Positions 1 to 64,000 of a DNA stretch of 64,000 nucleotides are shown in pieces. The position numbers and the translations under genes are program-made. Below the pieces are notes generated by a model. The model made no database searches and was not told the DNA's origin. It saw nothing but the letters and a program-made list of their open reading frames with translations. Each line of letters begins with the position of its first letter. The stretch's first letter is position 1. This DNA comes from Propioniciclava sp. (GTDB lineage Bacteria; Actinomycetota; Actinomycetes; Propionibacteriales; Propionibacteriaceae): positions 1-64,000 of the forward strand of contig NZ_JARKOT010000139.1 in the NCBI RefSeq assembly GCF_029977985.1. The letters are read 5' to 3'.

Positions 1-150
1 CTCGTGCAGCGGATGCGCATCTACGCCCACCACGGCTACTTCCACCCCGACGAGATGGACGACCTCATCGAGGAGGCTCGCACCGCCGGCGTCGACGACG
101 TGCCGAGCCGCATCCTGGCGAACTTCGTGCGCGAGTTCCGCTCGGCCTGA
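1..150 (+). CDS. C-terminal fragment of an unidentified protein (truncated by window start)
   Basis: Open frame 1 from the window edge to TGA at 148-150 (LVQRMRIYAHHGYFHPDEMDDLIEEARTAGVDDVPSRILANFVREFRSA*). Confidence 0.55.
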   Translation, partial: LVQRMRIYAHHGYFHPDEMDDLIEEARTAGVDDVPSRILANFVREFRSA

Positions 151-156
151 GAGGGC

Positions 157-453
157 TCAGGGCTCCCGGTCGCGGGCGATCTGTTCGTGGTGCCGCACGA
201 CCTCGGTGACGATGAAGGTGAGGAACTTCTCGGCGAACTCGGGGTCGAGCCCGGCCTCGTCGGCCAGCCGGCGGAGGCGCTCGATCTGGCGACGCTCCCG
301 GTCGGGATCGGCGGGCGGCAGCCCCCGCGTCGCCTTGAGGACGCCCACGCGCTGGGTGATCTTGAACCGCTCGGCGAGCAGGCTGACCAGAGCGGAGTCG
401 AGGTTGTCGATGCTGGCCCGCAGCGCGGCCAACTCGGGCGGGACGTCGCTCAT
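157..453 (-). CDS. Chorismate mutase type II (AroQ-like)
   Basis: LAALRASIDNLDSALVSLLAERFKITQRVGVLKATRGLPPADPDRERRQIERLR is a typical AroQ pattern. Alternative GTG start at 459. Confidence 0.9.
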   Translation of the reverse strand: MSDVPPELAALRASIDNLDSALVSLLAERFKITQRVGVLKATRGLPPADPDRERRQIERLRRLADEAGLDPEFAEKFLTFIVTEVVRHHEQIARDREP

Positions 454-511
454 GGGCACACCCTAACCGCTGGTCCCGGCGCGAACACCGGGCGGAGGGC
501 ACAATGGAACG

Positions 512-1474
512 GTGGCAGGGCACAACGATCCGTTCTCTGACCCCGAACCGACTTCGCCGCTCTGGGTGATCCTCAACCCCAAGAGCAAGGACTACGTGCG
601 CGCCCGCCGCGCCGTCCTAGCCGGCTGTGAGACATCCGGGCTGCCCATGCCGCACATCGTCACCACCACGCTCGACGCCGCGGGCGGCCCCCAGGCACGC
701 GAAGCGCTCGCCGGCGGCGCCCGCACGGTCATCGTCGGGGGCGGCGACGGGACGGTCCGCGAGGTCGCCGGGGCGCTCGCCGGGTCGGGCGTCGAGCTCG
801 GCATCCTTCCCATCGGGACCGCCAACCTGTTCGCTCACAACCTCGGCCTGCGCACGCGCGTGTTGCGCCTCGCCGTCCGGCGGGCCCTCACCCCCGGCGG
901 CACGCCCACGGATGTCGCCTGGGCCAGTTGGCGCGCCACGGACGCCGCCGGCGCGGTCGCCGCGCCGTCACGCGAACAGCCGTTCCTCGTCATGGCCGGA
1001 GTCGGCCATGACGCGGCGACCGTGGACGCCACCGACCCGAAGAACAAGGACCGCATCGGCTGGCTCGCCTACCTGACCGCCGGCGTGGCGCGCCTGCGCG
1101 AGCGGCCCCTCGACATGCGCGTCTCGTTCGACATGACGCCCGCCCGGCGCATCCGCACGTGGACGCTGATCGTCGCGAACTGCGGCGCCATCCCGGCCGG
1201 TGTGCGGGTGGTGGCCACCGCGTCGCCGCACGACGGCGTCCTCGACACCCTCGAGGTGCCCCTGCAGTCGCCGACGCAGTGGGCGTCCGTGGCCGCGAAG
1301 GGCTTGCTCAAGCACTCGCGCGAGGTCGGGGCGCTGCGGTACGGGACCGCCCGGACGGTCTGGGCCGTCCCCGACCATCCGACGCCCCTGCACCTCGACG
1401 GAGACGTGGTGGGCGTCGTCGCCGACCTGCGTGTCCGCATCCAGGCGGGAGCACTGCTGGTCCGGCAGGGCTGA
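512..1474 (+). CDS. Diacylglycerol kinase family lipid kinase
   Basis: N-terminal LWVILNPKSKDY, GGGDGTVREVAGAL and GTANLFAHNLGL motifs; GTG start. Confidence 0.88.
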   Translation: MAGHNDPFSDPEPTSPLWVILNPKSKDYVRARRAVLAGCETSGLPMPHIVTTTLDAAGGPQAREALAGGARTVIVGGGDGTVREVAGALAGSGVELGILPIGTANLFAHNLGLRTRVLRLAVRRALTPGGTPTDVAWASWRATDAAGAVAAPSREQPFLVMAGVGHDAATVDATDPKNKDRIGWLAYLTAGVARLRERPLDMRVSFDMTPARRIRTWTLIVANCGAIPAGVRVVATASPHDGVLDTLEVPLQSPTQWASVAAKGLLKHSREVGALRYGTARTVWAVPDHPTPLHLDGDVVGVVADLRVRIQAGALLVRQG

Positions 1475-1517
1475 GCCTGCCGGACGCCGGGCGCGGCGTC
1501 TGCCAGAATCGGGAGCC

Positions 1518-2234
1518 ATGAGTCAAACCCCCGCGACCCTCGACCGTGCCCTGTGGTGGCTGCTGCGTTCAGAGTGGCGCCGGTCGGCGGCGGCGAGCGT
1601 CCTGGCGCTGGTGGTGGCCACGGTGGTGGTCGTCGGCACGACGCCGCCAGAGGCGGGCGAGGTGTTCGCCAAACGACTCTCGCTCGCCTGGCTGGCGCTG
1701 TACCTGCTCTCGTACCTCGCGGTGACCTTCGTCCTGCTCCGGCAACCGTGGGAGCGGCTGGCACGGTGGGCGGAGACCTCACGCGACGCCTCCTGGGTGC
1801 GGCGCTACCTCCTGCTCCTCGAACCCGGCGCAGGGCTGGCCGTGCTCGTCGCGTTCCTGGCACTGTTCTACTCGGTCCTGCTCGTCGTGGAACGGACGAC
1901 CGACGTCGTCCTCGTCTTCGGAACGGTCGTGCTCGTCGCCGCGAGCTGGCTGACGATCCTGGTGTCGTTCACGCTGGACTATGTGCGCACCGACGCCCGC
2001 CACGGCTGGTCGCTGCTCGACTACCCCGAAGCCGCCGACGGACTCCGCGGCGCGCGCATCGACGACTACCTGTACTTCGCAACCTCGGTGTCGACGACGT
2101 TCGGCACGACCGACGTCACCGTCCGCGGCTCGCTCATGCGCCGCCGCGTCGCCGTGCACGGCATCATCGCGTTCGTGTTCAACACCACCGTGATCGCCGT
2201 CGTCGTCAACGCCATGTCCGCGCTGGGATCGTGA
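1518..2234 (+). CDS. DUF1345-like membrane protein
   Basis: ATG at 1518; several TM segments; C-terminal DYLYFATSVSTTFGTTDVTVRGSLMRRRVAVHGIIAFVFNTTVIA pattern. Confidence 0.75.
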   Translation: MSQTPATLDRALWWLLRSEWRRSAAASVLALVVATVVVVGTTPPEAGEVFAKRLSLAWLALYLLSYLAVTFVLLRQPWERLARWAETSRDASWVRRYLLLLEPGAGLAVLVAFLALFYSVLLVVERTTDVVLVFGTVVLVAASWLTILVSFTLDYVRTDARHGWSLLDYPEAADGLRGARIDDYLYFATSVSTTFGTTDVTVRGSLMRRRVAVHGIIAFVFNTTVIAVVVNAMSALGS

Positions 2235-2270
2235 CCGGCGGCGTCCGGCCTGGTCGCTAGGGTGGCCCCC

Positions 2271-3434
2271 ATGGCGTCCGAACCCACCCTCCTGCAACGC
2301 CTCCTCCGCGGCCGCACCGACCCGGCCGAGGAAGCGCAGGTGCTCGCCCTGCTGCGAACGGCGTCCGGGCGTGAACTGGACCAGATCCTGACGGAGACCG
2401 ATGCGGCCGTCCTGATCGGCTCGCTCGACAACTATGCGTTCGGGGCACGCAACCGGGACGCCGTGCGCGAACTCCTGGTGGGGAGGCTGGGCGAACTGGG
2501 CATCCAGGCGCGGGCGAACCTCGCCTACGGGTTGCAGGCGGGCTGGACGACCGTGGCCGACGCCTTGGCCATCCGGGAGATCTTCTGGAGCGCGGGCGGG
2601 CTCGAGCTGACCAGGCTCAAGAACGCGATGAACATGCGCACCGACGCCCACGACCTGGAAGGTCTCGTGTACGCCGACGTCAAGAGCCCCGCGCTGCGAG
2701 CGGACATCCTGGAGCACATCGCGGCCGAGGCGTCCGGGTTGGAGGCGGCCGAGGCGAAGGTGTTGTGCGACATCGACGATACGGTCGTGTGCGCCCTGCA
2801 CGACCGGCGCTACCCGCGCGGGACCATCTATCCCGGCATCCTGGCACTGCTGGACGCCCTCGACCGCGGCCCCGGCGACGAGCCGTTCTCGATGGGCGAT
2901 CTGACGTTCGTGACCGCACGCCCCGGGGATGCGTTCGGGCTGATCGAGAACTACGCACGCGCGTCGCTGCGGCGTGCGGGAATCGCGCAGCACTCGGTGC
3001 TCACGGGCACCGTGCAGGCCATGTTCACCCTCGACTTGATGGCCGGTCGCAAGATCGCGAACATCCAGCACTACCACGCGCTGTTCCCCGAGTACCGGCT
3101 GGTGTTCATCGGCGACTCGGGGCAGGCCGACATCAAGGTGGGCGAGCAGTTGTGGCAGCGGCTCGAGCACGTCCTCGACCTGGTGTTCATCCACGACGTC
3201 GTGCACACCCCCGAAGACGAGCGGGGGCGCCTCCGCGGCGAGCGCATCCACCTGGTCGACACCTATGTCGGCGCCGCCCGGCTGGCGTACGAGCGACGGC
3301 TCATCAGCCGCGTCGGGTTCGAGCGGGTGATCGAGGAGTCCTTCGCCGCGCTGGAGCGGGTGCGCTGGTCGTCGCCGGAGCAGGAGCGCTCCACCCGCGC
3401 CCTCTTCGACGCGGACGCCTCCGTGCCGGCCTGA
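2271..3434 (+). CDS. App1/DUF2183-like phosphatase domain protein
   Basis: VLCDIDDTVVCALHD ... FVTARPGD ... VFIGDSGQADIKVG HAD-like motifs. Confidence 0.7.
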   Translation: MASEPTLLQRLLRGRTDPAEEAQVLALLRTASGRELDQILTETDAAVLIGSLDNYAFGARNRDAVRELLVGRLGELGIQARANLAYGLQAGWTTVADALAIREIFWSAGGLELTRLKNAMNMRTDAHDLEGLVYADVKSPALRADILEHIAAEASGLEAAEAKVLCDIDDTVVCALHDRRYPRGTIYPGILALLDALDRGPGDEPFSMGDLTFVTARPGDAFGLIENYARASLRRAGIAQHSVLTGTVQAMFTLDLMAGRKIANIQHYHALFPEYRLVFIGDSGQADIKVGEQLWQRLEHVLDLVFIHDVVHTPEDERGRLRGERIHLVDTYVGAARLAYERRLISRVGFERVIEESFAALERVRWSSPEQERSTRALFDADASVPA

Positions 3435-3471
3435 GCGCCGCGTCTCCCACCCGACGGCGTACCCTGCGGTC

Positions 3472-4202
3472 ATGGAACCCCGCGCGGTCACTGCGTCCCC
3501 CGTGGTCACCGAGTCCCGTGTGATCCCCGTGCGGCGGTACCCGGTGAAGGCCATGGGCGGAGAGTCGCTGCAGCACGTCGAGGTGGACGCCCGCGGGCTC
3601 GTGGGCGACCGCTGGTTCGCGGTGACCGACGCCGACGGCAAGATCGCCACCGGTAAGAACAGCCGCCGCTTCCGGCGTCACGACGAGGTGTTCAGCTACG
3701 CGGCACGGACGGACGCCGAGGGCGTCCGGGTGCGTGGGCCGGGAGGCGAGTGGTCCGTGGGCGAGGCGGCGTTGGAGCCGCGCTGACCGCAGACCTGGGA
3801 ACGCCGGTCCGGGTCCTGCCGGAGGGTGCGGTCCGGCACCAGGACGGCGGCCAGGTGTCGCTGGTGGGGACGGCGTCGCTCGCCTGGTGCGCCGAGCGGT
3901 GGGGGTTGGACGCCGACCCGCGCCGCCTGCGGGTGAACCTCCTCGTCGAGACCGACGAGCCCTTCGTGGAGGAGACGTGGGTGGGCGCCACGCTGGCGAT
4001 CGGGTCCGCGCGGTTCGAGGTCTCCGAGCGCATGGTGCGGTGCCGGATGGTCGACGTGCCGCAAGACGGCGCGGCGGCCGAGCGCGGGCTCCTGAAGCCC
4101 TTGGGCGAGGAGCGGGACACGTCGTTGGCGGTCTACCTGTCGGTGATCGTGCCGGGCGAGGTCGCCGTCGGCGGCCCGGTGGTCGTCTCGCGGGCCAGCT
4201 GA
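3472..4202 (+). pseudogene. MOSC domain protein interrupted by one frameshift near 3777
   Basis: N-terminal MOSC part in frame 1 (to TGA at 3784-3786) continues in another frame (3750..4202). One inserted base near 3777 restores GEAALEAALTADLGTPVRVLPEG. Confidence 0.75.
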
Positions 4203-4223
4203 GCGGGTCGAGGCGCGCGTAGC

Positions 4224-6110
4224 TCAGCGGGCGGCGGTCAGGAACTGCTGCGCCACGGCGAGGGCGTCGGCGGAGCCGCCGGGGGCGTCCTCGATGAACA
4301 CCGCCAGCGCCAGATCGCCCTGGATCACCGTGACCCAGCCGTGGTAGCGCACCGGGCTCCCCCAGCTCGCCGTGCCCGTCTTCGCCGCCGGCTCGCCACC
4401 CAGCCCCTGCAGGGCCGTCCCCGTACCGGTGGTCACCACCCCACGCATCAGCCCCCGCAACACGGACGCCTCGTCCTGCGTCAGCGGGGTGGCCGGCGCG
4501 TGCGTGACGCGGCCCGGTTCGACCACCAGTACCGGATCGACCGTGTGCCCCGCCGCCACGGACGCCACCACCGTCGCCATGCCCAACGGCGACGCGAGCA
4601 CCCGACCCTGCCCGATGAACGCCGCCGTCTGCTCGACGGTCGTCCCGTCCGTGGGCACCTGCCCGGCGAACGCCCCCACGACAAGGTTCTTCTCGACGAT
4701 GAGGCCGAGGGAGCCGGCGGCGTCCGCCAGTTGCTCGGGCGTGAGCGAGCGCGCCTGCGCGAGGAAGGCGCTGTTGCACGAGTGGGCGAACGCGGTGCGC
4801 AGCGGCACGTCTCCCAGCTCGGTGGCCGGGTAGCCCTCCCAGTTGTCGAAGCGGTAGCCGTCGACGGTGGAGCCGTCGGTGCAGGGCACGAGCGTGTCGG
4901 GCGTCGCGCCGGCGCGCATCATCGCCAGGGCGGTCACGATCTTGAACGTCGAGCCCGGCGCATACTGGCCGAGCGTCGCCGTCGAGTAGCCCTCCGACGC
5001 CGGCCCCGACGCCACGGCCAGCAGCGCCCCGTCCGACGGCCGGATCGCGACGACCGCGCTCGCGGACGCCACCCCCGCCAGCGCCGCCTCGGCGGCCTCC
5101 TGCAGCCCCACGTCGATCGTGGTCAGTACCGGCGCTCCGGGCAGGGCGTCCACGCGGAAGAGTTCCAGCCCCTGCCGGTTCGTCATCACCTTCTCGACGA
5201 CGAACCCGGTCGTGCCGCCGAGCACGTGCTGGCGCGCCTCCTGCAGCCCGCCGCGTCCGACGAGGTCGCCCGCGCGGACCGACCCTCCCGACGCGTCCAC
5301 CTGCTCCGCCGTCGCCTCGGCCACCACCCCGAGGACCGGCCGCGCGAACGACGAGCTGAGCGCCAGCGGACGGGTCGTGTCGATCACCCGGACGCCGATC
5401 CAGCGCTGCGCCTGCTGCGCCAGCGCCGCCTCATCCGGCGTCTGGGCGCGCAGCACGCGCGCCTCGAGGAACGCCCGCGGCCCCGACCCGCGGATGCGCT
5501 CCACGAACCGGTCGGCGTCGATGCCCATCAGCTCGGCCAGCCGGGCGCCGGACGCCTCCGCCGTCGCCTGGTCCGTCAGCGTCTTGTCGATGCCGACGCG
5601 GTAGGCGGGCTGGTTGTAGGCGAGGTACAGCCCGCCCTGGCCGACGATCTCCCCCCGCGTGGCGGCCAGCCGGCTGGCGCGCAGCGTCTCGCCCTCCTGA
5701 AGCGTCGGCGCGACGGACGCCGGGGTGTACACCGCCTTCCAGTTCGGTCCGTCCGCGCGCGCCAGCGCGACGGTGGTGTCGTACGCCCACGACTGCTTGC
5801 CCTCGTGGATGACCCACTCGAAGTGCAGGTGCGCGGTCTGGGCGCTCCCGTCGACGGGCACGAGGTCGGTGAGGGTCACTGTCGGCCGCAGATCCCCCAT
5901 CCCGCCGTAGACACTCGACAGCCGCTCGGCCGCCGGCTCGGTGAACATGGCGTCGTCGGCCACGCCCGACGCGAACGCGGACGCCACGGCCTCAGCCGTC
6001 GCACGCGCCCGCTGGCCGGGCTCGAACGCGAACCACCACGTGGCCACGCCGGCGCTCGCCGCGAGCAGGACGGCCAGCACCCACGCGACGACCTTCCCCC
6101 GGCGGCCCAC
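4224..6110 (-). CDS. Penicillin-binding protein (MecA_N/NTF2-like plus transpeptidase)
   Basis: STFK, SCN and KTGTA transpeptidase motifs; N-terminal TM; NTF2-like region. Confidence 0.9.
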   Translation of the reverse strand: MGRRGKVVAWVLAVLLAASAGVATWWFAFEPGQRARATAEAVASAFASGVADDAMFTEPAAERLSSVYGGMGDLRPTVTLTDLVPVDGSAQTAHLHFEWVIHEGKQSWAYDTTVALARADGPNWKAVYTPASVAPTLQEGETLRASRLAATRGEIVGQGGLYLAYNQPAYRVGIDKTLTDQATAEASGARLAELMGIDADRFVERIRGSGPRAFLEARVLRAQTPDEAALAQQAQRWIGVRVIDTTRPLALSSSFARPVLGVVAEATAEQVDASGGSVRAGDLVGRGGLQEARQHVLGGTTGFVVEKVMTNRQGLELFRVDALPGAPVLTTIDVGLQEAAEAALAGVASASAVVAIRPSDGALLAVASGPASEGYSTATLGQYAPGSTFKIVTALAMMRAGATPDTLVPCTDGSTVDGYRFDNWEGYPATELGDVPLRTAFAHSCNSAFLAQARSLTPEQLADAAGSLGLIVEKNLVVGAFAGQVPTDGTTVEQTAAFIGQGRVLASPLGMATVVASVAAGHTVDPVLVVEPGRVTHAPATPLTQDEASVLRGLMRGVVTTGTGTALQGLGGEPAAKTGTASWGSPVRYHGWVTVIQGDLALAVFIEDAPGGSADALAVAQQFLTAAR

Positions 6111-6117
6111 GACGTCC

Positions 6118-7224
6118 TCAGGCGTGGACCACGATCTCGACGCGCTGGAACTCCTTCACCTCGGTGTAACCGGTGGTGCCCATCGCCTTCCGCAACGCGC
6201 CGACGAGATTCATCGTGCCGTCCGGCGTGTGCGACGGCCCGAGCAGGACTTCCTCCAGCGTGCCCGCCCGGCCCATCCGGACCCGCTCGCCGCGCGGCAG
6301 TCGCGGGTGCCAGGCCTCGGGGCCCCAGTGCCAGCCGCGTCCGGGCGCCTCGGCGGCCCGGGCCAGCGGCGTCGCGACCATGCAGGCGTCCGCGCCACAG
6401 GCGATCGCCTTCGCGATGTCGCCCGACCGGCCGAGCGCCCCGTCGGCGATGACCTGCACGTAGCGGCCACCCGACTCGTCCATGTAGTCGCGCCGCGCGG
6501 CCGCCACGTCGGCGATCGCCGACGCCATCGGCACCTCGACGCCCAACACGTGCCGGGTGCGGCCCGTCGCGCCGCCGCCGAACCCGACGAGGACGCCGGC
6601 GGCGCCGGTCCGCATGAGGTGCAGGGCCGCCTGATAGGTGGCGCAGCCGCCGACGATGACCGGCACGTCGAGCTTGCGGATGAACTCCTTGAGGTTGAGC
6701 GGCTGGGCGTCGTTGGACACGTGTTCGGCCGACACCGTCGTGCCCCGGATCACGAAGAAGTCCACCCCGGCCGCCTCGACCGCCGACGCGTACTCCTGCG
6801 TCTGCTGGGGGCTCAGCGCACCGGCGACCGGGACGCCGGCGTCCCGGATCTGCTTCATGCGCGCCGCGATGAGCTCGGGCTTGATGGGTTCGGCGTAGAG
6901 CGCCTGCATGCGCAGGGTGGCAGCCCCGCCGTTCTCGATGGCGGCCAGTTCCTCCAGCAGCGGCTCGGGGTCGTCGTAGCGAGTCCAGAGCCCCTCGAGG
7001 TTGAGGACGCCGAGCCCGCCGAGGCGCCCGAACGCGATCGCCGTCTCGGGCGACATGACCGAGTCCATCGGTGCCGCCATGAAGGGGAACTCGAACGTGA
7101 GGGCGTCGATCGTCCAGTTGAGCCGCACGTCCTCGGGCGACCGCGTGCGCCGCGTGGGCACGATCGCGATGTCGTCGAAGCCGTACACCTGCGTCGCGCG
7201 CTTGGCGCGGCCGATCTCGATCAA
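6118..7224 (-). CDS. guaB3: GuaB3 family IMP dehydrogenase-related protein
   Basis: MIEIGRAKRATQVYGFDDIAIVPTRRTRSPEDV typical of actinobacterial GuaB3; next to guaB. Confidence 0.92.
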   Translation of the reverse strand: MIEIGRAKRATQVYGFDDIAIVPTRRTRSPEDVRLNWTIDALTFEFPFMAAPMDSVMSPETAIAFGRLGGLGVLNLEGLWTRYDDPEPLLEELAAIENGGAATLRMQALYAEPIKPELIAARMKQIRDAGVPVAGALSPQQTQEYASAVEAAGVDFFVIRGTTVSAEHVSNDAQPLNLKEFIRKLDVPVIVGGCATYQAALHLMRTGAAGVLVGFGGGATGRTRHVLGVEVPMASAIADVAAARRDYMDESGGRYVQVIADGALGRSGDIAKAIACGADACMVATPLARAAEAPGRGWHWGPEAWHPRLPRGERVRMGRAGTLEEVLLGPSHTPDGTMNLVGALRKAMGTTGYTEVKEFQRVEIVVHA

Positions 7225-7255
7225 GTCAGTCTCCTCTGCGGTGCGTCCCCGGCCG

Positions 7256-8952
<1,697 letters not shown>

Positions 8953-10112
8953 CGATACGCTCCAATGCGGCCAGCATCACGGGGTGCGGCAGGGCGAACA
9001 CGAACCGCACGTGCCCGGCACCCACCGCGCCACACATCGTGCCCTCCGTGCACGACACGGCCGCCTGTTCGAGCAGGAGCGGGCGCACCTCGGCGGGCAG
9101 GTCGTAGGCGCCCAGGTCGAGCCAGGCGATGTAGGTGCCCTCGGCGTGCGTCACGCGAGCGAGCGGCATCCGCTCGGCGACGAACCGTTCGAGGTCGTCG
9201 CGGTTGCGCTCGAGATAGGCGAGCACGTCGGCCAGCCATGGCCCGCCCTCGGTGTAGGCGGCGGTGGTGGCGCCAGGCCGAGGTTCGCGGCCCCGTGCAT
9301 GGCGAGCATCCCCACGTCGAGCCAGGAGGCCTGGTCGGCGTCATTGGCCGTGATCAGCTGGGCGCACTTGAGGCCCGGCAGGTTGAACGCCTTGGACGCC
9401 GCCGTCGCGGTCACCGTGTGACCGGCGGCCACCGGCCCGATCGACGCGTAGGGGACGTGCGTGTGGCCGGAGTACACCAGTGGCAGCCAGATCTCGTCGC
9501 TGAACACGCGCCCGCCCCTGCGGTCCACGAGCTCCTCCAGGGCGGCCAGCTCGGCACGCGTGAAGACGCGACCCGTCGGGTTGTGCGGGTTGCAGAGGAT
9601 CAGGAGGCGTCCGCCTGCGTCGAAGGCGCGCTCGATGGCGGCCAGATCGTGGCGGAAGGGGCGACCGACGGCGTCCGCAATCATCGGCACCTCGATGACC
9701 GCCCGACCCATCGCCGGCGGCACGAAGAGGAAGGGCATGTAGGCGGGCGTGGGGACGATGACCGCACCGCCGGGCTCGCAGAAGTGTTCGATGGCCGCCC
9801 GAAGGCATGCGATCACGTCGGGCATCTCGTGGATGCGTTCCGGAGGGACGTGCCAGCCGGTGGTGCGCTCGAGGAAGCCGACGCCGCCCGCTGCAGTCCG
9901 GTCCTGTACCGCGGCGGCAGGTAGGCGAACAGGCCCTCGTCGACGGCGGCGTGCAGGGCACGCGTGACGGCCGGCGCGACCCCGAAGTCCATCTCGGCGA
10001 CGAACGCGCCCGTGGCACCCTCGTCCGTCGCCCATTTCAGGCCGCCCGACCTGCGCAACTCGTCCTCGGTGATGCGGTCCAGTTCTGCGAACGTGGGGAT
10101 GACTGCCTCCTC

Positions 10113-11498
10113 TCACGCCGGCGCGGGAACGCCGTGCCACACGACGGTCTGGAAGGCGTTCCAGACCAAGAACGCGAGGGTGAACCCGGCGAGCCAGCCG
10201 AACTGGCGGCGGCTGAGCGGCACCAGACCGAGGAGGGCGAGGCTCCACGGCACGTACCACGGGTGCAGCGCCTGCCCGAGCACGGCGACCGCCAGCGACC
10301 CCCAGCCGACGGCTGCGACGGGCCGGTCGCTGAAGCGGACCACGATCCAGGCGAGCGCGACGAGCAGCACGGCATTCGACCCGAGGCCGACCACGGCGCG
10401 GAACCCCGCCGGATCGACACCCAGGGCCGCGAGGCCGGCGCCGCCCCACTGGCCCAGGATCGCGAACGGCGCCACCGTGCCCGCCCCACCCATGAGCGAC
10501 AGCCACGCGACCCAGCCGAACCCCTTGCCCGTGACCACCCCGAGCGCCACGAACGTGGCGACCGCGACGGCCGTCACGCCGAGCGTGCGGACGCCGAGCC
10601 GCACCACTCGCCGCCCGAGCGGCAGGCGCTGGAGTTCGGCCAGGATCGGCAGGCCGGCGACGGCCAGCACGGTCAAACCGGCTTGCTGCTTGAGCGCCAT
10701 CGAGACGCCCACCAGCATCGGCGCGACCAGCCACTGCAGCACGGCCGAGCGTTGCCGGACGCCGACGAGCACCACCCAGATCGCCAGCACCGAGCAGCCC
10801 ACCATGAGCGCGTCGTTGTGGGCACCGCCGACGAAGTGCACGACGAGCAGCGGGTTGAGCAGCCCCCACCACCAGGCGCGCGCGGCGGCGTCCGGTTCCT
10901 CGGGCCACAGGAGACGGGCCACCCGGGGCAGAGCGAACGCGAGCAGGGCGACACCGGCGATCGCGGGGAGCCGCATCGCCAGCACCGACCCGTAGGCGGC
11001 ATTGCCGGTCGAGGCCACGACCGCTTGGTTCACCAGAAGCGACAAGGGCGGATAGGCGACGCCTGTGCCCGACCACAACGGGTCGACGTACGGTGCGAAC
11101 GGGCCGCCTGCGCTGGCAAGACCGTCGCGGTACACCGAGCCGTTGGCGTTCTCGATCCAGCCGGAGTCGGCATAGAGCACCGCGTCCGCGCTCAGCACGG
11201 GTGGGCACCACAGGAGCGGCACCGACCAGAGCGCCAGCAGCAACCCGGGTCGGTCGATCCCCCGGGCACCGCCGGTGGGCCGGAGTTGCCACCAGACCCA
11301 GCCGAGCAGGGCGACGCCGACGACCACAACGATGCGGTCGAGGGGGAGGACGGCGGCGAGTCCGACGGCGTTCACCCACCCAGCCGGCCAGCCGGCGCCA
11401 CCGAACGCGAACTCCGGGTGCGCCGAGCCCCACGCAACCAGCGCACTGCCGAGGACGCCGAGTCCGGCGGCGAGGCTCCAACCCAGTCGGGGGCTCAT
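10113..11498 (-). CDS. mptB: Polyprenol-phosphomannose-dependent alpha-1,6-mannosyltransferase MptB-like
   Basis: Multi-TM protein with [28 protein letters not shown] and LHPWYVPW motifs; ATG at 11498. Confidence 0.72.
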
Positions 11499-11603
11499 CG
11501 TGTCGTGATCTCCTTGCGCAGCCGAGACCACCAACCTAGCCGCACCGGCGGGCCGGTGGGGGTCCCGGAAGGAGTGTCCGACGGCTTGGTTAGGGTGGTT
11601 CCC

Positions 11604-13031
11604 ATGACGGACGACCGCCCGCACACGCCGCCCGCTCCACCCCCTCCGGTCGCTCAGACCGCCCTCCCAGCACAACCGTCGCACTTCGCTCCCGGCCCCT
11701 TCGCTCCCCCACCCCCACCGCCCTGGTTCCGGCCACCGGCGGCGTCGGGTCGCTCCCTGGCGCCCGACCTGGCCCGGGGCTTCATGCTGCTGCTCATCGC
11801 GGCGGCGAACTCCACGTACTACCTGTGGGGCCACGACGCGTCCCTCTACTCACCGCACCCCCGCGACGGGAGCCCGCTCGACCGGGCGCTGCAGTTCCTC
11901 ATGTCCGTGGCCGTCGATGGCCGGATCTACCCCCTCTTCGCCCTGCTGTTCGGCTACGGGATGGTCCAACTCGCCCGCAGCAGGGTGGGCCGCGGCTGGC
12001 CGCCGGGCGCGATCCGCCGCGCCCTGAACCGACGCCATACGTGGCTGCTGCTGTTCGGGTTCGTGCACGCCCTGTTGCTCTTCGGCGGCGACATCCTCGG
12101 CGCCTACGGCCTGACCGGCCTGATCCTCGTGGCACTGCTGTTCAACGCCAAGGACGCGACGATCCGCATCGTGATCGTCGTGTGCGCGGCGCTCTCGCTC
12201 GGCGGGGGCCTGCTCTCCGCCGCCACCGCCCTCGGGCTCGGCCTGTGGTTGGCCAGCGACCCGGTGCTCGCCGCGGAAGTGGCGCAGAGCCTGGAGACGA
12301 ACTGGTTCGGGTCGATGGCCGACAGCGTGTCGGGCCAGTCGAACTACGCGATCGCTGCACTCTTCCGCGTCGTCATGTGGCTGGTCAGCACGCCGGGCGT
12401 GGTCCTCGGCCTCACGGTGCCCGCCATGGTCCTGCTCGGTTGGCTCGCAGCGCGACACGGTGTCTTGGAGAACCCCGCGGCGCACCGCACGCTGCTCCGG
12501 CGCGTCGCTCTCTGGGGAATCCTGATCGGCTGGGCAGGGGGCGTCCCGATGGGCTTGGTCCACGCCGGTGTCTGGACCCTCTCCGACACCGTGGGCTGGG
12601 GCCCGCTCGTGCTCATGTATGCGCTGGGGCCGTTCGCGGGGGTCGGGTATGCGGCCGCCTTCGCCTTGCTGGCGCTGCGCCTGGGCGCCAAGCCCGGCCG
12701 CCTGGCGCCCGTCGCGGCCCTCGGCCGCCGGTCCCTGTCGGGCTACCTGGCCCAGTCGCTCGTCATGGCACCCCTTCTGGCAGCGTGGGGGTTCGGTGTG
12801 GGCACCCAGGTGAACACCACCGGCGGGCTCGCCATCGCTTTGGGAGTCTGGCTGCTGTCGGTCGGGTTGGCGTGGTGGCTCGAGTCCACCGGCCGCCCAG
12901 GGCCGTTCGAGACCCTCCTGCGCCGCCTCATCGGCCGTCCGGACGCCGTCGCTGCGCCTCCCGCGCCGCCCCCGCACCGGCCCGTGGCGGGAGGCCCTGC
13001 CGGAGCAACGGGCGCGTCCGGTAGCCGATGA
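11604..13031 (+). CDS. DUF418 domain membrane protein
   Basis: [21 protein letters not shown]..., multi-TM, C-terminal [15 protein letters not shown] region typical of DUF418; Pro-rich N-terminus. Confidence 0.82.
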
Positions 13032-13452
13032 CCTCGCGCAGGTAGACGCTCGTCGACGTGCGCAGGATGCCGGGGCAGAGCCGGATCTCCTCGGCCACGC
13101 GGTACAGGTCGTCGGGGTCGCGAGCGGCGACGCGGACGAGCAGATCGGTGCTGCCTGCGGGAGCATGGCACTCGAGCACCTCGGGGATCTTCTTCAGGCC
13201 CTCGATGGCGGCGTCCAGGCTGTGCTGATCGAGTTCGGCCGCGACCGTGGCGTCCAGCCCGCGGCCGAGCGCCGACGGCGGCACGAGGGTACTGGCCAGC
13301 CGGAGCAAGCCCGCCGCGCGGTAGCGGTCCAGGCGCGCTTGGACCGTCCCTCGCGCCAAGCCCGTCCGCTGCGCGAGCAGCAACACCGTCATGCGCGGGT
13401 CGTGGTCGAGTTCGAGGAGGATGCGCCGGTCGGTGTCGTCCAGGGTGCACAT
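12928..13452 (-). CDS. Lrp/AsnC family transcriptional regulator
   Basis: LDDTDRRILLELDHDPRMTVLLLAQRTGLARGTVQARLDRY HTH plus RAM-like domain. Confidence 0.9.
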   Translation of the reverse strand: MCTLDDTDRRILLELDHDPRMTVLLLAQRTGLARGTVQARLDRYRAAGLLRLASTLVPPSALGRGLDATVAAELDQHSLDAAIEGLKKIPEVLECHAPAGSTDLLVRVAARDPDDLYRVAEEIRLCPGILRTSTSVYLREVIGYRTRPLLRQGLPPRAGAGAAREAQRRRPDGR

Positions 13453-13490
13453 GGTCCTCCTGCCCAGATCGCCCCCTGCGCGGCGGCCGG

Positions 13491-13508
13491 GATTGATCAG
13501 ATTGATCA
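13491..13508. promoter_or_regulatory. 9-bp tandem repeat upstream of the AsnC-family gene, candidate operator
   Basis: GATTGATCA repeated exactly (13491-13499, 13500-13508), 39 to 56 nt upstream of the start codon at 13452. Confidence 0.4.
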
Positions 13509-13644
13509 CTGTTTCCACACACGATTGTGCACGACACGTGCTCTGGTGTGAACTGATGGTCATCGAGAGCTAAGGCCCCACAAGGGCCACAGCTCCGCCG
13601 AACGGCACGGACCGGCGATCCCGGCGGCCACGCGGAACGCGGAA

Positions 13645-13674
13645 GGGCCCCGCACCCTGATGGGTGCGGGGCCC
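13645..13674 (-). terminator. Perfect 13-bp stem, TGAT loop, downstream of groEL
   Basis: GGGCCCCGCACCC-TGAT-GGGTGCGGGGCCC. Confidence 0.75.
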
Positions 13675-13748
13675 GTCCGTCGATGGCGTGGACTCGGCAT
13701 CGCTCGACCGCGGAGCCGCGGGTCGAGCCCGGCCAGATCCAGCCTCAC

Positions 13749-15661
<1,913 letters not shown>

Positions 15662-15802
15662 GATGGTGCCCTTTCCTTGTTCGATCGCCCGCCGGTCGGC
15701 GGACGGGATTCTTCACTTGTTGCGCCGCCCAGGCGTCGTCGCGGTGCCGCCGTGGGCTGGCAGACTCGGGTGTCGAGTGCCAACGTCGACGATATACCCG
15801 GG

Positions 15803-15829
15803 TTAGCACTCGTTCAACCTGAGTGCTAA
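15803..15829. promoter_or_regulatory. CIRCE element (HrcA operator)
   Basis: TTAGCACTC-GTTCAACCT-GAGTGCTAA: exact 9-N9-9 consensus upstream of groES-groEL. Confidence 0.96.
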
Positions 15830-15961
15830 CGGGCAGCGGCGGTGTCCAGGATCGCGTCGCCGGACGCCGAGGACATCGCCCAACGAGACGCGCGGACCGA
15901 ACCTCCCGCTGACCCCTACGGATCGGATTTAATGGAGTGCCAAGCCGCTGAAGGGACACCG

Positions 15962-17245
15962 ATGACGGAACCGACCGCCGCCACGCAGCGTTTCACCGCG
16001 CGCCACGCCATGGCCCTGGCGGGCGCCGGCCTCCTCGTGGCCGCGGCGATGCTGTTCTTCATGAGCGGCAGCATCCTCCTGCCGCCGCTGGCCGCCGACC
16101 TCGGCGTGGGGCTCGGCCAGGTGATGCTGTTCGTCACGATCACGTTCGCGGTGTCGGCGGTCGTGATGAGCGTGGGTGGGCCGTTCTTCGACCGGTTCGG
16201 GGCACGGCGACTCGTCATCGTGGGCGGACTGTTCTCGGCGGCGATGTTCCTCGGGGTGTCGTTCGTCAACGGGCTGGGCATGCTGTACGCGTTCGCCGCG
16301 CTCGCGGGGGCACTGTTCCTCGCGTCGACGCAGATGGCGGCGACGATGATCGTCAACGCGTGGTTCCATGCGAACCGGGGCATGGCGATGGGCGTCATGC
16401 AGGCGCTCGGCGGCCTGGGCGGCATCGCCGCCGGCTCGCTGCTGCCCGTGGTGGTGCAGACAGGCGGCTGGCAGCTGGGGTTCCGGACGGCGGCCGGCAT
16501 CGTGGCGGCCATCGCCGTGGTGGCTGGGCTGCTCGTGCGGTCGCGGCCGGCCGACGCCGGGCTGCACCCCTACGGTCTCGAGACGATGCCGACCGACGAC
16601 GTGGAGGAGGTCGTCCGGGAGGATGTCGTCGAGGAAGCTCACGACGCTGGCATGGAGCCGGCAGACGCGCTGCGCTCACCGCGGTTCGCTGCCCTCGTGC
16701 TCGGCATCTTGCTGATCAACCTCGTGAACGCCATCCAGCAGCACTTCGCGCCACTCATGGAGGGCAACGGCCTCGATCTCACCGCGGCGGGCTCGCTCAT
16801 CTCCATCCTCGCCATCGGGAACGTCGTGGCGACCCTGCTGCTCGGCACGCTCATCGACCGGTGGGGAGCCCTGCAGACCGCCCTGCTGTCCATGGCGCTC
16901 ATGATCGGGGCCATGCTCGCCTTCTGGCTGACGACCGGCTACGGCGGCCAGCTCGCCGGCATCCTCCTGTTCGCCGTGCCGTCGGTGCTGTCCCCCGTGG
17001 TCGCGCCGCTGATCGTGCGCCAGGTGTTCGGCGAGCGGGCGTTCAACACCCTCATCGGCATCGGCATCGCCGCCATGCCGCTGGGCGTCGCCATCGGGTC
17101 GCCGCTGTGGGGCGTCCTGTACGACATGACGGGCGGCTACACCGTCCAGCTCATCGGCAGCATCGTGGCCGCGCTGCTCGCCTGCGTCTTGTTCGCGTTC
17201 ACCCTCAGCGGCCACCAGGGTTCCGCGGGCCACGCCCGGGGCTGA
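15962..17245 (+). CDS. MFS transporter
   Basis: 12-TM type protein, GGPFFDRFGARRLVIVGG motif; ATG at 15962. Confidence 0.85.
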   Translation: MTEPTAATQRFTARHAMALAGAGLLVAAAMLFFMSGSILLPPLAADLGVGLGQVMLFVTITFAVSAVVMSVGGPFFDRFGARRLVIVGGLFSAAMFLGVSFVNGLGMLYAFAALAGALFLASTQMAATMIVNAWFHANRGMAMGVMQALGGLGGIAAGSLLPVVVQTGGWQLGFRTAAGIVAAIAVVAGLLVRSRPADAGLHPYGLETMPTDDVEEVVREDVVEEAHDAGMEPADALRSPRFAALVLGILLINLVNAIQQHFAPLMEGNGLDLTAAGSLISILAIGNVVATLLLGTLIDRWGALQTALLSMALMIGAMLAFWLTTGYGGQLAGILLFAVPSVLSPVVAPLIVRQVFGERAFNTLIGIGIAAMPLGVAIGSPLWGVLYDMTGGYTVQLIGSIVAALLACVLFAFTLSGHQGSAGHARG

Positions 17246-17267
17246 GGCCCGCTCGGTCCCGCAGATG

Positions 17268-17382
17268 CGCCGGTTGGGCGCACAGACGCCACTTCGGCGC
17301 AGAAACGCCGGTTCGGTCCGCTCACACGCCGCTTGGGCGCAGAAACGCCGGGTCTGCGCGGCGTATGTGCGCCCAACCGGCG
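17268..17382. repeat. Degenerate tandem repeat (about 19-bp period) bracketed by a perfect 17-bp inverted repeat
   Basis: CGCCGGTTGGGCGCACA (17268-17284) and its reverse complement (17366-17382). Units GCCGGTTGGGCGCACAGAC / GCCACTTCGGCGCAGAAAC / GCCGGTTCGGTCCGCTCACAC / GCCGCTTGGGCGCAGAAAC. Confidence 0.9.
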
Positions 17383-17402
17383 TGCCTGCCCGAACGCGGC
17401 CC

Positions 17403-18572
17403 TCAGCGCACCCGGTCGGCCACGATCGCCACGGCGCCGTCCGGGGTGGGCGTCAGGATCAGGGTCGCGGACGCCGCCCCCTTCGGCTTCAGCCGCCTCC
17501 GGAGCGCGGCGGGGTCGACGTCGACACCGCGCTTCTTGATCTCCAGGACGCCGACGCCCTCGGCTCGCACCCACGCCCGCAGCACCTTTTCGTCGAAGGC
17601 CAGCACGTCGCGCACCGCGAAGCACGTCGCGAACGGCGTCGGCATGACCCAGTCCGCGCTGAGATAGGCGAGGCCGGGTGCAACCCGGTGCCCGCGCACC
17701 AGGCCCGCCACCTCGTCGACCAGCCCGGCGCGCACCACGGCCCCGTCCGGCTCGTAGACGAACGCCCCGACCGGGCCCACCTCGGCCGGCGGCCGCCCGG
17801 AGGCGACCAGCTCCACCCCGTCCACCACCGCCGCGCGCCGGCCGGCGACGGTTCCGGGACCCGCCCACACCGCGCACTCCACCACGCTGCCGCCCTCGGA
17901 GACCCACTCGGCCTCCACGGCGTCCTCGAGCAGGTCGTGCGGCACGCCGGGCCCGAGCTTCACGCACGCAGGATGGCCCCCGCTCAGCAACGACTCCACG
18001 AACGGCCACGGAGGGCTCAGGTCCTCGACCCGCCACGAGCGGCCCGACGCCGTCCGTCGCGCCGGGTCGGCGAACACCCCCAACCCCGCGGCGTCCGGCC
18101 CGGACGCCGTCCGCTCGGCCCACCACGCTTGCGCGTCGGCCACCGCCACCGGACGCCCCAGGTTCGCTGCCGCCAGCACCGCGGTCGCCTCGTCCCGCTC
18201 GACGGCCTCCGCGGCGATGCCCGCGTCGATCAGCGCCAACGCGTCCGCGCCGAGGCCGCAGCCGAGGTCGGCCACCACAGCTGCCCCAAGCGCGGCGAAG
18301 CGGCGCGCCCGCCGCGCGGCGACGGAAGCCCGAGTGGCCTGCTCCAGCCCGTCGCGGGTGAAGAACAGTCCCTCGGCCCGCTCGCCGAACTTGGCCCGCG
18401 CCCGGCGCCGCAGCGCCACCTGCGTGAGCACCGCGGCGGCCCGGTCGGGTTCGACGAGCGCCCGCAGCCGGGTCGCGGCCCCCAGCGATTCGGGGTCGGC
18501 CTCGGCCGCAGCAGCGCGCAAGGCAGCACGGGCGTCGTCCGAGACGAGCCAGCGGGCGAGGTCGGGCTGCAT
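17403..18572 (-). CDS. Class I SAM-dependent methyltransferase, THUMP-like
   Basis: VVADLGCGLGADALALIDAG SAM motif; C-terminal LEIKKRGVDVDPAALRRRLKPKG. Confidence 0.8.
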   Translation of the reverse strand: MQPDLARWLVSDDARAALRAAAAEADPESLGAATRLRALVEPDRAAAVLTQVALRRRARAKFGERAEGLFFTRDGLEQATRASVAARRARRFAALGAAVVADLGCGLGADALALIDAGIAAEAVERDEATAVLAAANLGRPVAVADAQAWWAERTASGPDAAGLGVFADPARRTASGRSWRVEDLSPPWPFVESLLSGGHPACVKLGPGVPHDLLEDAVEAEWVSEGGSVVECAVWAGPGTVAGRRAAVVDGVELVASGRPPAEVGPVGAFVYEPDGAVVRAGLVDEVAGLVRGHRVAPGLAYLSADWVMPTPFATCFAVRDVLAFDEKVLRAWVRAEGVGVLEIKKRGVDVDPAALRRRLKPKGAASATLILTPTPDGAVAIVADRVR

Positions 18573-18964
18573 CAGCCGACGATGTGGAGGACGACGACCC
18601 CCTCGGGGGACGCCGTCCCGCCCAACTCCCAGGCCTTGTCGACCAGCCCGGCGAGCTTCGCCCCGGCGCCGTACTTCGCGTGGATCGCGGACTTCACGGC
18701 CGCGAACTCGGGGGCGTCCTCGGCGACCAGGTGTCCACGGCCCTCGAGCACCGGCTCCTCGCGCAACGCCTTGCCGCCCCGGCCGGCGGCCTGCAGGGTC
18801 ACGACGTCGGTCAACGCGAACCGCTCGGCCCACGGGGCGGCGTGCGGCGTCCAGAAGCCGACCGTGTCGTGGTCGACCTCGACGACCCACTCCGAAGAGA
18901 CGGTCTGCGCGCCTGCGGCGTCGAAGGTGGTGACGACGATGCGGTCAGCGTCGGAGAGTTTCAT
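18572..18964 (-). CDS. Pyridoxamine-phosphate-oxidase-like / split-barrel flavin-binding protein
   Basis: MKLSDADRIVVTTFDAAGAQTVSSEWVVEVDHDTVGFWT... fold pattern; overlaps the downstream gene by ATGA. Confidence 0.6.
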   Translation of the reverse strand: MKLSDADRIVVTTFDAAGAQTVSSEWVVEVDHDTVGFWTPHAAPWAERFALTDVVTLQAAGRGGKALREEPVLEGRGHLVAEDAPEFAAVKSAIHAKYGAGAKLAGLVDKAWELGGTASPEGVVVLHIVG

Positions 18965-19311
18965 CGGGCCTCGGGGCGATCCGGGTCGATGGCCGTCCGC
19001 TCGGCGGCGACGGCGCGGTTGCCGATCTCGTTGGTGCGGCGGGCGTTGGCCTCGTCGAGCGTCGCGCGGCGCACCTGGCCCGCGGTGCGCCCCGGCAGGC
19101 CGATGGCCAGCCCCAGCGCGAGTCCGGCGGCGGCCGCGATGCCGGCGATGAACGAGGTGGACTGGAAGGGATCCGGGATGGACCGGTCGGTGTACCGGGC
19201 CGCCGCCCCCACGAGTTCGCGCGCGTCGAGCGCGAACTGGGCGAGCAGCACCCCGGCGTAGACGACTCCGGCGACGGCCACGCCGGCGAAGAGCACCTTC
19301 AGGATCTTCAT
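18961..19311 (-). CDS. Small membrane protein, unknown function
   Basis: Two predicted TM segments; tight operon position. Confidence 0.6.
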   Translation of the reverse strand: MKILKVLFAGVAVAGVVYAGVLLAQFALDARELVGAAARYTDRSIPDPFQSTSFIAGIAAAAGLALGLAIGLPGRTAGQVRRATLDEANARRTNEIGNRAVAAERTAIDPDRPEAR

Positions 19312-19367
19312 GCGGGCACTCTAGGGCCTGGCGAGGCGAATCACCCGCCCCCGCGCGGGCGACCAGC

Positions 19368-20054
<687 letters not shown>

Positions 20055-20164
20055 GGGACGAACCTACAAGAAAGGGGTTTCCTCGCCGTTACGCCCCGTC
20101 CGCGGTCCCGACGACGCTGGTTCAGCCTGTGCGTTGCTAGCCTGTCGGTGTCGGAAGGAAAGTC

Positions 20165-21181
20165 ATGCGCGTGCTCGTCACCGGTGGCGCCGGATACATC
20201 GGCTCCCACACCGTCCTCGCCCTCCTGGAGACCGGGCACGATGTGCTCGTCGTGGACGACCTCTCGAACAGTTCGGAGGAGTCCCTGCGCCGGGTGGCCG
20301 AGTTAGCCGGGCGCGAGGCGCGCTTCGTGCAGGCGAACGTGCGGGACGCCGCGGCGCTCGACGCCGCCTTCGCCGGCTTCTCCCCCGACGCTGTCATCCA
20401 CTTCGCCGGCTGGAAGGCGGTGGGCGAGTCGACGCAGATCCCGCTCACGTACTACCGCGAGAACCTGGGCTCGACCTTCACCCTGCTCGAGGCGATGGCC
20501 GCCCACGACTGCCACCAGATCGTGTTCAGTTCGTCGGCCACCGTCTACGGCGAGTTGTCCGAGCCGCCGTTCACCGAGGACTCCCCCACGGGCGCCACCA
20601 ACCCCTACGGCCGCACGAAGCACATGATCGAGCAGATCCTGGCCGACGCAGCGGCAGCGGACGCCGAGCTGCGCGTCGCCGTGCTGCGCTACTTCAACCC
20701 CATCGGCGCGCACGCGTCCGGGCGCATCGGCGAGGATCCGAAGGGCATCCCGAACAACCTGCTGCCGTTCGTCGCTCAGGTCGCCACCGGACGCCGCGAC
20801 AAGCTGATGGTCTTCGGCGACGACTACCCCACCCCGGACGGGACGGGACTGCGCGACTACATCCACGTCGTCGACCTGGCCGCCGGGCATCTCGCGGCCC
20901 TTGACTACCTGGGCGGGCACGGCGGCTTCCACGTGTGGAACCTGGGCACGGGCGACCCGAAGTCGGTGCTCGACATCGTCCACGCCTACGAGGGGGCCTC
21001 CGGGGTGGCGATCCCCTACGAGATCGTCGCGCGGCGTCCGGGTGACGTGGCGGCGTCCTACGCCGACGTCACGCGCGCCCACAAGGAGCTCGGCTGGCAG
21101 GCCCGGAAATCCGTCGAACAGGCGTGCGAGGACACCTTCCGCTGGCAGTCGGAGAACCCCGACGGCTTCGCCGACTCCTGA
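20165..21181 (+). CDS. galE: UDP-glucose 4-epimerase
   Basis: MRVLVTGGAGYIGSHT ... YGRTKHMIEQIL ... LRYFNPIGAHASGRIGEDP. Confidence 0.96.
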   Translation: MRVLVTGGAGYIGSHTVLALLETGHDVLVVDDLSNSSEESLRRVAELAGREARFVQANVRDAAALDAAFAGFSPDAVIHFAGWKAVGESTQIPLTYYRENLGSTFTLLEAMAAHDCHQIVFSSSATVYGELSEPPFTEDSPTGATNPYGRTKHMIEQILADAAAADAELRVAVLRYFNPIGAHASGRIGEDPKGIPNNLLPFVAQVATGRRDKLMVFGDDYPTPDGTGLRDYIHVVDLAAGHLAALDYLGGHGGFHVWNLGTGDPKSVLDIVHAYEGASGVAIPYEIVARRPGDVAASYADVTRAHKELGWQARKSVEQACEDTFRWQSENPDGFADS

Positions 21182-21189
21182 TCAAGCCG

Positions 21190-22908
21190 TCAGTCGGAGA
21201 AGATCAGCTCCGGGTAGACCGGCTGCCACATGGCGTCGAACACCTGCTGGATCGGGTCGGTGAGCGGCCGCTCGGCGACGCCCTCGGCCTCGGCGGCGCG
21301 CGCCACCGCGATCGCGACGGTCGCGGAGACCCGCCGCAGGTCGCCCACATGCGGCAGCAGTGACTGCCCCGGGCGCGTGATGCGCACCAGGGACGCCACC
21401 GCGTGGGCGGCGGCGGCGATCATCGCGTCGGTCACCCGAGTCGCCCGGCACACGCTGACGCCCAACCCGATGCCCGGGAAGACGAACGCATTGTTGGCCT
21501 GCGCGACCGCATAGGTCGTCTCGTCGAGGGTCACCGACCCGAACGGCGACCCCGTCGCGACCAGCGCCCGGCCCTCGGTCCAGGTGAGCACGTCGGTGGG
21601 GGTGGCCTCGGCCAGGATCGTCGGGTTGGACAGGGGCATGATGATCGGCCGGTCCACGTGGAGCGCCATCTCCTTGATGACGGGCTCGGTGAACGACCCC
21701 GACTGCCCCGAGGTGCCGATGAGCACGGTCGGGTGCACGTTCCGCACGACGTCAGCGAGGTGGTAGGCGCCCGGCGCGTCGGTGGCCCAGCCCGTGAGCT
21801 CGGACGCCGCCCGCGCGTAGGGCCGCTGGAAGTCGCGGAACCTCTTCGTGGGCTCGTCGGTGACCAGCCCCCGGCTCGAGGTGGCCCAGAACCGCTGCCG
21901 TGCCTCCGCAGGTGTGAGCCCCTCGGCGACCATGAGGTCGACCAGGAGATCGGCGATGCCGATGCCCGCGGTGCCGGCACCGTGAATGACGACGCGCTGG
22001 TCCGAGAGCCGCTCCCCCTTCGCCCGCACGCCCGCGATGAACGCCGCCGCCACGACCGCCGCCGTCCCCTGGACGTCGTCGTTGAACGTGCAGATGCGCT
22101 CCCGGTAGGCGTTCAGGATGCGGTGGGCGTTGTCGGCGCCGAAGTCCTCCCAGTGGATCATCGCGTGTGGGAACACTCGCTGCGCGGCCTCCACGAAGGC
22201 CTCGATGAACGCGTCGTAGCGCTCACCGCGCACGCGGGCGTGCTGCAGGCCGAGGTAGAGGTCGTCGTTGAGGAGTTGCAAGTTGTCGGTGCCGACGTCG
22301 AGCACCACGGGCACCATCCGGTTCGGGTCGACGCCGCCGGCGGCGGTGTACAGGCTCTTCTTGCCGAGGCAGATCTGGACGCCGCCGACGCCTTGGTCGC
22401 CGATGCCGAGGATGCCCTCGGAGTCGGTGACGATCAGCATGTCGACGTCGTCGGGCTTGCGGTCGATCGAACGCAGCGCCTGCTCGATGCGATCGGGCGC
22501 CTCGATCGAGCAGAAGACGCCGGCGATGCGCTGGTACCACAGCGAGAACTCCTGGATGGCATCGCCGATGGTGGGCGTGTAGACGATCGGCATCATCTCG
22601 TCGAGATGCTCGCTCAGCAGGCGGTAGAACAGCACCGTGTTGCGGTCGCGCAGGCCCTGCAGGTAGGCGAACTTCTCCAGGTTCGAGTTCGCACGCAGGT
22701 AGCGCGTGTAGGCGCGGTGCAGTTGGGCGTCCAGCGGGGTGACCGCCTCCGGCAGCAGACCCTCCAGCCCGAGCTCGCGGCGCTCGTCGTGGGTGAACGC
22801 GGTGCCCCGGTTCAAGCGCGGGATGCGGAGAACCGCACTGCCCCGCGCGCGCACGCGGATGCGCTTGCCGTGGTCGCCGGGGAGGATGTCGTACGGACGT
22901 CCGGCCAT
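21190..22908 (-). CDS. NAD-dependent malic enzyme
   Basis: NRGTAFTHDERRELGLEGLLP ... MPIVYTPTIGDAIQEFS ... FNDDVQGTAAVVAAAF. Confidence 0.95.
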   Translation of the reverse strand: MAGRPYDILPGDHGKRIRVRARGSAVLRIPRLNRGTAFTHDERRELGLEGLLPEAVTPLDAQLHRAYTRYLRANSNLEKFAYLQGLRDRNTVLFYRLLSEHLDEMMPIVYTPTIGDAIQEFSLWYQRIAGVFCSIEAPDRIEQALRSIDRKPDDVDMLIVTDSEGILGIGDQGVGGVQICLGKKSLYTAAGGVDPNRMVPVVLDVGTDNLQLLNDDLYLGLQHARVRGERYDAFIEAFVEAAQRVFPHAMIHWEDFGADNAHRILNAYRERICTFNDDVQGTAAVVAAAFIAGVRAKGERLSDQRVVIHGAGTAGIGIADLLVDLMVAEGLTPAEARQRFWATSSRGLVTDEPTKRFRDFQRPYARAASELTGWATDAPGAYHLADVVRNVHPTVLIGTSGQSGSFTEPVIKEMALHVDRPIIMPLSNPTILAEATPTDVLTWTEGRALVATGSPFGSVTLDETTYAVAQANNAFVFPGIGLGVSVCRATRVTDAMIAAAAHAVASLVRITRPGQSLLPHVGDLRRVSATVAIAVARAAEAEGVAERPLTDPIQQVFDAMWQPVYPELIFSD

Positions 22909-22923
22909 GGCAGCAGGTTATCG

Positions 22924-22956
22924 GCCGGACGCCGCCGGTGCAGTCCGGCGTCCGGC
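22924..22956 (-). terminator. 10-bp stem terminator-like hairpin
   Basis: GCCGGACGCC-N13-GGCGTCCGGC downstream of the gene ending at 22969. Confidence 0.55.
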
Positions 22957-22968
22957 TGGCTGACGAGT

Positions 22969-23499
22969 TCAGCCGTAGGTGCCGAACGCCATCGCGAGGA
23001 TGGCGATGCACACGCCGGCGGCGATGATGGGCACCGCGCCGAGGGTGATGAGGATGCCGGCACCGGTGCGGCGGAGGTGCGGCTTCGAGATGAGCCAGAC
23101 CGACAGCGTGACGACGCCCCCCAACCCCAGCACGGTGACCAGCCCGGACACGATCGCGGCGACCTCGGGGCTGACCGGGTCGAGCGCCGTTCCGATCGCG
23201 CCCGCCAGACCGAACGGCACCGGCCAGGCGACCAGGCCGATCAGCGCTCCGAGCAGGTAGGACCCGCCGGACTTCCGGGCAGGAGGGATCGGCGCCGGCC
23301 ACGCCTGCGGGGGCGGCATCTGGCCCTGTGGGGGCGGCATCTGGCCCTGTGGGGGCGGCTCCGGGCCCTGTGGGGGCGGCTCCGGGCCCTGAGGCGGCGG
23401 CCCGCCCGGAGGCGTCGGCCCACCACCGGGGGGCGTCGACCAGGGCGGGGTGCTCGGTTGGGGGCCGAAGGGGTTCGGCTCGGGGGGTTGGTCGGACAT
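22969..23499 (-). CDS. Pro/Gly-rich N-terminus membrane protein (DUF4190-like)
   Basis: PPPQGPEPPPQGPEPPPQGQMPPPQGQMPPPQ repeat followed by TM helices; ATGA overlap with the upstream gene. Confidence 0.65.
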   Translation of the reverse strand: MSDQPPEPNPFGPQPSTPPWSTPPGGGPTPPGGPPPQGPEPPPQGPEPPPQGQMPPPQGQMPPPQAWPAPIPPARKSGGSYLLGALIGLVAWPVPFGLAGAIGTALDPVSPEVAAIVSGLVTVLGLGGVVTLSVWLISKPHLRRTGAGILITLGAVPIIAAGVCIAILAMAFGTYG

Positions 23500-24281
23500 C
23501 ACTCACCTCCTGTTCGGGCGACGGTGCGGCATATTCTGGCACGCCGAAGGGCCAACGCATCGCGAATCACGCGCGTCAAGCGCCACACGAGCAGCGGTAG
23601 CAGGATGAGACAGAGCACCTGCGGCCCGCTCAACCCCAGCCAGAAGGGCTCGTTGCCGCGGACGAACTCGACGGCGAACCGGAACAGCGCGTAGGCGGCG
23701 ACGTAACTGACGAACAGGTCGCCGGGGCGGGCGAGGCGTCCGCGCAGGCGCCACAGCACGGTGAACGCGACGGCGTGGAAGGCCACCTCGTAGAGCAGCG
23801 AGGGGTGCAGCCCGACCCCGGGACGCGCGCCGACCGCTTCGGCGTACGGGCTGGGCAACGTCATGCCCCACGGGCCGCCCGTCGGCGTTCCGGGCAGTTC
23901 GGTCAGAGCGCAGCCGAGGCGTCCGATCGCCATGGCGAGAGCGACCGCGGGGGCGAACAGATCGCCCGTCGACGGGACGTAGCCGGTGGCGCGCTTGCCC
24001 ACGTGCACACCCACCCACGCGCCGAGCAGACCGGACAGGATGCTGCGGTTGCCCTCGGTCCACCAGTCCCACAGGGGGATGGTCGGATCGGAGAACCACG
24101 TGCCCAGGCGCGCGCCCAGGGCGCCGAACGCCAGCGCGCAGCCGGCCACAGCCCACAGGCGGTCGTCGTGGAGGCCGAGGCGACGCTTCTCGCGTGCGAA
24201 CACGACCCCGGCGGCGACCAGCCCGAACGCCACGAACAGGCCGTGGACCCACGGGTTGCCCGGGAACGGGACCTCGATCAT
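23499..24281 (-). CDS. Lgt-like prolipoprotein diacylglyceryl transferase family protein
   Basis: AMAIGRLGCALTELPGTPTGGPWGM and GVGLHPSLLYE align with the Lgt signatures GRxGNFxNxE and HPSQLYE, but the signature Asn is absent. Confidence 0.8.
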   Translation of the reverse strand: MIEVPFPGNPWVHGLFVAFGLVAAGVVFAREKRRLGLHDDRLWAVAGCALAFGALGARLGTWFSDPTIPLWDWWTEGNRSILSGLLGAWVGVHVGKRATGYVPSTGDLFAPAVALAMAIGRLGCALTELPGTPTGGPWGMTLPSPYAEAVGARPGVGLHPSLLYEVAFHAVAFTVLWRLRGRLARPGDLFVSYVAAYALFRFAVEFVRGNEPFWLGLSGPQVLCLILLPLLVWRLTRVIRDALALRRARICRTVARTGGE

Positions 24282-24291
24282 GCGCCGCCCT

Positions 24292-24666
24292 TCACGCCAT
24301 GCCGGCGAGCCGCGCCACCCACCACCCGGCCCCGACCAGCCCGGCGACGGCCAGCACCGCCAGGTAGGCGAGAACGAGCCTCGTGTCACGCAGGTAGCAG
24401 CGCGACCGCGTCAGGCCGGCGCGGCGGGCTCGGGCGTAGCCGACGAACCCGATCGTGGCGAACACCACCAGCGCGGCCGGGCCGAACACCCACCCCAGCA
24501 GCGCGATCGTCGCGAAGATGCAGAGCCTGAGGGGGTCGAAGGGAGCCGGTCCGTCGGCGGTCTGCACGGTCTGGTCGGGTCCGTGTCCGGCGAGGAACGT
24601 CGACGGAGGCGGCCCGGCGGCGAACCGGCGGGCGTCCGCCTCGCCCGTGGGATGGGGAGCGCTCAT
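24292..24666 (-). CDS. Small membrane protein, unknown function
   Basis: Hydrophobic segments; lies 10 bp from the Lgt-like gene and 17 bp from the radical SAM gene. Confidence 0.65.
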   Translation of the reverse strand: MSAPHPTGEADARRFAAGPPPSTFLAGHGPDQTVQTADGPAPFDPLRLCIFATIALLGWVFGPAALVVFATIGFVGYARARRAGLTRSRCYLRDTRLVLAYLAVLAVAGLVGAGWWVARLAGMA

Positions 24667-24683
24667 GCCACCATTGTCCGCCC

Positions 24684-26249
24684 TCACCGCAGCCCGGCGA
24701 AGCCGAGACGCTGGCGTCCGAGCTCGGGCCAGGCCTGCACGGCGCAGAACGGGGCGCACTGGTGGACGCCGCCACCCGCCTCCGCGCGGACCGTCCCTAC
24801 GTGGACACAACACTGGACGAGCCGCTCCTCCAGCAGGGTGTTGACGTCCATGAAGGGCTTGACGGTGATGCGCTTGACCCGCTCGGCGAGGAGTCGGCGC
24901 ATGCGGTCCTCGCCGCCCGGGAGCTTGCCCGCCGCGAGGGTGGCCAGCGTGCTGATGCCGAGATCGCACGCCGTGCAGACGTTCTTCCAGAGCTCGAGGG
25001 TCCGAGGATGGGTGAGCGTGGCCTGCTCGCTCATCAGGTCGAGCAGCGAACTCTGCAGGGCGGTGCGCAGGTGGCGCGGCAGCTCGGAATCGGCGACACG
25101 GTTGGCGATGAGTTCGGGTTCGAGTTGCAGCCATTCGGCCAGCCGGTCGTGCCCGATGATCCCGACGAGCGAACGCCACGTGCCGTCGTCCCCGCGCAGC
25201 AGGTAGCCAACGGACGCGCAGTGGGGGTGCGAGCACGGCAGGCCGATGAGGTCGTGCCATCGCACGACGCCCCCGGTCTGCGGCTCCAGCCGGGCGAGGA
25301 CGCCGCCGTGCGTGACCCGGTCGTCGGGGTCGACGCCGGGGTTGCGTCCCGACCCGAACACCGGCTGCAGGGCCACGCCACCGACGAAGGGCGTCTCCAG
25401 CGCGCGCAGCACCGTCGCCCCGATCGCGTCGTCGTTCACGCCCTTCGCGATCGTCATGACGAGCGTGGTGAACACGCCGGCCTCCGACAGCCGCGCGATC
25501 GCAGCGTCCTTGTGCCGGGTCAGGTCACCGCCGCGCAGCGTGGTGGACGCCGCGGCGTCCGCCCCGTCGTACTGCAGGTAGACCTCGACGCGCTGCCGAT
25601 GCCGGCGGAGGACGTCGACGAGCGCGTCGTCCGTGGCGATGAGGAGCCCGTTCGTGTTGAGCATGATCCGCACGATGGGCCGCTCGGCGAGGGCGTCGAG
25701 CAGCTCGGGAAGCCTCGGGTAGAGGGTCGGCTCGCCGCCCGAGAGCATCAGCACGTCGATGCGGTTGCCCTCGCGGGCGAGGCGGGTGTCGACGTTGGCG
25801 AGCACGGCGTCAAGGTCGGCCACGCCCTTCAGCGTCGGCCCGGACGCTGTGAAACACGTGGGGCAGCGCAGGTTGCAGTGCTCGATGACGTCCTCGAGCA
25901 GGATGCACGTGTGCTGCGTCTGCGTGGGCGGCAGACCGTACTCATAGGCGGCCGGAACGGGCCGGAAGTTGGTCGGATCGTCGGGCACATGCTGCTTCGT
26001 CGGGGCCTGCCAGCGCTCGAGATAGGCCACGATGTGCGGTTCCTCGTCGTACAGCGTGCGGACGAGGCCGTGCCGCGGGCACCCACGCTGGAGCCAGAGG
26101 CGTCCCTCGGACTCCACGAGTGCGCCCGAGAGCCGCTGCGCCGCGGCGAGCGACGGGTCGTCGACGTGGCAGCGTGGGCACCAAGCGGTCACGTACCGAT
26201 GGATGCGATCGGTCCGCAGTGGCCGGCCGGGTCCGAGAGGTGTGCGCAT
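24684..26249 (-). CDS. Radical SAM protein, MJ0619/Tes-like architecture
   Basis: CNLRCPTC [4Fe-4S] motif; N-terminal CPRC ... CPRHG cysteine pairs; MLSGGEPTLYPRL; additional C-terminal Cys clusters. Confidence 0.85.
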   Translation of the reverse strand: MRTPLGPGRPLRTDRIHRYVTAWCPRCHVDDPSLAAAQRLSGALVESEGRLWLQRGCPRHGLVRTLYDEEPHIVAYLERWQAPTKQHVPDDPTNFRPVPAAYEYGLPPTQTQHTCILLEDVIEHCNLRCPTCFTASGPTLKGVADLDAVLANVDTRLAREGNRIDVLMLSGGEPTLYPRLPELLDALAERPIVRIMLNTNGLLIATDDALVDVLRRHRQRVEVYLQYDGADAAASTTLRGGDLTRHKDAAIARLSEAGVFTTLVMTIAKGVNDDAIGATVLRALETPFVGGVALQPVFGSGRNPGVDPDDRVTHGGVLARLEPQTGGVVRWHDLIGLPCSHPHCASVGYLLRGDDGTWRSLVGIIGHDRLAEWLQLEPELIANRVADSELPRHLRTALQSSLLDLMSEQATLTHPRTLELWKNVCTACDLGISTLATLAAGKLPGGEDRMRRLLAERVKRITVKPFMDVNTLLEERLVQCCVHVGTVRAEAGGGVHQCAPFCAVQAWPELGRQRLGFAGLR

Positions 26250-26334
26250 GCTCCTCCTTCAGGGCGTCGCCACCCTAGCCGAGAGGCGGTCTCGACAGGC
26301 TCGCCCAGCAGGTATGAGCCCACTCACCGACAGG

Positions 26335-29148
26335 TCACAGCCCGGCACGCTCCCGGCTGGCGCGCTCCTGGGCGCGGAACTGGCCGAACCGCGGCAGGAA
26401 CTTGTCCCAGTCGATCGCGTGGCCGTCGATCTCGGGGCCGTCGATGCACGCGTGCTTGCGGGTCAGCTTGCCGTCCTCGGTGACCGGCACCATGCACGCG
26501 CCGCACATGCCCGTGGCGTCCACCATGATCGAGTTGAGGCTCGCCACGGTGTGGACGCCGTAGCCGCGGGTCAGCGCGCACACCGACTCCATCATCCGCG
26601 GCGGGCCGATTGTCACCACTTCGGCGAGGCGCCGCGTCGACGAACCGGCGGCGTCGGCGTCCAGCATCTGGCGCAACGGACCCGTGACCAGGCCCGGGAC
26701 GCCGAACGTGCCGTCGTCGGAGGTGAACACGATCTCCACCTGGTCGCCGAACCGCTTCTTCAGCGTCTGGAGCCGCGCTGCCTCGCCGTTCCAGAACAGC
26801 AAGCTCTCGGACCGGAAGCCGACGATCAACGTCACGTGGTTGCCGAGTTCCAGGTGCGCCCTCGCGATGGGGTACACCGGCGGCAGCCCGACGCCGCCCG
26901 CCGTGAACACGACCGTCTCGTCGTCGCCCACCCGGCGCAGCTCGCTGGGTTGCCCGAGCGGACCGGCGATGCCCGCGTAGGTCTCCCCCACGGCCATCCG
27001 GTTCATCTTGAGCGTCGACGTGCCCATGCCCTGGATGACCAGCGTGATCGTGCCCGCCTCGGCGTCCCAGTCCGCCAGGGTCAGCGGGATGAGCTCTCCG
27101 TCGGGCCAGCCCAGCACCCGCACGAACTGGCCCGCCCGGGCCGCCCGCGCGATCACCGGCGCGTACACCTCGAACTCGACGATGCCCGGCGCCAGCGGCG
27201 TCTTCGCGACGATGCGCGGCTGCGCCGAAACCAGGTTCGTGTACCGCTTGGCGCGGCCCACCCGGTCGCGGATCTGGGCCGCCGGCATGGACGCCGCCAG
27301 CTGCGCCATCGCGCGCGCCGCGGCCTGGCCGTCGCCGGCCGCGCGGATGGCGGTCGACCCGCCGCGCGCCGCGTCGCCGCCGGAGTGGACGCCCGCGATC
27401 GACGTCTCCTGCGACCCATCGCTCACCTGGATCGCCCCGCGCACGGTGACGTTCAGGTCGGGCTGGCTGTCGCGGATGATCGGGTTCGACGTGTTGCCCA
27501 GCGCCATGATGACCAGATCGGCGGGCAGCGTCTCCCGCTCGCCCGTCCGCACCGGCGAGCGGCGGCCCGAGGCGTCCGGTTCACCGAGCTCCATGACGTC
27601 GCAGACGGCAGCCCGCACCCAGTGGGCCTCGGTGCCGACGAACTCGGCCGGGGAACGCAGCGGTGCCAGCCGGACGCCCTCTTCGAGAGCGTGGTGCAAC
27701 TCCTCCACGCGGCACGGCATGGCGTCCTGCGTCCGCCGGTAGACGATCGTCACCCGGCCGCCGAGGCGCAGGGCTGTGCGGGCGGCGTCCATCGCGGTGT
27801 TGCCGCCGCCGATGACGAGCACCTTGCGCCCCGCCACGTCGGGCAGCGGCGTCTCGTACTCGGGCGAGCGCGCCCGCATGAGGTTCACGCGCGTGAGGAA
27901 CTCGTTGGCGCTCATCACGCCGAGCAGGTGCTCCCCCGGCACGTTCATGAACTGCGGCAGCCCGGCGCCGGTGCCCACGAAGACCTGCGCGAAGCCGGCG
28001 GCCTTGAGGTCGTCGAGACCAGCGGTCTTCCCGACGACGAAGTTGGTCACGAAGCGCCCGCCGAGCAGCTTGATCGTGCCCACCACGTCGTCGATCAGCT
28101 CGTTCGGCAGCCGGAACTCCGGGATGCCGTAGCGCAGCACCCCGCCCAGCTCGTGGAAGGCCTCGAACACCGTCACGGGGAACCCGTCGGCGGCCAGCAG
28201 GAACGCGTTGATGAGCCCCGACGGGCCCGACCCGATGATCGCGATCGGCGGCTTCGTCGCCGCCGCCCACGGGTCCGGACGCCCCCCGTACCGCTTCGCG
28301 ATCTCCTCCGGCGTGACCTTCTTCTCGCGCTGCGGCAGGAACCACTCCAGCTGGCCGATCTCGATCGGCCGCTGCTGGTGGGCGCACACGCCCTGGCACT
28401 GCAGCTCCTGCGGGCAGACGCGGCCGGTCACGTTTGGCAGCGGGTTGCACGCCTCGAGCAGCGCGAGCGCCTCGGCGAACTTGCCCTCACCGAGCAGGTC
28501 GAGCAGCGACGGGATGTGGATCTGCACCGGGCAGCCGCCCTTGCGGGTGCCGTTGTGCAGGAGCTCGCCCAGCTCGCACGGGCTGTCGGCGCACTGCTTG
28601 TCCCGGAGCGCCTCCAGCCACACGAACAGGTCCACCTCGCGCTGGCTGTACCCCTGCGTCAGGTAGCCGAGGTAGCCGGTGTTCACCAGCTCGAAGTCGC
28701 GCGCCCGCTCGGCCGCCGGCCGGATGAAGGGCCGCACGTTGTTGGCCGCGGGCCAGTTCTGGCTCAGCCCGGCGAACATCGGGTAACGGTCGCGCAGATG
28801 CTCGTCGAGACCCGCGACGAACCGTCGCTTGAGCCGCAGCGGCGCGCTCCACAGGAACCGCATCGCGACCCTGCTCGCGTCGTCGTCGCGCAGCAGCGTC
28901 GACCACAGCTGCCGCGTGAACGCGGCCGTCAACGGTCCCGCCGCGAAGGCCGCCGCCACCTGCTGGACGCCGTCGCGCAGGAACAGCTCCCGGAACTGCC
29001 GCGGGTTCGCCGCCAGCTGCCGCTTGAGCACCTCCACCTGCGCCTCGAACGCCCCCACCGCCGGGTCGGACGCCAGCGCCGCCAGTTGGGCTCGGGAGGC
29101 ATCCAGGGCGGCCTGTGCGGCGAGGTAGGACTCGACTGCAGTCGTCAT
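26335..29148 (-). CDS. Fused GltD-like / PyrK-NfnA-like FAD/NAD(P) oxidoreductase (possible fused NfnB-NfnA)
   Basis: GRVCPQELQCQGVCAHQ and IIGSGPSGLINAFLLAADGFPVTVFEA (GltD type); C-terminal FNR-like domain with ATGMCGACMVPV...HACIDGPEIDGHAIDWD. Confidence 0.85.
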   Translation of the reverse strand: MTTAVESYLAAQAALDASRAQLAALASDPAVGAFEAQVEVLKRQLAANPRQFRELFLRDGVQQVAAAFAAGPLTAAFTRQLWSTLLRDDDASRVAMRFLWSAPLRLKRRFVAGLDEHLRDRYPMFAGLSQNWPAANNVRPFIRPAAERARDFELVNTGYLGYLTQGYSQREVDLFVWLEALRDKQCADSPCELGELLHNGTRKGGCPVQIHIPSLLDLLGEGKFAEALALLEACNPLPNVTGRVCPQELQCQGVCAHQQRPIEIGQLEWFLPQREKKVTPEEIAKRYGGRPDPWAAATKPPIAIIGSGPSGLINAFLLAADGFPVTVFEAFHELGGVLRYGIPEFRLPNELIDDVVGTIKLLGGRFVTNFVVGKTAGLDDLKAAGFAQVFVGTGAGLPQFMNVPGEHLLGVMSANEFLTRVNLMRARSPEYETPLPDVAGRKVLVIGGGNTAMDAARTALRLGGRVTIVYRRTQDAMPCRVEELHHALEEGVRLAPLRSPAEFVGTEAHWVRAAVCDVMELGEPDASGRRSPVRTGERETLPADLVIMALGNTSNPIIRDSQPDLNVTVRGAIQVSDGSQETSIAGVHSGGDAARGGSTAIRAAGDGQAAARAMAQLAASMPAAQIRDRVGRAKRYTNLVSAQPRIVAKTPLAPGIVEFEVYAPVIARAARAGQFVRVLGWPDGELIPLTLADWDAEAGTITLVIQGMGTSTLKMNRMAVGETYAGIAGPLGQPSELRRVGDDETVVFTAGGVGLPPVYPIARAHLELGNHVTLIVGFRSESLLFWNGEAARLQTLKKRFGDQVEIVFTSDDGTFGVPGLVTGPLRQMLDADAAGSSTRRLAEVVTIGPPRMMESVCALTRGYGVHTVASLNSIMVDATGMCGACMVPVTEDGKLTRKHACIDGPEIDGHAIDWDKFLPRFGQFRAQERASRERAGL

Positions 29149-32100
29149 CGGATGATCTCGCTGTCGCAGTTGTCGATCACCTTGCGGATCCGCGCCAGGT
29201 TCTCGGGCGTCAGCGGCAGCTTCTCCAACGCCCCCGGAATCATCCGGGCCACATGGGTCACGTGCCCGTCCACGATGACCTCCTCGCTCTCGAACAGCTC
29301 CGGCATCTCCTGATAGCAGGTCTTGCAGTCACTGCACAGGGTCCTGTCGTTCTCGAGCAACTCGACCACGGCCGTCTTCTCCGCCTCCGCCAGCGCCTGT
29401 CGAGGGGCGCTCAGCGAGTCGAGCCCACCCGTGGAACGAGAGGGGGTCAACGACTCGAAGTGACCCTGCACCAGGGCGCTCGGCGCGCTCGTCGTGGGCG
29501 GCAGGGCGCCGGGCCCGGACGCCGCCAGCTCGCTCAGCGCGCGGGCGATGTCGTCGATGGAGGTCTCACGCTGTGCGCTGGCCTCGTCGAAACGGGCCTG
29601 CAGATCGGCGAGCGCCTTGGCGTGGTCGGCGCGCAGGTCGGCCTCGACCTGGCCCGACAGGTACTGCAGCAGCTCCCAGTTGCGGCGCCGGTCCTCGACG
29701 AGATCGACGATGCCCTGGGCGCACGCCACCTTCACGAGCCGCAGGTCGGCGTCCGTGGAGTACACGAACGGGATGCGGCCTTCGCGGTCGGCGGCGTCCA
29801 GGTCGACGTACTCGTCGATCACCAGGCCGGCAGCCTCCTCGTCGGCCCGCAGCGGCCGGAACTGCTTGGCGAACCGCACCTCGCCGAGAGCGAAGTCGGC
29901 GGGTGTGAGGGCCACGGACAACTGCTTGAGCGAGCCGTCGGCGTCCGCATGGTTGAGCTTCTGCGTCACCCAGAGCGCCCCGACCTCGGGGTTCCCGTCG
30001 ATGCTGAACCGCTCGAACACCGTGTCGCCGCGGCGCGGATCGTGCACGAACAGCGGCGACATGCGCGACCGCACGGCGAGACGGCCGCGGTTGGCGGCCT
30101 GCTCGTCGGCGATGCCCTGCTCTCCCTGGCACGGCGTGTAGACGTCGAGGAGGGCCGCGCCGTCGGCGTAGGTGAGGAACTCGACGGTGTTCTTCAGGAA
30201 GTGCGCCTGCATCGCGGTGGCCGTCTGCACGACGAACACGTGCGGGTGGAAGGACGCGAGCAGACCGAGTTCCTTGCGGGCCTCCGTCTTGCCCGGGTGG
30301 GCACGCCCGGCACGGGCGAGGTCGGAGTCCTGCCCGATGAAGCTCGATGTGGACGCCTGCCCGCCGGTGTTGCTGTACACGCCGGTGTTCAGCACGAGTG
30401 CCTTGATGGGCGTGCCCGAGGTGAGCACGCGCGACAGCGCGCCGAAGCCGATGTCGTAGGTCGCGCCGTCGCCGCCGATGGTGAGGAAGGTGGGCAGCAG
30501 GTCCATCTCCTCGGGCGTGAACTGCTCCCAGCCCAGCAGCGCGAGCGCCTGGTCGTCGCGGCCCTCGCGGAAGCGGTCGTCGAGCTCCAGCCGGGCGGTG
30601 CGCAGGGCACGCACGGCGTCCAACACCTGGGCGGCGATGCCCTCGAATAGCCCTTTGGCCAAGGGTTGTGCGTCCTGGAACAGGCTGTTCACCCACGGGT
30701 CGTTGTACGGGTTGTACGGCATCGTCGACGCGTAAACCGACGAGCAGCCGGTTGCGTTGGCGATCACCGTCGAGGCGGGTCCCTCACCTGTCGGGCCGCC
30801 CTCCAGCAGGTAGAGATGTCGTTCCAGACCCGCGATCGCCTGGTCGAGGCGGGCGAGCCTGGCCGCATCTCCTGCTCCGACGGCGTCCCGCTTCGCGACC
30901 AGGCGGTCGAGCAGGTCGGACGCCTCGGCGATCTGGGCCGCCGTCCGCTTCTCGCCGAGCGCGTGGCTGGACGCGATGACGAGCCGGATCGCCGTGACCT
31001 CGCCACAACCGCGGCAGCCGCCATGGCCGCCCGTGGAGGCGTAGTAGTTCTCCCGATCCAGCAGCATGCGCTTGAGGTCGCCGCCTTCGCCCAACGCCGC
31101 GGCGTGGAACCGCTCGGGCGTGTTGGGCGTCTCGGCGAGGAACGCGAACCGGTCCTCCAGGACAGACCGCACGGCGGCGTCCTGCTCGGTCGCCACCAGC
31201 GCGTGCGGGCCGCAGATCTCGACGCACTCCAGACAGCCGGTGCACTTCCACGGGTCGATGGTCGCCGCGAACAGTCCGCCGGAACCCGGCTGCTTCTTCT
31301 CCAGCGCGTCGAAGAACGCGCGGCTCCGGGCGACCGGGTAGGTGCGAAGATGAGCCACCAGGGCACCCAGCGCGCCCGCGTGTTCGTCGCTCACGACGCG
31401 GGCGCCCGCCTCGGCGACGATGTCGGCGAACATGCGGTCGTCCTTCTTGGCGCCGAGGTAGGACGCCCGCACCGCCGCCGCCAGTTCGGGGACGGCCGCC
31501 TTCAAAGCGGCCTTGCCGTCGGCGTCCAGCACCGTGCCGCGGATGCCGGTGTGCAGCAGGTCGTCGAGCTCGAAGGCCGCATTGGGGATGGCGGCGTCCG
31601 GGCACACGAGGGCGCACTCCATGCACCCCGTGCACAGATCGGGCTGGAACATCGGCACGGTCCGCCGGAAGAGCCCCTTGTCCTTCGTGGCCGCCGTCCC
31701 CGGGGGCACGAACAGGCCCGCGCCCGGCAGCACCGGCGCCTCCCCGATGGTGCCGTCGCGGAAATGGCGGCCGCTCATCAGGTCGTAGTAGCTGTAGTCG
31801 AACAAGCCGGACGCCGAAGCGCACGTCGCGCCGCAGTCGGCCATCTGCGCCGAGAGGGCGACCGTGCGCAGCGGCAGCGGGGCGGCGAGGTCGCTGATGG
31901 TGGCCAGGTCGGGCCCGTCGTAGTCGACGGCCACGGTGGCGTCCGCCCCGTCGAGCACGACGGCCATGTTGGCGTCCATGATCGCCTCGCCCTTCGCACC
32001 CCACTTCTTGGCGATCTGGGCGCGCACCTTGGCCATGATCTCGTCGCGCGGCGCCCCGGCGGACACCTTGTCGACGTTCGCGACGACGGCACCGATGAAC

Positions 32101-34178
32101 GCGATGCCCATCATGCGCGTCTGGAGCGCGGGATCCGGGGCGTGCTTCTTCGCCACGTCGAACGCGTCGATGACGTAGAACCGAATCCGCTTGTTCCGGA
32201 TCGTGCGCCGGGCGCGGGTGGGCAGTTCGCGCCACACCTCGTCGGGGGCGAGGCTCGACTGGAGGATGAACGTGCCACCGTCGACGAGGCCCTTGAGCGG
32301 GTCGGCGTGGCTGAACACCTTGTGGTCGGGGCTGATGACGACCTCGACATCCTCCAGCTCGGCGTTGGTGACGAGCACCGGTTCGGGGCTCAGGGTGATG
32401 TAGTAGTTGGTCGCCGCGCCGGATTTCTCCGAGCCGTACTTGGGCGCCGACTTGGAATACATGCCGAGCACACCGGCCAGAATGTCGGTGAGCAGCTTGC
32501 CGGTCGCGATGGTGCCGTAGCCGCCGACCGAGTGGAAGCGAAGCCGCAGCGCGGCGTCCGGAAGCAGCGCCGGGTTGGGCTCGGTCTCCAGCGCCATCTG
32601 CGCGGTGAGCGGGTAGGCGGCCCGGAGCCGGTCCTGGATCTTCTTGAGCTCCTGGTCGGGGTCGGGGTCGAAGAACTGGCTGCCGAGGTAGATGAGCGGC
32701 GGCACCGCCTGAGCGTCGAGCGCCTTGAAGGCCGCCACGAGGTGCCGTGGCTGCAGATCGTGGCCGCCGAGGCCGAAGATCGCGCTGGAGAGGTCGGGCA
32801 CCGGGTGCTGCATCGCCGGAATGCCGTCGTGGCGGACCTTCTCGATGTTGTCCTGCCCCTTGTAGACGGCTGCGGTCACGAACTGGGTGAGCGCCATCTG
32901 GTCGGACCGTTCCAGCACGAGCACCGCCTTCTTGCCGTCCAAGGCGGCGACGAGTTCGGCCTCGGGGAAGGGCTGGAGGCACTTCACCGACACGAGTCCG
33001 GCCTTGATGCCCAGGCCGCGCACGACCGGCAGGACGGCGCGCACGTCGTCCGTGACCGAGCCGAGCGCCACCATGACGACATCGGCGTCGTCGCAGTGAT
33101 ACGTCATGATCGGCGCGTACGCCCGTCCGGTGAGTTCGGCGTACTCGTCCATGGCGCGCCGGACGAGCCCGGGCACGTCGGCGGCGAAATGGGTCCGGTG
33201 GTCGACGGCCCCGGCCTGGAAGTCCGGCTGGTTCTGCACCGGGCCGGTGAGGCCGGGGTTGTGGGGGTCCACGAGCGCGGGCACCAGCTGGCGGGTGCCC
33301 TTCGCCGCGGCCTGGCGCCACTGGCGTCGCCAGGCGGCCTGCAGATCGGCCGGGATCCACCGCAGTGTGGCCCGGACGCCGTCGCCGGCGGCGTCCGCCT
33401 CGATCGCGTCGGCATTGGCCTCGAGGTGCTCGCGCAGGGCAGCCAGGGCGGCGGCGTCGAACCGACGGGCGCGGCGCGCTGCCCAGGCGTCCAGTTGCGC
33501 GACGCGCCCCTTGGCGCCGAACAGGATTTCCTGGGCGACCGTCGGGCAGGGGATGCGGCCGGCGGGGTCGCCGAGGTATTCGCGCAGCAGCGCGGGCTCG
33601 GGCAGGAACGCCTCGCTCATCATGTGGCTCGTGGAGAAGCCGTCCATGGCGTTGGCGACGGGGATGAGGCTGAGCGCCGAGGTGCGGTACGAGATGGCCG
33701 CGAGATCGGCCGCCTCCTGCGGGTTGGCGCCGAAGAGCACCGTGTAGCCGGACGGCAGCAGGGCGTACACGTCGTCGTGGCCGGCCATCACGTTGAGCGA
33801 GTGCTTGCTCACCACGCGCGCCGCCACCTGCAGGACGAACCCGCCCACCTTCTTGCCCACCGTCACGAAGTGGGACTCCATCGCGTAGAGAATCCCCTGG
33901 CTGGAGGAGGCGTTCGAGATGAACTGGCCACCCGTCAGCGCCGCCCCCAGCGCGCCCGACTGCGCCGAGTGTTCCCCCTCGGGTTCGAAGAAGAACGGGT
34001 GCTTCCCGAACACGTTGACGCCGCCGGCCGCCCGGGCCGCCTCGAACGTCTCCGCGATCTCGGTCGACGGGGTGATCGGGTAGCCGATCACGCCCCCGCA
34101 GACATGGCGCATGACGTGGGCGACCGCCCCGTTGCCATGGATGACCGACCTTGTCCCGGGGTACTTCGCTTCGCTCAT
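29145..34178 (-). CDS. nifJ: Pyruvate:ferredoxin (flavodoxin) oxidoreductase, 1677 aa, with C-terminal ferredoxin module
   Basis: YPITPST, CTGCMECALVCPDAAI, CTGCLECVEICGPHAL, TIGGDGATYDIGFGALSRVL (TPP); C-term CSDCKTCYQEMPELF...DNC. Confidence 0.93.
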   Translation of the reverse strand: MSEAKYPGTRSVIHGNGAVAHVMRHVCGGVIGYPITPSTEIAETFEAARAAGGVNVFGKHPFFFEPEGEHSAQSGALGAALTGGQFISNASSSQGILYAMESHFVTVGKKVGGFVLQVAARVVSKHSLNVMAGHDDVYALLPSGYTVLFGANPQEAADLAAISYRTSALSLIPVANAMDGFSTSHMMSEAFLPEPALLREYLGDPAGRIPCPTVAQEILFGAKGRVAQLDAWAARRARRFDAAALAALREHLEANADAIEADAAGDGVRATLRWIPADLQAAWRRQWRQAAAKGTRQLVPALVDPHNPGLTGPVQNQPDFQAGAVDHRTHFAADVPGLVRRAMDEYAELTGRAYAPIMTYHCDDADVVMVALGSVTDDVRAVLPVVRGLGIKAGLVSVKCLQPFPEAELVAALDGKKAVLVLERSDQMALTQFVTAAVYKGQDNIEKVRHDGIPAMQHPVPDLSSAIFGLGGHDLQPRHLVAAFKALDAQAVPPLIYLGSQFFDPDPDQELKKIQDRLRAAYPLTAQMALETEPNPALLPDAALRLRFHSVGGYGTIATGKLLTDILAGVLGMYSKSAPKYGSEKSGAATNYYITLSPEPVLVTNAELEDVEVVISPDHKVFSHADPLKGLVDGGTFILQSSLAPDEVWRELPTRARRTIRNKRIRFYVIDAFDVAKKHAPDPALQTRMMGIAFIGAVVANVDKVSAGAPRDEIMAKVRAQIAKKWGAKGEAIMDANMAVVLDGADATVAVDYDGPDLATISDLAAPLPLRTVALSAQMADCGATCASASGLFDYSYYDLMSGRHFRDGTIGEAPVLPGAGLFVPPGTAATKDKGLFRRTVPMFQPDLCTGCMECALVCPDAAIPNAAFELDDLLHTGIRGTVLDADGKAALKAAVPELAAAVRASYLGAKKDDRMFADIVAEAGARVVSDEHAGALGALVAHLRTYPVARSRAFFDALEKKQPGSGGLFAATIDPWKCTGCLECVEICGPHALVATEQDAAVRSVLEDRFAFLAETPNTPERFHAAALGEGGDLKRMLLDRENYYASTGGHGGCRGCGEVTAIRLVIASSHALGEKRTAAQIAEASDLLDRLVAKRDAVGAGDAARLARLDQAIAGLERHLYLLEGGPTGEGPASTVIANATGCSSVYASTMPYNPYNDPWVNSLFQDAQPLAKGLFEGIAAQVLDAVRALRTARLELDDRFREGRDDQALALLGWEQFTPEEMDLLPTFLTIGGDGATYDIGFGALSRVLTSGTPIKALVLNTGVYSNTGGQASTSSFIGQDSDLARAGRAHPGKTEARKELGLLASFHPHVFVVQTATAMQAHFLKNTVEFLTYADGAALLDVYTPCQGEQGIADEQAANRGRLAVRSRMSPLFVHDPRRGDTVFERFSIDGNPEVGALWVTQKLNHADADGSLKQLSVALTPADFALGEVRFAKQFRPLRADEEAAGLVIDEYVDLDAADREGRIPFVYSTDADLRLVKVACAQGIVDLVEDRRRNWELLQYLSGQVEADLRADHAKALADLQARFDEASAQRETSIDDIARALSELAASGPGALPPTTSAPSALVQGHFESLTPSRSTGGLDSLSAPRQALAEAEKTAVVELLENDRTLCSDCKTCYQEMPELFESEEVIVDGHVTHVARMIPGALEKLPLTPENLARIRKVIDNCDSEIIR

Positions 34179-34300
34179 GACCGTTCCTCACGCCGAGCAC
34201 CGATGCTCTACTACGGGCCATAGTACGAGCGTCGGCGTCGCGATCGGTCGACGTCTCGTCCGTGGACGGCGCCGACGGCCCCCGCACCGTGCGACCCTCC

Positions 34301-34352
34301 GATTCGGACCTCCCGACTCCGTGCAGGTGCACCGGGTCGGGAGGTCCGAATC
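34301..34352. repeat. Perfect 17-bp inverted repeat upstream of the PFOR gene
   Basis: GATTCGGACCTCCCGAC (34301-34317) / GTCGGGAGGTCCGAATC (34336-34352). Confidence 0.9.
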
Positions 34353-34358
34353 CGGCGG

Positions 34359-34553
34359 TCAAGAGCGGGCCAGCACGTACACCGCCCGGTTCTCTAGGTG
34401 CAGGACGCCGCCGCTGCCCGCTGCCTGCTCCCGGGCTCGTGCGCGGAAGGAGCGTTCGACGGCGGCGCGCACCGACGGCGTCTGGACGAGGTAGCACTGC
34501 CCCACCGTCGCGACGCCGCCCGCGATACCGGCCCAGCGGTTCACGCGCCCCAT
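34359..34553 (-). CDS. Small hypothetical protein (64 aa)
   Basis: Compact ORF in the intergenic gap, same strand and spacing as neighbours. Confidence 0.45.
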   Translation of the reverse strand: MGRVNRWAGIAGGVATVGQCYLVQTPSVRAAVERSFRARAREQAAGSGGVLHLENRAVYVLARS

Positions 34554-34562
34554 GATCGCGGC

Positions 34563-35051
34563 TCAGGCAGGCAGGATCGACACCTGCCAGCCTGCGGGCC
34601 GGCCGTCGGCGTACGGCATGACGCCGTGGAACTGCGCGACGGTCTCGTCGAAGACGAGACCGAGCCAGTGATGATCGCCCTCCCAGAGCGGCAGACCGGC
34701 CAGCTCGGCCTGCGGGATCCAGTGCAGGGTGCCCTCGTCGTTGGCGGCGGGCGGCTCGCCGGTGAAGGCGTCCACGACGAAGACGAACGCCAACACGCTC
34801 TCGCCGTCGGCGCCGAAGCCCGGCCAACTCACCGTGCCCCGCAGCCGCCACGCGCTGATCTCGATCCCCGCCTCCTCCCGGAGCTCGCGACGCAGCCCGG
34901 CTACGACGTCCTCGTCGGGCTCGAGCTTGCCGCCGAGGCCGTTGTATTTGCCGAGCGCGGGGTCGGCGTCCTTGAACGAGCGGTGCACCATGAGCACGTC
35001 GCCGCCGCGTCTCACGTACGCCAGCGTCCCGACCACGGGGGTGTAGGCCAT
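34563..35051 (-). CDS. NUDIX hydrolase (8-oxo-dGTP diphosphatase-like)
   Basis: GLGGKLEPDEDVVAGLRRELREEAGI Nudix box. Confidence 0.93.
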   Translation of the reverse strand: MAYTPVVGTLAYVRRGGDVLMVHRSFKDADPALGKYNGLGGKLEPDEDVVAGLRRELREEAGIEISAWRLRGTVSWPGFGADGESVLAFVFVVDAFTGEPPAANDEGTLHWIPQAELAGLPLWEGDHHWLGLVFDETVAQFHGVMPYADGRPAGWQVSILPA

Positions 35052-35062
35052 CGGGTCCTCCC

Positions 35063-36004
35063 TCACTCGTCCCGCAACGCCGTGGACGGCGGCTCGGGGA
35101 CCGGGACGAGACCCTCGCCCGCCCGCTCGGCGCGCGTGGGCACCTGCGCCAGCAGGATGCCCGCCATCATCAGCCCGGCGCCCACGAGACCGGTGAGGGT
35201 GAACCGCTCGCCGAGGAACAGCGCGCCGCCCACGGCGCCCCACAACGACTCCAGCGCCATGATCATCGCCGCGATGGACGCCTTCGCGTGCCGCTGCCCG
35301 ACCACCTGCAGGGTGAACGCGACGCCGGTGGACAAGATGCCTGCGAACGCGACCGCCCCGAACGCGGGCCACAAACCGGCGAAAGCGTCCGGCTCCGCAA
35401 GCGACGCGAAGACGTGCGACAAGACCGCCATCACGACGAACTGCACCACCGACAGCCGGATCGGGTCCACCTGCTTCGCGAACCGGCCCACGCCGAGGAT
35501 CTGGAACGTCCAGAACAGCGTGCCGACGAGCACCAGCAGGTCGCCGACCCCGATGCCGCCCCCCGTCCACGTCAGCAGGAACAGCCCCGGCACGGCCAAC
35601 GCGATGCCGAGCCAGGTGAACAGGGTCGTCCGGTGTCCGAACAGCACACCGGCCAGGGGCACGAGCACCATGTACAGCCCGGTGACGAACGACGCGTTGC
35701 CCGCGGTCGTCTGCTCGATGCCCAACTGCTGGAGCGTCTGCCCGCCGGTCAGCATGACCCCGATGAACGCGCCCGGCCTCACCACGGCGCGCCACGCCTG
35801 CAGGCGTTCGTGCGGGCTGCGGGCGGCGCGGGCGTCCAGGAACCAGATGAGCGGCAGCAACGCCAGCACACCGAGATAGCCGCGCGCCGCGTTGAACGCG
35901 AACGCGCCGAGGTGCTCGGCGCCGAACCGCTGGGCCACGAACGTGAACCCCCAGATCAGCGAGCAGCCGAGCAGGAGGAGGTAGGAGCGGGTCTCGACGC
36001 GCAC
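35063..36004 (-). CDS. EamA/DMT family transporter
   Basis: Ten hydrophobic helices, LLLGCSLIWGFTFVAQRFG start typical of EamA. Confidence 0.88.
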   Translation of the reverse strand: MRVETRSYLLLLGCSLIWGFTFVAQRFGAEHLGAFAFNAARGYLGVLALLPLIWFLDARAARSPHERLQAWRAVVRPGAFIGVMLTGGQTLQQLGIEQTTAGNASFVTGLYMVLVPLAGVLFGHRTTLFTWLGIALAVPGLFLLTWTGGGIGVGDLLVLVGTLFWTFQILGVGRFAKQVDPIRLSVVQFVVMAVLSHVFASLAEPDAFAGLWPAFGAVAFAGILSTGVAFTLQVVGQRHAKASIAAMIMALESLWGAVGGALFLGERFTLTGLVGAGLMMAGILLAQVPTRAERAGEGLVPVPEPPSTALRDE

Positions 36005-36016
36005 GGCTCGCCCGGA

Positions 36017-37060
36017 TCAGACGAGCACGGTCGAGACGGGCAGGCCCGGGTCGGCGCCGATGTCCAGCGAGCTGGGCCGGTGACCCCGGCGGACCACCTC
36101 GGCGCCGAGCGCAGCCATCATCGCGCCGTTGTCGGTGCACAACCCCGGCCGGGGGCGGCGCACGACCACGCCGACGGCGTCCGCCCGCTCGGACAGGAGC
36201 CCGCGCAGCCGTGAGTTGGCCGCGACGCCCCCGCCGAGCAGGAGCGTGTCCAGCCCGAAGTGGTCGCAGAGATCCATGGCCTTCGCGGTGAGCACGTCGG
36301 CCACGGCCTCTTGGAAGGACGCCGCGACGTCGGCCACCGGCACCTCCAGCCCGTCGCGGCGCCGGAGCTCGACCCACCGCGAGACGGCCGTCTTGAGTCC
36401 CGAGAACGAGAAGTCGAAGCGGTGCTGGGCGAGGTCGCGGGCGCTGGTCAGCCCGCGCGGGAACGCGATGGCCCGCGGGTCGCCGCCGGACGCCGCCGCG
36501 TCGATCACCGGCCCGCCGGGATAGCCCATGCCGAGCAGGCGGGCGACCTTGTCGTACGCCTCGCCGGCGGCGTCGTCGATGGTCGCGCCGACCTCGGTGA
36601 TCGAACTCGTGATGTCGTCGACGACGAGCAGGCTCGTGTGCCCGCCCGAGACGAGCAGCGCGCAGAACCGCTCGGGCAGCGGGCCATGGTCGAGCAGATC
36701 GACGGCTACATGGCCGACGAGATGGTTGAGGCCGTAGAGCGGCTTGTCGAGCGCCACGGCCAGGGCTTTGGCGGCCGACAGGCCCACGACGAGGGCCCCC
36801 ATCAGCCCCGGACCGGCGGTGACGCACACGCCGTCGATCTCGGTGAGGTCCACATCGGCGGCCGCACAGGCGCGCTGCAGCGTCGGCACCATGGCCTGCA
36901 GGTGCGCCCGGGAGGCCACCTCGGGCACCACCCCGCCGAAACGGACGTGCTGCTCGACCGAGCTGGCGACCTCGTTCGCGAGCAGCTCGTGGCCCCGTAC
37001 GAGCGCGACACCCGTCTCGTCGCAGCTCGACTCGATCCCGATGACGAGCGGTTCGCTCAT
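36017..37060 (-). CDS. tsaD: tRNA threonylcarbamoyladenosine biosynthesis protein TsaD
   Basis: [15 protein letters not shown] ... [15 protein letters not shown] ... [11 protein letters not shown]. Confidence 0.97.
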
Positions 37061-37500
37061 GGGTTCACCTCCATCACGAGGGCGTCCTCACCGGCGCCGT
37101 AGTAGTGGGCGCGGCGTCCGATGACCCGGAAGCCGCGATCCTCGTACAGCGCCCGCGCGGGCGCGTTGGCCTCGGCAACCTCGAGCAGGACGCGCTCGGC
37201 GCCGGTCTCCCCGGCCCAGGCGAGGCCAGCGTCCACGAGGCGGCGGCCCAGCCCGGAGCGCTGGTGGTCGGGTCGGACGATGACCCTGTCGAGGTCGACG
37301 ACCTCGGCGACGCCGCTCAGCGCGATGACGCCCACGACCTCGCCGGCCGCGCGCGCGACGAGCACGTCGGTGCGCGGCGAGTCCAGCTGCTCTGCCCACG
37401 CCTCACGGCTCCAGCCGCCGTCGAACGCCTCCGCCTCGAGGGCGGCGATGGCGCCCAGATCGACGTCGGAGACCGGCAGGACGGTGATCTCATCAACCAC
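37057..37500 (-). CDS. rimI: Ribosomal protein alanine N-acetyltransferase RimI
   Basis: GNAT motif [22 protein letters not shown]; located between tsaB and tsaD. Confidence 0.9.
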
Positions 37501-38146
37501 GCGGCCCCCCGAACGACAGGCGCGCCTGGGGCAGTGCCGACTTGGGCGCGCGGGGCACGTCGGCATCCGGACGCCGCAGGTACAGCGGCTCGTGGCCGGC
37601 GTCGGGCAGGTCGAAGCCGTGGGCGGCGAGGATTCCGGCGTCCAGGCCGGTCGGGCCGCTCGGCTCGCCGACCAGGTGCGCGCCGGGGCCGGCGAGCGGC
37701 AGCGGTGGCACGTGGCCGGGCGCAGTGACGTGCGGCCCGTCCACACGGGCTCCGCCCGCGTAGCGCGCCCAGTAGACCTCGCGCCGGCGGGCGTCCGACA
37801 CGACGACGAACTCGCGGGGGGACCGGCCCGAGCCGGCCCATTGGGCTGCCACCACGTCGAGCGAGCAGACGCCGCGCACGGGCACGCCGAGCACCTCGCC
37901 GAGGGTGAGGGCAGTGACGACGCCGACGCGCAGGCCGGTGAACGGGCCGGGGCCGACGCCGACCGCGATGCCCGTCAGGGCGGCGGTCGTCAGACCCCCG
38001 TCGTCGAGAAGTCGTCGGACGAGCGGCATGAGTTCCTCGGCGTGGGCGCGGGTGTCGTCGACGGCGACGTGGGTCGGCTCCCTGCCGGTGACGGCGAGGC
38101 CTGCCGCCACGACGGTGGAGGTGTCGAGTCCGAGGACGGCGTTCAT
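37493..38146 (-). CDS. tsaB: TsaB
   Basis: VLGLDTSTVVAAGLAV ... IAVGVGPGPFTGLRVGV. Confidence 0.95.
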   Translation of the reverse strand: MNAVLGLDTSTVVAAGLAVTGREPTHVAVDDTRAHAEELMPLVRRLLDDGGLTTAALTGIAVGVGPGPFTGLRVGVVTALTLGEVLGVPVRGVCSLDVVAAQWAGSGRSPREFVVVSDARRREVYWARYAGGARVDGPHVTAPGHVPPLPLAGPGAHLVGEPSGPTGLDAGILAAHGFDLPDAGHEPLYLRRPDADVPRAPKSALPQARLSFGGPRG

Positions 38147-39120
38147 GCGGGCTCCTTGACGGCAGCGACGAGGGCGGCGCGGTCGAAACGCGCGCCGATG
38201 GGCGTGACGAACACCCAGCGGGTCTCGTCGGCCGGGTCGAGGCCGCGGCGGATGTCGATCTCGAGCCGTTCGGACGCCAGCGGCTCGGCCACGCCGGCCC
38301 CCCACTCGACGAGCGTGACGGAGTCGGCCAGGGAGGCGTCCAGGTCGAGGTCCTCGAGTTCGGCGAACGAGCCGAGCCGGTAGGCGTCGACGTGCACCAG
38401 ATCCGGGCCGCCGACCGCCGAACGGTGGATGCGGGCGAGGACGAACGTCGGCGAGATCACGGGGCCCTCGACGCCGAGCCCGGCACCGAGGCCCTGGGTG
38501 AGCGTCGTCTTGCCGGCACCGAGATCGCCGGTGGCGATGATCAGGTCGCCGGGGCGCAGGACGCCGGCCAGTCGCCGCCCGAGGGCGCGCATGGCGTCGG
38601 CGTCCGGAATGGACGCCGCGACGGCGAGCGGGCGGCGCATGACGTGGCAGTCGCCCTCGGTGCCGTCGACGGCGAAGCCGTGCCGCTCCCACCAGCGGCG
38701 GATCTGCGGGTACTCCTGCCGGGCGAGCAGATGCACCTCGGTCTCGCCGCGGGCGGAGAGGAGGTCGAGGATGACGGAGACCAGGAACGACGCCACGCCC
38801 TGCTCGCGGTGCTCGGGCAGGACGCCCACGCGGCCGATGCGCAGCGTGTCGTCGTCGCGGCGGGTGACGAGGGTGACGCCGACGGGCTCGTCGTCGATGA
38901 GGGCCAGGTAGCCGCCCCCGCGGGCGGCGGCGTCGGCGACGTCGGTGACGTCATCCCGCAGCGCCTGGGGCTGCGCGCCGATGACGGGACGCGCCTTGAA
39001 CGCCTTCTGGATGATGCCGTAGGCCACCCCGGCGTCGTCCGGTCCCAGCGCCCGCACCGCCAGCCGGCGCCCGTCGGCCAACGTGGCCGCGGCGAGATCA
39101 GGGGCAGCGTCGAGGGTCAC
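38143..39120 (-). CDS. tsaE: GNAT acetyltransferase fused to TsaE ATPase
   Basis: N-terminal GNAT (VGVLPEHREQGVASFLV); C-terminal TsaE Walker A (GDLGAGKTTLTQGLGAGLG) and SPTFVLARIH, VEWGAG. Confidence 0.92.
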   Translation of the reverse strand: MTLDAAPDLAAATLADGRRLAVRALGPDDAGVAYGIIQKAFKARPVIGAQPQALRDDVTDVADAAARGGGYLALIDDEPVGVTLVTRRDDDTLRIGRVGVLPEHREQGVASFLVSVILDLLSARGETEVHLLARQEYPQIRRWWERHGFAVDGTEGDCHVMRRPLAVAASIPDADAMRALGRRLAGVLRPGDLIIATGDLGAGKTTLTQGLGAGLGVEGPVISPTFVLARIHRSAVGGPDLVHVDAYRLGSFAELEDLDLDASLADSVTLVEWGAGVAEPLASERLEIDIRRGLDPADETRWVFVTPIGARFDRAALVAAVKEPA

Positions 39121-39209
39121 GGGAGTCCTTCACGGGCGGCGGGAGCACAACTCGTCCATGCTACCGCGCCTGCGGGAAGCCCCGGACGTCGGCCTGGCCG
39201 GCCCCGGCC

Positions 39210-39557
39210 TCAGCCCTCGCAGACCACCATCGCGACGGCGACCCCGGCGTCGTGGCTGATGGACACGTGCAGCCGGTTGACGCCGAGTTCGTCGACCCGA
39301 TCGCCCACCGTGCCGGTGACGATCAGCGAGGGGCGTCCGGTCTCGTCCGAGAGCACCTCGCAGTCGGACCAGCGCAGCCCGAGCGGTGCTCCGAGGGCCT
39401 TGGCGAGCGCCTCCTTGGCAGCGAAGCGCCCGGCGAGGGTCTGCGGGCTGCCCTGCTGCTCGGCGAGGGTGAACACGCGGTCCACGAAGCCGGGCCGCGC
39501 GCAGGCGTCCGAGATGCGATCGACGGCGCACACGTCGACACCGACCCCGAGGATCAT
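39210..39557 (-). CDS. acpS: Holo-[acyl-carrier-protein] synthase
   Basis: ILGVGVDVCAVDRI ... RFAAKEALAKALG ... LHVSISHDAGVAVAMVV. Confidence 0.95.
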   Translation of the reverse strand: MILGVGVDVCAVDRISDACARPGFVDRVFTLAEQQGSPQTLAGRFAAKEALAKALGAPLGLRWSDCEVLSDETGRPSLIVTGTVGDRVDELGVNRLHVSISHDAGVAVAMVVCEG

Positions 39558-39561
39558 CGCG

Positions 39562-41406
39562 TCACTCGACCGTGACGGACTTGGCGAGGTTCCTCGGCTG
39601 GTCGACGTCGTGGCCGGCCAACGTGGCGATCTCGCAGGCGAAGACCTGCAGCGGGATCGTGGCCAGCAGCGGCTGCAACAGCGTCGATGCCCGCGGCAGC
39701 CGAAGGATGACATCGGCGTACGGTTCCACCTCCACGTCGCCGTCCTCGGCGAGCACGATCGTGCGCGCCCCACGGGCCCGCACCTCCTGAATGTTGGAGA
39801 TGACCTTGTCGTGCAGTTGATCGCGGCCCTGCGGCGGCACGATGACGAACACCGGGGTGCCGTCCTCGACCAGCGCGATCGGGCCGTGCTTCAGCTCGCC
39901 GGCCGGGAAACCCTCGGCGTGGAGGTAGGCGATCTCCTTGAGCTTGAGAGCCCCCTCGAGGGCCACCGGGTAGCCGACGTGGCGGCCCAGGAACAGCACC
40001 GACCGGGCGCCCCTCAACTCGGCCGCCAGAGCCAGCACCCGGTCCTGACGGTCGAGCACCTCCTGGATCTTCGCCGGCATGGACTCCAGTTCGGCCATGA
40101 CGGTGGCGATCTCGTCGCCGAACTTCGTGCCGCGCACCTGGGCGAGGTACAGGCCGAGCAGGTAGCAGGCGGCCACCTGCGTCAGGAACCCCTTGGTCGA
40201 CGCCACGCCGATCTCGGGGCCGGCGTGCGTGTAGAGGACCGCGTCCGACTCGCGCGGGATCGTCGACCCGTTCGTGTTGCAGATGGCGACCACCTTGGCG
40301 CCCTGCTGGCGCGCGTGCCGCACAGCCATGAGCGTGTCCGCGGTCTCGCCCGATTGCGAGATGGTCACGACGAGCGTGCGGGGGGTGATGATCGGGTCGC
40401 GGTAGCGGAACTCGGAGGCGATCTCGACCTCGCAGGGGATGCGCGTCCAGTGCTCGATGGCGTACTTGGCGACCAATCCCGCGTAGAAGGCCGTGCCGCA
40501 GGCGACGATGACGATCTTGTCGGTCGTCTTGAGCTCGACCTCGCTGATGCGCACCTCGTCGAGGGTCAGCTGGTGGTTCGGGTCGAAGCGGCCGAGCAGC
40601 GTGTCGGCGACGGCCTTCGGCTGCTCGAAGATCTCCTTGCGCATGAACCAGTCGTAGCCGCCCTTCTCCGCGGCGGACAGGTCCCAGTCGACGTGGTAGG
40701 GCTTGCTGGGCGCAGGAGCGCCGTCGAAGTCGGTGACCGCATAACCGTCCGGGTTCACGTCGACGACCTCGTCCTGACCCATCTCGACGGCCTCGCGGGT
40801 GTACTCGATGAACGCCGACACGTCGGATGCCACGAACATCTCGCCCTCGCCGACGCCGACGACGAGAGGGCTGTTGCGGCGCGCCGCCACGATGCGGTCG
40901 GGCTGTTCGGCATCCAGCGCGACGAGCGTGAACGCCCCCTCGAGGCGTTTGCAGACGGTGCGCATCGCGTCGGCCAGATCGGCGCCGCCGTCCACCTCCC
41001 GGCCGACGAGTTGGGCGGCCACCTCGGTGTCGGTCTCGGAGTCGAAGCCGACGCCCTCGTCCTCCAACTCGGCGCGCAGCGCCGCGAAGTTCTCGATGAT
41101 CCCGTTGTGGACGAGGGCGACGCGCCCGGACGCCGACAGGTGCGGGTGCGCGTTGCCGTCGGTCGGCCCGCCGTGGGTCGCCCAGCGGGTGTGCCCGATG
41201 CCGAAGGACGCCGACGCCAGCGGCTGGGCGGTCAGCTCGGTCTCGAGGTTGGCGAGCTTGCCCGCCTTCTTCCGTGCCTGGAGCCCCTGCTCGCCCACGA
41301 CGGCGATACCGGCGGAGTCGTAGCCCCGGTATTCCATGCGTCGCAAGCCGTCAATCACGACCTTCTGGGCCTCGCGGGGGCCGACATAGCCGATAATGCC
41401 GCACAT
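39562..41406 (-). CDS. glmS: Glutamine-fructose-6-phosphate aminotransferase
   Basis: MCGIIGYVGPREAQ start; SIS domains; C-term NLAKSVTVE. Confidence 0.97.
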   Translation of the reverse strand: MCGIIGYVGPREAQKVVIDGLRRMEYRGYDSAGIAVVGEQGLQARKKAGKLANLETELTAQPLASASFGIGHTRWATHGGPTDGNAHPHLSASGRVALVHNGIIENFAALRAELEDEGVGFDSETDTEVAAQLVGREVDGGADLADAMRTVCKRLEGAFTLVALDAEQPDRIVAARRNSPLVVGVGEGEMFVASDVSAFIEYTREAVEMGQDEVVDVNPDGYAVTDFDGAPAPSKPYHVDWDLSAAEKGGYDWFMRKEIFEQPKAVADTLLGRFDPNHQLTLDEVRISEVELKTTDKIVIVACGTAFYAGLVAKYAIEHWTRIPCEVEIASEFRYRDPIITPRTLVVTISQSGETADTLMAVRHARQQGAKVVAICNTNGSTIPRESDAVLYTHAGPEIGVASTKGFLTQVAACYLLGLYLAQVRGTKFGDEIATVMAELESMPAKIQEVLDRQDRVLALAAELRGARSVLFLGRHVGYPVALEGALKLKEIAYLHAEGFPAGELKHGPIALVEDGTPVFVIVPPQGRDQLHDKVISNIQEVRARGARTIVLAEDGDVEVEPYADVILRLPRASTLLQPLLATIPLQVFACEIATLAGHDVDQPRNLAKSVTVE

Positions 41407-42403
41407 GGGCCGAAGCCTACCGTCGGAGACGACCGCCACGGACTCGCCCCGCGGGGCGGCTCGGATCGACGAGTTCGGCCCCTACCTGCGGGCCGATCGT
41501 CCTGTCTGGGCCAAGCTGGCGAGCGCCATGCCCGTCGAACTCACCGAGGAGACCGTCGACCGCGTCCGTTCCCGGCTGGACACCATCGAACTCGAGCAGG
41601 TACGCGAGGTCTACCTGCCGCTCACCGAACTCATCAACCACTACGTCGAGAACACCCGCCAGCTCTACTCCGACACCCACGACTTCCTCGGCGTCCACAC
41701 CGACCGGACGCCCTTCGTGATCGGCGTCGCCGGCTCCGTCGCCGTGGGCAAGTCGACGACGAGCCGCCTCTTGCGCGAGTTGTTGGCCCAGCTGCCGGGA
41801 CGCCCCCACGTCGAGATGGTCACGACCGACGGCTTCCTCCACAGCAACGCCGAGCTGATGCGCCGCGGAATGATGAATCGCAAGGGTTTCCCCGAGAGCT
41901 ACGACCGCTACGCCCTGCTGCGCTTTGTCATGGACGTGAAGTCGGGCGCCGAGGAGGTCTCGGCCCCCGTCTACAGTCACCTCACCTACGACATCGTGCC
42001 CGGCGAGCGCGCAGTCGTGCACGCCCCGGACATCCTCATCGTCGAGGGTCTCAACGTGCTCCAACCGGCGCGGCGGCGTCCGGACGGCAGCATGGCACTC
42101 GCCGTGAGCGACTTCTTCGACTTCTCCGTCTACGTGGACGCCGACCCGGTCGACCTGCGCGCTTGGTACCTGCAGCGGTTCATGCGGCTGCGCGAGACCG
42201 CCTTCCGCGACCCGCGATCGTACTTCGCCCGGTATGCGGCCATGGCGGAGCCGGACGCCGTGGCCTACGCCGAGAACATCTGGGACACCATCAACGGTCC
42301 CAACCACGTGCAGAACATCTTGCCCACGCGCGGCCGGGCGACCGTCATCCTGCGGAAAGACGCGAACCACGACATCGACTGGATCCGCATCCGGAAGGTG
42401 TGA
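41405..42403 (+). CDS. coaA: Pantothenate kinase type I
   Basis: VIGVAGSVAVGKSTTSRLLRELL ... VTTDGFLHSNAELMRRGMMNRKGFPESYD. Confidence 0.96.
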   Translation: MGRSLPSETTATDSPRGAARIDEFGPYLRADRPVWAKLASAMPVELTEETVDRVRSRLDTIELEQVREVYLPLTELINHYVENTRQLYSDTHDFLGVHTDRTPFVIGVAGSVAVGKSTTSRLLRELLAQLPGRPHVEMVTTDGFLHSNAELMRRGMMNRKGFPESYDRYALLRFVMDVKSGAEEVSAPVYSHLTYDIVPGERAVVHAPDILIVEGLNVLQPARRRPDGSMALAVSDFFDFSVYVDADPVDLRAWYLQRFMRLRETAFRDPRSYFARYAAMAEPDAVAYAENIWDTINGPNHVQNILPTRGRATVILRKDANHDIDWIRIRKV

Positions 42404-42406
42404 CGC

Positions 42407-43177
42407 TCAGGCGCGGCGGCTCTCGACCATGTTGACGAGCACCAGTGGCAGACCGGCCAGCACGACCGCTACGAACTGGGCCCACCACGGGTCGAACACG
42501 TCGGTGGTCCCCTTCGCGATGATGCAGGCCCAGATCACCAGCGACCCCCAGGTGAGGGCCATCCAGTGCCGCATCCGCCACGTGTGCGAGGCGCGGGCCA
42601 GACCGTGCGTCATGAGGCTGGTCACGCCCAGCGCGACCGTCGTGAGCACGGCGATGATGGACGCGGTGATGAGCGGCCCACTCACCGCGTAGGCGGCCAC
42701 CATGAGCGCCGCGCCGACGAGGAACGTTCCCCTGCGGCTCTCGTCGTCGTCGCCGACGACGGGGCTGGTGCGCAGGTTCGGGTCGGCCTTGAATCCCACC
42801 ACGAGGAACGGCAGCGCGGCCGCGCCGGCGGCGATGAGGGATGCCCACCAAGGCAGCTCGAGGCCGGGCACGACGGCGGTGATCAGCATGAGCGCGCCGT
42901 AGGGCACGAGCGACCAGAGGCCGAAGGCGGCCCGCCACGGCCGGAACAGCGCCCGGCCGAGGTTGGCCAGGTGCCCGACGCCGGCCGCGGCCGCCCACAC
43001 GAAGAACGGCATGAGCGCCGGCAACTGGGACTCGAAGCGGAACTCGTGCAGCGTCGCGATGAGGCTCGACGTGAGCACGAACGCGAACACGAGGATCGCG
43101 GCGAGCACCCCCACGACGGTGGGCAGCAACGTGCGCTCGCGGGGCATCCGCACCTCCGGGGTCTCGGCGGGGGTCAC
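42407..43177 (-). CDS. Multi-TM membrane protein, unknown function
   Basis: Repeated hydrophobic segments; no recognised motif. Confidence 0.65.
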
Positions 43178-44526
43178 AGGCTCAGCCGGTCGCGCACCAC
43201 GTGCGCGAGGAGTTCGGCCACCTCGGTGGCCTTCTCCGCGGTGGCCGCCTCGACCATAACCCGGACGAGCGGCTCGGTCCCGGAAGGACGCAGCAGGACG
43301 CGGCCCGTGTCGCCCAGCTGGCGGCTGGCCTCGGTGACCGCGGCCGTCACTCCGGGATCGATGCCGGCGCGCGCCTTGTTCACCCCCGGCACGTTGATCA
43401 TCACCTGCGGCAGGCGGGTCATCACGGACGCCAACGCGGCCAGCGGCTCACCACTGGCGGCGACCCGAGACGCCACGTGCAGCGCCGTCAGGACGCCGTC
43501 GCCGGTGGTCGCGTACTGGCTCATGATCACGTGCCCCGACTGCTCGCCGCCGAGGGTGAAGCCGTTGGCGTTCATCGACTCCAGCACGTACCGGTCCCCC
43601 ACCTTCGTGGTGTCGACGCGGACGCCGTGGGCGCGCATCGCCTGCAGGAAGCCGAGGTTGCTCATGACGGTGGCCACGACCGTGTCGGAGTGCAAGGCGC
43701 CGGCGTCCTTCAACGCGAGGGCGAGAATGGCGAGGATCTGATCGCCATCGACCACCGTGCCGCCGGCGTCGACGGCGAGGCATCGGTCGGCGTCCCCGTC
43801 GAACGCGAAGCCGAGGTCGGCGCCGTACTGGAGCACGGCGGCCTGCAGGCCCTGCATGTGGGTCGAGCCGCAGTTCTCGTTGATGTTGAGGCCGCTCGGC
43901 GACGCGTGGATCGCGATCACCTCGGCGCCCTGCGCCTCGAACGCCGCCGGACCGGTCATGTGCGCCGCCCCGTTGGCGCAGTCGAGCACGACCTTCAGCC
44001 CGTGCAGGCTGCCGGCGTCGCCCAGCGACGCCACCAGGTGGGCGACGTACGCCTCGACCGCCTCGGGGCGGTCGCTGACGCGGCCGACGGCCGATCCCGT
44101 GGGACGGGTCCAGTCGGCGTCCATGCGCGCCTCGATCATGTCCTCGAGGTCGTCGTCGAGCTTGACCCCGCCCCGGCTCACGAACTTGATGCCGTTGTCG
44201 GGCATCGGGTTGTGGCTCGCGCTGAGCATGACGCCGAGGTCGGCGTCCAAGTGGCTGACGAGGTAGGCGAGGCCGGGCGTCGGGACGACGCCGAGCCGCA
44301 CCACGTCGACGCCGGCCGACGCGAGGCCCGCAACGACCGCCGCCTCGAGGAACTCGCCGGAGGCACGCGAGTCACGCGCAACGAGGGCCACCGGACGGTG
44401 ACCCTCGAAGAGCCCGGCCTCGCCGAGCACGTGCGCGGCCGCCACCGAGAGCTCGAGTGCGAGCTCTGCGGTGAGGTCGACATTCGCCTTGCCCCGGACC
44501 CCATCGGTTCCGAAGAGACGCGCCAT
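43174..44526 (-). CDS. glmM: Phosphoglucosamine mutase
   Basis: [15 protein letters not shown] ... [16 protein letters not shown] ... [12 protein letters not shown]. Confidence 0.97.
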
Positions 44527-44529
44527 GGC

Positions 44530-45048
44530 TCAGCGCTTGCTGTACTGCGGAGCCTTGCGGGCCTTCTTGAGACCGGCCTTCTTGCGCTCCTTGGCGCGGG
44601 CGTCACGCGTGAGCAGCCCCGCCTTCTTGAGCGCAGGGCGGCTGGCCTCGGCGTCGATGGCGTTGAGCGCGCGGGCGATGCCCAGGCGCAGCGCGCCGGC
44701 CTGGCCGGTGATGCCACCGCCGACGATCTTCACGATGACGTCGTAGGAGCCTTCGACCCCGGCCGTCACGAACGGCTCGTTGATCGTCTGCTGGTGCAGC
44801 TTGTTCGGGAAGTAGTCCTCCAGCGTGCGGTCGTTGATGGTGAACTGGCCGGAGCCGGGCACCAGGCGGACACGCGCCACGGCCTCCTTGCGGCGGCCGG
44901 TGGCGGCACCGGGCGCCACGACGGCGGGCCGCTCGCCGGGAGCGGCGGACGTCGGCGTGGCCTCGGAACGGTAGGCGATCTCGCGGTCACCCTCGGTGAA
45001 CGGAGCGGCCTCGACCTCGACGGTCTCTTCGGTAACGGTGTCAGACAC
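44530..45048 (-). CDS. rpsI: 30S ribosomal protein S9
   Basis: [19 protein letters not shown] ... [21 protein letters not shown]-terminal extension. Confidence 0.97.
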
Positions 45049-45059
45049 GGTGCTTCCTG

Positions 45060-45503
45060 TCACTGGGCGATCTGGGTGATCTCGAACGGCTGGGGCTGCT
45101 GCGCCGCATGCGGGTGCTCGGGGCCGGCGTAGACCTTGAGCTTCTTGATGACCTGGCGGCTGAGGCGGTTCTTGGGGAGCATGCCCCAGACGGCCTGCTC
45201 GACCGCCTTGCGCGGATCCTTGGCGATGAGCTCGCCCATCGGGACGGCCTTCAGGCCACCCGGCCGCCCGCTGTGGCGGTAGGACATCTTGGCGGTCGCC
45301 TTGTTGCCCGTGAGGGCGATCTTGGAGGCGTTGACGACGATGACGAAGTCGCCGGTGTCGACGTGGGGCGCGAAGATGGCCTTGTGCTTGCCGCGCAGCA
45401 GGGTGGCGGCGGTCACGGCCAGGCGGCCCAGGGTCACATCGGTGGCGTCGATCACGTGCCAGGCACGCGTCACGTCGGCGGCCTTCGGACTGTAGGTGGT
45501 CAT
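45060..45503 (-). CDS. rplM: 50S ribosomal protein L13
   Basis: [29 protein letters not shown] ... [20 protein letters not shown]. Confidence 0.97.
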
Positions 45504-45722
45504 GAAACCCAACCCATCTGTCATCGGGGAGCTGATCGAAGCCAGCACCCGGCGCCTCCCCGGACACGCGCGGGCACAACAGCGTCAAACCTTACCGGCG
45601 CGGCGTCCGGGAGGTCAAAACAGGGCCGACCCCCGGGACGGCAACGACACACTGTAGGAGACGGCGCCGTCAATGCGCGACACGGTGGGCGCGGGCGCGG
45701 TTTTGGTGGCAGGGTGTGCGGC

Positions 45723-47819
45723 ATGAGTTCGAAGATGAACAACACGACGGTCCAGGTGAACACCCCGGACGACGTGCGCAACGTGGTGCTGATCGGGACG
45801 GCGGGGTCCGGCAAGACCTCTCTGTTCGAGAATCTGCTGCGCGCGCGCGTCCCCGGCTACAGAGGAGAGAAGGACGATCCGGAGCGCCTCTCGCAGCTCT
45901 ACCTCGCCTCGCTCGTGCAGGGCGACGTGCAGGTCAATCTGCTGGACGCCCCCGGCCACCCCGACTTCGTGGGTGAGTTGCGCGCGGGCATCCGGGCGGC
46001 GGACGCCGCCATCTTCGTCATCAGCGCCGCCGACGGGGTGGATCCGGCCGCCCAGGCGTTGTGGGAGGAGTGCGCCGAGGCCAACCTGCCCCGCATCATC
46101 GCGCTGGCGAAGATGGACGCCGCGCACGCCGACTTCGACACCGTCCTCGCCGAACTGCAGGGCGCGTTGGGCGAGGGCGTACTGCCCACCCACATCCCCG
46201 TCGGGTCGGGCACGGGTCTCAACGGCACCGTCGGCGTCCTGTCGCGGCGGTTCCGCGACTACGCGGGTGGGTCGACGCCGACCCTGACCGAAGGCGACGA
46301 CAGCCACGCTGCGCTCATCGAGCCGTATGTGGGGCCGCTCATGGAGGGTCTCATCCAGGAGGCGGACGACGCCGAGCTCATGGAGAGCTACCTGGAAGGC
46401 AACGATCCGGGCCGCGACTACCTGCTCGACGATCTGATGAAGGCGTCGGCCGGTGCAAACCTGTACCCGGTCGTGCCCGTGGTCGCCACGAGCGGCGTGG
46501 GCACCGAGGAACTGCTGAGCCTCATCGAGCACGGCTTCCCGACGCCGAGCCTGCACCCGAACCCGACCATGGTGAAGCTCAACGGCGACGAGGTGGGCCC
46601 AGCGCCGTGCGATCCGTCGGCACCGCTGGTGGCGCAGGTGATCCGGACGACGACCGACCCGTTCGCGGGGCGGCTCTCGATGGTGCGCATCTTCTCGGGC
46701 ACCCTCGCGGCCGACTCGACCGTGCACGTGTCGGGCCACAAGTCGTTCTTCGGCGGCGACGAGACGGCCGCCGCCACCGACCACGACGGCGACGAGCGGG
46801 TCGGTCAGATCCAGGTCGCGATCGGCTCCGAACTCGTGGGCAAGCCGAAGGCGATCGCCGGCGAGATCGTGATGCTGCCGAAGCTCGCGACCGCCGAGAC
46901 GGGCGACACCCTGTCCTCGAAGGACAACGTGGTCGTCATCCCCAACTGGCGCACGCCCGAGGCACTGCTGCCGCTCGCCATCAAGGCCGCCACCCGCAAC
47001 GACGAGGACAAGCTCGCCTCCGCCCTGCAGCGGCTCGCCGTCGAGGACGCCACCGTGCGGCTCGCGCGGGGGGCGTCCGACCAGCTGGTGCTGTGGACGA
47101 CCGGCCAGGCCCATGCCGACCTGCTGCTCGGCCGGCTCAGGGACCGCTACGGGGTCAACGTCGCCCAGGAGGACGTGAAGATCGCCCTCAAGGAAACCTT
47201 CGTGGCCCCGGCGGCCGCGCAGGGGCGCCACGTCAAGCAGTCCGGCGGTCACGGGCAGTACGCGGTCGTGCAGATCGAGGTCGCGCCGCTCGAGCGCGGC
47301 GCCGGCTTCGCGTTCGTCGACAAGGTGGTGGGCGGCGCGGTGCCGCGCCAGTTCATCCCGAGTGTCGAGAAGGGCGCGAAGGCACAGCTCGAGAAGGGGC
47401 TGGTCGCCGGCTACCCGATGGTGGACGTGCAGGTGACGCTCGTCGACGGCAAGGCACACTCGGTCGACAGCTCCGACATGGCGTTCCAGATGGCGGCGTC
47501 CGCGGCGCTCAAGGAGGCGGCGGCCAAGCCGGGGACCACGGCGCTGCTCGAGCCGCTCGACCTCGTGGAGGTGACCGTGGGCGAGGATTACATGGGCGCG
47601 GTCATGACCGACCTCACCGGACGCCGCGGGCAACTCCAGGGCACCGATCAGGTGGGGCGCAAGATCGTCATCAAGGCGCTCGTGCCGCAGCTCGAACTGG
47701 CGCGCTACGCGATCGACCTGCGCGGCCTGGCCCACGGGTCCGGTACGTTCACGCGTGAGTTCAGCCACTACGAGTTGCTGCCGTCCAACCTCGTCGCGAG
47801 CCTGACGCAGAAGGACTGA
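45723..47819 (+). CDS. Elongation factor G-like protein (EF-G paralogue)
   Basis: GTAGSGKTSLFENLL, LLDAPGHPDFVGELRAGIRAADAAIFVISA, AKMD; EF-G domain IV/V GQYAVVQIEVAPLERGAGF ... MGAVMTDLTGRRGQLQG. Confidence 0.93.
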   Translation: MSSKMNNTTVQVNTPDDVRNVVLIGTAGSGKTSLFENLLRARVPGYRGEKDDPERLSQLYLASLVQGDVQVNLLDAPGHPDFVGELRAGIRAADAAIFVISAADGVDPAAQALWEECAEANLPRIIALAKMDAAHADFDTVLAELQGALGEGVLPTHIPVGSGTGLNGTVGVLSRRFRDYAGGSTPTLTEGDDSHAALIEPYVGPLMEGLIQEADDAELMESYLEGNDPGRDYLLDDLMKASAGANLYPVVPVVATSGVGTEELLSLIEHGFPTPSLHPNPTMVKLNGDEVGPAPCDPSAPLVAQVIRTTTDPFAGRLSMVRIFSGTLAADSTVHVSGHKSFFGGDETAAATDHDGDERVGQIQVAIGSELVGKPKAIAGEIVMLPKLATAETGDTLSSKDNVVVIPNWRTPEALLPLAIKAATRNDEDKLASALQRLAVEDATVRLARGASDQLVLWTTGQAHADLLLGRLRDRYGVNVAQEDVKIALKETFVAPAAAQGRHVKQSGGHGQYAVVQIEVAPLERGAGFAFVDKVVGGAVPRQFIPSVEKGAKAQLEKGLVAGYPMVDVQVTLVDGKAHSVDSSDMAFQMAASAALKEAAAKPGTTALLEPLDLVEVTVGEDYMGAVMTDLTGRRGQLQGTDQVGRKIVIKALVPQLELARYAIDLRGLAHGSGTFTREFSHYELLPSNLVASLTQKD

Positions 47820-47832
47820 CCAACAAGGCGCC

Positions 47833-47864
47833 GACCGGCGGCCACCTCGTGGTGGCCGCCGGTC
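47833..47864 (+). terminator. Perfect 14-bp stem plus T-rich tail
   Basis: GACCGGCGGCCACC-TCGT-GGTGGCCGCCGGTC followed by GCTTTGTTCT. Confidence 0.85.
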
Positions 47865-47901
47865 GCTTTGTTCTCGGTCGCCGGCGTGGAACCTGAACCG
47901 C

Positions 47902-48411
47902 TCAGGCGGGCGTCACCGGGTCCTGCTGGGCGGCGAGGTCGGCACGGACACGCGGGAACACCCACAGCCGGAGCATGAGATAGATGTAGATGCCCTCGCA
48001 GCACGCCGTGACCACGCGGGCCACCATCACGTGGATGCCGGTGGGCTGGAGCAAGGACGCGAACCCGACGATCCAGATGAGGTAGTTGCTGATGATCACG
48101 AGCACGTACTTGCCGGACTGCTTGCCGAGGTCGCCGTGCTCACGGAAGTTCAGGGTGCGGTTGAGGAAGAACGCGTACACCGACGCGAGGGCGTAGCCCA
48201 TCGAGAAGGCGACCCCGTACGGCAGTGCGAAGAAGTGCGTGACGATGGCGAGAAACCCCATGTCCAGCAGGAACGCCGAACCGTTGATGAGCGCGTAGCC
48301 GATGAAGGTCTTCGGCAGGAGCCGGCGCAGTGTCTGCGGCAACGCGGCGTGCACGCGGCGGATGAACGCGGCGAACCACAGGGCTGCTGGTCCATCGACT
48401 CCGGTGCGCAT
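47902..48411 (-). CDS. GtrA family membrane protein
   Basis: FIGYALINGSAFLLDMGFLAIV ... NRTLNFREHG. Confidence 0.85.
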   Translation of the reverse strand: MRTGVDGPAALWFAAFIRRVHAALPQTLRRLLPKTFIGYALINGSAFLLDMGFLAIVTHFFALPYGVAFSMGYALASVYAFFLNRTLNFREHGDLGKQSGKYVLVIISNYLIWIVGFASLLQPTGIHVMVARVVTACCEGIYIYLMLRLWVFPRVRADLAAQQDPVTPA

Positions 48412-48530
48412 GGGGTTCAGTATTCCTCGCGCCCCGAAACCGTCGCCTCCTGCCCGAGGTGCGGATGGGTGCGACTTCGGTCTCGACTTCCGCCGGTCGC
48501 GCCCGCCGCCGGTCGAGCGGTCGGGAGACG

Positions 48531-48941
48531 TCAGACGCTGAAGACCGGAACCGTTCCCGCGGGGATGGCGTCGGAGTCGACGATCTGCTTGCCGAACGGG
48601 AAGCAGGTGACGGGGATCATCTTGATGTTCGCGATGGCCAGCGGGATGCCGACGATCGTCACGGCCTGGGCAGCCGCCGTCGTCACGTGCCCGACCGCCA
48701 ACCAGACGCCGCCGATGACGAACCAGATGCCGTTCATCAGCGCCGATCCGAGGCCCGCGCTCGGCTTGGCGACGACCGTCTTGCCGAAGGGCCACAAGGC
48801 GTAGGCGGCCATGCGGAACGACGCGACGCCCACGGGAATCGTCACGATCAGCAGGCACGCGAGGAGACCGAAGAAGAAGTAGCCGATCGCGAGCCACAGC
48901 CCGCCGAAGAGAAGCCAGATGATGTTGAGCAGGGTGCGCAC
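48531..48941 (-). CDS. YccF domain protein
   Basis: VRTLLNIIWLLFGGLWLAIGYFFFGLLACLLIVTIPVGVASFRMAAYALWPFGKTVV. Confidence 0.88.
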   Translation of the reverse strand: MRTLLNIIWLLFGGLWLAIGYFFFGLLACLLIVTIPVGVASFRMAAYALWPFGKTVVAKPSAGLGSALMNGIWFVIGGVWLAVGHVTTAAAQAVTIVGIPLAIANIKMIPVTCFPFGKQIVDSDAIPAGTVPVFSV

Positions 48942-49024
48942 GGTGTCTCCTGTGGATTGCAGCGTGGTTCGGATCCCGTCCAGCCTACGCCCGCCGCGTC
49001 GGGGTGGGTCGTGGAGCACCGACC

Positions 49025-49119
49025 TCGCGCAGGGCGACTTCCCTTGCGCAGGGCGACTTCCCTTGCGCAGGGCCACTTCTCTTGCGCATGGCGGCTTCCC
49101 TTGCGCAGGGCGGCTTCCC
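49025..49119. repeat. 19-bp tandem repeat, 5 copies
   Basis: Consensus TTGCGCAGGGCGACTTCCC; copies start at 49025, 49044, 49063, 49082 and 49101. Confidence 0.95.
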
Positions 49120-49189
49120 TCGCGGTGCAGCGCGCGGGAAGTGGACGCCGCCGAGGAAGGTGGGCGTCCGGGCCCGATAGGCTCGCGGC

Positions 49190-49969
49190 GTGCCGCGCTC
49201 CGAACACCGGGTCCACCGTGAGGTGGTGTCCTACGTCCGGCGCAGCGCCCGGATGAACCCCTCCCAGGCCAAGGCGTGGGAGAGCCACGCTTCGCGCCTC
49301 ATCATCCCCGTGCCCCAGCGGGAACTGTCGGCCTCTGTGCACCCGGAGGCGCACGTCGACTGGGACGCCGCGTTCGGACGCCGCGCCCCCCTCGCTGTCG
49401 AGATCGGTTCCGGACGCGGCGAGGCGCTCGTCGCTCTGGCCGAGCAGCACCCCGACTGGAACCTCGTGGCGTTCGAGGTGTTCCAGCCCGCCGTCGCCTC
49501 CACCTTGAGTCGCATCGCCCGCCACGGCGTCGAGAACGTCCGGATCGTCCTCGCCAACGGCGTCGAGGGCCTCGACCGTCTCTTCGCGCCCCACAGCATC
49601 ATCGAGCTCTGGACGTTCTTCCCCGACCCCTGGCACAAGCCGCGCCACCACAAGCGTCGTCTCGTCAGCCCGGAGTTCGCCGCGCTCGTGGCGTCCCGGC
49701 TGACCCGCGACGGTGTCTGGCGCCTCGCGACCGACTGGTCCGACTACGCCGAGGCGATGCGCGAGGTTCTGGACGCCGCGCCCGGGCTGGTCAACCCTCA
49801 CGCCGGCTGGGCACCCCGCTTCGCCGAGCGCCCCGTCACCAAGTACGAGGCGCGCGGCCTCGCCGCCGGGCGCGCCGTCCACGACCTCGAATACCGGCCC
49901 GTGCCGCGCGTCGGCGATCTGGTCCACCGAAGGCCGCATCCCGGCCCGCGCACCGAGGTTCCCCTGTGA
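49190..49969 (+). CDS. trmB: tRNA (guanine-N7)-methyltransferase
   Basis: VEIGSGRGEALVALAEQHPDWNLVAFEVF ... FFPDPWHKPRHHKRRLVSPEF. Confidence 0.96.
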   Translation: MPRSEHRVHREVVSYVRRSARMNPSQAKAWESHASRLIIPVPQRELSASVHPEAHVDWDAAFGRRAPLAVEIGSGRGEALVALAEQHPDWNLVAFEVFQPAVASTLSRIARHGVENVRIVLANGVEGLDRLFAPHSIIELWTFFPDPWHKPRHHKRRLVSPEFAALVASRLTRDGVWRLATDWSDYAEAMREVLDAAPGLVNPHAGWAPRFAERPVTKYEARGLAAGRAVHDLEYRPVPRVGDLVHRRPHPGPRTEVPL

Positions 49970-50835
49970 CCGGCTCGACGCGCTACCGCCTCGACCTCGC
50001 CTACGACGGCGCGGCCTTCCACGGCTGGGCGAGTCAAGACGGCCTGCGCACGGTGCAGGGCGAGCTCGAACACTGGCTCACCACCGTCCTGCGCCTCGAG
50101 TCCCCCGCCCAACTCACCGTCGCCGGACGCACGGACGCCGGCGTCCACGCCCGCGGCCAGGTCGCCCACGTGGACCTCCCCGACGACGACCTCCCTTCCG
50201 ACGCGTATGCCGACCGCCTCACCCGCCGGCTGGCCCGCGTCCTGCCGGCCGACCTCACCGTCCGCAGCGTGACCGTCGCCCCGCCCGGATTCGATGCCCG
50301 CTTCTCCGCCATCTGGCGCCGCTACGTCTACCGCCTCGCCGAGACGACCGGCGACCCCCTCCACCGCGGCCTCGTCCACCGGGTCGGCCGCCCACTCGAC
50401 GTCGAGGCCATGGATGCCGCCGCCGCGGCCCTCGTCGGCCTCCACGACTTCGTGGCCTTCTGCAAGGCCAAGCCGTTCGCGACGACGATCAGGCGGGTTC
50501 TGGACTGCGGTGTGACGCGGGTGGACGCGGGCGAGTTGGCCGGCACGGTCGCCGTCGAGATCCGGGCGGACGCGTTCTGCCACTCGATGGTCCGCTCGGT
50601 CGTCGGCGCGCTGGTCGGCGTCGGCCTCGGCCAGCACGATGCCGCGTGGCTGGAACGCCATGTCAGCGCCGCCCAGCGGGCCCGCGACATCAAGGTGATG
50701 CCCGCTCGCGGGCTCGTGCTCGAGGAGGTCGGCTACCCCGCCGACGACCAGCTGGCCGCGCGCGCCGCCCAGGCCCGGACACGCCGCGACGAGCAGCCCC
50801 TCCCCCTGCAGCCAGCCATCGAGGAGCAACCGTGA
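49966..50835 (+). CDS. truA: tRNA pseudouridine synthase A
   Basis: LDLAYDGAAFHGWASQ ... VAGRTDAGVHARGQVAH. Confidence 0.96.
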   Translation: MTGSTRYRLDLAYDGAAFHGWASQDGLRTVQGELEHWLTTVLRLESPAQLTVAGRTDAGVHARGQVAHVDLPDDDLPSDAYADRLTRRLARVLPADLTVRSVTVAPPGFDARFSAIWRRYVYRLAETTGDPLHRGLVHRVGRPLDVEAMDAAAAALVGLHDFVAFCKAKPFATTIRRVLDCGVTRVDAGELAGTVAVEIRADAFCHSMVRSVVGALVGVGLGQHDAAWLERHVSAAQRARDIKVMPARGLVLEEVGYPADDQLAARAAQARTRRDEQPLPLQPAIEEQP

Positions 50836-51446
50836 CCCACTACTTCGCCACCCCGGACGGCCCGGAGCTGCGGCGTCAGGTCGGCGTCCGCTTCTGGGAC
50901 ACCGACTGGACCTTCACCACCGCCAACGGCGTCTTCTCGGCCGACGGCCTGGACCTCGGCACCGGTGTCCTGCTCCGCACGCACACCCCGGACGCCGGGG
51001 CTCGCCGCCTGCTGGATCTCGGCTGCGGCTACGGCGTCCTCGCCGTGGCGCTCGCCACCGCCAGTCCGCAGGCCCAAGTGGACGCCGTCGACGTCAACCA
51101 GCGTGCCCTGTCCCTGACGGCCACCAACGCCGCGGCGCACGGCGTCGGCGACCGCGTCCACGCGTTCACCCCGGACGCCGCGGACGCGGGGGCCCGCTAC
51201 GACGAGATCTGGTCCAACCCGCCGATCCGGATCGGCAAGGACGCCCTGCACGACCTGCTGCTCACCTGGCTGCCCCGCCTGGCCCAGGGCGGCGTCGCTC
51301 GGCTCGTCGTGGGGCGCAACCTCGGCGCCGACTCCCTCCAGCGGTGGCTCGTCACCCAGGGTTACCGGTGCGACAAGACGGCGTCCGCGAAGGGATTCCG
51401 GGTCTTCGCGGTCGCTCCTCTTGGAAACCAAACCTGCGCCGACTAG
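50832..51446 (+). CDS. Class I SAM-dependent methyltransferase (RsmC-like)
   Basis: LLDLGCGYGVLAVALA ... EIWSNPPIRIGKDALHDLL. Confidence 0.88.
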   Translation: MTHYFATPDGPELRRQVGVRFWDTDWTFTTANGVFSADGLDLGTGVLLRTHTPDAGARRLLDLGCGYGVLAVALATASPQAQVDAVDVNQRALSLTATNAAAHGVGDRVHAFTPDAADAGARYDEIWSNPPIRIGKDALHDLLLTWLPRLAQGGVARLVVGRNLGADSLQRWLVTQGYRCDKTASAKGFRVFAVAPLGNQTCAD

Positions 51447-51491
51447 CGTTGACGCACGAGCTCGGGCGTGCCGACTCAGAGAGGAGTTCCC

Positions 51492-51695
51492 ATGGGTGCC
51501 GGAGACAAGATCTCGAACAAGGCCGAGGAGTTGGGCGGCAAGGCCAAGGAGGCCTGGGGCGACCTGACCGACAACGAACGCCTCGAAGCCGAGGGCAAGG
51601 CCGAGCAGGCCGGTGCCAAGGCGAAGCAGGCGGGCGAGAACGTCAAGGACGCCGCCAAGGACGTCGCCGATGGCGTCAAGGACGCCTTCAAGTAA
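51492..51695 (+). CDS. CsbD family stress protein
   Basis: GDKISNKAEELGGKAKEAWGDLTDNERLEAEGKAEQAGAKAKQAGENVKDA. Confidence 0.88.
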   Translation: MGAGDKISNKAEELGGKAKEAWGDLTDNERLEAEGKAEQAGAKAKQAGENVKDAAKDVADGVKDAFK

Positions 51696-51705
51696 CGCTC
51701 GGTCA

Positions 51706-52296
51706 TCACGACGACCCAACCGGGGTGCGGGACTCGTTCCCGCACCCCGGTTGCGTGTCCAGGTCGACGATCTCGCCCGGCGTCACCCGATCCCACGCGA
51801 CGTCCCGGTGGCCGCGCCCGGCGAGCACGGCCCGCAGCACCTGGATGGTGCCCTCGTGGGCCACGACCAGGACGGTCCCGCGCACCGTGTCCTGCTCGAC
51901 GGCGGCGACGAACGCCCGCAGCCGCGCGTGCACGTCGGCCACCGACTCCCCGCCACCCCACCGCACCTCGGTGATGTCCACGCCGTCGGGAACCGGCTCG
52001 GCAGCCAACTCGGACGCGAGGCGTCCCTCCAGGCTGCCGAGCGCCTGCTCCCGCAGCGCCGGGGTGAACTCGACGGGGCGAGCGAGCGCGTCCGCGATGA
52101 TGGCGGCCGTGGCACGGGCCCGCTCCAGGTCGGAGGAGACGATCCGGTCGACGCTCTGGGCCATCAGCTGTGACGCCGCGGCGTGCGCCTGGGCGCGGCC
52201 GCGAGCGGTGAGGGGCACGCCGCTACGCTGTCCCTGGATGCGACCCTCGACGTTCCATTCGGACTCCCCGTGCCGCACCGCCAACCACCGGATCAC
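51706..52296 (-). CDS. Histidine phosphatase family protein
   Basis: LAVRHGESEWNVEGRIQGQRSGVPLTARGRAQA; VVAHEGTIQVL. Confidence 0.9.
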   Translation of the reverse strand: MIRWLAVRHGESEWNVEGRIQGQRSGVPLTARGRAQAHAAASQLMAQSVDRIVSSDLERARATAAIIADALARPVEFTPALREQALGSLEGRLASELAAEPVPDGVDITEVRWGGGESVADVHARLRAFVAAVEQDTVRGTVLVVAHEGTIQVLRAVLAGRGHRDVAWDRVTPGEIVDLDTQPGCGNESRTPVGSS

Positions 52297-52335
52297 GACC
52301 GTGCAGTCTAGGCGCGGCAGCAGCGAGAGGGAGCC

Positions 52336-52878
52336 ATGGCGACGCGGCTGGTCATCGGTGGGGCGCGGTCGGGCAAGTCGCGTTTCGCGGAGAGCCTGCT
52401 CGCCGGGGCGCCCGCGGTCGAGTATGTCGCCACCTCCGATCCTCGCGCCGACGACGCCGAGTGGGTCGAACGCGTGGCCGTGCACGTGGCCCGGCGGCCG
52501 CCCACGTGGAGCACCACCGAGACGCTCGACCTGCCCGCCGTCCTCGCCCGCGCCGACGCGATGCCGGTCCTGGTGGACTGCCTGACCGTCTGGCTGACCC
52601 GCGTCATGGACGCCGCCGGCGCGTGGCGAGAACTCCCCGGACACGATCCGGACGCCGCCGCCGCGGTGGAGGCGCGGGTCGTCGACCTGGTGGCGGCGCT
52701 GCGCGGCACCGGGCGCGAGGTCGTGTTGGTGACGAACGAGGTCGGCCAGGGGATCGTGCCGGCCACGGCGTCCGGGCGGCTCTTCCGGGACACCATGGGC
52801 GTCCTCAACGCACGGGTGGCGGCCGTCTGCGACGAGGTGTGGCTGGTGGTCGCCGGTCTGCCGCTCAGGCTGGCATGA
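52336..52878 (+). CDS. cobU: Adenosylcobinamide kinase / guanylyltransferase
   Basis: LVIGGARSGKSRFAESLL ... LVTNEVGQGIVPATASGRLFRDTMGVLN. Confidence 0.95.
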   Translation: MATRLVIGGARSGKSRFAESLLAGAPAVEYVATSDPRADDAEWVERVAVHVARRPPTWSTTETLDLPAVLARADAMPVLVDCLTVWLTRVMDAAGAWRELPGHDPDAAAAVEARVVDLVAALRGTGREVVLVTNEVGQGIVPATASGRLFRDTMGVLNARVAAVCDEVWLVVAGLPLRLA

Positions 52879-53663
52879 GCGGGCAGCGACCGGCCCTGCT
52901 GCTCGCCCTGGGCCTCTTCACGACGCTGCCCGCACCCGCCGCGGACCTCGACCGTGCTGCCGCCGCCCGGGCGATGCGCGCGATGCCCTGGGTGGGGCTG
53001 CTGGTGGGTGCGGTGGCCGGCGCGGTGGCGGCTGCGGCGTCCGCGCTCGGAGGCGGGTCGCTGCTGGCGGCGGCGTCCGGCGTGGCCGTGCTGGCGCTGC
53101 TGACGGGCGGCATGCACCTCGACGGGCTGGCCGACACGGCCGACGGCCTCGCCTCGCGCCGCCCGGCCGAGACCGCGCTGGCGATCATGAAACGCTCCGA
53201 CGTGGGGCCGATGGGCGTCGCCGCGCTGGTCCTCGTCTTGGTGTCGGACGCCGCGGCCCTCGGCTCCCCCTCGCTCGCGGGCCGGGGACCACTCGCGTTG
53301 CCCGCGGCCCTGGCCGTGGGCGCTATGACCGGACGCCTCCTTGCCCTCGCCGGCACGACGCCCGACGTGCCGCCGGCACACACCGGCGGTTTCGCCGGCC
53401 TGGTGGCGGGGGTGACGCCGGCTCGCGTGGTGACGATCAGCGGGCTCGCCGTGGCGGGCGTCGCGCTGGGCTGCGGCTGGCTGACGGCGGGAGCGACCGG
53501 CCTGGTGGCGTTCGGGCTGGGCGTCGCGGTCGCATGCGTCGTGGGCTGGACGTGGCGGCGACACCTCGTCCGCCGACTCGGCGGCCTCACGGGCGACTGC
53601 TGGGGCTCCCTCGTCGAACTTGGCCAGTTGGCGTGCTGGCTCGTGATCGCCTTGGCCCTCTGA
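52875..53663 (+). CDS. cobS: Adenosylcobinamide-GDP ribazoletransferase
   Basis: GLFTTLPAP ... TGGMHLDGLADTADGLASRRP ... IMKRSDVGPMGVAAL. Confidence 0.94.
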   Translation: MSGQRPALLLALGLFTTLPAPAADLDRAAAARAMRAMPWVGLLVGAVAGAVAAAASALGGGSLLAAASGVAVLALLTGGMHLDGLADTADGLASRRPAETALAIMKRSDVGPMGVAALVLVLVSDAAALGSPSLAGRGPLALPAALAVGAMTGRLLALAGTTPDVPPAHTGGFAGLVAGVTPARVVTISGLAVAGVALGCGWLTAGATGLVAFGLGVAVACVVGWTWRRHLVRRLGGLTGDCWGSLVELGQLACWLVIALAL

Positions 53664-53722
53664 CCTCGCGCCGACGCCTGCAGCCCCGAGCGCCACTCGC
53701 ACCGCTGCCGCCGTCGCGAAGC

Positions 53723-53776
53723 GGACTCATTCTCGTATCCGGGTGTGAGTTCACGCCCGGATCCGCGAATGAGTCC
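53723..53776. terminator. 26-bp near-perfect inverted repeat with 2-nt loop between convergent cobS and cobT
   Basis: GGACTCATTCTCGTATCCGGGTGTGA-GT-TCACGCCCGGATCCGCGAATGAGTCC (3 mismatched positions). Confidence 0.7.
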
Positions 53777-53828
53777 ACTCCGCGCCAGGAGGTTGCGGTT
53801 TCGCCTACCCCGCCGTCACGCCGCTGGA

Positions 53829-54881
53829 TCAGGCCTCGGACACCCCGGCGTCGTCGAACGTGGCAACCTCGCGCAGCACCCGCGCGGCGGCGACGACGAG
53901 CGGGTAGGCCAAGACGCCGCCCGAGCCCTCGCCCAACCGCATCCCGAGGTCCAGCAACGGCGTCAACCCGAGGGCCGACAGCGCAGTCGCCGAACCGGGT
54001 TCAGCCGACCGGTGACCGGCGATGAGCACGTCCACGGACGCCGGCGCCAGAGCCGCCGCCACCAACGCCGAGGACACCGAGATCACCCCGTCCAGCACCA
54101 CCGGCACCCGCAGCTCCGCCGCTCCCAGGATGAGCCCCACCGTGGCGGCGTGCTCCAGCCCGCCCACCGCGGCCACCACCCCCACGGGGTCGGAGACCGA
54201 CGGCGTGTGCAGCGCGAGCGCCCGCTCCACGACGGCTACCTTGTGCGCCAGCATGGCGTCGTCGATGCCGGTCCCGCGCCCGGTGACGCCGGCCGCCGCC
54301 GCCCCCGTCAACGCGGCGATGAGCGCCGCCGACGCGGTCGTGTTCGCGATGCCCATGTCGCCGGGGAGGAGGCAGCGCCGTCCGGCCGCGACCTGCTCGT
54401 GGGCCAGTGCGATGCCGAGCTCGATCGCGGCGATCGCCTCGTCGCGACGCATCGCGGGCTCCACCGTCATGTCCGCGGTCCCGGACCGGATCCGCCGGCG
54501 CAGCAGCCCGGGATGGTCGGCCACCTCGCCGGCCACCCCCACGTCCACGATCACCGGCGAAACGCCCGCGGCCGGCGCGAGCGCGCTCACCACGGCGCCC
54601 CCCGCGAGCAGATTCGCCACCATCTGCACCGTCACCTCCTGCGGCCACGGCGTCACACCCTGGGCGTAGACCCCGTGGTCGGCGGCAAAGACCACCACCG
54701 CGGCCGGCTCAGGCAGCGGCGGCGGGCACTCCCCCGCGATGCCGGCCAGCCGCACCGACACCTCCTCCAGCACCCCCAGCGAGCCCGGGGGCTTGGTGAG
54801 CCGCACGTGCCGCTCGGCGGCACGAACTGCGGCGGAGGTATCCGCCGGGCGGATGGCGGCGAGGGTTTCGGCGAGCGTCAT
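53829..54881 (-). CDS. cobT: Nicotinate-nucleotide-dimethylbenzimidazole phosphoribosyltransferase
   Basis: TKPPGSLGVLEEVSVRLAGI ... VVVFAADHGVYAQGVTPWPQEVT ... GDMGIANTTASAAL. Confidence 0.96.
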   Translation of the reverse strand: MTLAETLAAIRPADTSAAVRAAERHVRLTKPPGSLGVLEEVSVRLAGIAGECPPPLPEPAAVVVFAADHGVYAQGVTPWPQEVTVQMVANLLAGGAVVSALAPAAGVSPVIVDVGVAGEVADHPGLLRRRIRSGTADMTVEPAMRRDEAIAAIELGIALAHEQVAAGRRCLLPGDMGIANTTASAALIAALTGAAAAGVTGRGTGIDDAMLAHKVAVVERALALHTPSVSDPVGVVAAVGGLEHAATVGLILGAAELRVPVVLDGVISVSSALVAAALAPASVDVLIAGHRSAEPGSATALSALGLTPLLDLGMRLGEGSGGVLAYPLVVAAARVLREVATFDDAGVSEA

Positions 54882-55028
54882 GGACCTTCCCTTCGTGAGG
54901 TTCAGGGGTCGAAGCGGTGCCCGGGACGATCCCGCCGCCGAGTGTGCCAGAGCCTGTCGGTGCCCGCTGGTAGCGTGACCCGCGCGCCCGGCGGACCCCG
55001 GGTGCGCGTCGACACGAAGGACGAACGC

Positions 55029-55955
55029 GTGAGCCGATCGCTGGGCCTGGCCCTCGGCGTCCTCCTCGACGCCGCCTGGGGCGATCCGCGCCGGGGGCAT
55101 CCGGTCGCGCTCTTCGGCGCGTGGGCAGCGGGCGTGGAGCAGCGTCTGTACGCCGACTCGGTCGGCCGCGGCGTGGCCCACCTCGGCCTCACCGTCACCC
55201 CGGTCCTGGCCCTCGGCGTGGCCGCCGAGTGGGCCGGACGCCGCCGCCCGCTCCTCCACACCGGACTCGTCGCCGCCACCACTTGGGCCGTCCTCGGCGC
55301 CCGCTCGCTCGCCACCGAGGGCGTCCGGATGGCTGACGCCCTCGACGCCGGCGACCTGCACGCCGCCCGCGCCACCCTGCCCAGCCTCTGCGGCCGTGAC
55401 CCGACTGCCCTGGACGCCCCCGAACTGGCCCGGGCGACCGTCGAGTCTCTGGCCGAGAACACGAACGACGCCGTCGTCTGCTCGCTCTTCTGGGGGGCGG
55501 TGGCGGGCATCCCGGGGCTCGTGGCCCACCGTGCCGTCAACACCCTCGACGCGATGGTCGGTCATCGCACGCCACGCCATGGACGCTTCGGCGCGGCGTC
55601 CGCCCGCACCGACGACACCCTCGCCTGGCTGCCCGCGCGCCTGACTGCGGCGCTCGCTGCCCTCGGCGCACCGCTGGTCGGCGGGTCGACCGCCCCCACT
55701 TGGGCCACCGTGGCGCGGGACGCCGCCGACCACCCCAGCCCCAACGGCGGCTGGTGCGAGGCCGCGTGGGCAGGCGCCCTCGGCGTCCGGTTGGGAGGAA
55801 CGAACACCTACGGCGACCGCGTCGAGGTCCGCGGCACCCTCGGCGAGCCGGACGCCCCCCGCCCCGGCGCCGACGCCGTGCGCCGGGCGGTCCGCCTCTC
55901 CCGCTGGGTGACGGCGGCGGCCACCGTCCTCGCCGTGGGTTTGGCGCGCCGATGA
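55029..55955 (+). CDS. cbiB: Cobalamin biosynthesis protein CbiB/CobD
   Basis: LDAAWGDPRRGHPVALFG ... VESLAENTNDAVVCSLFWGAVAGIPGLVAHRAVNTLDAMVGHRTPR. Confidence 0.94.
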   Translation: MSRSLGLALGVLLDAAWGDPRRGHPVALFGAWAAGVEQRLYADSVGRGVAHLGLTVTPVLALGVAAEWAGRRRPLLHTGLVAATTWAVLGARSLATEGVRMADALDAGDLHAARATLPSLCGRDPTALDAPELARATVESLAENTNDAVVCSLFWGAVAGIPGLVAHRAVNTLDAMVGHRTPRHGRFGAASARTDDTLAWLPARLTAALAALGAPLVGGSTAPTWATVARDAADHPSPNGGWCEAAWAGALGVRLGGTNTYGDRVEVRGTLGEPDAPRPGADAVRRAVRLSRWVTAAATVLAVGLARR

Positions 55956-57472
55956 CCGGCATCTTGATCGCCGGCACCGCGTCGGACGCTGGCAAGTCGC
56001 TCGTGGTCGCCGGCCTGTGTCGCGCGCTCGCCCGCCGCGGCATCGACGTGGCGCCGTTCAAGGCCCCGAACATGTCGAACAACTCGGCGGGCTGCACCGA
56101 TGGCAGCGAGATCGGTCGCGCCCAGTACCTGCAGGCCCAGGCGGCCGGCGTCGAGCCGTCGAGCCTGCTCAACCCGGTCCTGCTCAAGCCCGGCACCGAC
56201 CGTCGCGCCCACGTGGTGGTGCGGGGGCGTCCGGCAGGGACGCTCGAAGCCGGCGAGTACGCCACCGGTCGCGTCCACCTGGCCGAGGCCGCCTTCGACG
56301 CCTACCGTGAGCTCGCCGCTGCCCACGAGCTGATCGTCGTGGAGGGCGCCGGCTCCCCGGCCGAGATCAACCTCCGCGAGGGCGACTACGTCAACCTCGG
56401 CCTCGCCCGCCGGTTCGGCCTGCCGGTGGTCGTCGTCGGCGACATCGATCGCGGCGGTGTCCTCGCCGCCCTCTACGGCACGTGGGCGCTCGTCTCCGCG
56501 GCGGACCGCGCCCACCTCGCGGGCTATGTGGTCAGCAAGTTCCGCGGTGACCGCGCCGTGCTGGAGCCCGGCCTGGCCGAGCTCAGCCGCCGCACCGGGC
56601 TGCCCTGCCTCGGCGTCCTCCCGTGGCTCGAGGAGGTGTGGATCGACGGCGAGGACGCGCTGGACGTCGCCCGCTGGAAGCGCGCCGGCCTCGCCCCGGA
56701 GCGTCCCGACCTCGTCGTCGCGGTCGTTCCGCTCCCCCGGATCTCGAACGCCACCGATGTGGAGGCTCTGGCTCGCACCCGCGGCGTCCGCGTCGACATG
56801 ACGGCCGCTCCGGACGCCTGCGCCGCCGCCGATCTGCTGGTCCTTCCGGGCACGCGCGCCACGATCGACGACCTGGCCTGGCTCCGCGCCCGCGGCCTCG
56901 ACGCGGTCGTCGCCGCCCGCCACGCGACGGGGCGACCCACCCTCGGCATCTGCGGCGGCTACGAGATGCTGGCCCGCACGATCACCGACGGCGTCGAGTC
57001 CGGGCATGCGGACGCCGCCGGCCTCGGCGTCCTCCCCGTCGACGTGCGCTACGGCACCAAAGTCACCGCCCGCACCACCCACGCGTGGCGTGGTCTCGCC
57101 GTGCCCGGCTACGAGATCCACCATGGCCACGTGACCCTCGCCGGCGACGCCGAGCCGTTCCTCGATGGCTGCCGCGTCGGCGTCACCTTCGGCACGATGC
57201 TTCACGGCGCCTTCGAGGACCAGCCTTTCGCCGACGCCTTCCTCGCCGAGGTCGCGGCCCACACGGGCTCGCGGTGGACGCCGACGCCCGGTCCCGCGCA
57301 CGCTGCCGCCCGGGAGTCGATGCTGGACGCCGTCGCCGCCGCCCTCGAGAGCCACGTCGACCTGGACGCCCTCGTCGCGCTCGCCCGGGCCGGCGTGGTG
57401 TCGGGTGAGGCCGCGCATCCGATAGGCTGTCGGATGCTCCCGCACCTGCGGGGGCGTCGTGGATCCCAGTGA
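55952..57472 (+). CDS. cbiP: Cobyric acid synthase CobQ/CbiP
   Basis: LIAGTASDAGKSLVVAGLCRALARRGIDVAPFKAPNMSNNS ... GICGGYEMLARTI ... GYEIHHGHV. Confidence 0.96.
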   Translation: MTGILIAGTASDAGKSLVVAGLCRALARRGIDVAPFKAPNMSNNSAGCTDGSEIGRAQYLQAQAAGVEPSSLLNPVLLKPGTDRRAHVVVRGRPAGTLEAGEYATGRVHLAEAAFDAYRELAAAHELIVVEGAGSPAEINLREGDYVNLGLARRFGLPVVVVGDIDRGGVLAALYGTWALVSAADRAHLAGYVVSKFRGDRAVLEPGLAELSRRTGLPCLGVLPWLEEVWIDGEDALDVARWKRAGLAPERPDLVVAVVPLPRISNATDVEALARTRGVRVDMTAAPDACAAADLLVLPGTRATIDDLAWLRARGLDAVVAARHATGRPTLGICGGYEMLARTITDGVESGHADAAGLGVLPVDVRYGTKVTARTTHAWRGLAVPGYEIHHGHVTLAGDAEPFLDGCRVGVTFGTMLHGAFEDQPFADAFLAEVAAHTGSRWTPTPGPAHAAARESMLDAVAAALESHVDLDALVALARAGVVSGEAAHPIGCRMLPHLRGRRGSQ

Positions 57473-57560
57473 AGTCCGGTGAGAGCCCGGCGCTGTGCCG
57501 CAACTGTGAAGCCGACCTCGTGTCGGACGAGCCAGGTCATCTGCCCACGACCGCGTTCTG
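57412..57560 (+). promoter_or_regulatory. Cobalamin (B12) riboswitch
   Basis: AGTCCGGTGAGAGCCCGGCGCTGTGCCGCAACTGTGAAGCC ... GACGAGCCAGGTCATCTGCC contains the conserved B12-box-like core; upstream of btuF-like gene. Boundaries approximate. Confidence 0.88.
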
Positions 57561-57641
57561 GTCCTCGGACGAAGGGCCGTCCGCGCGCACGGGCCCTCCC
57601 CGTTGCGGCGAACGACTTCGTCCTCCGCAACGAAACGGAGG

Positions 57642-58655
57642 ATGCTGGTGATCCAGCAAGGCAAGCCCCGCACGACCCCCAAGACCCCTCGTACTCCCGT
57701 CACCGTCGCCTCGCTCGGCGTCCTGCTCGCGCTGCTGCTGTCCGCGTGCGGCGCACCGACGGCGTCCACTGCCCCGGCGGCGAGCGCCGGCCAAGGCACC
57801 CCGGCCGCGTCGGCCGGGAGCTTCCCGGTCGACGTCGTCACCGGCACGGCCGACAGCACCGAGACGGTGACGATCGAGACGTCGCCCGCGGCGATCGTCT
57901 CGCTCAGCCCGACGGCCACCGAGACCCTGTTCGCCATCGGCGCCGGGTCGCAGGTGAAGGCCGTCGACGACCAGTCGGACTACCCGGCGGACGCGCCGCG
58001 GACCGACCTGTCCGGCTATACGCCCAACATCGAGGCGATCCTCGGCTACGAGCCCGACCTCGTGGTCACCTCGACCGCCGACGCCGACCTGGTCGCCAGC
58101 CTCGCCAAGGCCGGCGTCCCGACGCTGGTCCTCCCGTCGGCCCAGACGCTGACCGAGGCATACGGTCAGATCGAGCGGCTCGGCACGGCCACCGGGCACC
58201 TCGCCGACGCGAAGGCCGTCGCCGCCCAGATGAGCGCTGCGATCGACGCCGCGGTCGCCAGCGCCCCGGGCGCCAAGGGGCTCACCTACTTCCACGAACT
58301 CGACCCGACCCTCTACACCGTCAGCGGCAAGACGTTCATCGGCGAGATCTACGGCCTGTTCGGCTTGACGAGCATCGCGGACGCCGCCGGCTCGGCGGAC
58401 CTGTACCCGCAGTTGTCGGAGGAGTACGTGGTGCAGGCCGACCCGGACCTCATCTTCCTGGCGGACGGGCAGTGCTGCGGTGTCACCCCCGAGACGGTCG
58501 GGCAACGCGCCGGCTGGTCCGGGCTGAAGGCCGTCACGTCCGGGAACGTCACCGTCCTCGACGAGGACGTCGCCAGCCGCTGGGGGCCGCGTGTCGCGGA
58601 CTTCGCCCAGAGCGTCGCCCAGCACGTCGCGACCGTGGAGAAGGCGAACGCGTGA
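57642..58655 (+). CDS. btuF: Cobalamin ABC transporter substrate-binding lipoprotein (BtuF-like)
   Basis: Lipobox LLLSACGAP; AIVSLSPTATETLFAIGAGSQVKAVDDQSDYP; preceded by the B12 riboswitch. Confidence 0.88.
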   Translation: MLVIQQGKPRTTPKTPRTPVTVASLGVLLALLLSACGAPTASTAPAASAGQGTPAASAGSFPVDVVTGTADSTETVTIETSPAAIVSLSPTATETLFAIGAGSQVKAVDDQSDYPADAPRTDLSGYTPNIEAILGYEPDLVVTSTADADLVASLAKAGVPTLVLPSAQTLTEAYGQIERLGTATGHLADAKAVAAQMSAAIDAAVASAPGAKGLTYFHELDPTLYTVSGKTFIGEIYGLFGLTSIADAAGSADLYPQLSEEYVVQADPDLIFLADGQCCGVTPETVGQRAGWSGLKAVTSGNVTVLDEDVASRWGPRVADFAQSVAQHVATVEKANA

Positions 58656-59746
58656 GCACCGCCGACACGACCCAGGCCACCCGCGTCGAGCCGATCCCGG
58701 CCGTCGCGGGCACCCAGCCACGCCGGCGCGGCCTCGGCCGTCACGGCAGCTGGGTGTTGGCCGGGGTCGTGCTCGGTGTCGCCGTCCTCGTCGGCGTCGT
58801 GACCGGCCCGGCCGGCCTCACTCCGGGAGCGATCCTCACCGAACTGGCCGGCAGCCTGCCCGGCGTGAACCTCGACTCGGGCCTGTCGGCCACCCAGCAA
58901 GCCATCCTGTTGCAGATCCGGCTGCCGCGCGTGGTGTTGGGCGTCCTCGTGGGCGCCACGCTCGCGGTGGCCGGCGCCACCTACCAGGGCGTCTTCCGTA
59001 ACCCGTTGGCCGACCCGTACCTGCTCGGGGTGTCGGCGGGGGCGGGGCTCGGGGCCACGATCGCCCTCACCCAGGGCGGCAGCATCGGCGCCTTCGGGGT
59101 GCCACTGCTCGCCTTCGCGGGCGGCCTGGCCGCCGTCGCCGCCACGTACGCGCTGGGCGCGACGGTCGGCGGGCACCGCAGCGCCACCGTCATCGTCCTC
59201 GCTGGCGTCGCCGTGGCCGCGTTCTTCAGCGCCATCCAGACCTTCGTGCAGCAGTTCTTCGACGACTCCCTCCAGGCCGTCTACAGCTGGATGCTCGGCC
59301 GGCTGAGCACCAACGGCTGGTCGGACATCGTCATGATCCTCCCCTATGTGGCGCTCAGCTGGGCCGTGGTCCTGCTGCACCGGCGCACGCTCGACGTGTT
59401 GGCCGTCGGTGATGTCGAAGCGGCCAGCCTCGGCGTCGACGTGCCCCGGGTGCGCCTCCTGTTGGTCCTCGCCGCCACGCTCGGCACCACAGCGGTGGTC
59501 GCCGTCAGCGGCCTCATCGGTTTCGTCGGCATCGTGGTGCCCCACGCCGTCCGGCTCGTGTTCGGCACGTCGCACCGCGCTTTGCTGCCCTTGTCGATGC
59601 TGCTCGGTGCCGCCTTCCTCGTGCTCACCGACACGGCCGCGCGCATGGTCGTGGCCCCCGCCGAACTGCCCATCGGCGTCGTGACCGCACTCGTCGGTGC
59701 GCCGTTCTTCCTGGTTGTCCTGCGTCGGAACCGGGCCATCTCATGA
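58652..59746 (+). CDS. btuC: FecCD/BtuC family ABC permease
   Basis: LPRVVLGVLVGATLAVAGATYQGVFRNPLADPYLLGVSAGAGLGA. Confidence 0.93.
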   Translation: MSTADTTQATRVEPIPAVAGTQPRRRGLGRHGSWVLAGVVLGVAVLVGVVTGPAGLTPGAILTELAGSLPGVNLDSGLSATQQAILLQIRLPRVVLGVLVGATLAVAGATYQGVFRNPLADPYLLGVSAGAGLGATIALTQGGSIGAFGVPLLAFAGGLAAVAATYALGATVGGHRSATVIVLAGVAVAAFFSAIQTFVQQFFDDSLQAVYSWMLGRLSTNGWSDIVMILPYVALSWAVVLLHRRTLDVLAVGDVEAASLGVDVPRVRLLLVLAATLGTTAVVAVSGLIGFVGIVVPHAVRLVFGTSHRALLPLSMLLGAAFLVLTDTAARMVVAPAELPIGVVTALVGAPFFLVVLRRNRAIS

Positions 59747-60528
59747 GCCTGTTGGAGTGCCGCGGCCTCGGCGTCCGGCGCGGGCCGGTCGAGGCCATCC
59801 GCGACCTCGATCTCGCGGTGTCCGCCGGCTCCTGGGTCGCCGTCGTCGGGCCGAATGGAGCCGGCAAGACCTCCCTGCTGCACGGCGTCACCGGGCTCGT
59901 CCCGGTCACGGGTCACCTCCGCCTCGACGGCGCCGATCCCCGCCGCCTCTCCCGCCGACAGCTGGCGGGTCGCGTGGCGCTGATGGCGCAGCAGCCGGTG
60001 GTGCCGCCGGGCATGACGGTGCGCGAGCTCGTGGCGCTCGGCCGGACGCCGTTCCTGCGGCAGTTCGGGACGGAGACGAAGCACGACCGGGCGGTGGTCG
60101 ACCGGGAGCTCGCCCGCCTCCAGCTGGCCCCGCTCGCCGGCCGGGCCGCCGATCGACTTTCGGGTGGCGAGTTGCAGCGCGCGATGCTCGCGCGGGCGCT
60201 GTGCCAAGAGCCACGTCTGCTGCTGCTCGACGAGCCCACGAGCGCGCTCGACATCGGCCACCAGCAGACCGTCCTCGACCTGGTGGACGCGCAGCGGCGC
60301 GAGCGCGGCCTCACCGTGCTGGCCGCGATGCACGACCTGACGCTCGCCGCCCAGTACGCCGACCGGATGGTCCTGCTGGACCGTGGGCGGCTCGTCCACG
60401 ACGGCGACCCGCGGGCCGTCCTGCGGCTGTCGCTGCTCAGCGACACGTACGGGGCGCGCGTCGAGGTGCTCGACCGGCCGAGCGGCCCGGCCGTCGTCCC
60501 GGTCCGGCCGGCGTCGGCGACTGGCTGA
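59743..60528 (+). CDS. btuD: ABC transporter ATP-binding protein (BtuD-like)
   Basis: VVGPNGAGKTSLLHGVTGL Walker A, LSGGELQRAMLARAL signature, LLLLDEPTSALD Walker B. Confidence 0.93.
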   Translation: MSLLECRGLGVRRGPVEAIRDLDLAVSAGSWVAVVGPNGAGKTSLLHGVTGLVPVTGHLRLDGADPRRLSRRQLAGRVALMAQQPVVPPGMTVRELVALGRTPFLRQFGTETKHDRAVVDRELARLQLAPLAGRAADRLSGGELQRAMLARALCQEPRLLLLDEPTSALDIGHQQTVLDLVDAQRRERGLTVLAAMHDLTLAAQYADRMVLLDRGRLVHDGDPRAVLRLSLLSDTYGARVEVLDRPSGPAVVPVRPASATG

Positions 60529-60622
60529 GGGGGCGTCCGCGTGGTGCTGCTTGCGCCTGGGGAATAGGCTTCCCACCTGAGCAGTTGTCACGGATGCCAA
60601 CCCAGCGAGAGGACGAAATCCC

Positions 60623-61234
60623 ATGGCGTACACCCTTCCTGACCTCGACTACGACTACGGCGCACTGGAGCCGCACATCTCGGCCCAGATCATGGAGCTG
60701 CACCACAGCAAGCACCACCAGGCCTACGTGACCGGCGCCAACACCGCCCTCGAGAAGCTGGCCGAGGCACGCGAGAAGGGCGAGTTCGGGGCGATCAACA
60801 AGCTCGAGAAGGACCTGGCCTTCCACCTGGGCGGCCACGTGAACCACTCGGTGTTCTGGAAGAACATGTCGCCGGAAGGCGGCGGCGAGCCCGACGGCGA
60901 CCTCGCCGCGGCGATCGAGGAGTTCTTCGGGGGCTTCGAGGGCTTCCAGAAGCAGTTCAACGAGGTGGCGAACGGCATCCAGGGCTCCGGCTGGTCGATG
61001 CTCGTGTGGGACACCCTCGGCCAGCGGCTCAACATCAACCAGCTCTTCGACCAGCAGGGCAACCTGCCCGTCGGCCAGCTGCCCATTCTGCAACTCGACA
61101 TGTGGGAGCACGCGTTCTACCTGCAGTACAAGAACGTGAAGGGCGACTACGTGAAGGCGTGGTGGAACGTCGTCAACTGGGCCGACGTGGCCAAGCGCCT
61201 CGACGCCGCCCGCGCGGCGCAGATCGCGTACTGA
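60623..61234 (+). CDS. sodA: Superoxide dismutase (Fe/Mn)
   Basis: [42 protein letters not shown] ... [13 protein letters not shown]. Confidence 0.96.
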
Positions 61235-61274
61235 CCCACATCCCTGCGGGTCCCGCACGGGCGGGTCGCCCGAT

Positions 61275-61350
61275 CCCCTGTGTGGCAGTTGGGGCTCACG
61301 CTTGGGGCGTTGCAGCGCCCCAAACGTGAGCCCCAACTGTCACACAGGGG
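61275..61350. repeat. 35-bp inverted repeat (2 mismatches), 6-nt loop
   Basis: CCCCTGTGTGGCAGTTGGGGCTCACGCTTGGGGCG (61275-61309) / CGCCCCAAACGTGAGCCCCAACTGTCACACAGGGG (61316-61350). Confidence 0.95.
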
Positions 61351-61496
61351 TGGTTCCCAACCGTCGCACGCAGGGAGCCGCCCCGGGCCGGACGTGGCAA
61401 CCTGACGGAAACCTGAGAATTGAGTTGTGATTCCTTAAGGATCGGCGCAATCTGGAGGAGTTGAGTTTTCTCTCACGTACCTCAGGAGAAGTTGAA

Positions 61497-62456
61497 GTGC
61501 CGATCTCGAACAAGCTGATTGCCGTGGCGACGAGCGCCGTCGTCCTCGTGGGCGGTGGCACCGCCCTCGCCCTGAACCCCGGTCAGGTCACGGCCCCCGC
61601 CCCCGTCACGGTCGCCACCCCTGCTGCCGCCGAGACCTACTCCGTCCACGTGACCGCCAACGGCGCCACGAGCGATGTCGAGGTCCAGAACCTCTCGGTT
61701 GCGTCCGCCCTGGTCGCCGCCAACGTCACCCTGAACGCGAACGACCGGGTGTCCCCCGATCTGGGCTCCACCCTCTCCGAGGGTGACACGGTCACCGTTC
61801 AGTCCGTCCGCCAGACCACGTGGACCAGGACCACCACGCTGGAGTTCTCCACCACGCAGGTCAACGATCCGACGCTCGAGAAGGGGCAGACGAAGGTCAA
61901 GACCGCCGGCGTCAACGGCGAGAAGGTCGAGACGATGGTGACCACCACTGTCGGCGGCACCGTCGAGAGCATCAATGTGGCCAGCGAGGAAGTGACCCGC
62001 GAACCCGTCAACAAGGTCGTCCTCGTCGGCACGAAGGCTCCGGTCCAGGTGACCTCGCGTTCGTCCGAGCGGCCCTCGACCAGGTCGTCCAACTCGTCCT
62101 CCTCGAGCAGCAGCTCGTCCTCCAGCAGCTCCTCCTCCAGCAGCTCTTGGTCGGACAGCTCTTCGTCCGACAGCTCTTCGTCGGACAGCTCGTCCTCTGG
62201 CGCCGGCCTCGACCTGTCTCGTGCGGCGATGTGGGACCGCATCGCCAAGTGCGAGTCGGGCGGCAACTGGTCGATCAACACCGGCAACGGGTACTACGGC
62301 GGCCTGCAGTTCAATCTCGGCACGTGGCGTTCGGTCGGTGGCACGGACTTCGCGGCCTACCCGCACCAGGCTTCGCGCGCCGAGCAGATCACCGTGGCGA
62401 ACCGCCTCTACGCCCAGCGCGGCCTGCAGCCGTGGGGATGCCGCCACGCGGCCTGA
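61497..62456 (+). CDS. G5 domain plus Rpf-like transglycosylase, secreted, poly-Ser linker
   Basis: Signal peptide; G5-like [25 protein letters not shown]-terminal [37 protein letters not shown] typical of Rpf. Confidence 0.93.
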
Positions 62457-62472
62457 TCCGCCGCCACCACTC

Positions 62473-62516
62473 CGGACGCCGGCCCCGCGCGTTGTTTCGC
62501 GCGGGGCCGGCGTCCG
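62473..62516. terminator. Perfect 18-bp stem between convergent rpf-like and kup
   Basis: CGGACGCCGGCCCCGCGC-GTTGTTTC-GCGCGGGGCCGGCGTCCG. Confidence 0.85.
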
Positions 62517-62532
62517 TCTGCGACATCCCCGG

Positions 62533-64000
62533 TCAGAACTCCATCTGGGAGCCGATGACGACCGTCCGGTCGGGCGGCAGATGGAAGATGCCCGTGCGAC
62601 GGGCCGCGACGCTGTTGAGGGCCATGAACAACCTGCGGCGCCATTCCCACGGGCGCCATGGCCCGTCGTGCTGCAACCGCACCACCGACAGGAAGTAGCG
62701 GGCCTCGTCGGGGTCGAGGAGGAGTTCGGGAACGAGCCCGGAGCCCCAGTAGACGGCGCGCGGCACGTCCTGGGTGTCATTGAAGCCGACGTGGTACTCG
62801 AGGTACACGATTCCGTCGTCGGCCGAGCCGAGGTCGTTGGCGCGCGCCCGATCGATGTGCCGGATGTGCGGAACCGGCTCGTTGACGATGCTGACGATGA
62901 CGATCGTCTCGTGGAGAACCTGGTTGTAGTCGACGTTCTCCTTCAGTGCGAGCGGCACGGTCTGGCGATCGGGGTGCGGGTAGACCGAGACGCCGGGCAC
63001 GCGCGGGATGCCCGAGGCGGTGATCTCGGCGATGAAGTCTTCCAGGGGGCCCTCGAGCACGGCCCGCCGGCGCGCCACCTCGGCCGAGCCGTCGCGCCAC
63101 GTCGTCATCACGAGCAGAAGCGTCGCCCCGATGAGCAGCGGCAGCCACCCGCCTGAGGGGATCTTGATCACGTTCGCCGCGAAGTAGATCATCTCGAGCC
63201 CACCGATGACGACGGCGATGGCCACCAGCCGCCACAGCGGCCAGCCCCACACCTCCTTGGCCAGCAGCAGGAACAGCGCCGTGGTGAGGATGAGCGTGCC
63301 GGTGACGGCCAGGCCGTAGGCGTTGGCGAGGTGCACCGAACTGCCGAAGGCCAGCACCAGCACGACGACGCCCACGTAGAGCATCCAGTTGATGGAGCCG
63401 ATGTAGATCTGGCCGCCCTCGACCTCCGAGGTGTGCTTCACGTGCAGGCGGGGCAGGAAGCCCAGTCGCGTCGCCTGCTGCGACACCGAGAACGCCCCCG
63501 AGATGACGGCCTGCGACGCGATGACCGTGGCCAGCGTGGCCAGGATCACGAGCGGCAACCGCGCCCAGCTGGGGGCCAGGTGGAAGAACGGGCTGTCGAT
63601 CGTCGAGGGGTCGTTGATGATCGTGGCGCCTTGGCCGAGGTAGTTGAGCATGAGGCACGGGAAGACGACGAAGAACCACGACAGCCGGATGGGGCGCGCG
63701 CCGAAGTGACCCATGTCGGCGTACAGCGCCTCGGCGCCGGTGATGGTCAGGACGATGGCCCCCATCGCGATGAACGCGATGAACGGGCGCTCCACGATGA
63801 ACTCCACCGCATACCAGGGCAGGAAGGCCTGGACGATCGTCGGATGCGCGACGATGGCCGGCAGCCCGAGCACGCCCAGCACGCCGAACCACACCACCAT
63901 GACGGGGCCGAAGGCGCGGCCGACCTTCTCCGTCCCCCACCGTTGCGCGGCGAACAAGACGGTGAGCACGGCGATGGACGCCGGGACCACGAGTTCCTCG
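62533..64000 (-). CDS. kup: KUP family potassium transporter (5' end truncated by window edge)
   Basis: TGAEALYADMGHFGARPIRLSWFFVVFPCLMLNYLGQGA; open to the window end. Confidence 0.94.
   Translation of the reverse strand, partial: EELVVPASIAVLTVLFAAQRWGTEKVGRAFGPVMVVWFGVLGVLGLPAIVAHPTIVQAFLPWYAVEFIVERPFIAFIAMGAIVLTITGAEALYADMGHFGARPIRLSWFFVVFPCLMLNYLGQGATIINDPSTIDSPFFHLAPSWARLPLVILATLATVIASQAVISGAFSVSQQATRLGFLPRLHVKHTSEVEGGQIYIGSINWMLYVGVVVLVLAFGSSVHLANAYGLAVTGTLILTTALFLLLAKEVWGWPLWRLVAIAVVIGGLEMIYFAANVIKIPSGGWLPLLIGATLLLVMTTWRDGSAEVARRRAVLEGPLEDFIAEITASGIPRVPGVSVYPHPDRQTVPLALKENVDYNQVLHETIVIVSIVNEPVPHIRHIDRARANDLGSADDGIVYLEYHVGFNDTQDVPRAVYWGSGLVPELLLDPDEARYFLSVVRLQHDGPWRPWEWRRRLFMALNSVAARRTGIFHLPPDRTVVIGSQMEF

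Follow-up and report, generated by a model that had tools for sequence, protein, structure and literature searches.

A Tes-like radical SAM protein linked to a variant Lgt paralogue in a conserved gene module of Actinomycetota

Locus layout

The window analysed here, a stretch of 64,000 nucleotides from Propioniciclava sp. (contig NZ_JARKOT010000139.1), carries an operon of four minus-strand genes coding for a radical SAM protein (rSAM), a small membrane protein (MP), an Lgt-like protein (Lgt-C), and a second small membrane protein (P4). These genes and their neighbors are as follows:

21190-22908, malic enzyme, downstream of P4
22969-23499, minus strand, P4 gene, Pro-rich small membrane protein of 176 aa
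23499-24281, minus strand, Lgt-C gene, variant Lgt paralogue of 260 aa
24292-24666, minus strand, MP gene, small membrane protein of 124 aa
24684-26249, minus strand, rSAM gene, protein of 521 aa from a distinct clade within the Tes/TrsS superfamily
26335-29148, minus strand, NAD(P)-linked iron-sulphur flavoprotein, upstream of the rSAM gene
29145-34178, minus strand, fused pyruvate:ferredoxin oxidoreductase, upstream of the rSAM gene

An earlier reading made from the letters of the window (the sequence-only reading) described three minus-strand genes separated by gaps of 17 and 10 bp, and both the coordinates and the gaps (24667-24683 between rSAM and MP; 24282-24291 between MP and Lgt-C) are confirmed. 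The overlap of the fourth gene, given there as ATGA, is in fact TGATG (1 nt, with an ATG start) or GTGA (4 nt, with a GTG start), where the start of P4 meets the stop of Lgt-C. The unit consists of four genes, P4 included, and not three. The motifs singled out in that reading (CNLRCPTC, CPRC, and CPRHG in rSAM, GRLGCALTE and HPSLLYE in Lgt-C) are all present, and each of the four module proteins possesses invariant or nearly invariant cysteines.

The radical SAM protein

Comparison with Pfam reveals Radical_SAM and HMPTM-family zinc-ribbon matches in rSAM. The protein had been likened to the archaeal MJ0619/Tes family, with an HMM comparison as the proposed check. The family relationship holds, but the best NCBIfam score is with TrsS, a radical SAM (seleno)protein (NF045646; 197.8 bits against a cut-off of 490), rather than with Tes (NF045702; 137.2 bits against an equivalog cut-off of 450), and since both scores fall below their cut-offs rSAM is the equivalog of neither. 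The resemblance to Tes itself is borne out by both sequence and fold: Tes is the sole solved relative spanning most of the length of rSAM (sequence profile, 4.4e-38), and the predicted structure has as its best PDB match 7tom (Tes; E 4.6e-29, TMq 0.72). At residues 378-433 the model is of low confidence, so it was used for the fold and not for the geometry of the clusters.

An alignment of 104 rSAM sequences reveals that C24, C27, C57, and H60, which make up a rubredoxin-like CX2C..CX2H site as in Tes, are invariant, as are C125, C129, and C132 of the CX3CX2C SAM cluster (within CNLRCPTC) and the set H113, C115, C339, and C344. This last set is common to rSAM and the TrsS/Tes-like actinobacterial paralogues that were scored. 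Nearly invariant are C425, C428, C480, C481, C498, and C502. The candidate metal ligands of rSAM may accordingly be grouped as C24/C27/C57/H60, C125/C129/C132, H113/C115/C339/C344, C425/C428, and C480/C481/C498/C502.

With Tes (GDGT-MAS MJ0619; PDB 7TOL/7TOM) rSAM shares the fold over its whole length, the rubredoxin-like site, the SAM cluster, and the C-terminal CC...PFC motif, to which rSAM adds C498. The N-terminal auxiliary cluster of Tes, formed by C73, C77, C80, and a His (PMC9433317), sets the two apart: the rSAM clade lacks equivalents of the three cysteines and has AYxxGLPxxQTQHTC in place of CPYDCGLCPNH, whereas most of the actinobacterial paralogues retain CPxDCGLCPxH. Tes Met439 and Tyr459 align to K464 and V484 of rSAM; variants of Tes at these two positions are still active in assays (PMC9433317). 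Among the sequences compared, C425, C428, and C498 are specific to the Lgt-linked rSAM clade. In its parts rSAM is therefore a Tes-like enzyme, but one whose auxiliary metal ligands form a different set. In phylogenetic analysis the Lgt-linked sequences form one group (100/100 support) apart from Tes and the paralogues; as Tes and one paralogue lie on long branches, the tree was used solely to establish the separateness of this clade. Judged by sequence, rSAM is not Tes but forms its own clade within the Tes/TrsS superfamily.

Bacterial Tes homologues have been proposed as makers of membrane-spanning lipids (PMC8941075), and the homology of rSAM to Tes across its whole length would suit an enzyme that, like archaeal Tes, joins two phospholipid tails into membrane-spanning or cross-linked lipids while Lgt-C acts on the headgroup side, altering or transferring it. 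We consider this improbable, because rSAM scores far below the Tes cut-off and lacks the N-terminal auxiliary-cluster ligands as well as Met439 and Tyr459. It also counts against this explanation that, to our knowledge, tetraether-type lipids have not been reported from these aerobic genera.

The Lgt-like protein

Lgt-C scores 103.3 bits with the Pfam model PF01790, well above the gathering score of 24.9, and 58.0 bits with TIGR00544, below the equivalog cut-off of 118.9. Its AlphaFold model (pLDDT 93.5) has a single Foldseek match below 0.001, namely E. coli Lgt (5azb; E 5.9e-07, TMq 0.62). A phmmer search with the Lgt-C sequence alone found no PDB relative, but a profile search did reach 5azb. 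Like Lgt (PDB 5AZB/5AZC), Lgt-C possesses the HPS motif and equivalents of E. coli residues R143 (R121 in Lgt-C), E151 (E128), G154 (G131), R239 (R201), E243 (E205), and R246 (R208). The two differ at Y26, H103, and N146, which align to H13, L82, and C124 of Lgt-C. The residues required in E. coli Lgt are Y26, H103, R143, N146, G154, and R239 (PMC13251419); Lgt-C therefore keeps three of the six (R143, G154, and R239) and not the others. The position of H103 is variable in other Lgt proteins too.

The description of Lgt-C as non-canonical proved correct. A canonical lgt was sought elsewhere in the same genome and found on contig C148 (215 bits; motif GRLGNWFNQE), so that Lgt-C is an extra, paralogous copy and not the sole Lgt. 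Across 103 sequences, H13, C124, R121, E128, H159, R201, E205, and R208 of Lgt-C are at least 99% conserved. Such near-total conservation, replaced residues included, argues for a working though changed active site and against decay or loss.

The same two replacements, Y26H and N146C, are present in MSMEG_5408, the second Lgt of M. smegmatis, whose Lgt activity is presumed to be low, and the Leptospira Lgt is a natural N146C enzyme that partially complements E. coli (PMC13251419). It has to be asked whether Lgt-C has ceased to be an enzyme and serves as a lipid-binding subunit in the membrane, offering phosphatidylglycerol to rSAM. The replacement of Y26 and N146, essential in E. coli, and of H103 would be in keeping with such a role, as would the strict pairing with rSAM described below, but the replacements are themselves 99-100% conserved and the other catalytic-site residues are kept, which points to an active site that has changed and not to one that has been lost, and the natural N146C Lgt partly works (PMC13251419). 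We therefore hold a purely binding role to be very unlikely.

The small membrane proteins MP and P4

No Pfam or NCBIfam match was found for MP. It contains two invariant cysteines (alignment numbering), C45 in the motif DPLRLC and C86 in SRCxLRDTRLVLxYL. Among the loci examined, MP was not found in those of Mycobacteriaceae, Janibacter, and a few others; hence it cannot be required everywhere.

P4 has a Pro-rich N-terminus and a hydrophobic terminal helix with a GxC motif 12 residues from the C-terminus. A P4-like ORF is found near rSAM at 93 of 104 loci, 91 of these ORFs having the terminal GxC, mostly 9-12 residues ahead of the stop. Of the 11 loci without a counted P4, several are flanked by little sequence or carry P4-like ORFs whose tail is longer. 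In P4, 20-21 residues separate the last R/K from the Cys, the stretch before it is net positive in nearly all of the ORFs, and the tail after the Cys is near neutral. By the positive-inside rule, this charge pattern would put the Cys at the outer face of the membrane, the site of Lgt action. The last helix of P4 thus resembles a lipoprotein signal peptide in its positive turn, its 20-21 residues, and its GxC.

P4 does not show the lipobox of a canonical Lgt substrate: its motif is G-x-C, in which position -2 is G and position -1 varies, and a relaxed lipobox ([LVI][ASTVI][GAS]C) fits just 1 of 104 ORFs.

P4 is small and fast-evolving, occurs in two or three copies at some loci, and has one conserved Cys near its C-terminus. 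These are properties that might be expected of the substrate in a RiPP-like pair, with rSAM as a protein or peptide modifier and Lgt-C just anchoring or transferring the product; the PDB matches to rSAM that come next after Tes are, moreover, radical SAM maturases such as SkfB. The whole-length match of rSAM is nevertheless to Tes and not to the SPASM peptide maturases, and the P4 Cys lies in a predicted outer-side membrane helix, whereas rSAM is cytosolic. Such a pair seems to us quite unlikely.

Linkage and distribution

An rSAM orthologue (60-70% identity) is present in 17 of 297 Actinomycetes genomes (G000 among them), and distant paralogues (31-35% identity) in ten further genomes of this set. 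The same 17 genomes score at least 324 bits with an Lgt-C profile, with which any other Lgt scores at most 100 bits. By simple counting, identical sets of genomes would arise by chance about once in 10^27, a figure that treats as independent genomes that are in fact related. The Lgt variant adjoins rSAM in all 16 of the other rSAM-bearing genomes; it was never found beside the paralogous rSAMs within the flanks read.

When 84,980 species genomes were scanned, 518 candidate relatives emerged. The best 80 of these 518 are all from actinobacteria, with genera including Tessaracoccus, Micropruina, Arthrobacter, Sinomonas, Microbacterium, Agromyces, Janibacter, Knoellia, Nocardioides, Dactylosporangium, and others. 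The module is present in further classes of Actinomycetota (loci L135-L138) and in Mycobacteriaceae (L158 and L159, together with L035, L040, L041, and L043, where the genus is inferred), and plasmids of M. avium and M. branderi carry rSAM and the Lgt variant together. Outside the Actinomycetota, plasmids of haloarchaea and Persicobacter yielded matches of 26-30% identity.

The rSAM and Lgt-C genes are adjacent at 96 of 97 loci, the one exception (L066) being a sequence that starts approximately 330 bp before rSAM, at a contig end. Two gene orders occur, Lgt-(P4)-rSAM-MP and rSAM-MP-Lgt-(P4); since both keep the pair together, the linkage has outlasted rearrangement, and retention of the module across many actinobacterial families and other classes despite the change in order indicates more than chance. 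Within about 6 kb no other conserved genes were found; apart from the core genes, the search brought up just ORFs that overlap these in different reading frames. The distance matrices of rSAM and Lgt-C are correlated (r = 0.90), with none of 500 permutations as high. The neighborhood check proposed in the sequence-only reading thus reveals co-occurrence of the gene set far outside close relatives, and the four genes almost certainly constitute one functional module. Given that rSAM and the variant Lgt co-occur exactly, the latter would seem to be the partner of the radical enzyme and not a spare copy. This link of rSAM to Lgt-C, and in most cases to P4, across Actinomycetota is a further difference from Tes.

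The partner need not act on P4. Lgt-C might lipidate a subset of ordinary lipoproteins as a second route, with rSAM altering the donor or the finished anchor and with P4 and MP as scaffolds. The Lgt fold and the phosphatidylglycerol-binding residues retained in Lgt-C would allow this, and in M. branderi the Lgt-C gene is immediately preceded by two lipobox DUF3558 genes. Among the 11 loci searched for lipobox lipoproteins upstream of Lgt-C, however, that plasmid is the only one to have them. A lipoprotein gene is never a conserved neighbor, the genome already has a canonical Lgt, and such a route would leave the conserved P4 Cys unexplained; we regard this second route as unlikely.

The unusual Lgt with Y26H and N146C is already known from MSMEG_5408, and the module in M. 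smegmatis is surmised from the other Mycobacteriaceae loci. The paper on MSMEG_5408 mentions no radical SAM gene for it (PMC13251419). In the open-access literature on TrsS, MSMEG_5408, and radical SAM proteins with Lgt, the rSAM/Lgt pairing is not described. The link to rSAM, MP, and P4 may accordingly be new, although its absence from these papers does not prove it.

A possible mechanism

Taken together, the results lend the overall interpretation of the sequence-only reading partial support, and we infer a pathway that modifies lipids or lipoproteins. In the scheme that we favor, rSAM would be cytosolic and associated with the membrane, where MP may serve as its docking site or feed it electrons. 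By analogy with Tes, rSAM would abstract hydrogen from an acyl or alkyl tail of a phospholipid and form a C-C or C-S bond with the help of its C-terminal Fe-S cluster. At the outer face, Lgt-C would bind a phosphatidylglycerol-type lipid through R121 and R201 and move its diacylglyceryl group, possibly modified by rSAM, onto the conserved Cys of P4, the product being a lipidated small membrane protein or a lipid conjugate with an unusual tail.

The action of rSAM on lipid tails is suggested by Tes, the use of a phosphatidylglycerol-like donor by the arginines kept in Lgt-C, and an acceptor Cys in P4 by the P4 helix and the regular occurrence of P4 next to Lgt-C. That a lipid is the substrate of both rSAM and Lgt-C we think probable, though by a modest measure; rSAM may have a substrate other than a lipid. 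That the P4 Cys is the acceptor for Lgt-C is a tentative suggestion, somewhat more apt to fail than to hold.

In favor of the scheme are the linkage data (exact co-occurrence, 96/97 adjacency, r = 0.90, and no other conserved neighbor), the fact that the nearest solved structure to rSAM is that of a lipid-tail coupling enzyme, the Lgt fold and phosphatidylglycerol-contacting arginines of Lgt-C, the P4-like ORFs with terminal GxC and positive turn near most loci, and the partial function in E. coli of the natural N146C Leptospira Lgt (PMC13251419). Against it, rSAM has no counterparts to Met439, Tyr459, or the cysteines of the N-terminal Tes cluster, E. coli Lgt cannot do without Y26 and N146 (PMC13251419), MP is absent from some groups, and P4 has its Cys close to the C-terminus and no canonical lipobox. 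As a whole, the proposal of a module for membrane lipid modification in Actinomycetota, with rSAM altering tails and Lgt-C lipidating P4, is thus a tentative one that we rate rather doubtful. Its most specific form, a new protein-lipidation system in which rSAM alters phospholipid tails and Lgt-C, with an active-site Cys, lipidates an internal, uncleaved Cys of P4, is unlikely.

Significance

The module has the appearance of a hitherto undescribed system for modifying membrane lipids or lipoproteins. Arthrobacter and Microbacterium, common soil genera that are easy to handle, are among its hosts, as are some mycobacteria. It makes two open questions testable, namely the role of bacterial Tes-family radical SAM enzymes and the reason why M. 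smegmatis and other actinobacteria retain a second Lgt in which essential residues have been exchanged. If P4 is lipidated as outlined, a lipoprotein would be modified with neither a lipobox nor the cleavage of a signal peptide; and if lipid tails are altered, or attached to a new protein site, the module would add a new reaction to bacterial membrane biology.

Genes flanking the module

The gene for the radical SAM protein (rSAM) starts 85 bp from the end of a preceding pair of redox genes in the window, which together could serve as a supply of reduced ferredoxin; these two are not conserved as neighbours of the module. Ordinary metabolic genes lie downstream.

29145-34178, minus: pyruvate:ferredoxin oxidoreductase
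26335-29148, minus: NAD(P)-linked iron-sulphur flavoprotein
21190-22908, minus: malic enzyme
20165-21181, plus: UDP-sugar epimerase-like gene

Related loci in other replicons

Large mycobacterial plasmids, M. avium pS2b (L158) and M. branderi pJCM12687 (L159), bear the pair of rSAM and the Lgt variant, a non-canonical Lgt paralogue, and in the latter plasmid two DUF3558 lipobox proteins are encoded directly upstream of the Lgt variant. A plasmid of Mycolicibacterium vanbaalenii presents a different gene context for the superfamily of rSAM itself. The TrsS/Tes-like paralogue there is grouped with another radical SAM protein, as well as with a methyltransferase, a disulfide oxidoreductase and CcdA.

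L161:2287-7327: TrsS/Tes-like rSAM paralogue cluster
L137:3977-4303, minus: P4-like candidate, just upstream of the Lgt variant

The L137 candidate may represent a reduction of P4, the Pro-rich small membrane protein of the module, to a peptide of approximately 32 residues (MQRSTVVLLIVLGVVLLLGGLCISFMTAIGYT), and this short form may reveal the minimal functional part of P4.
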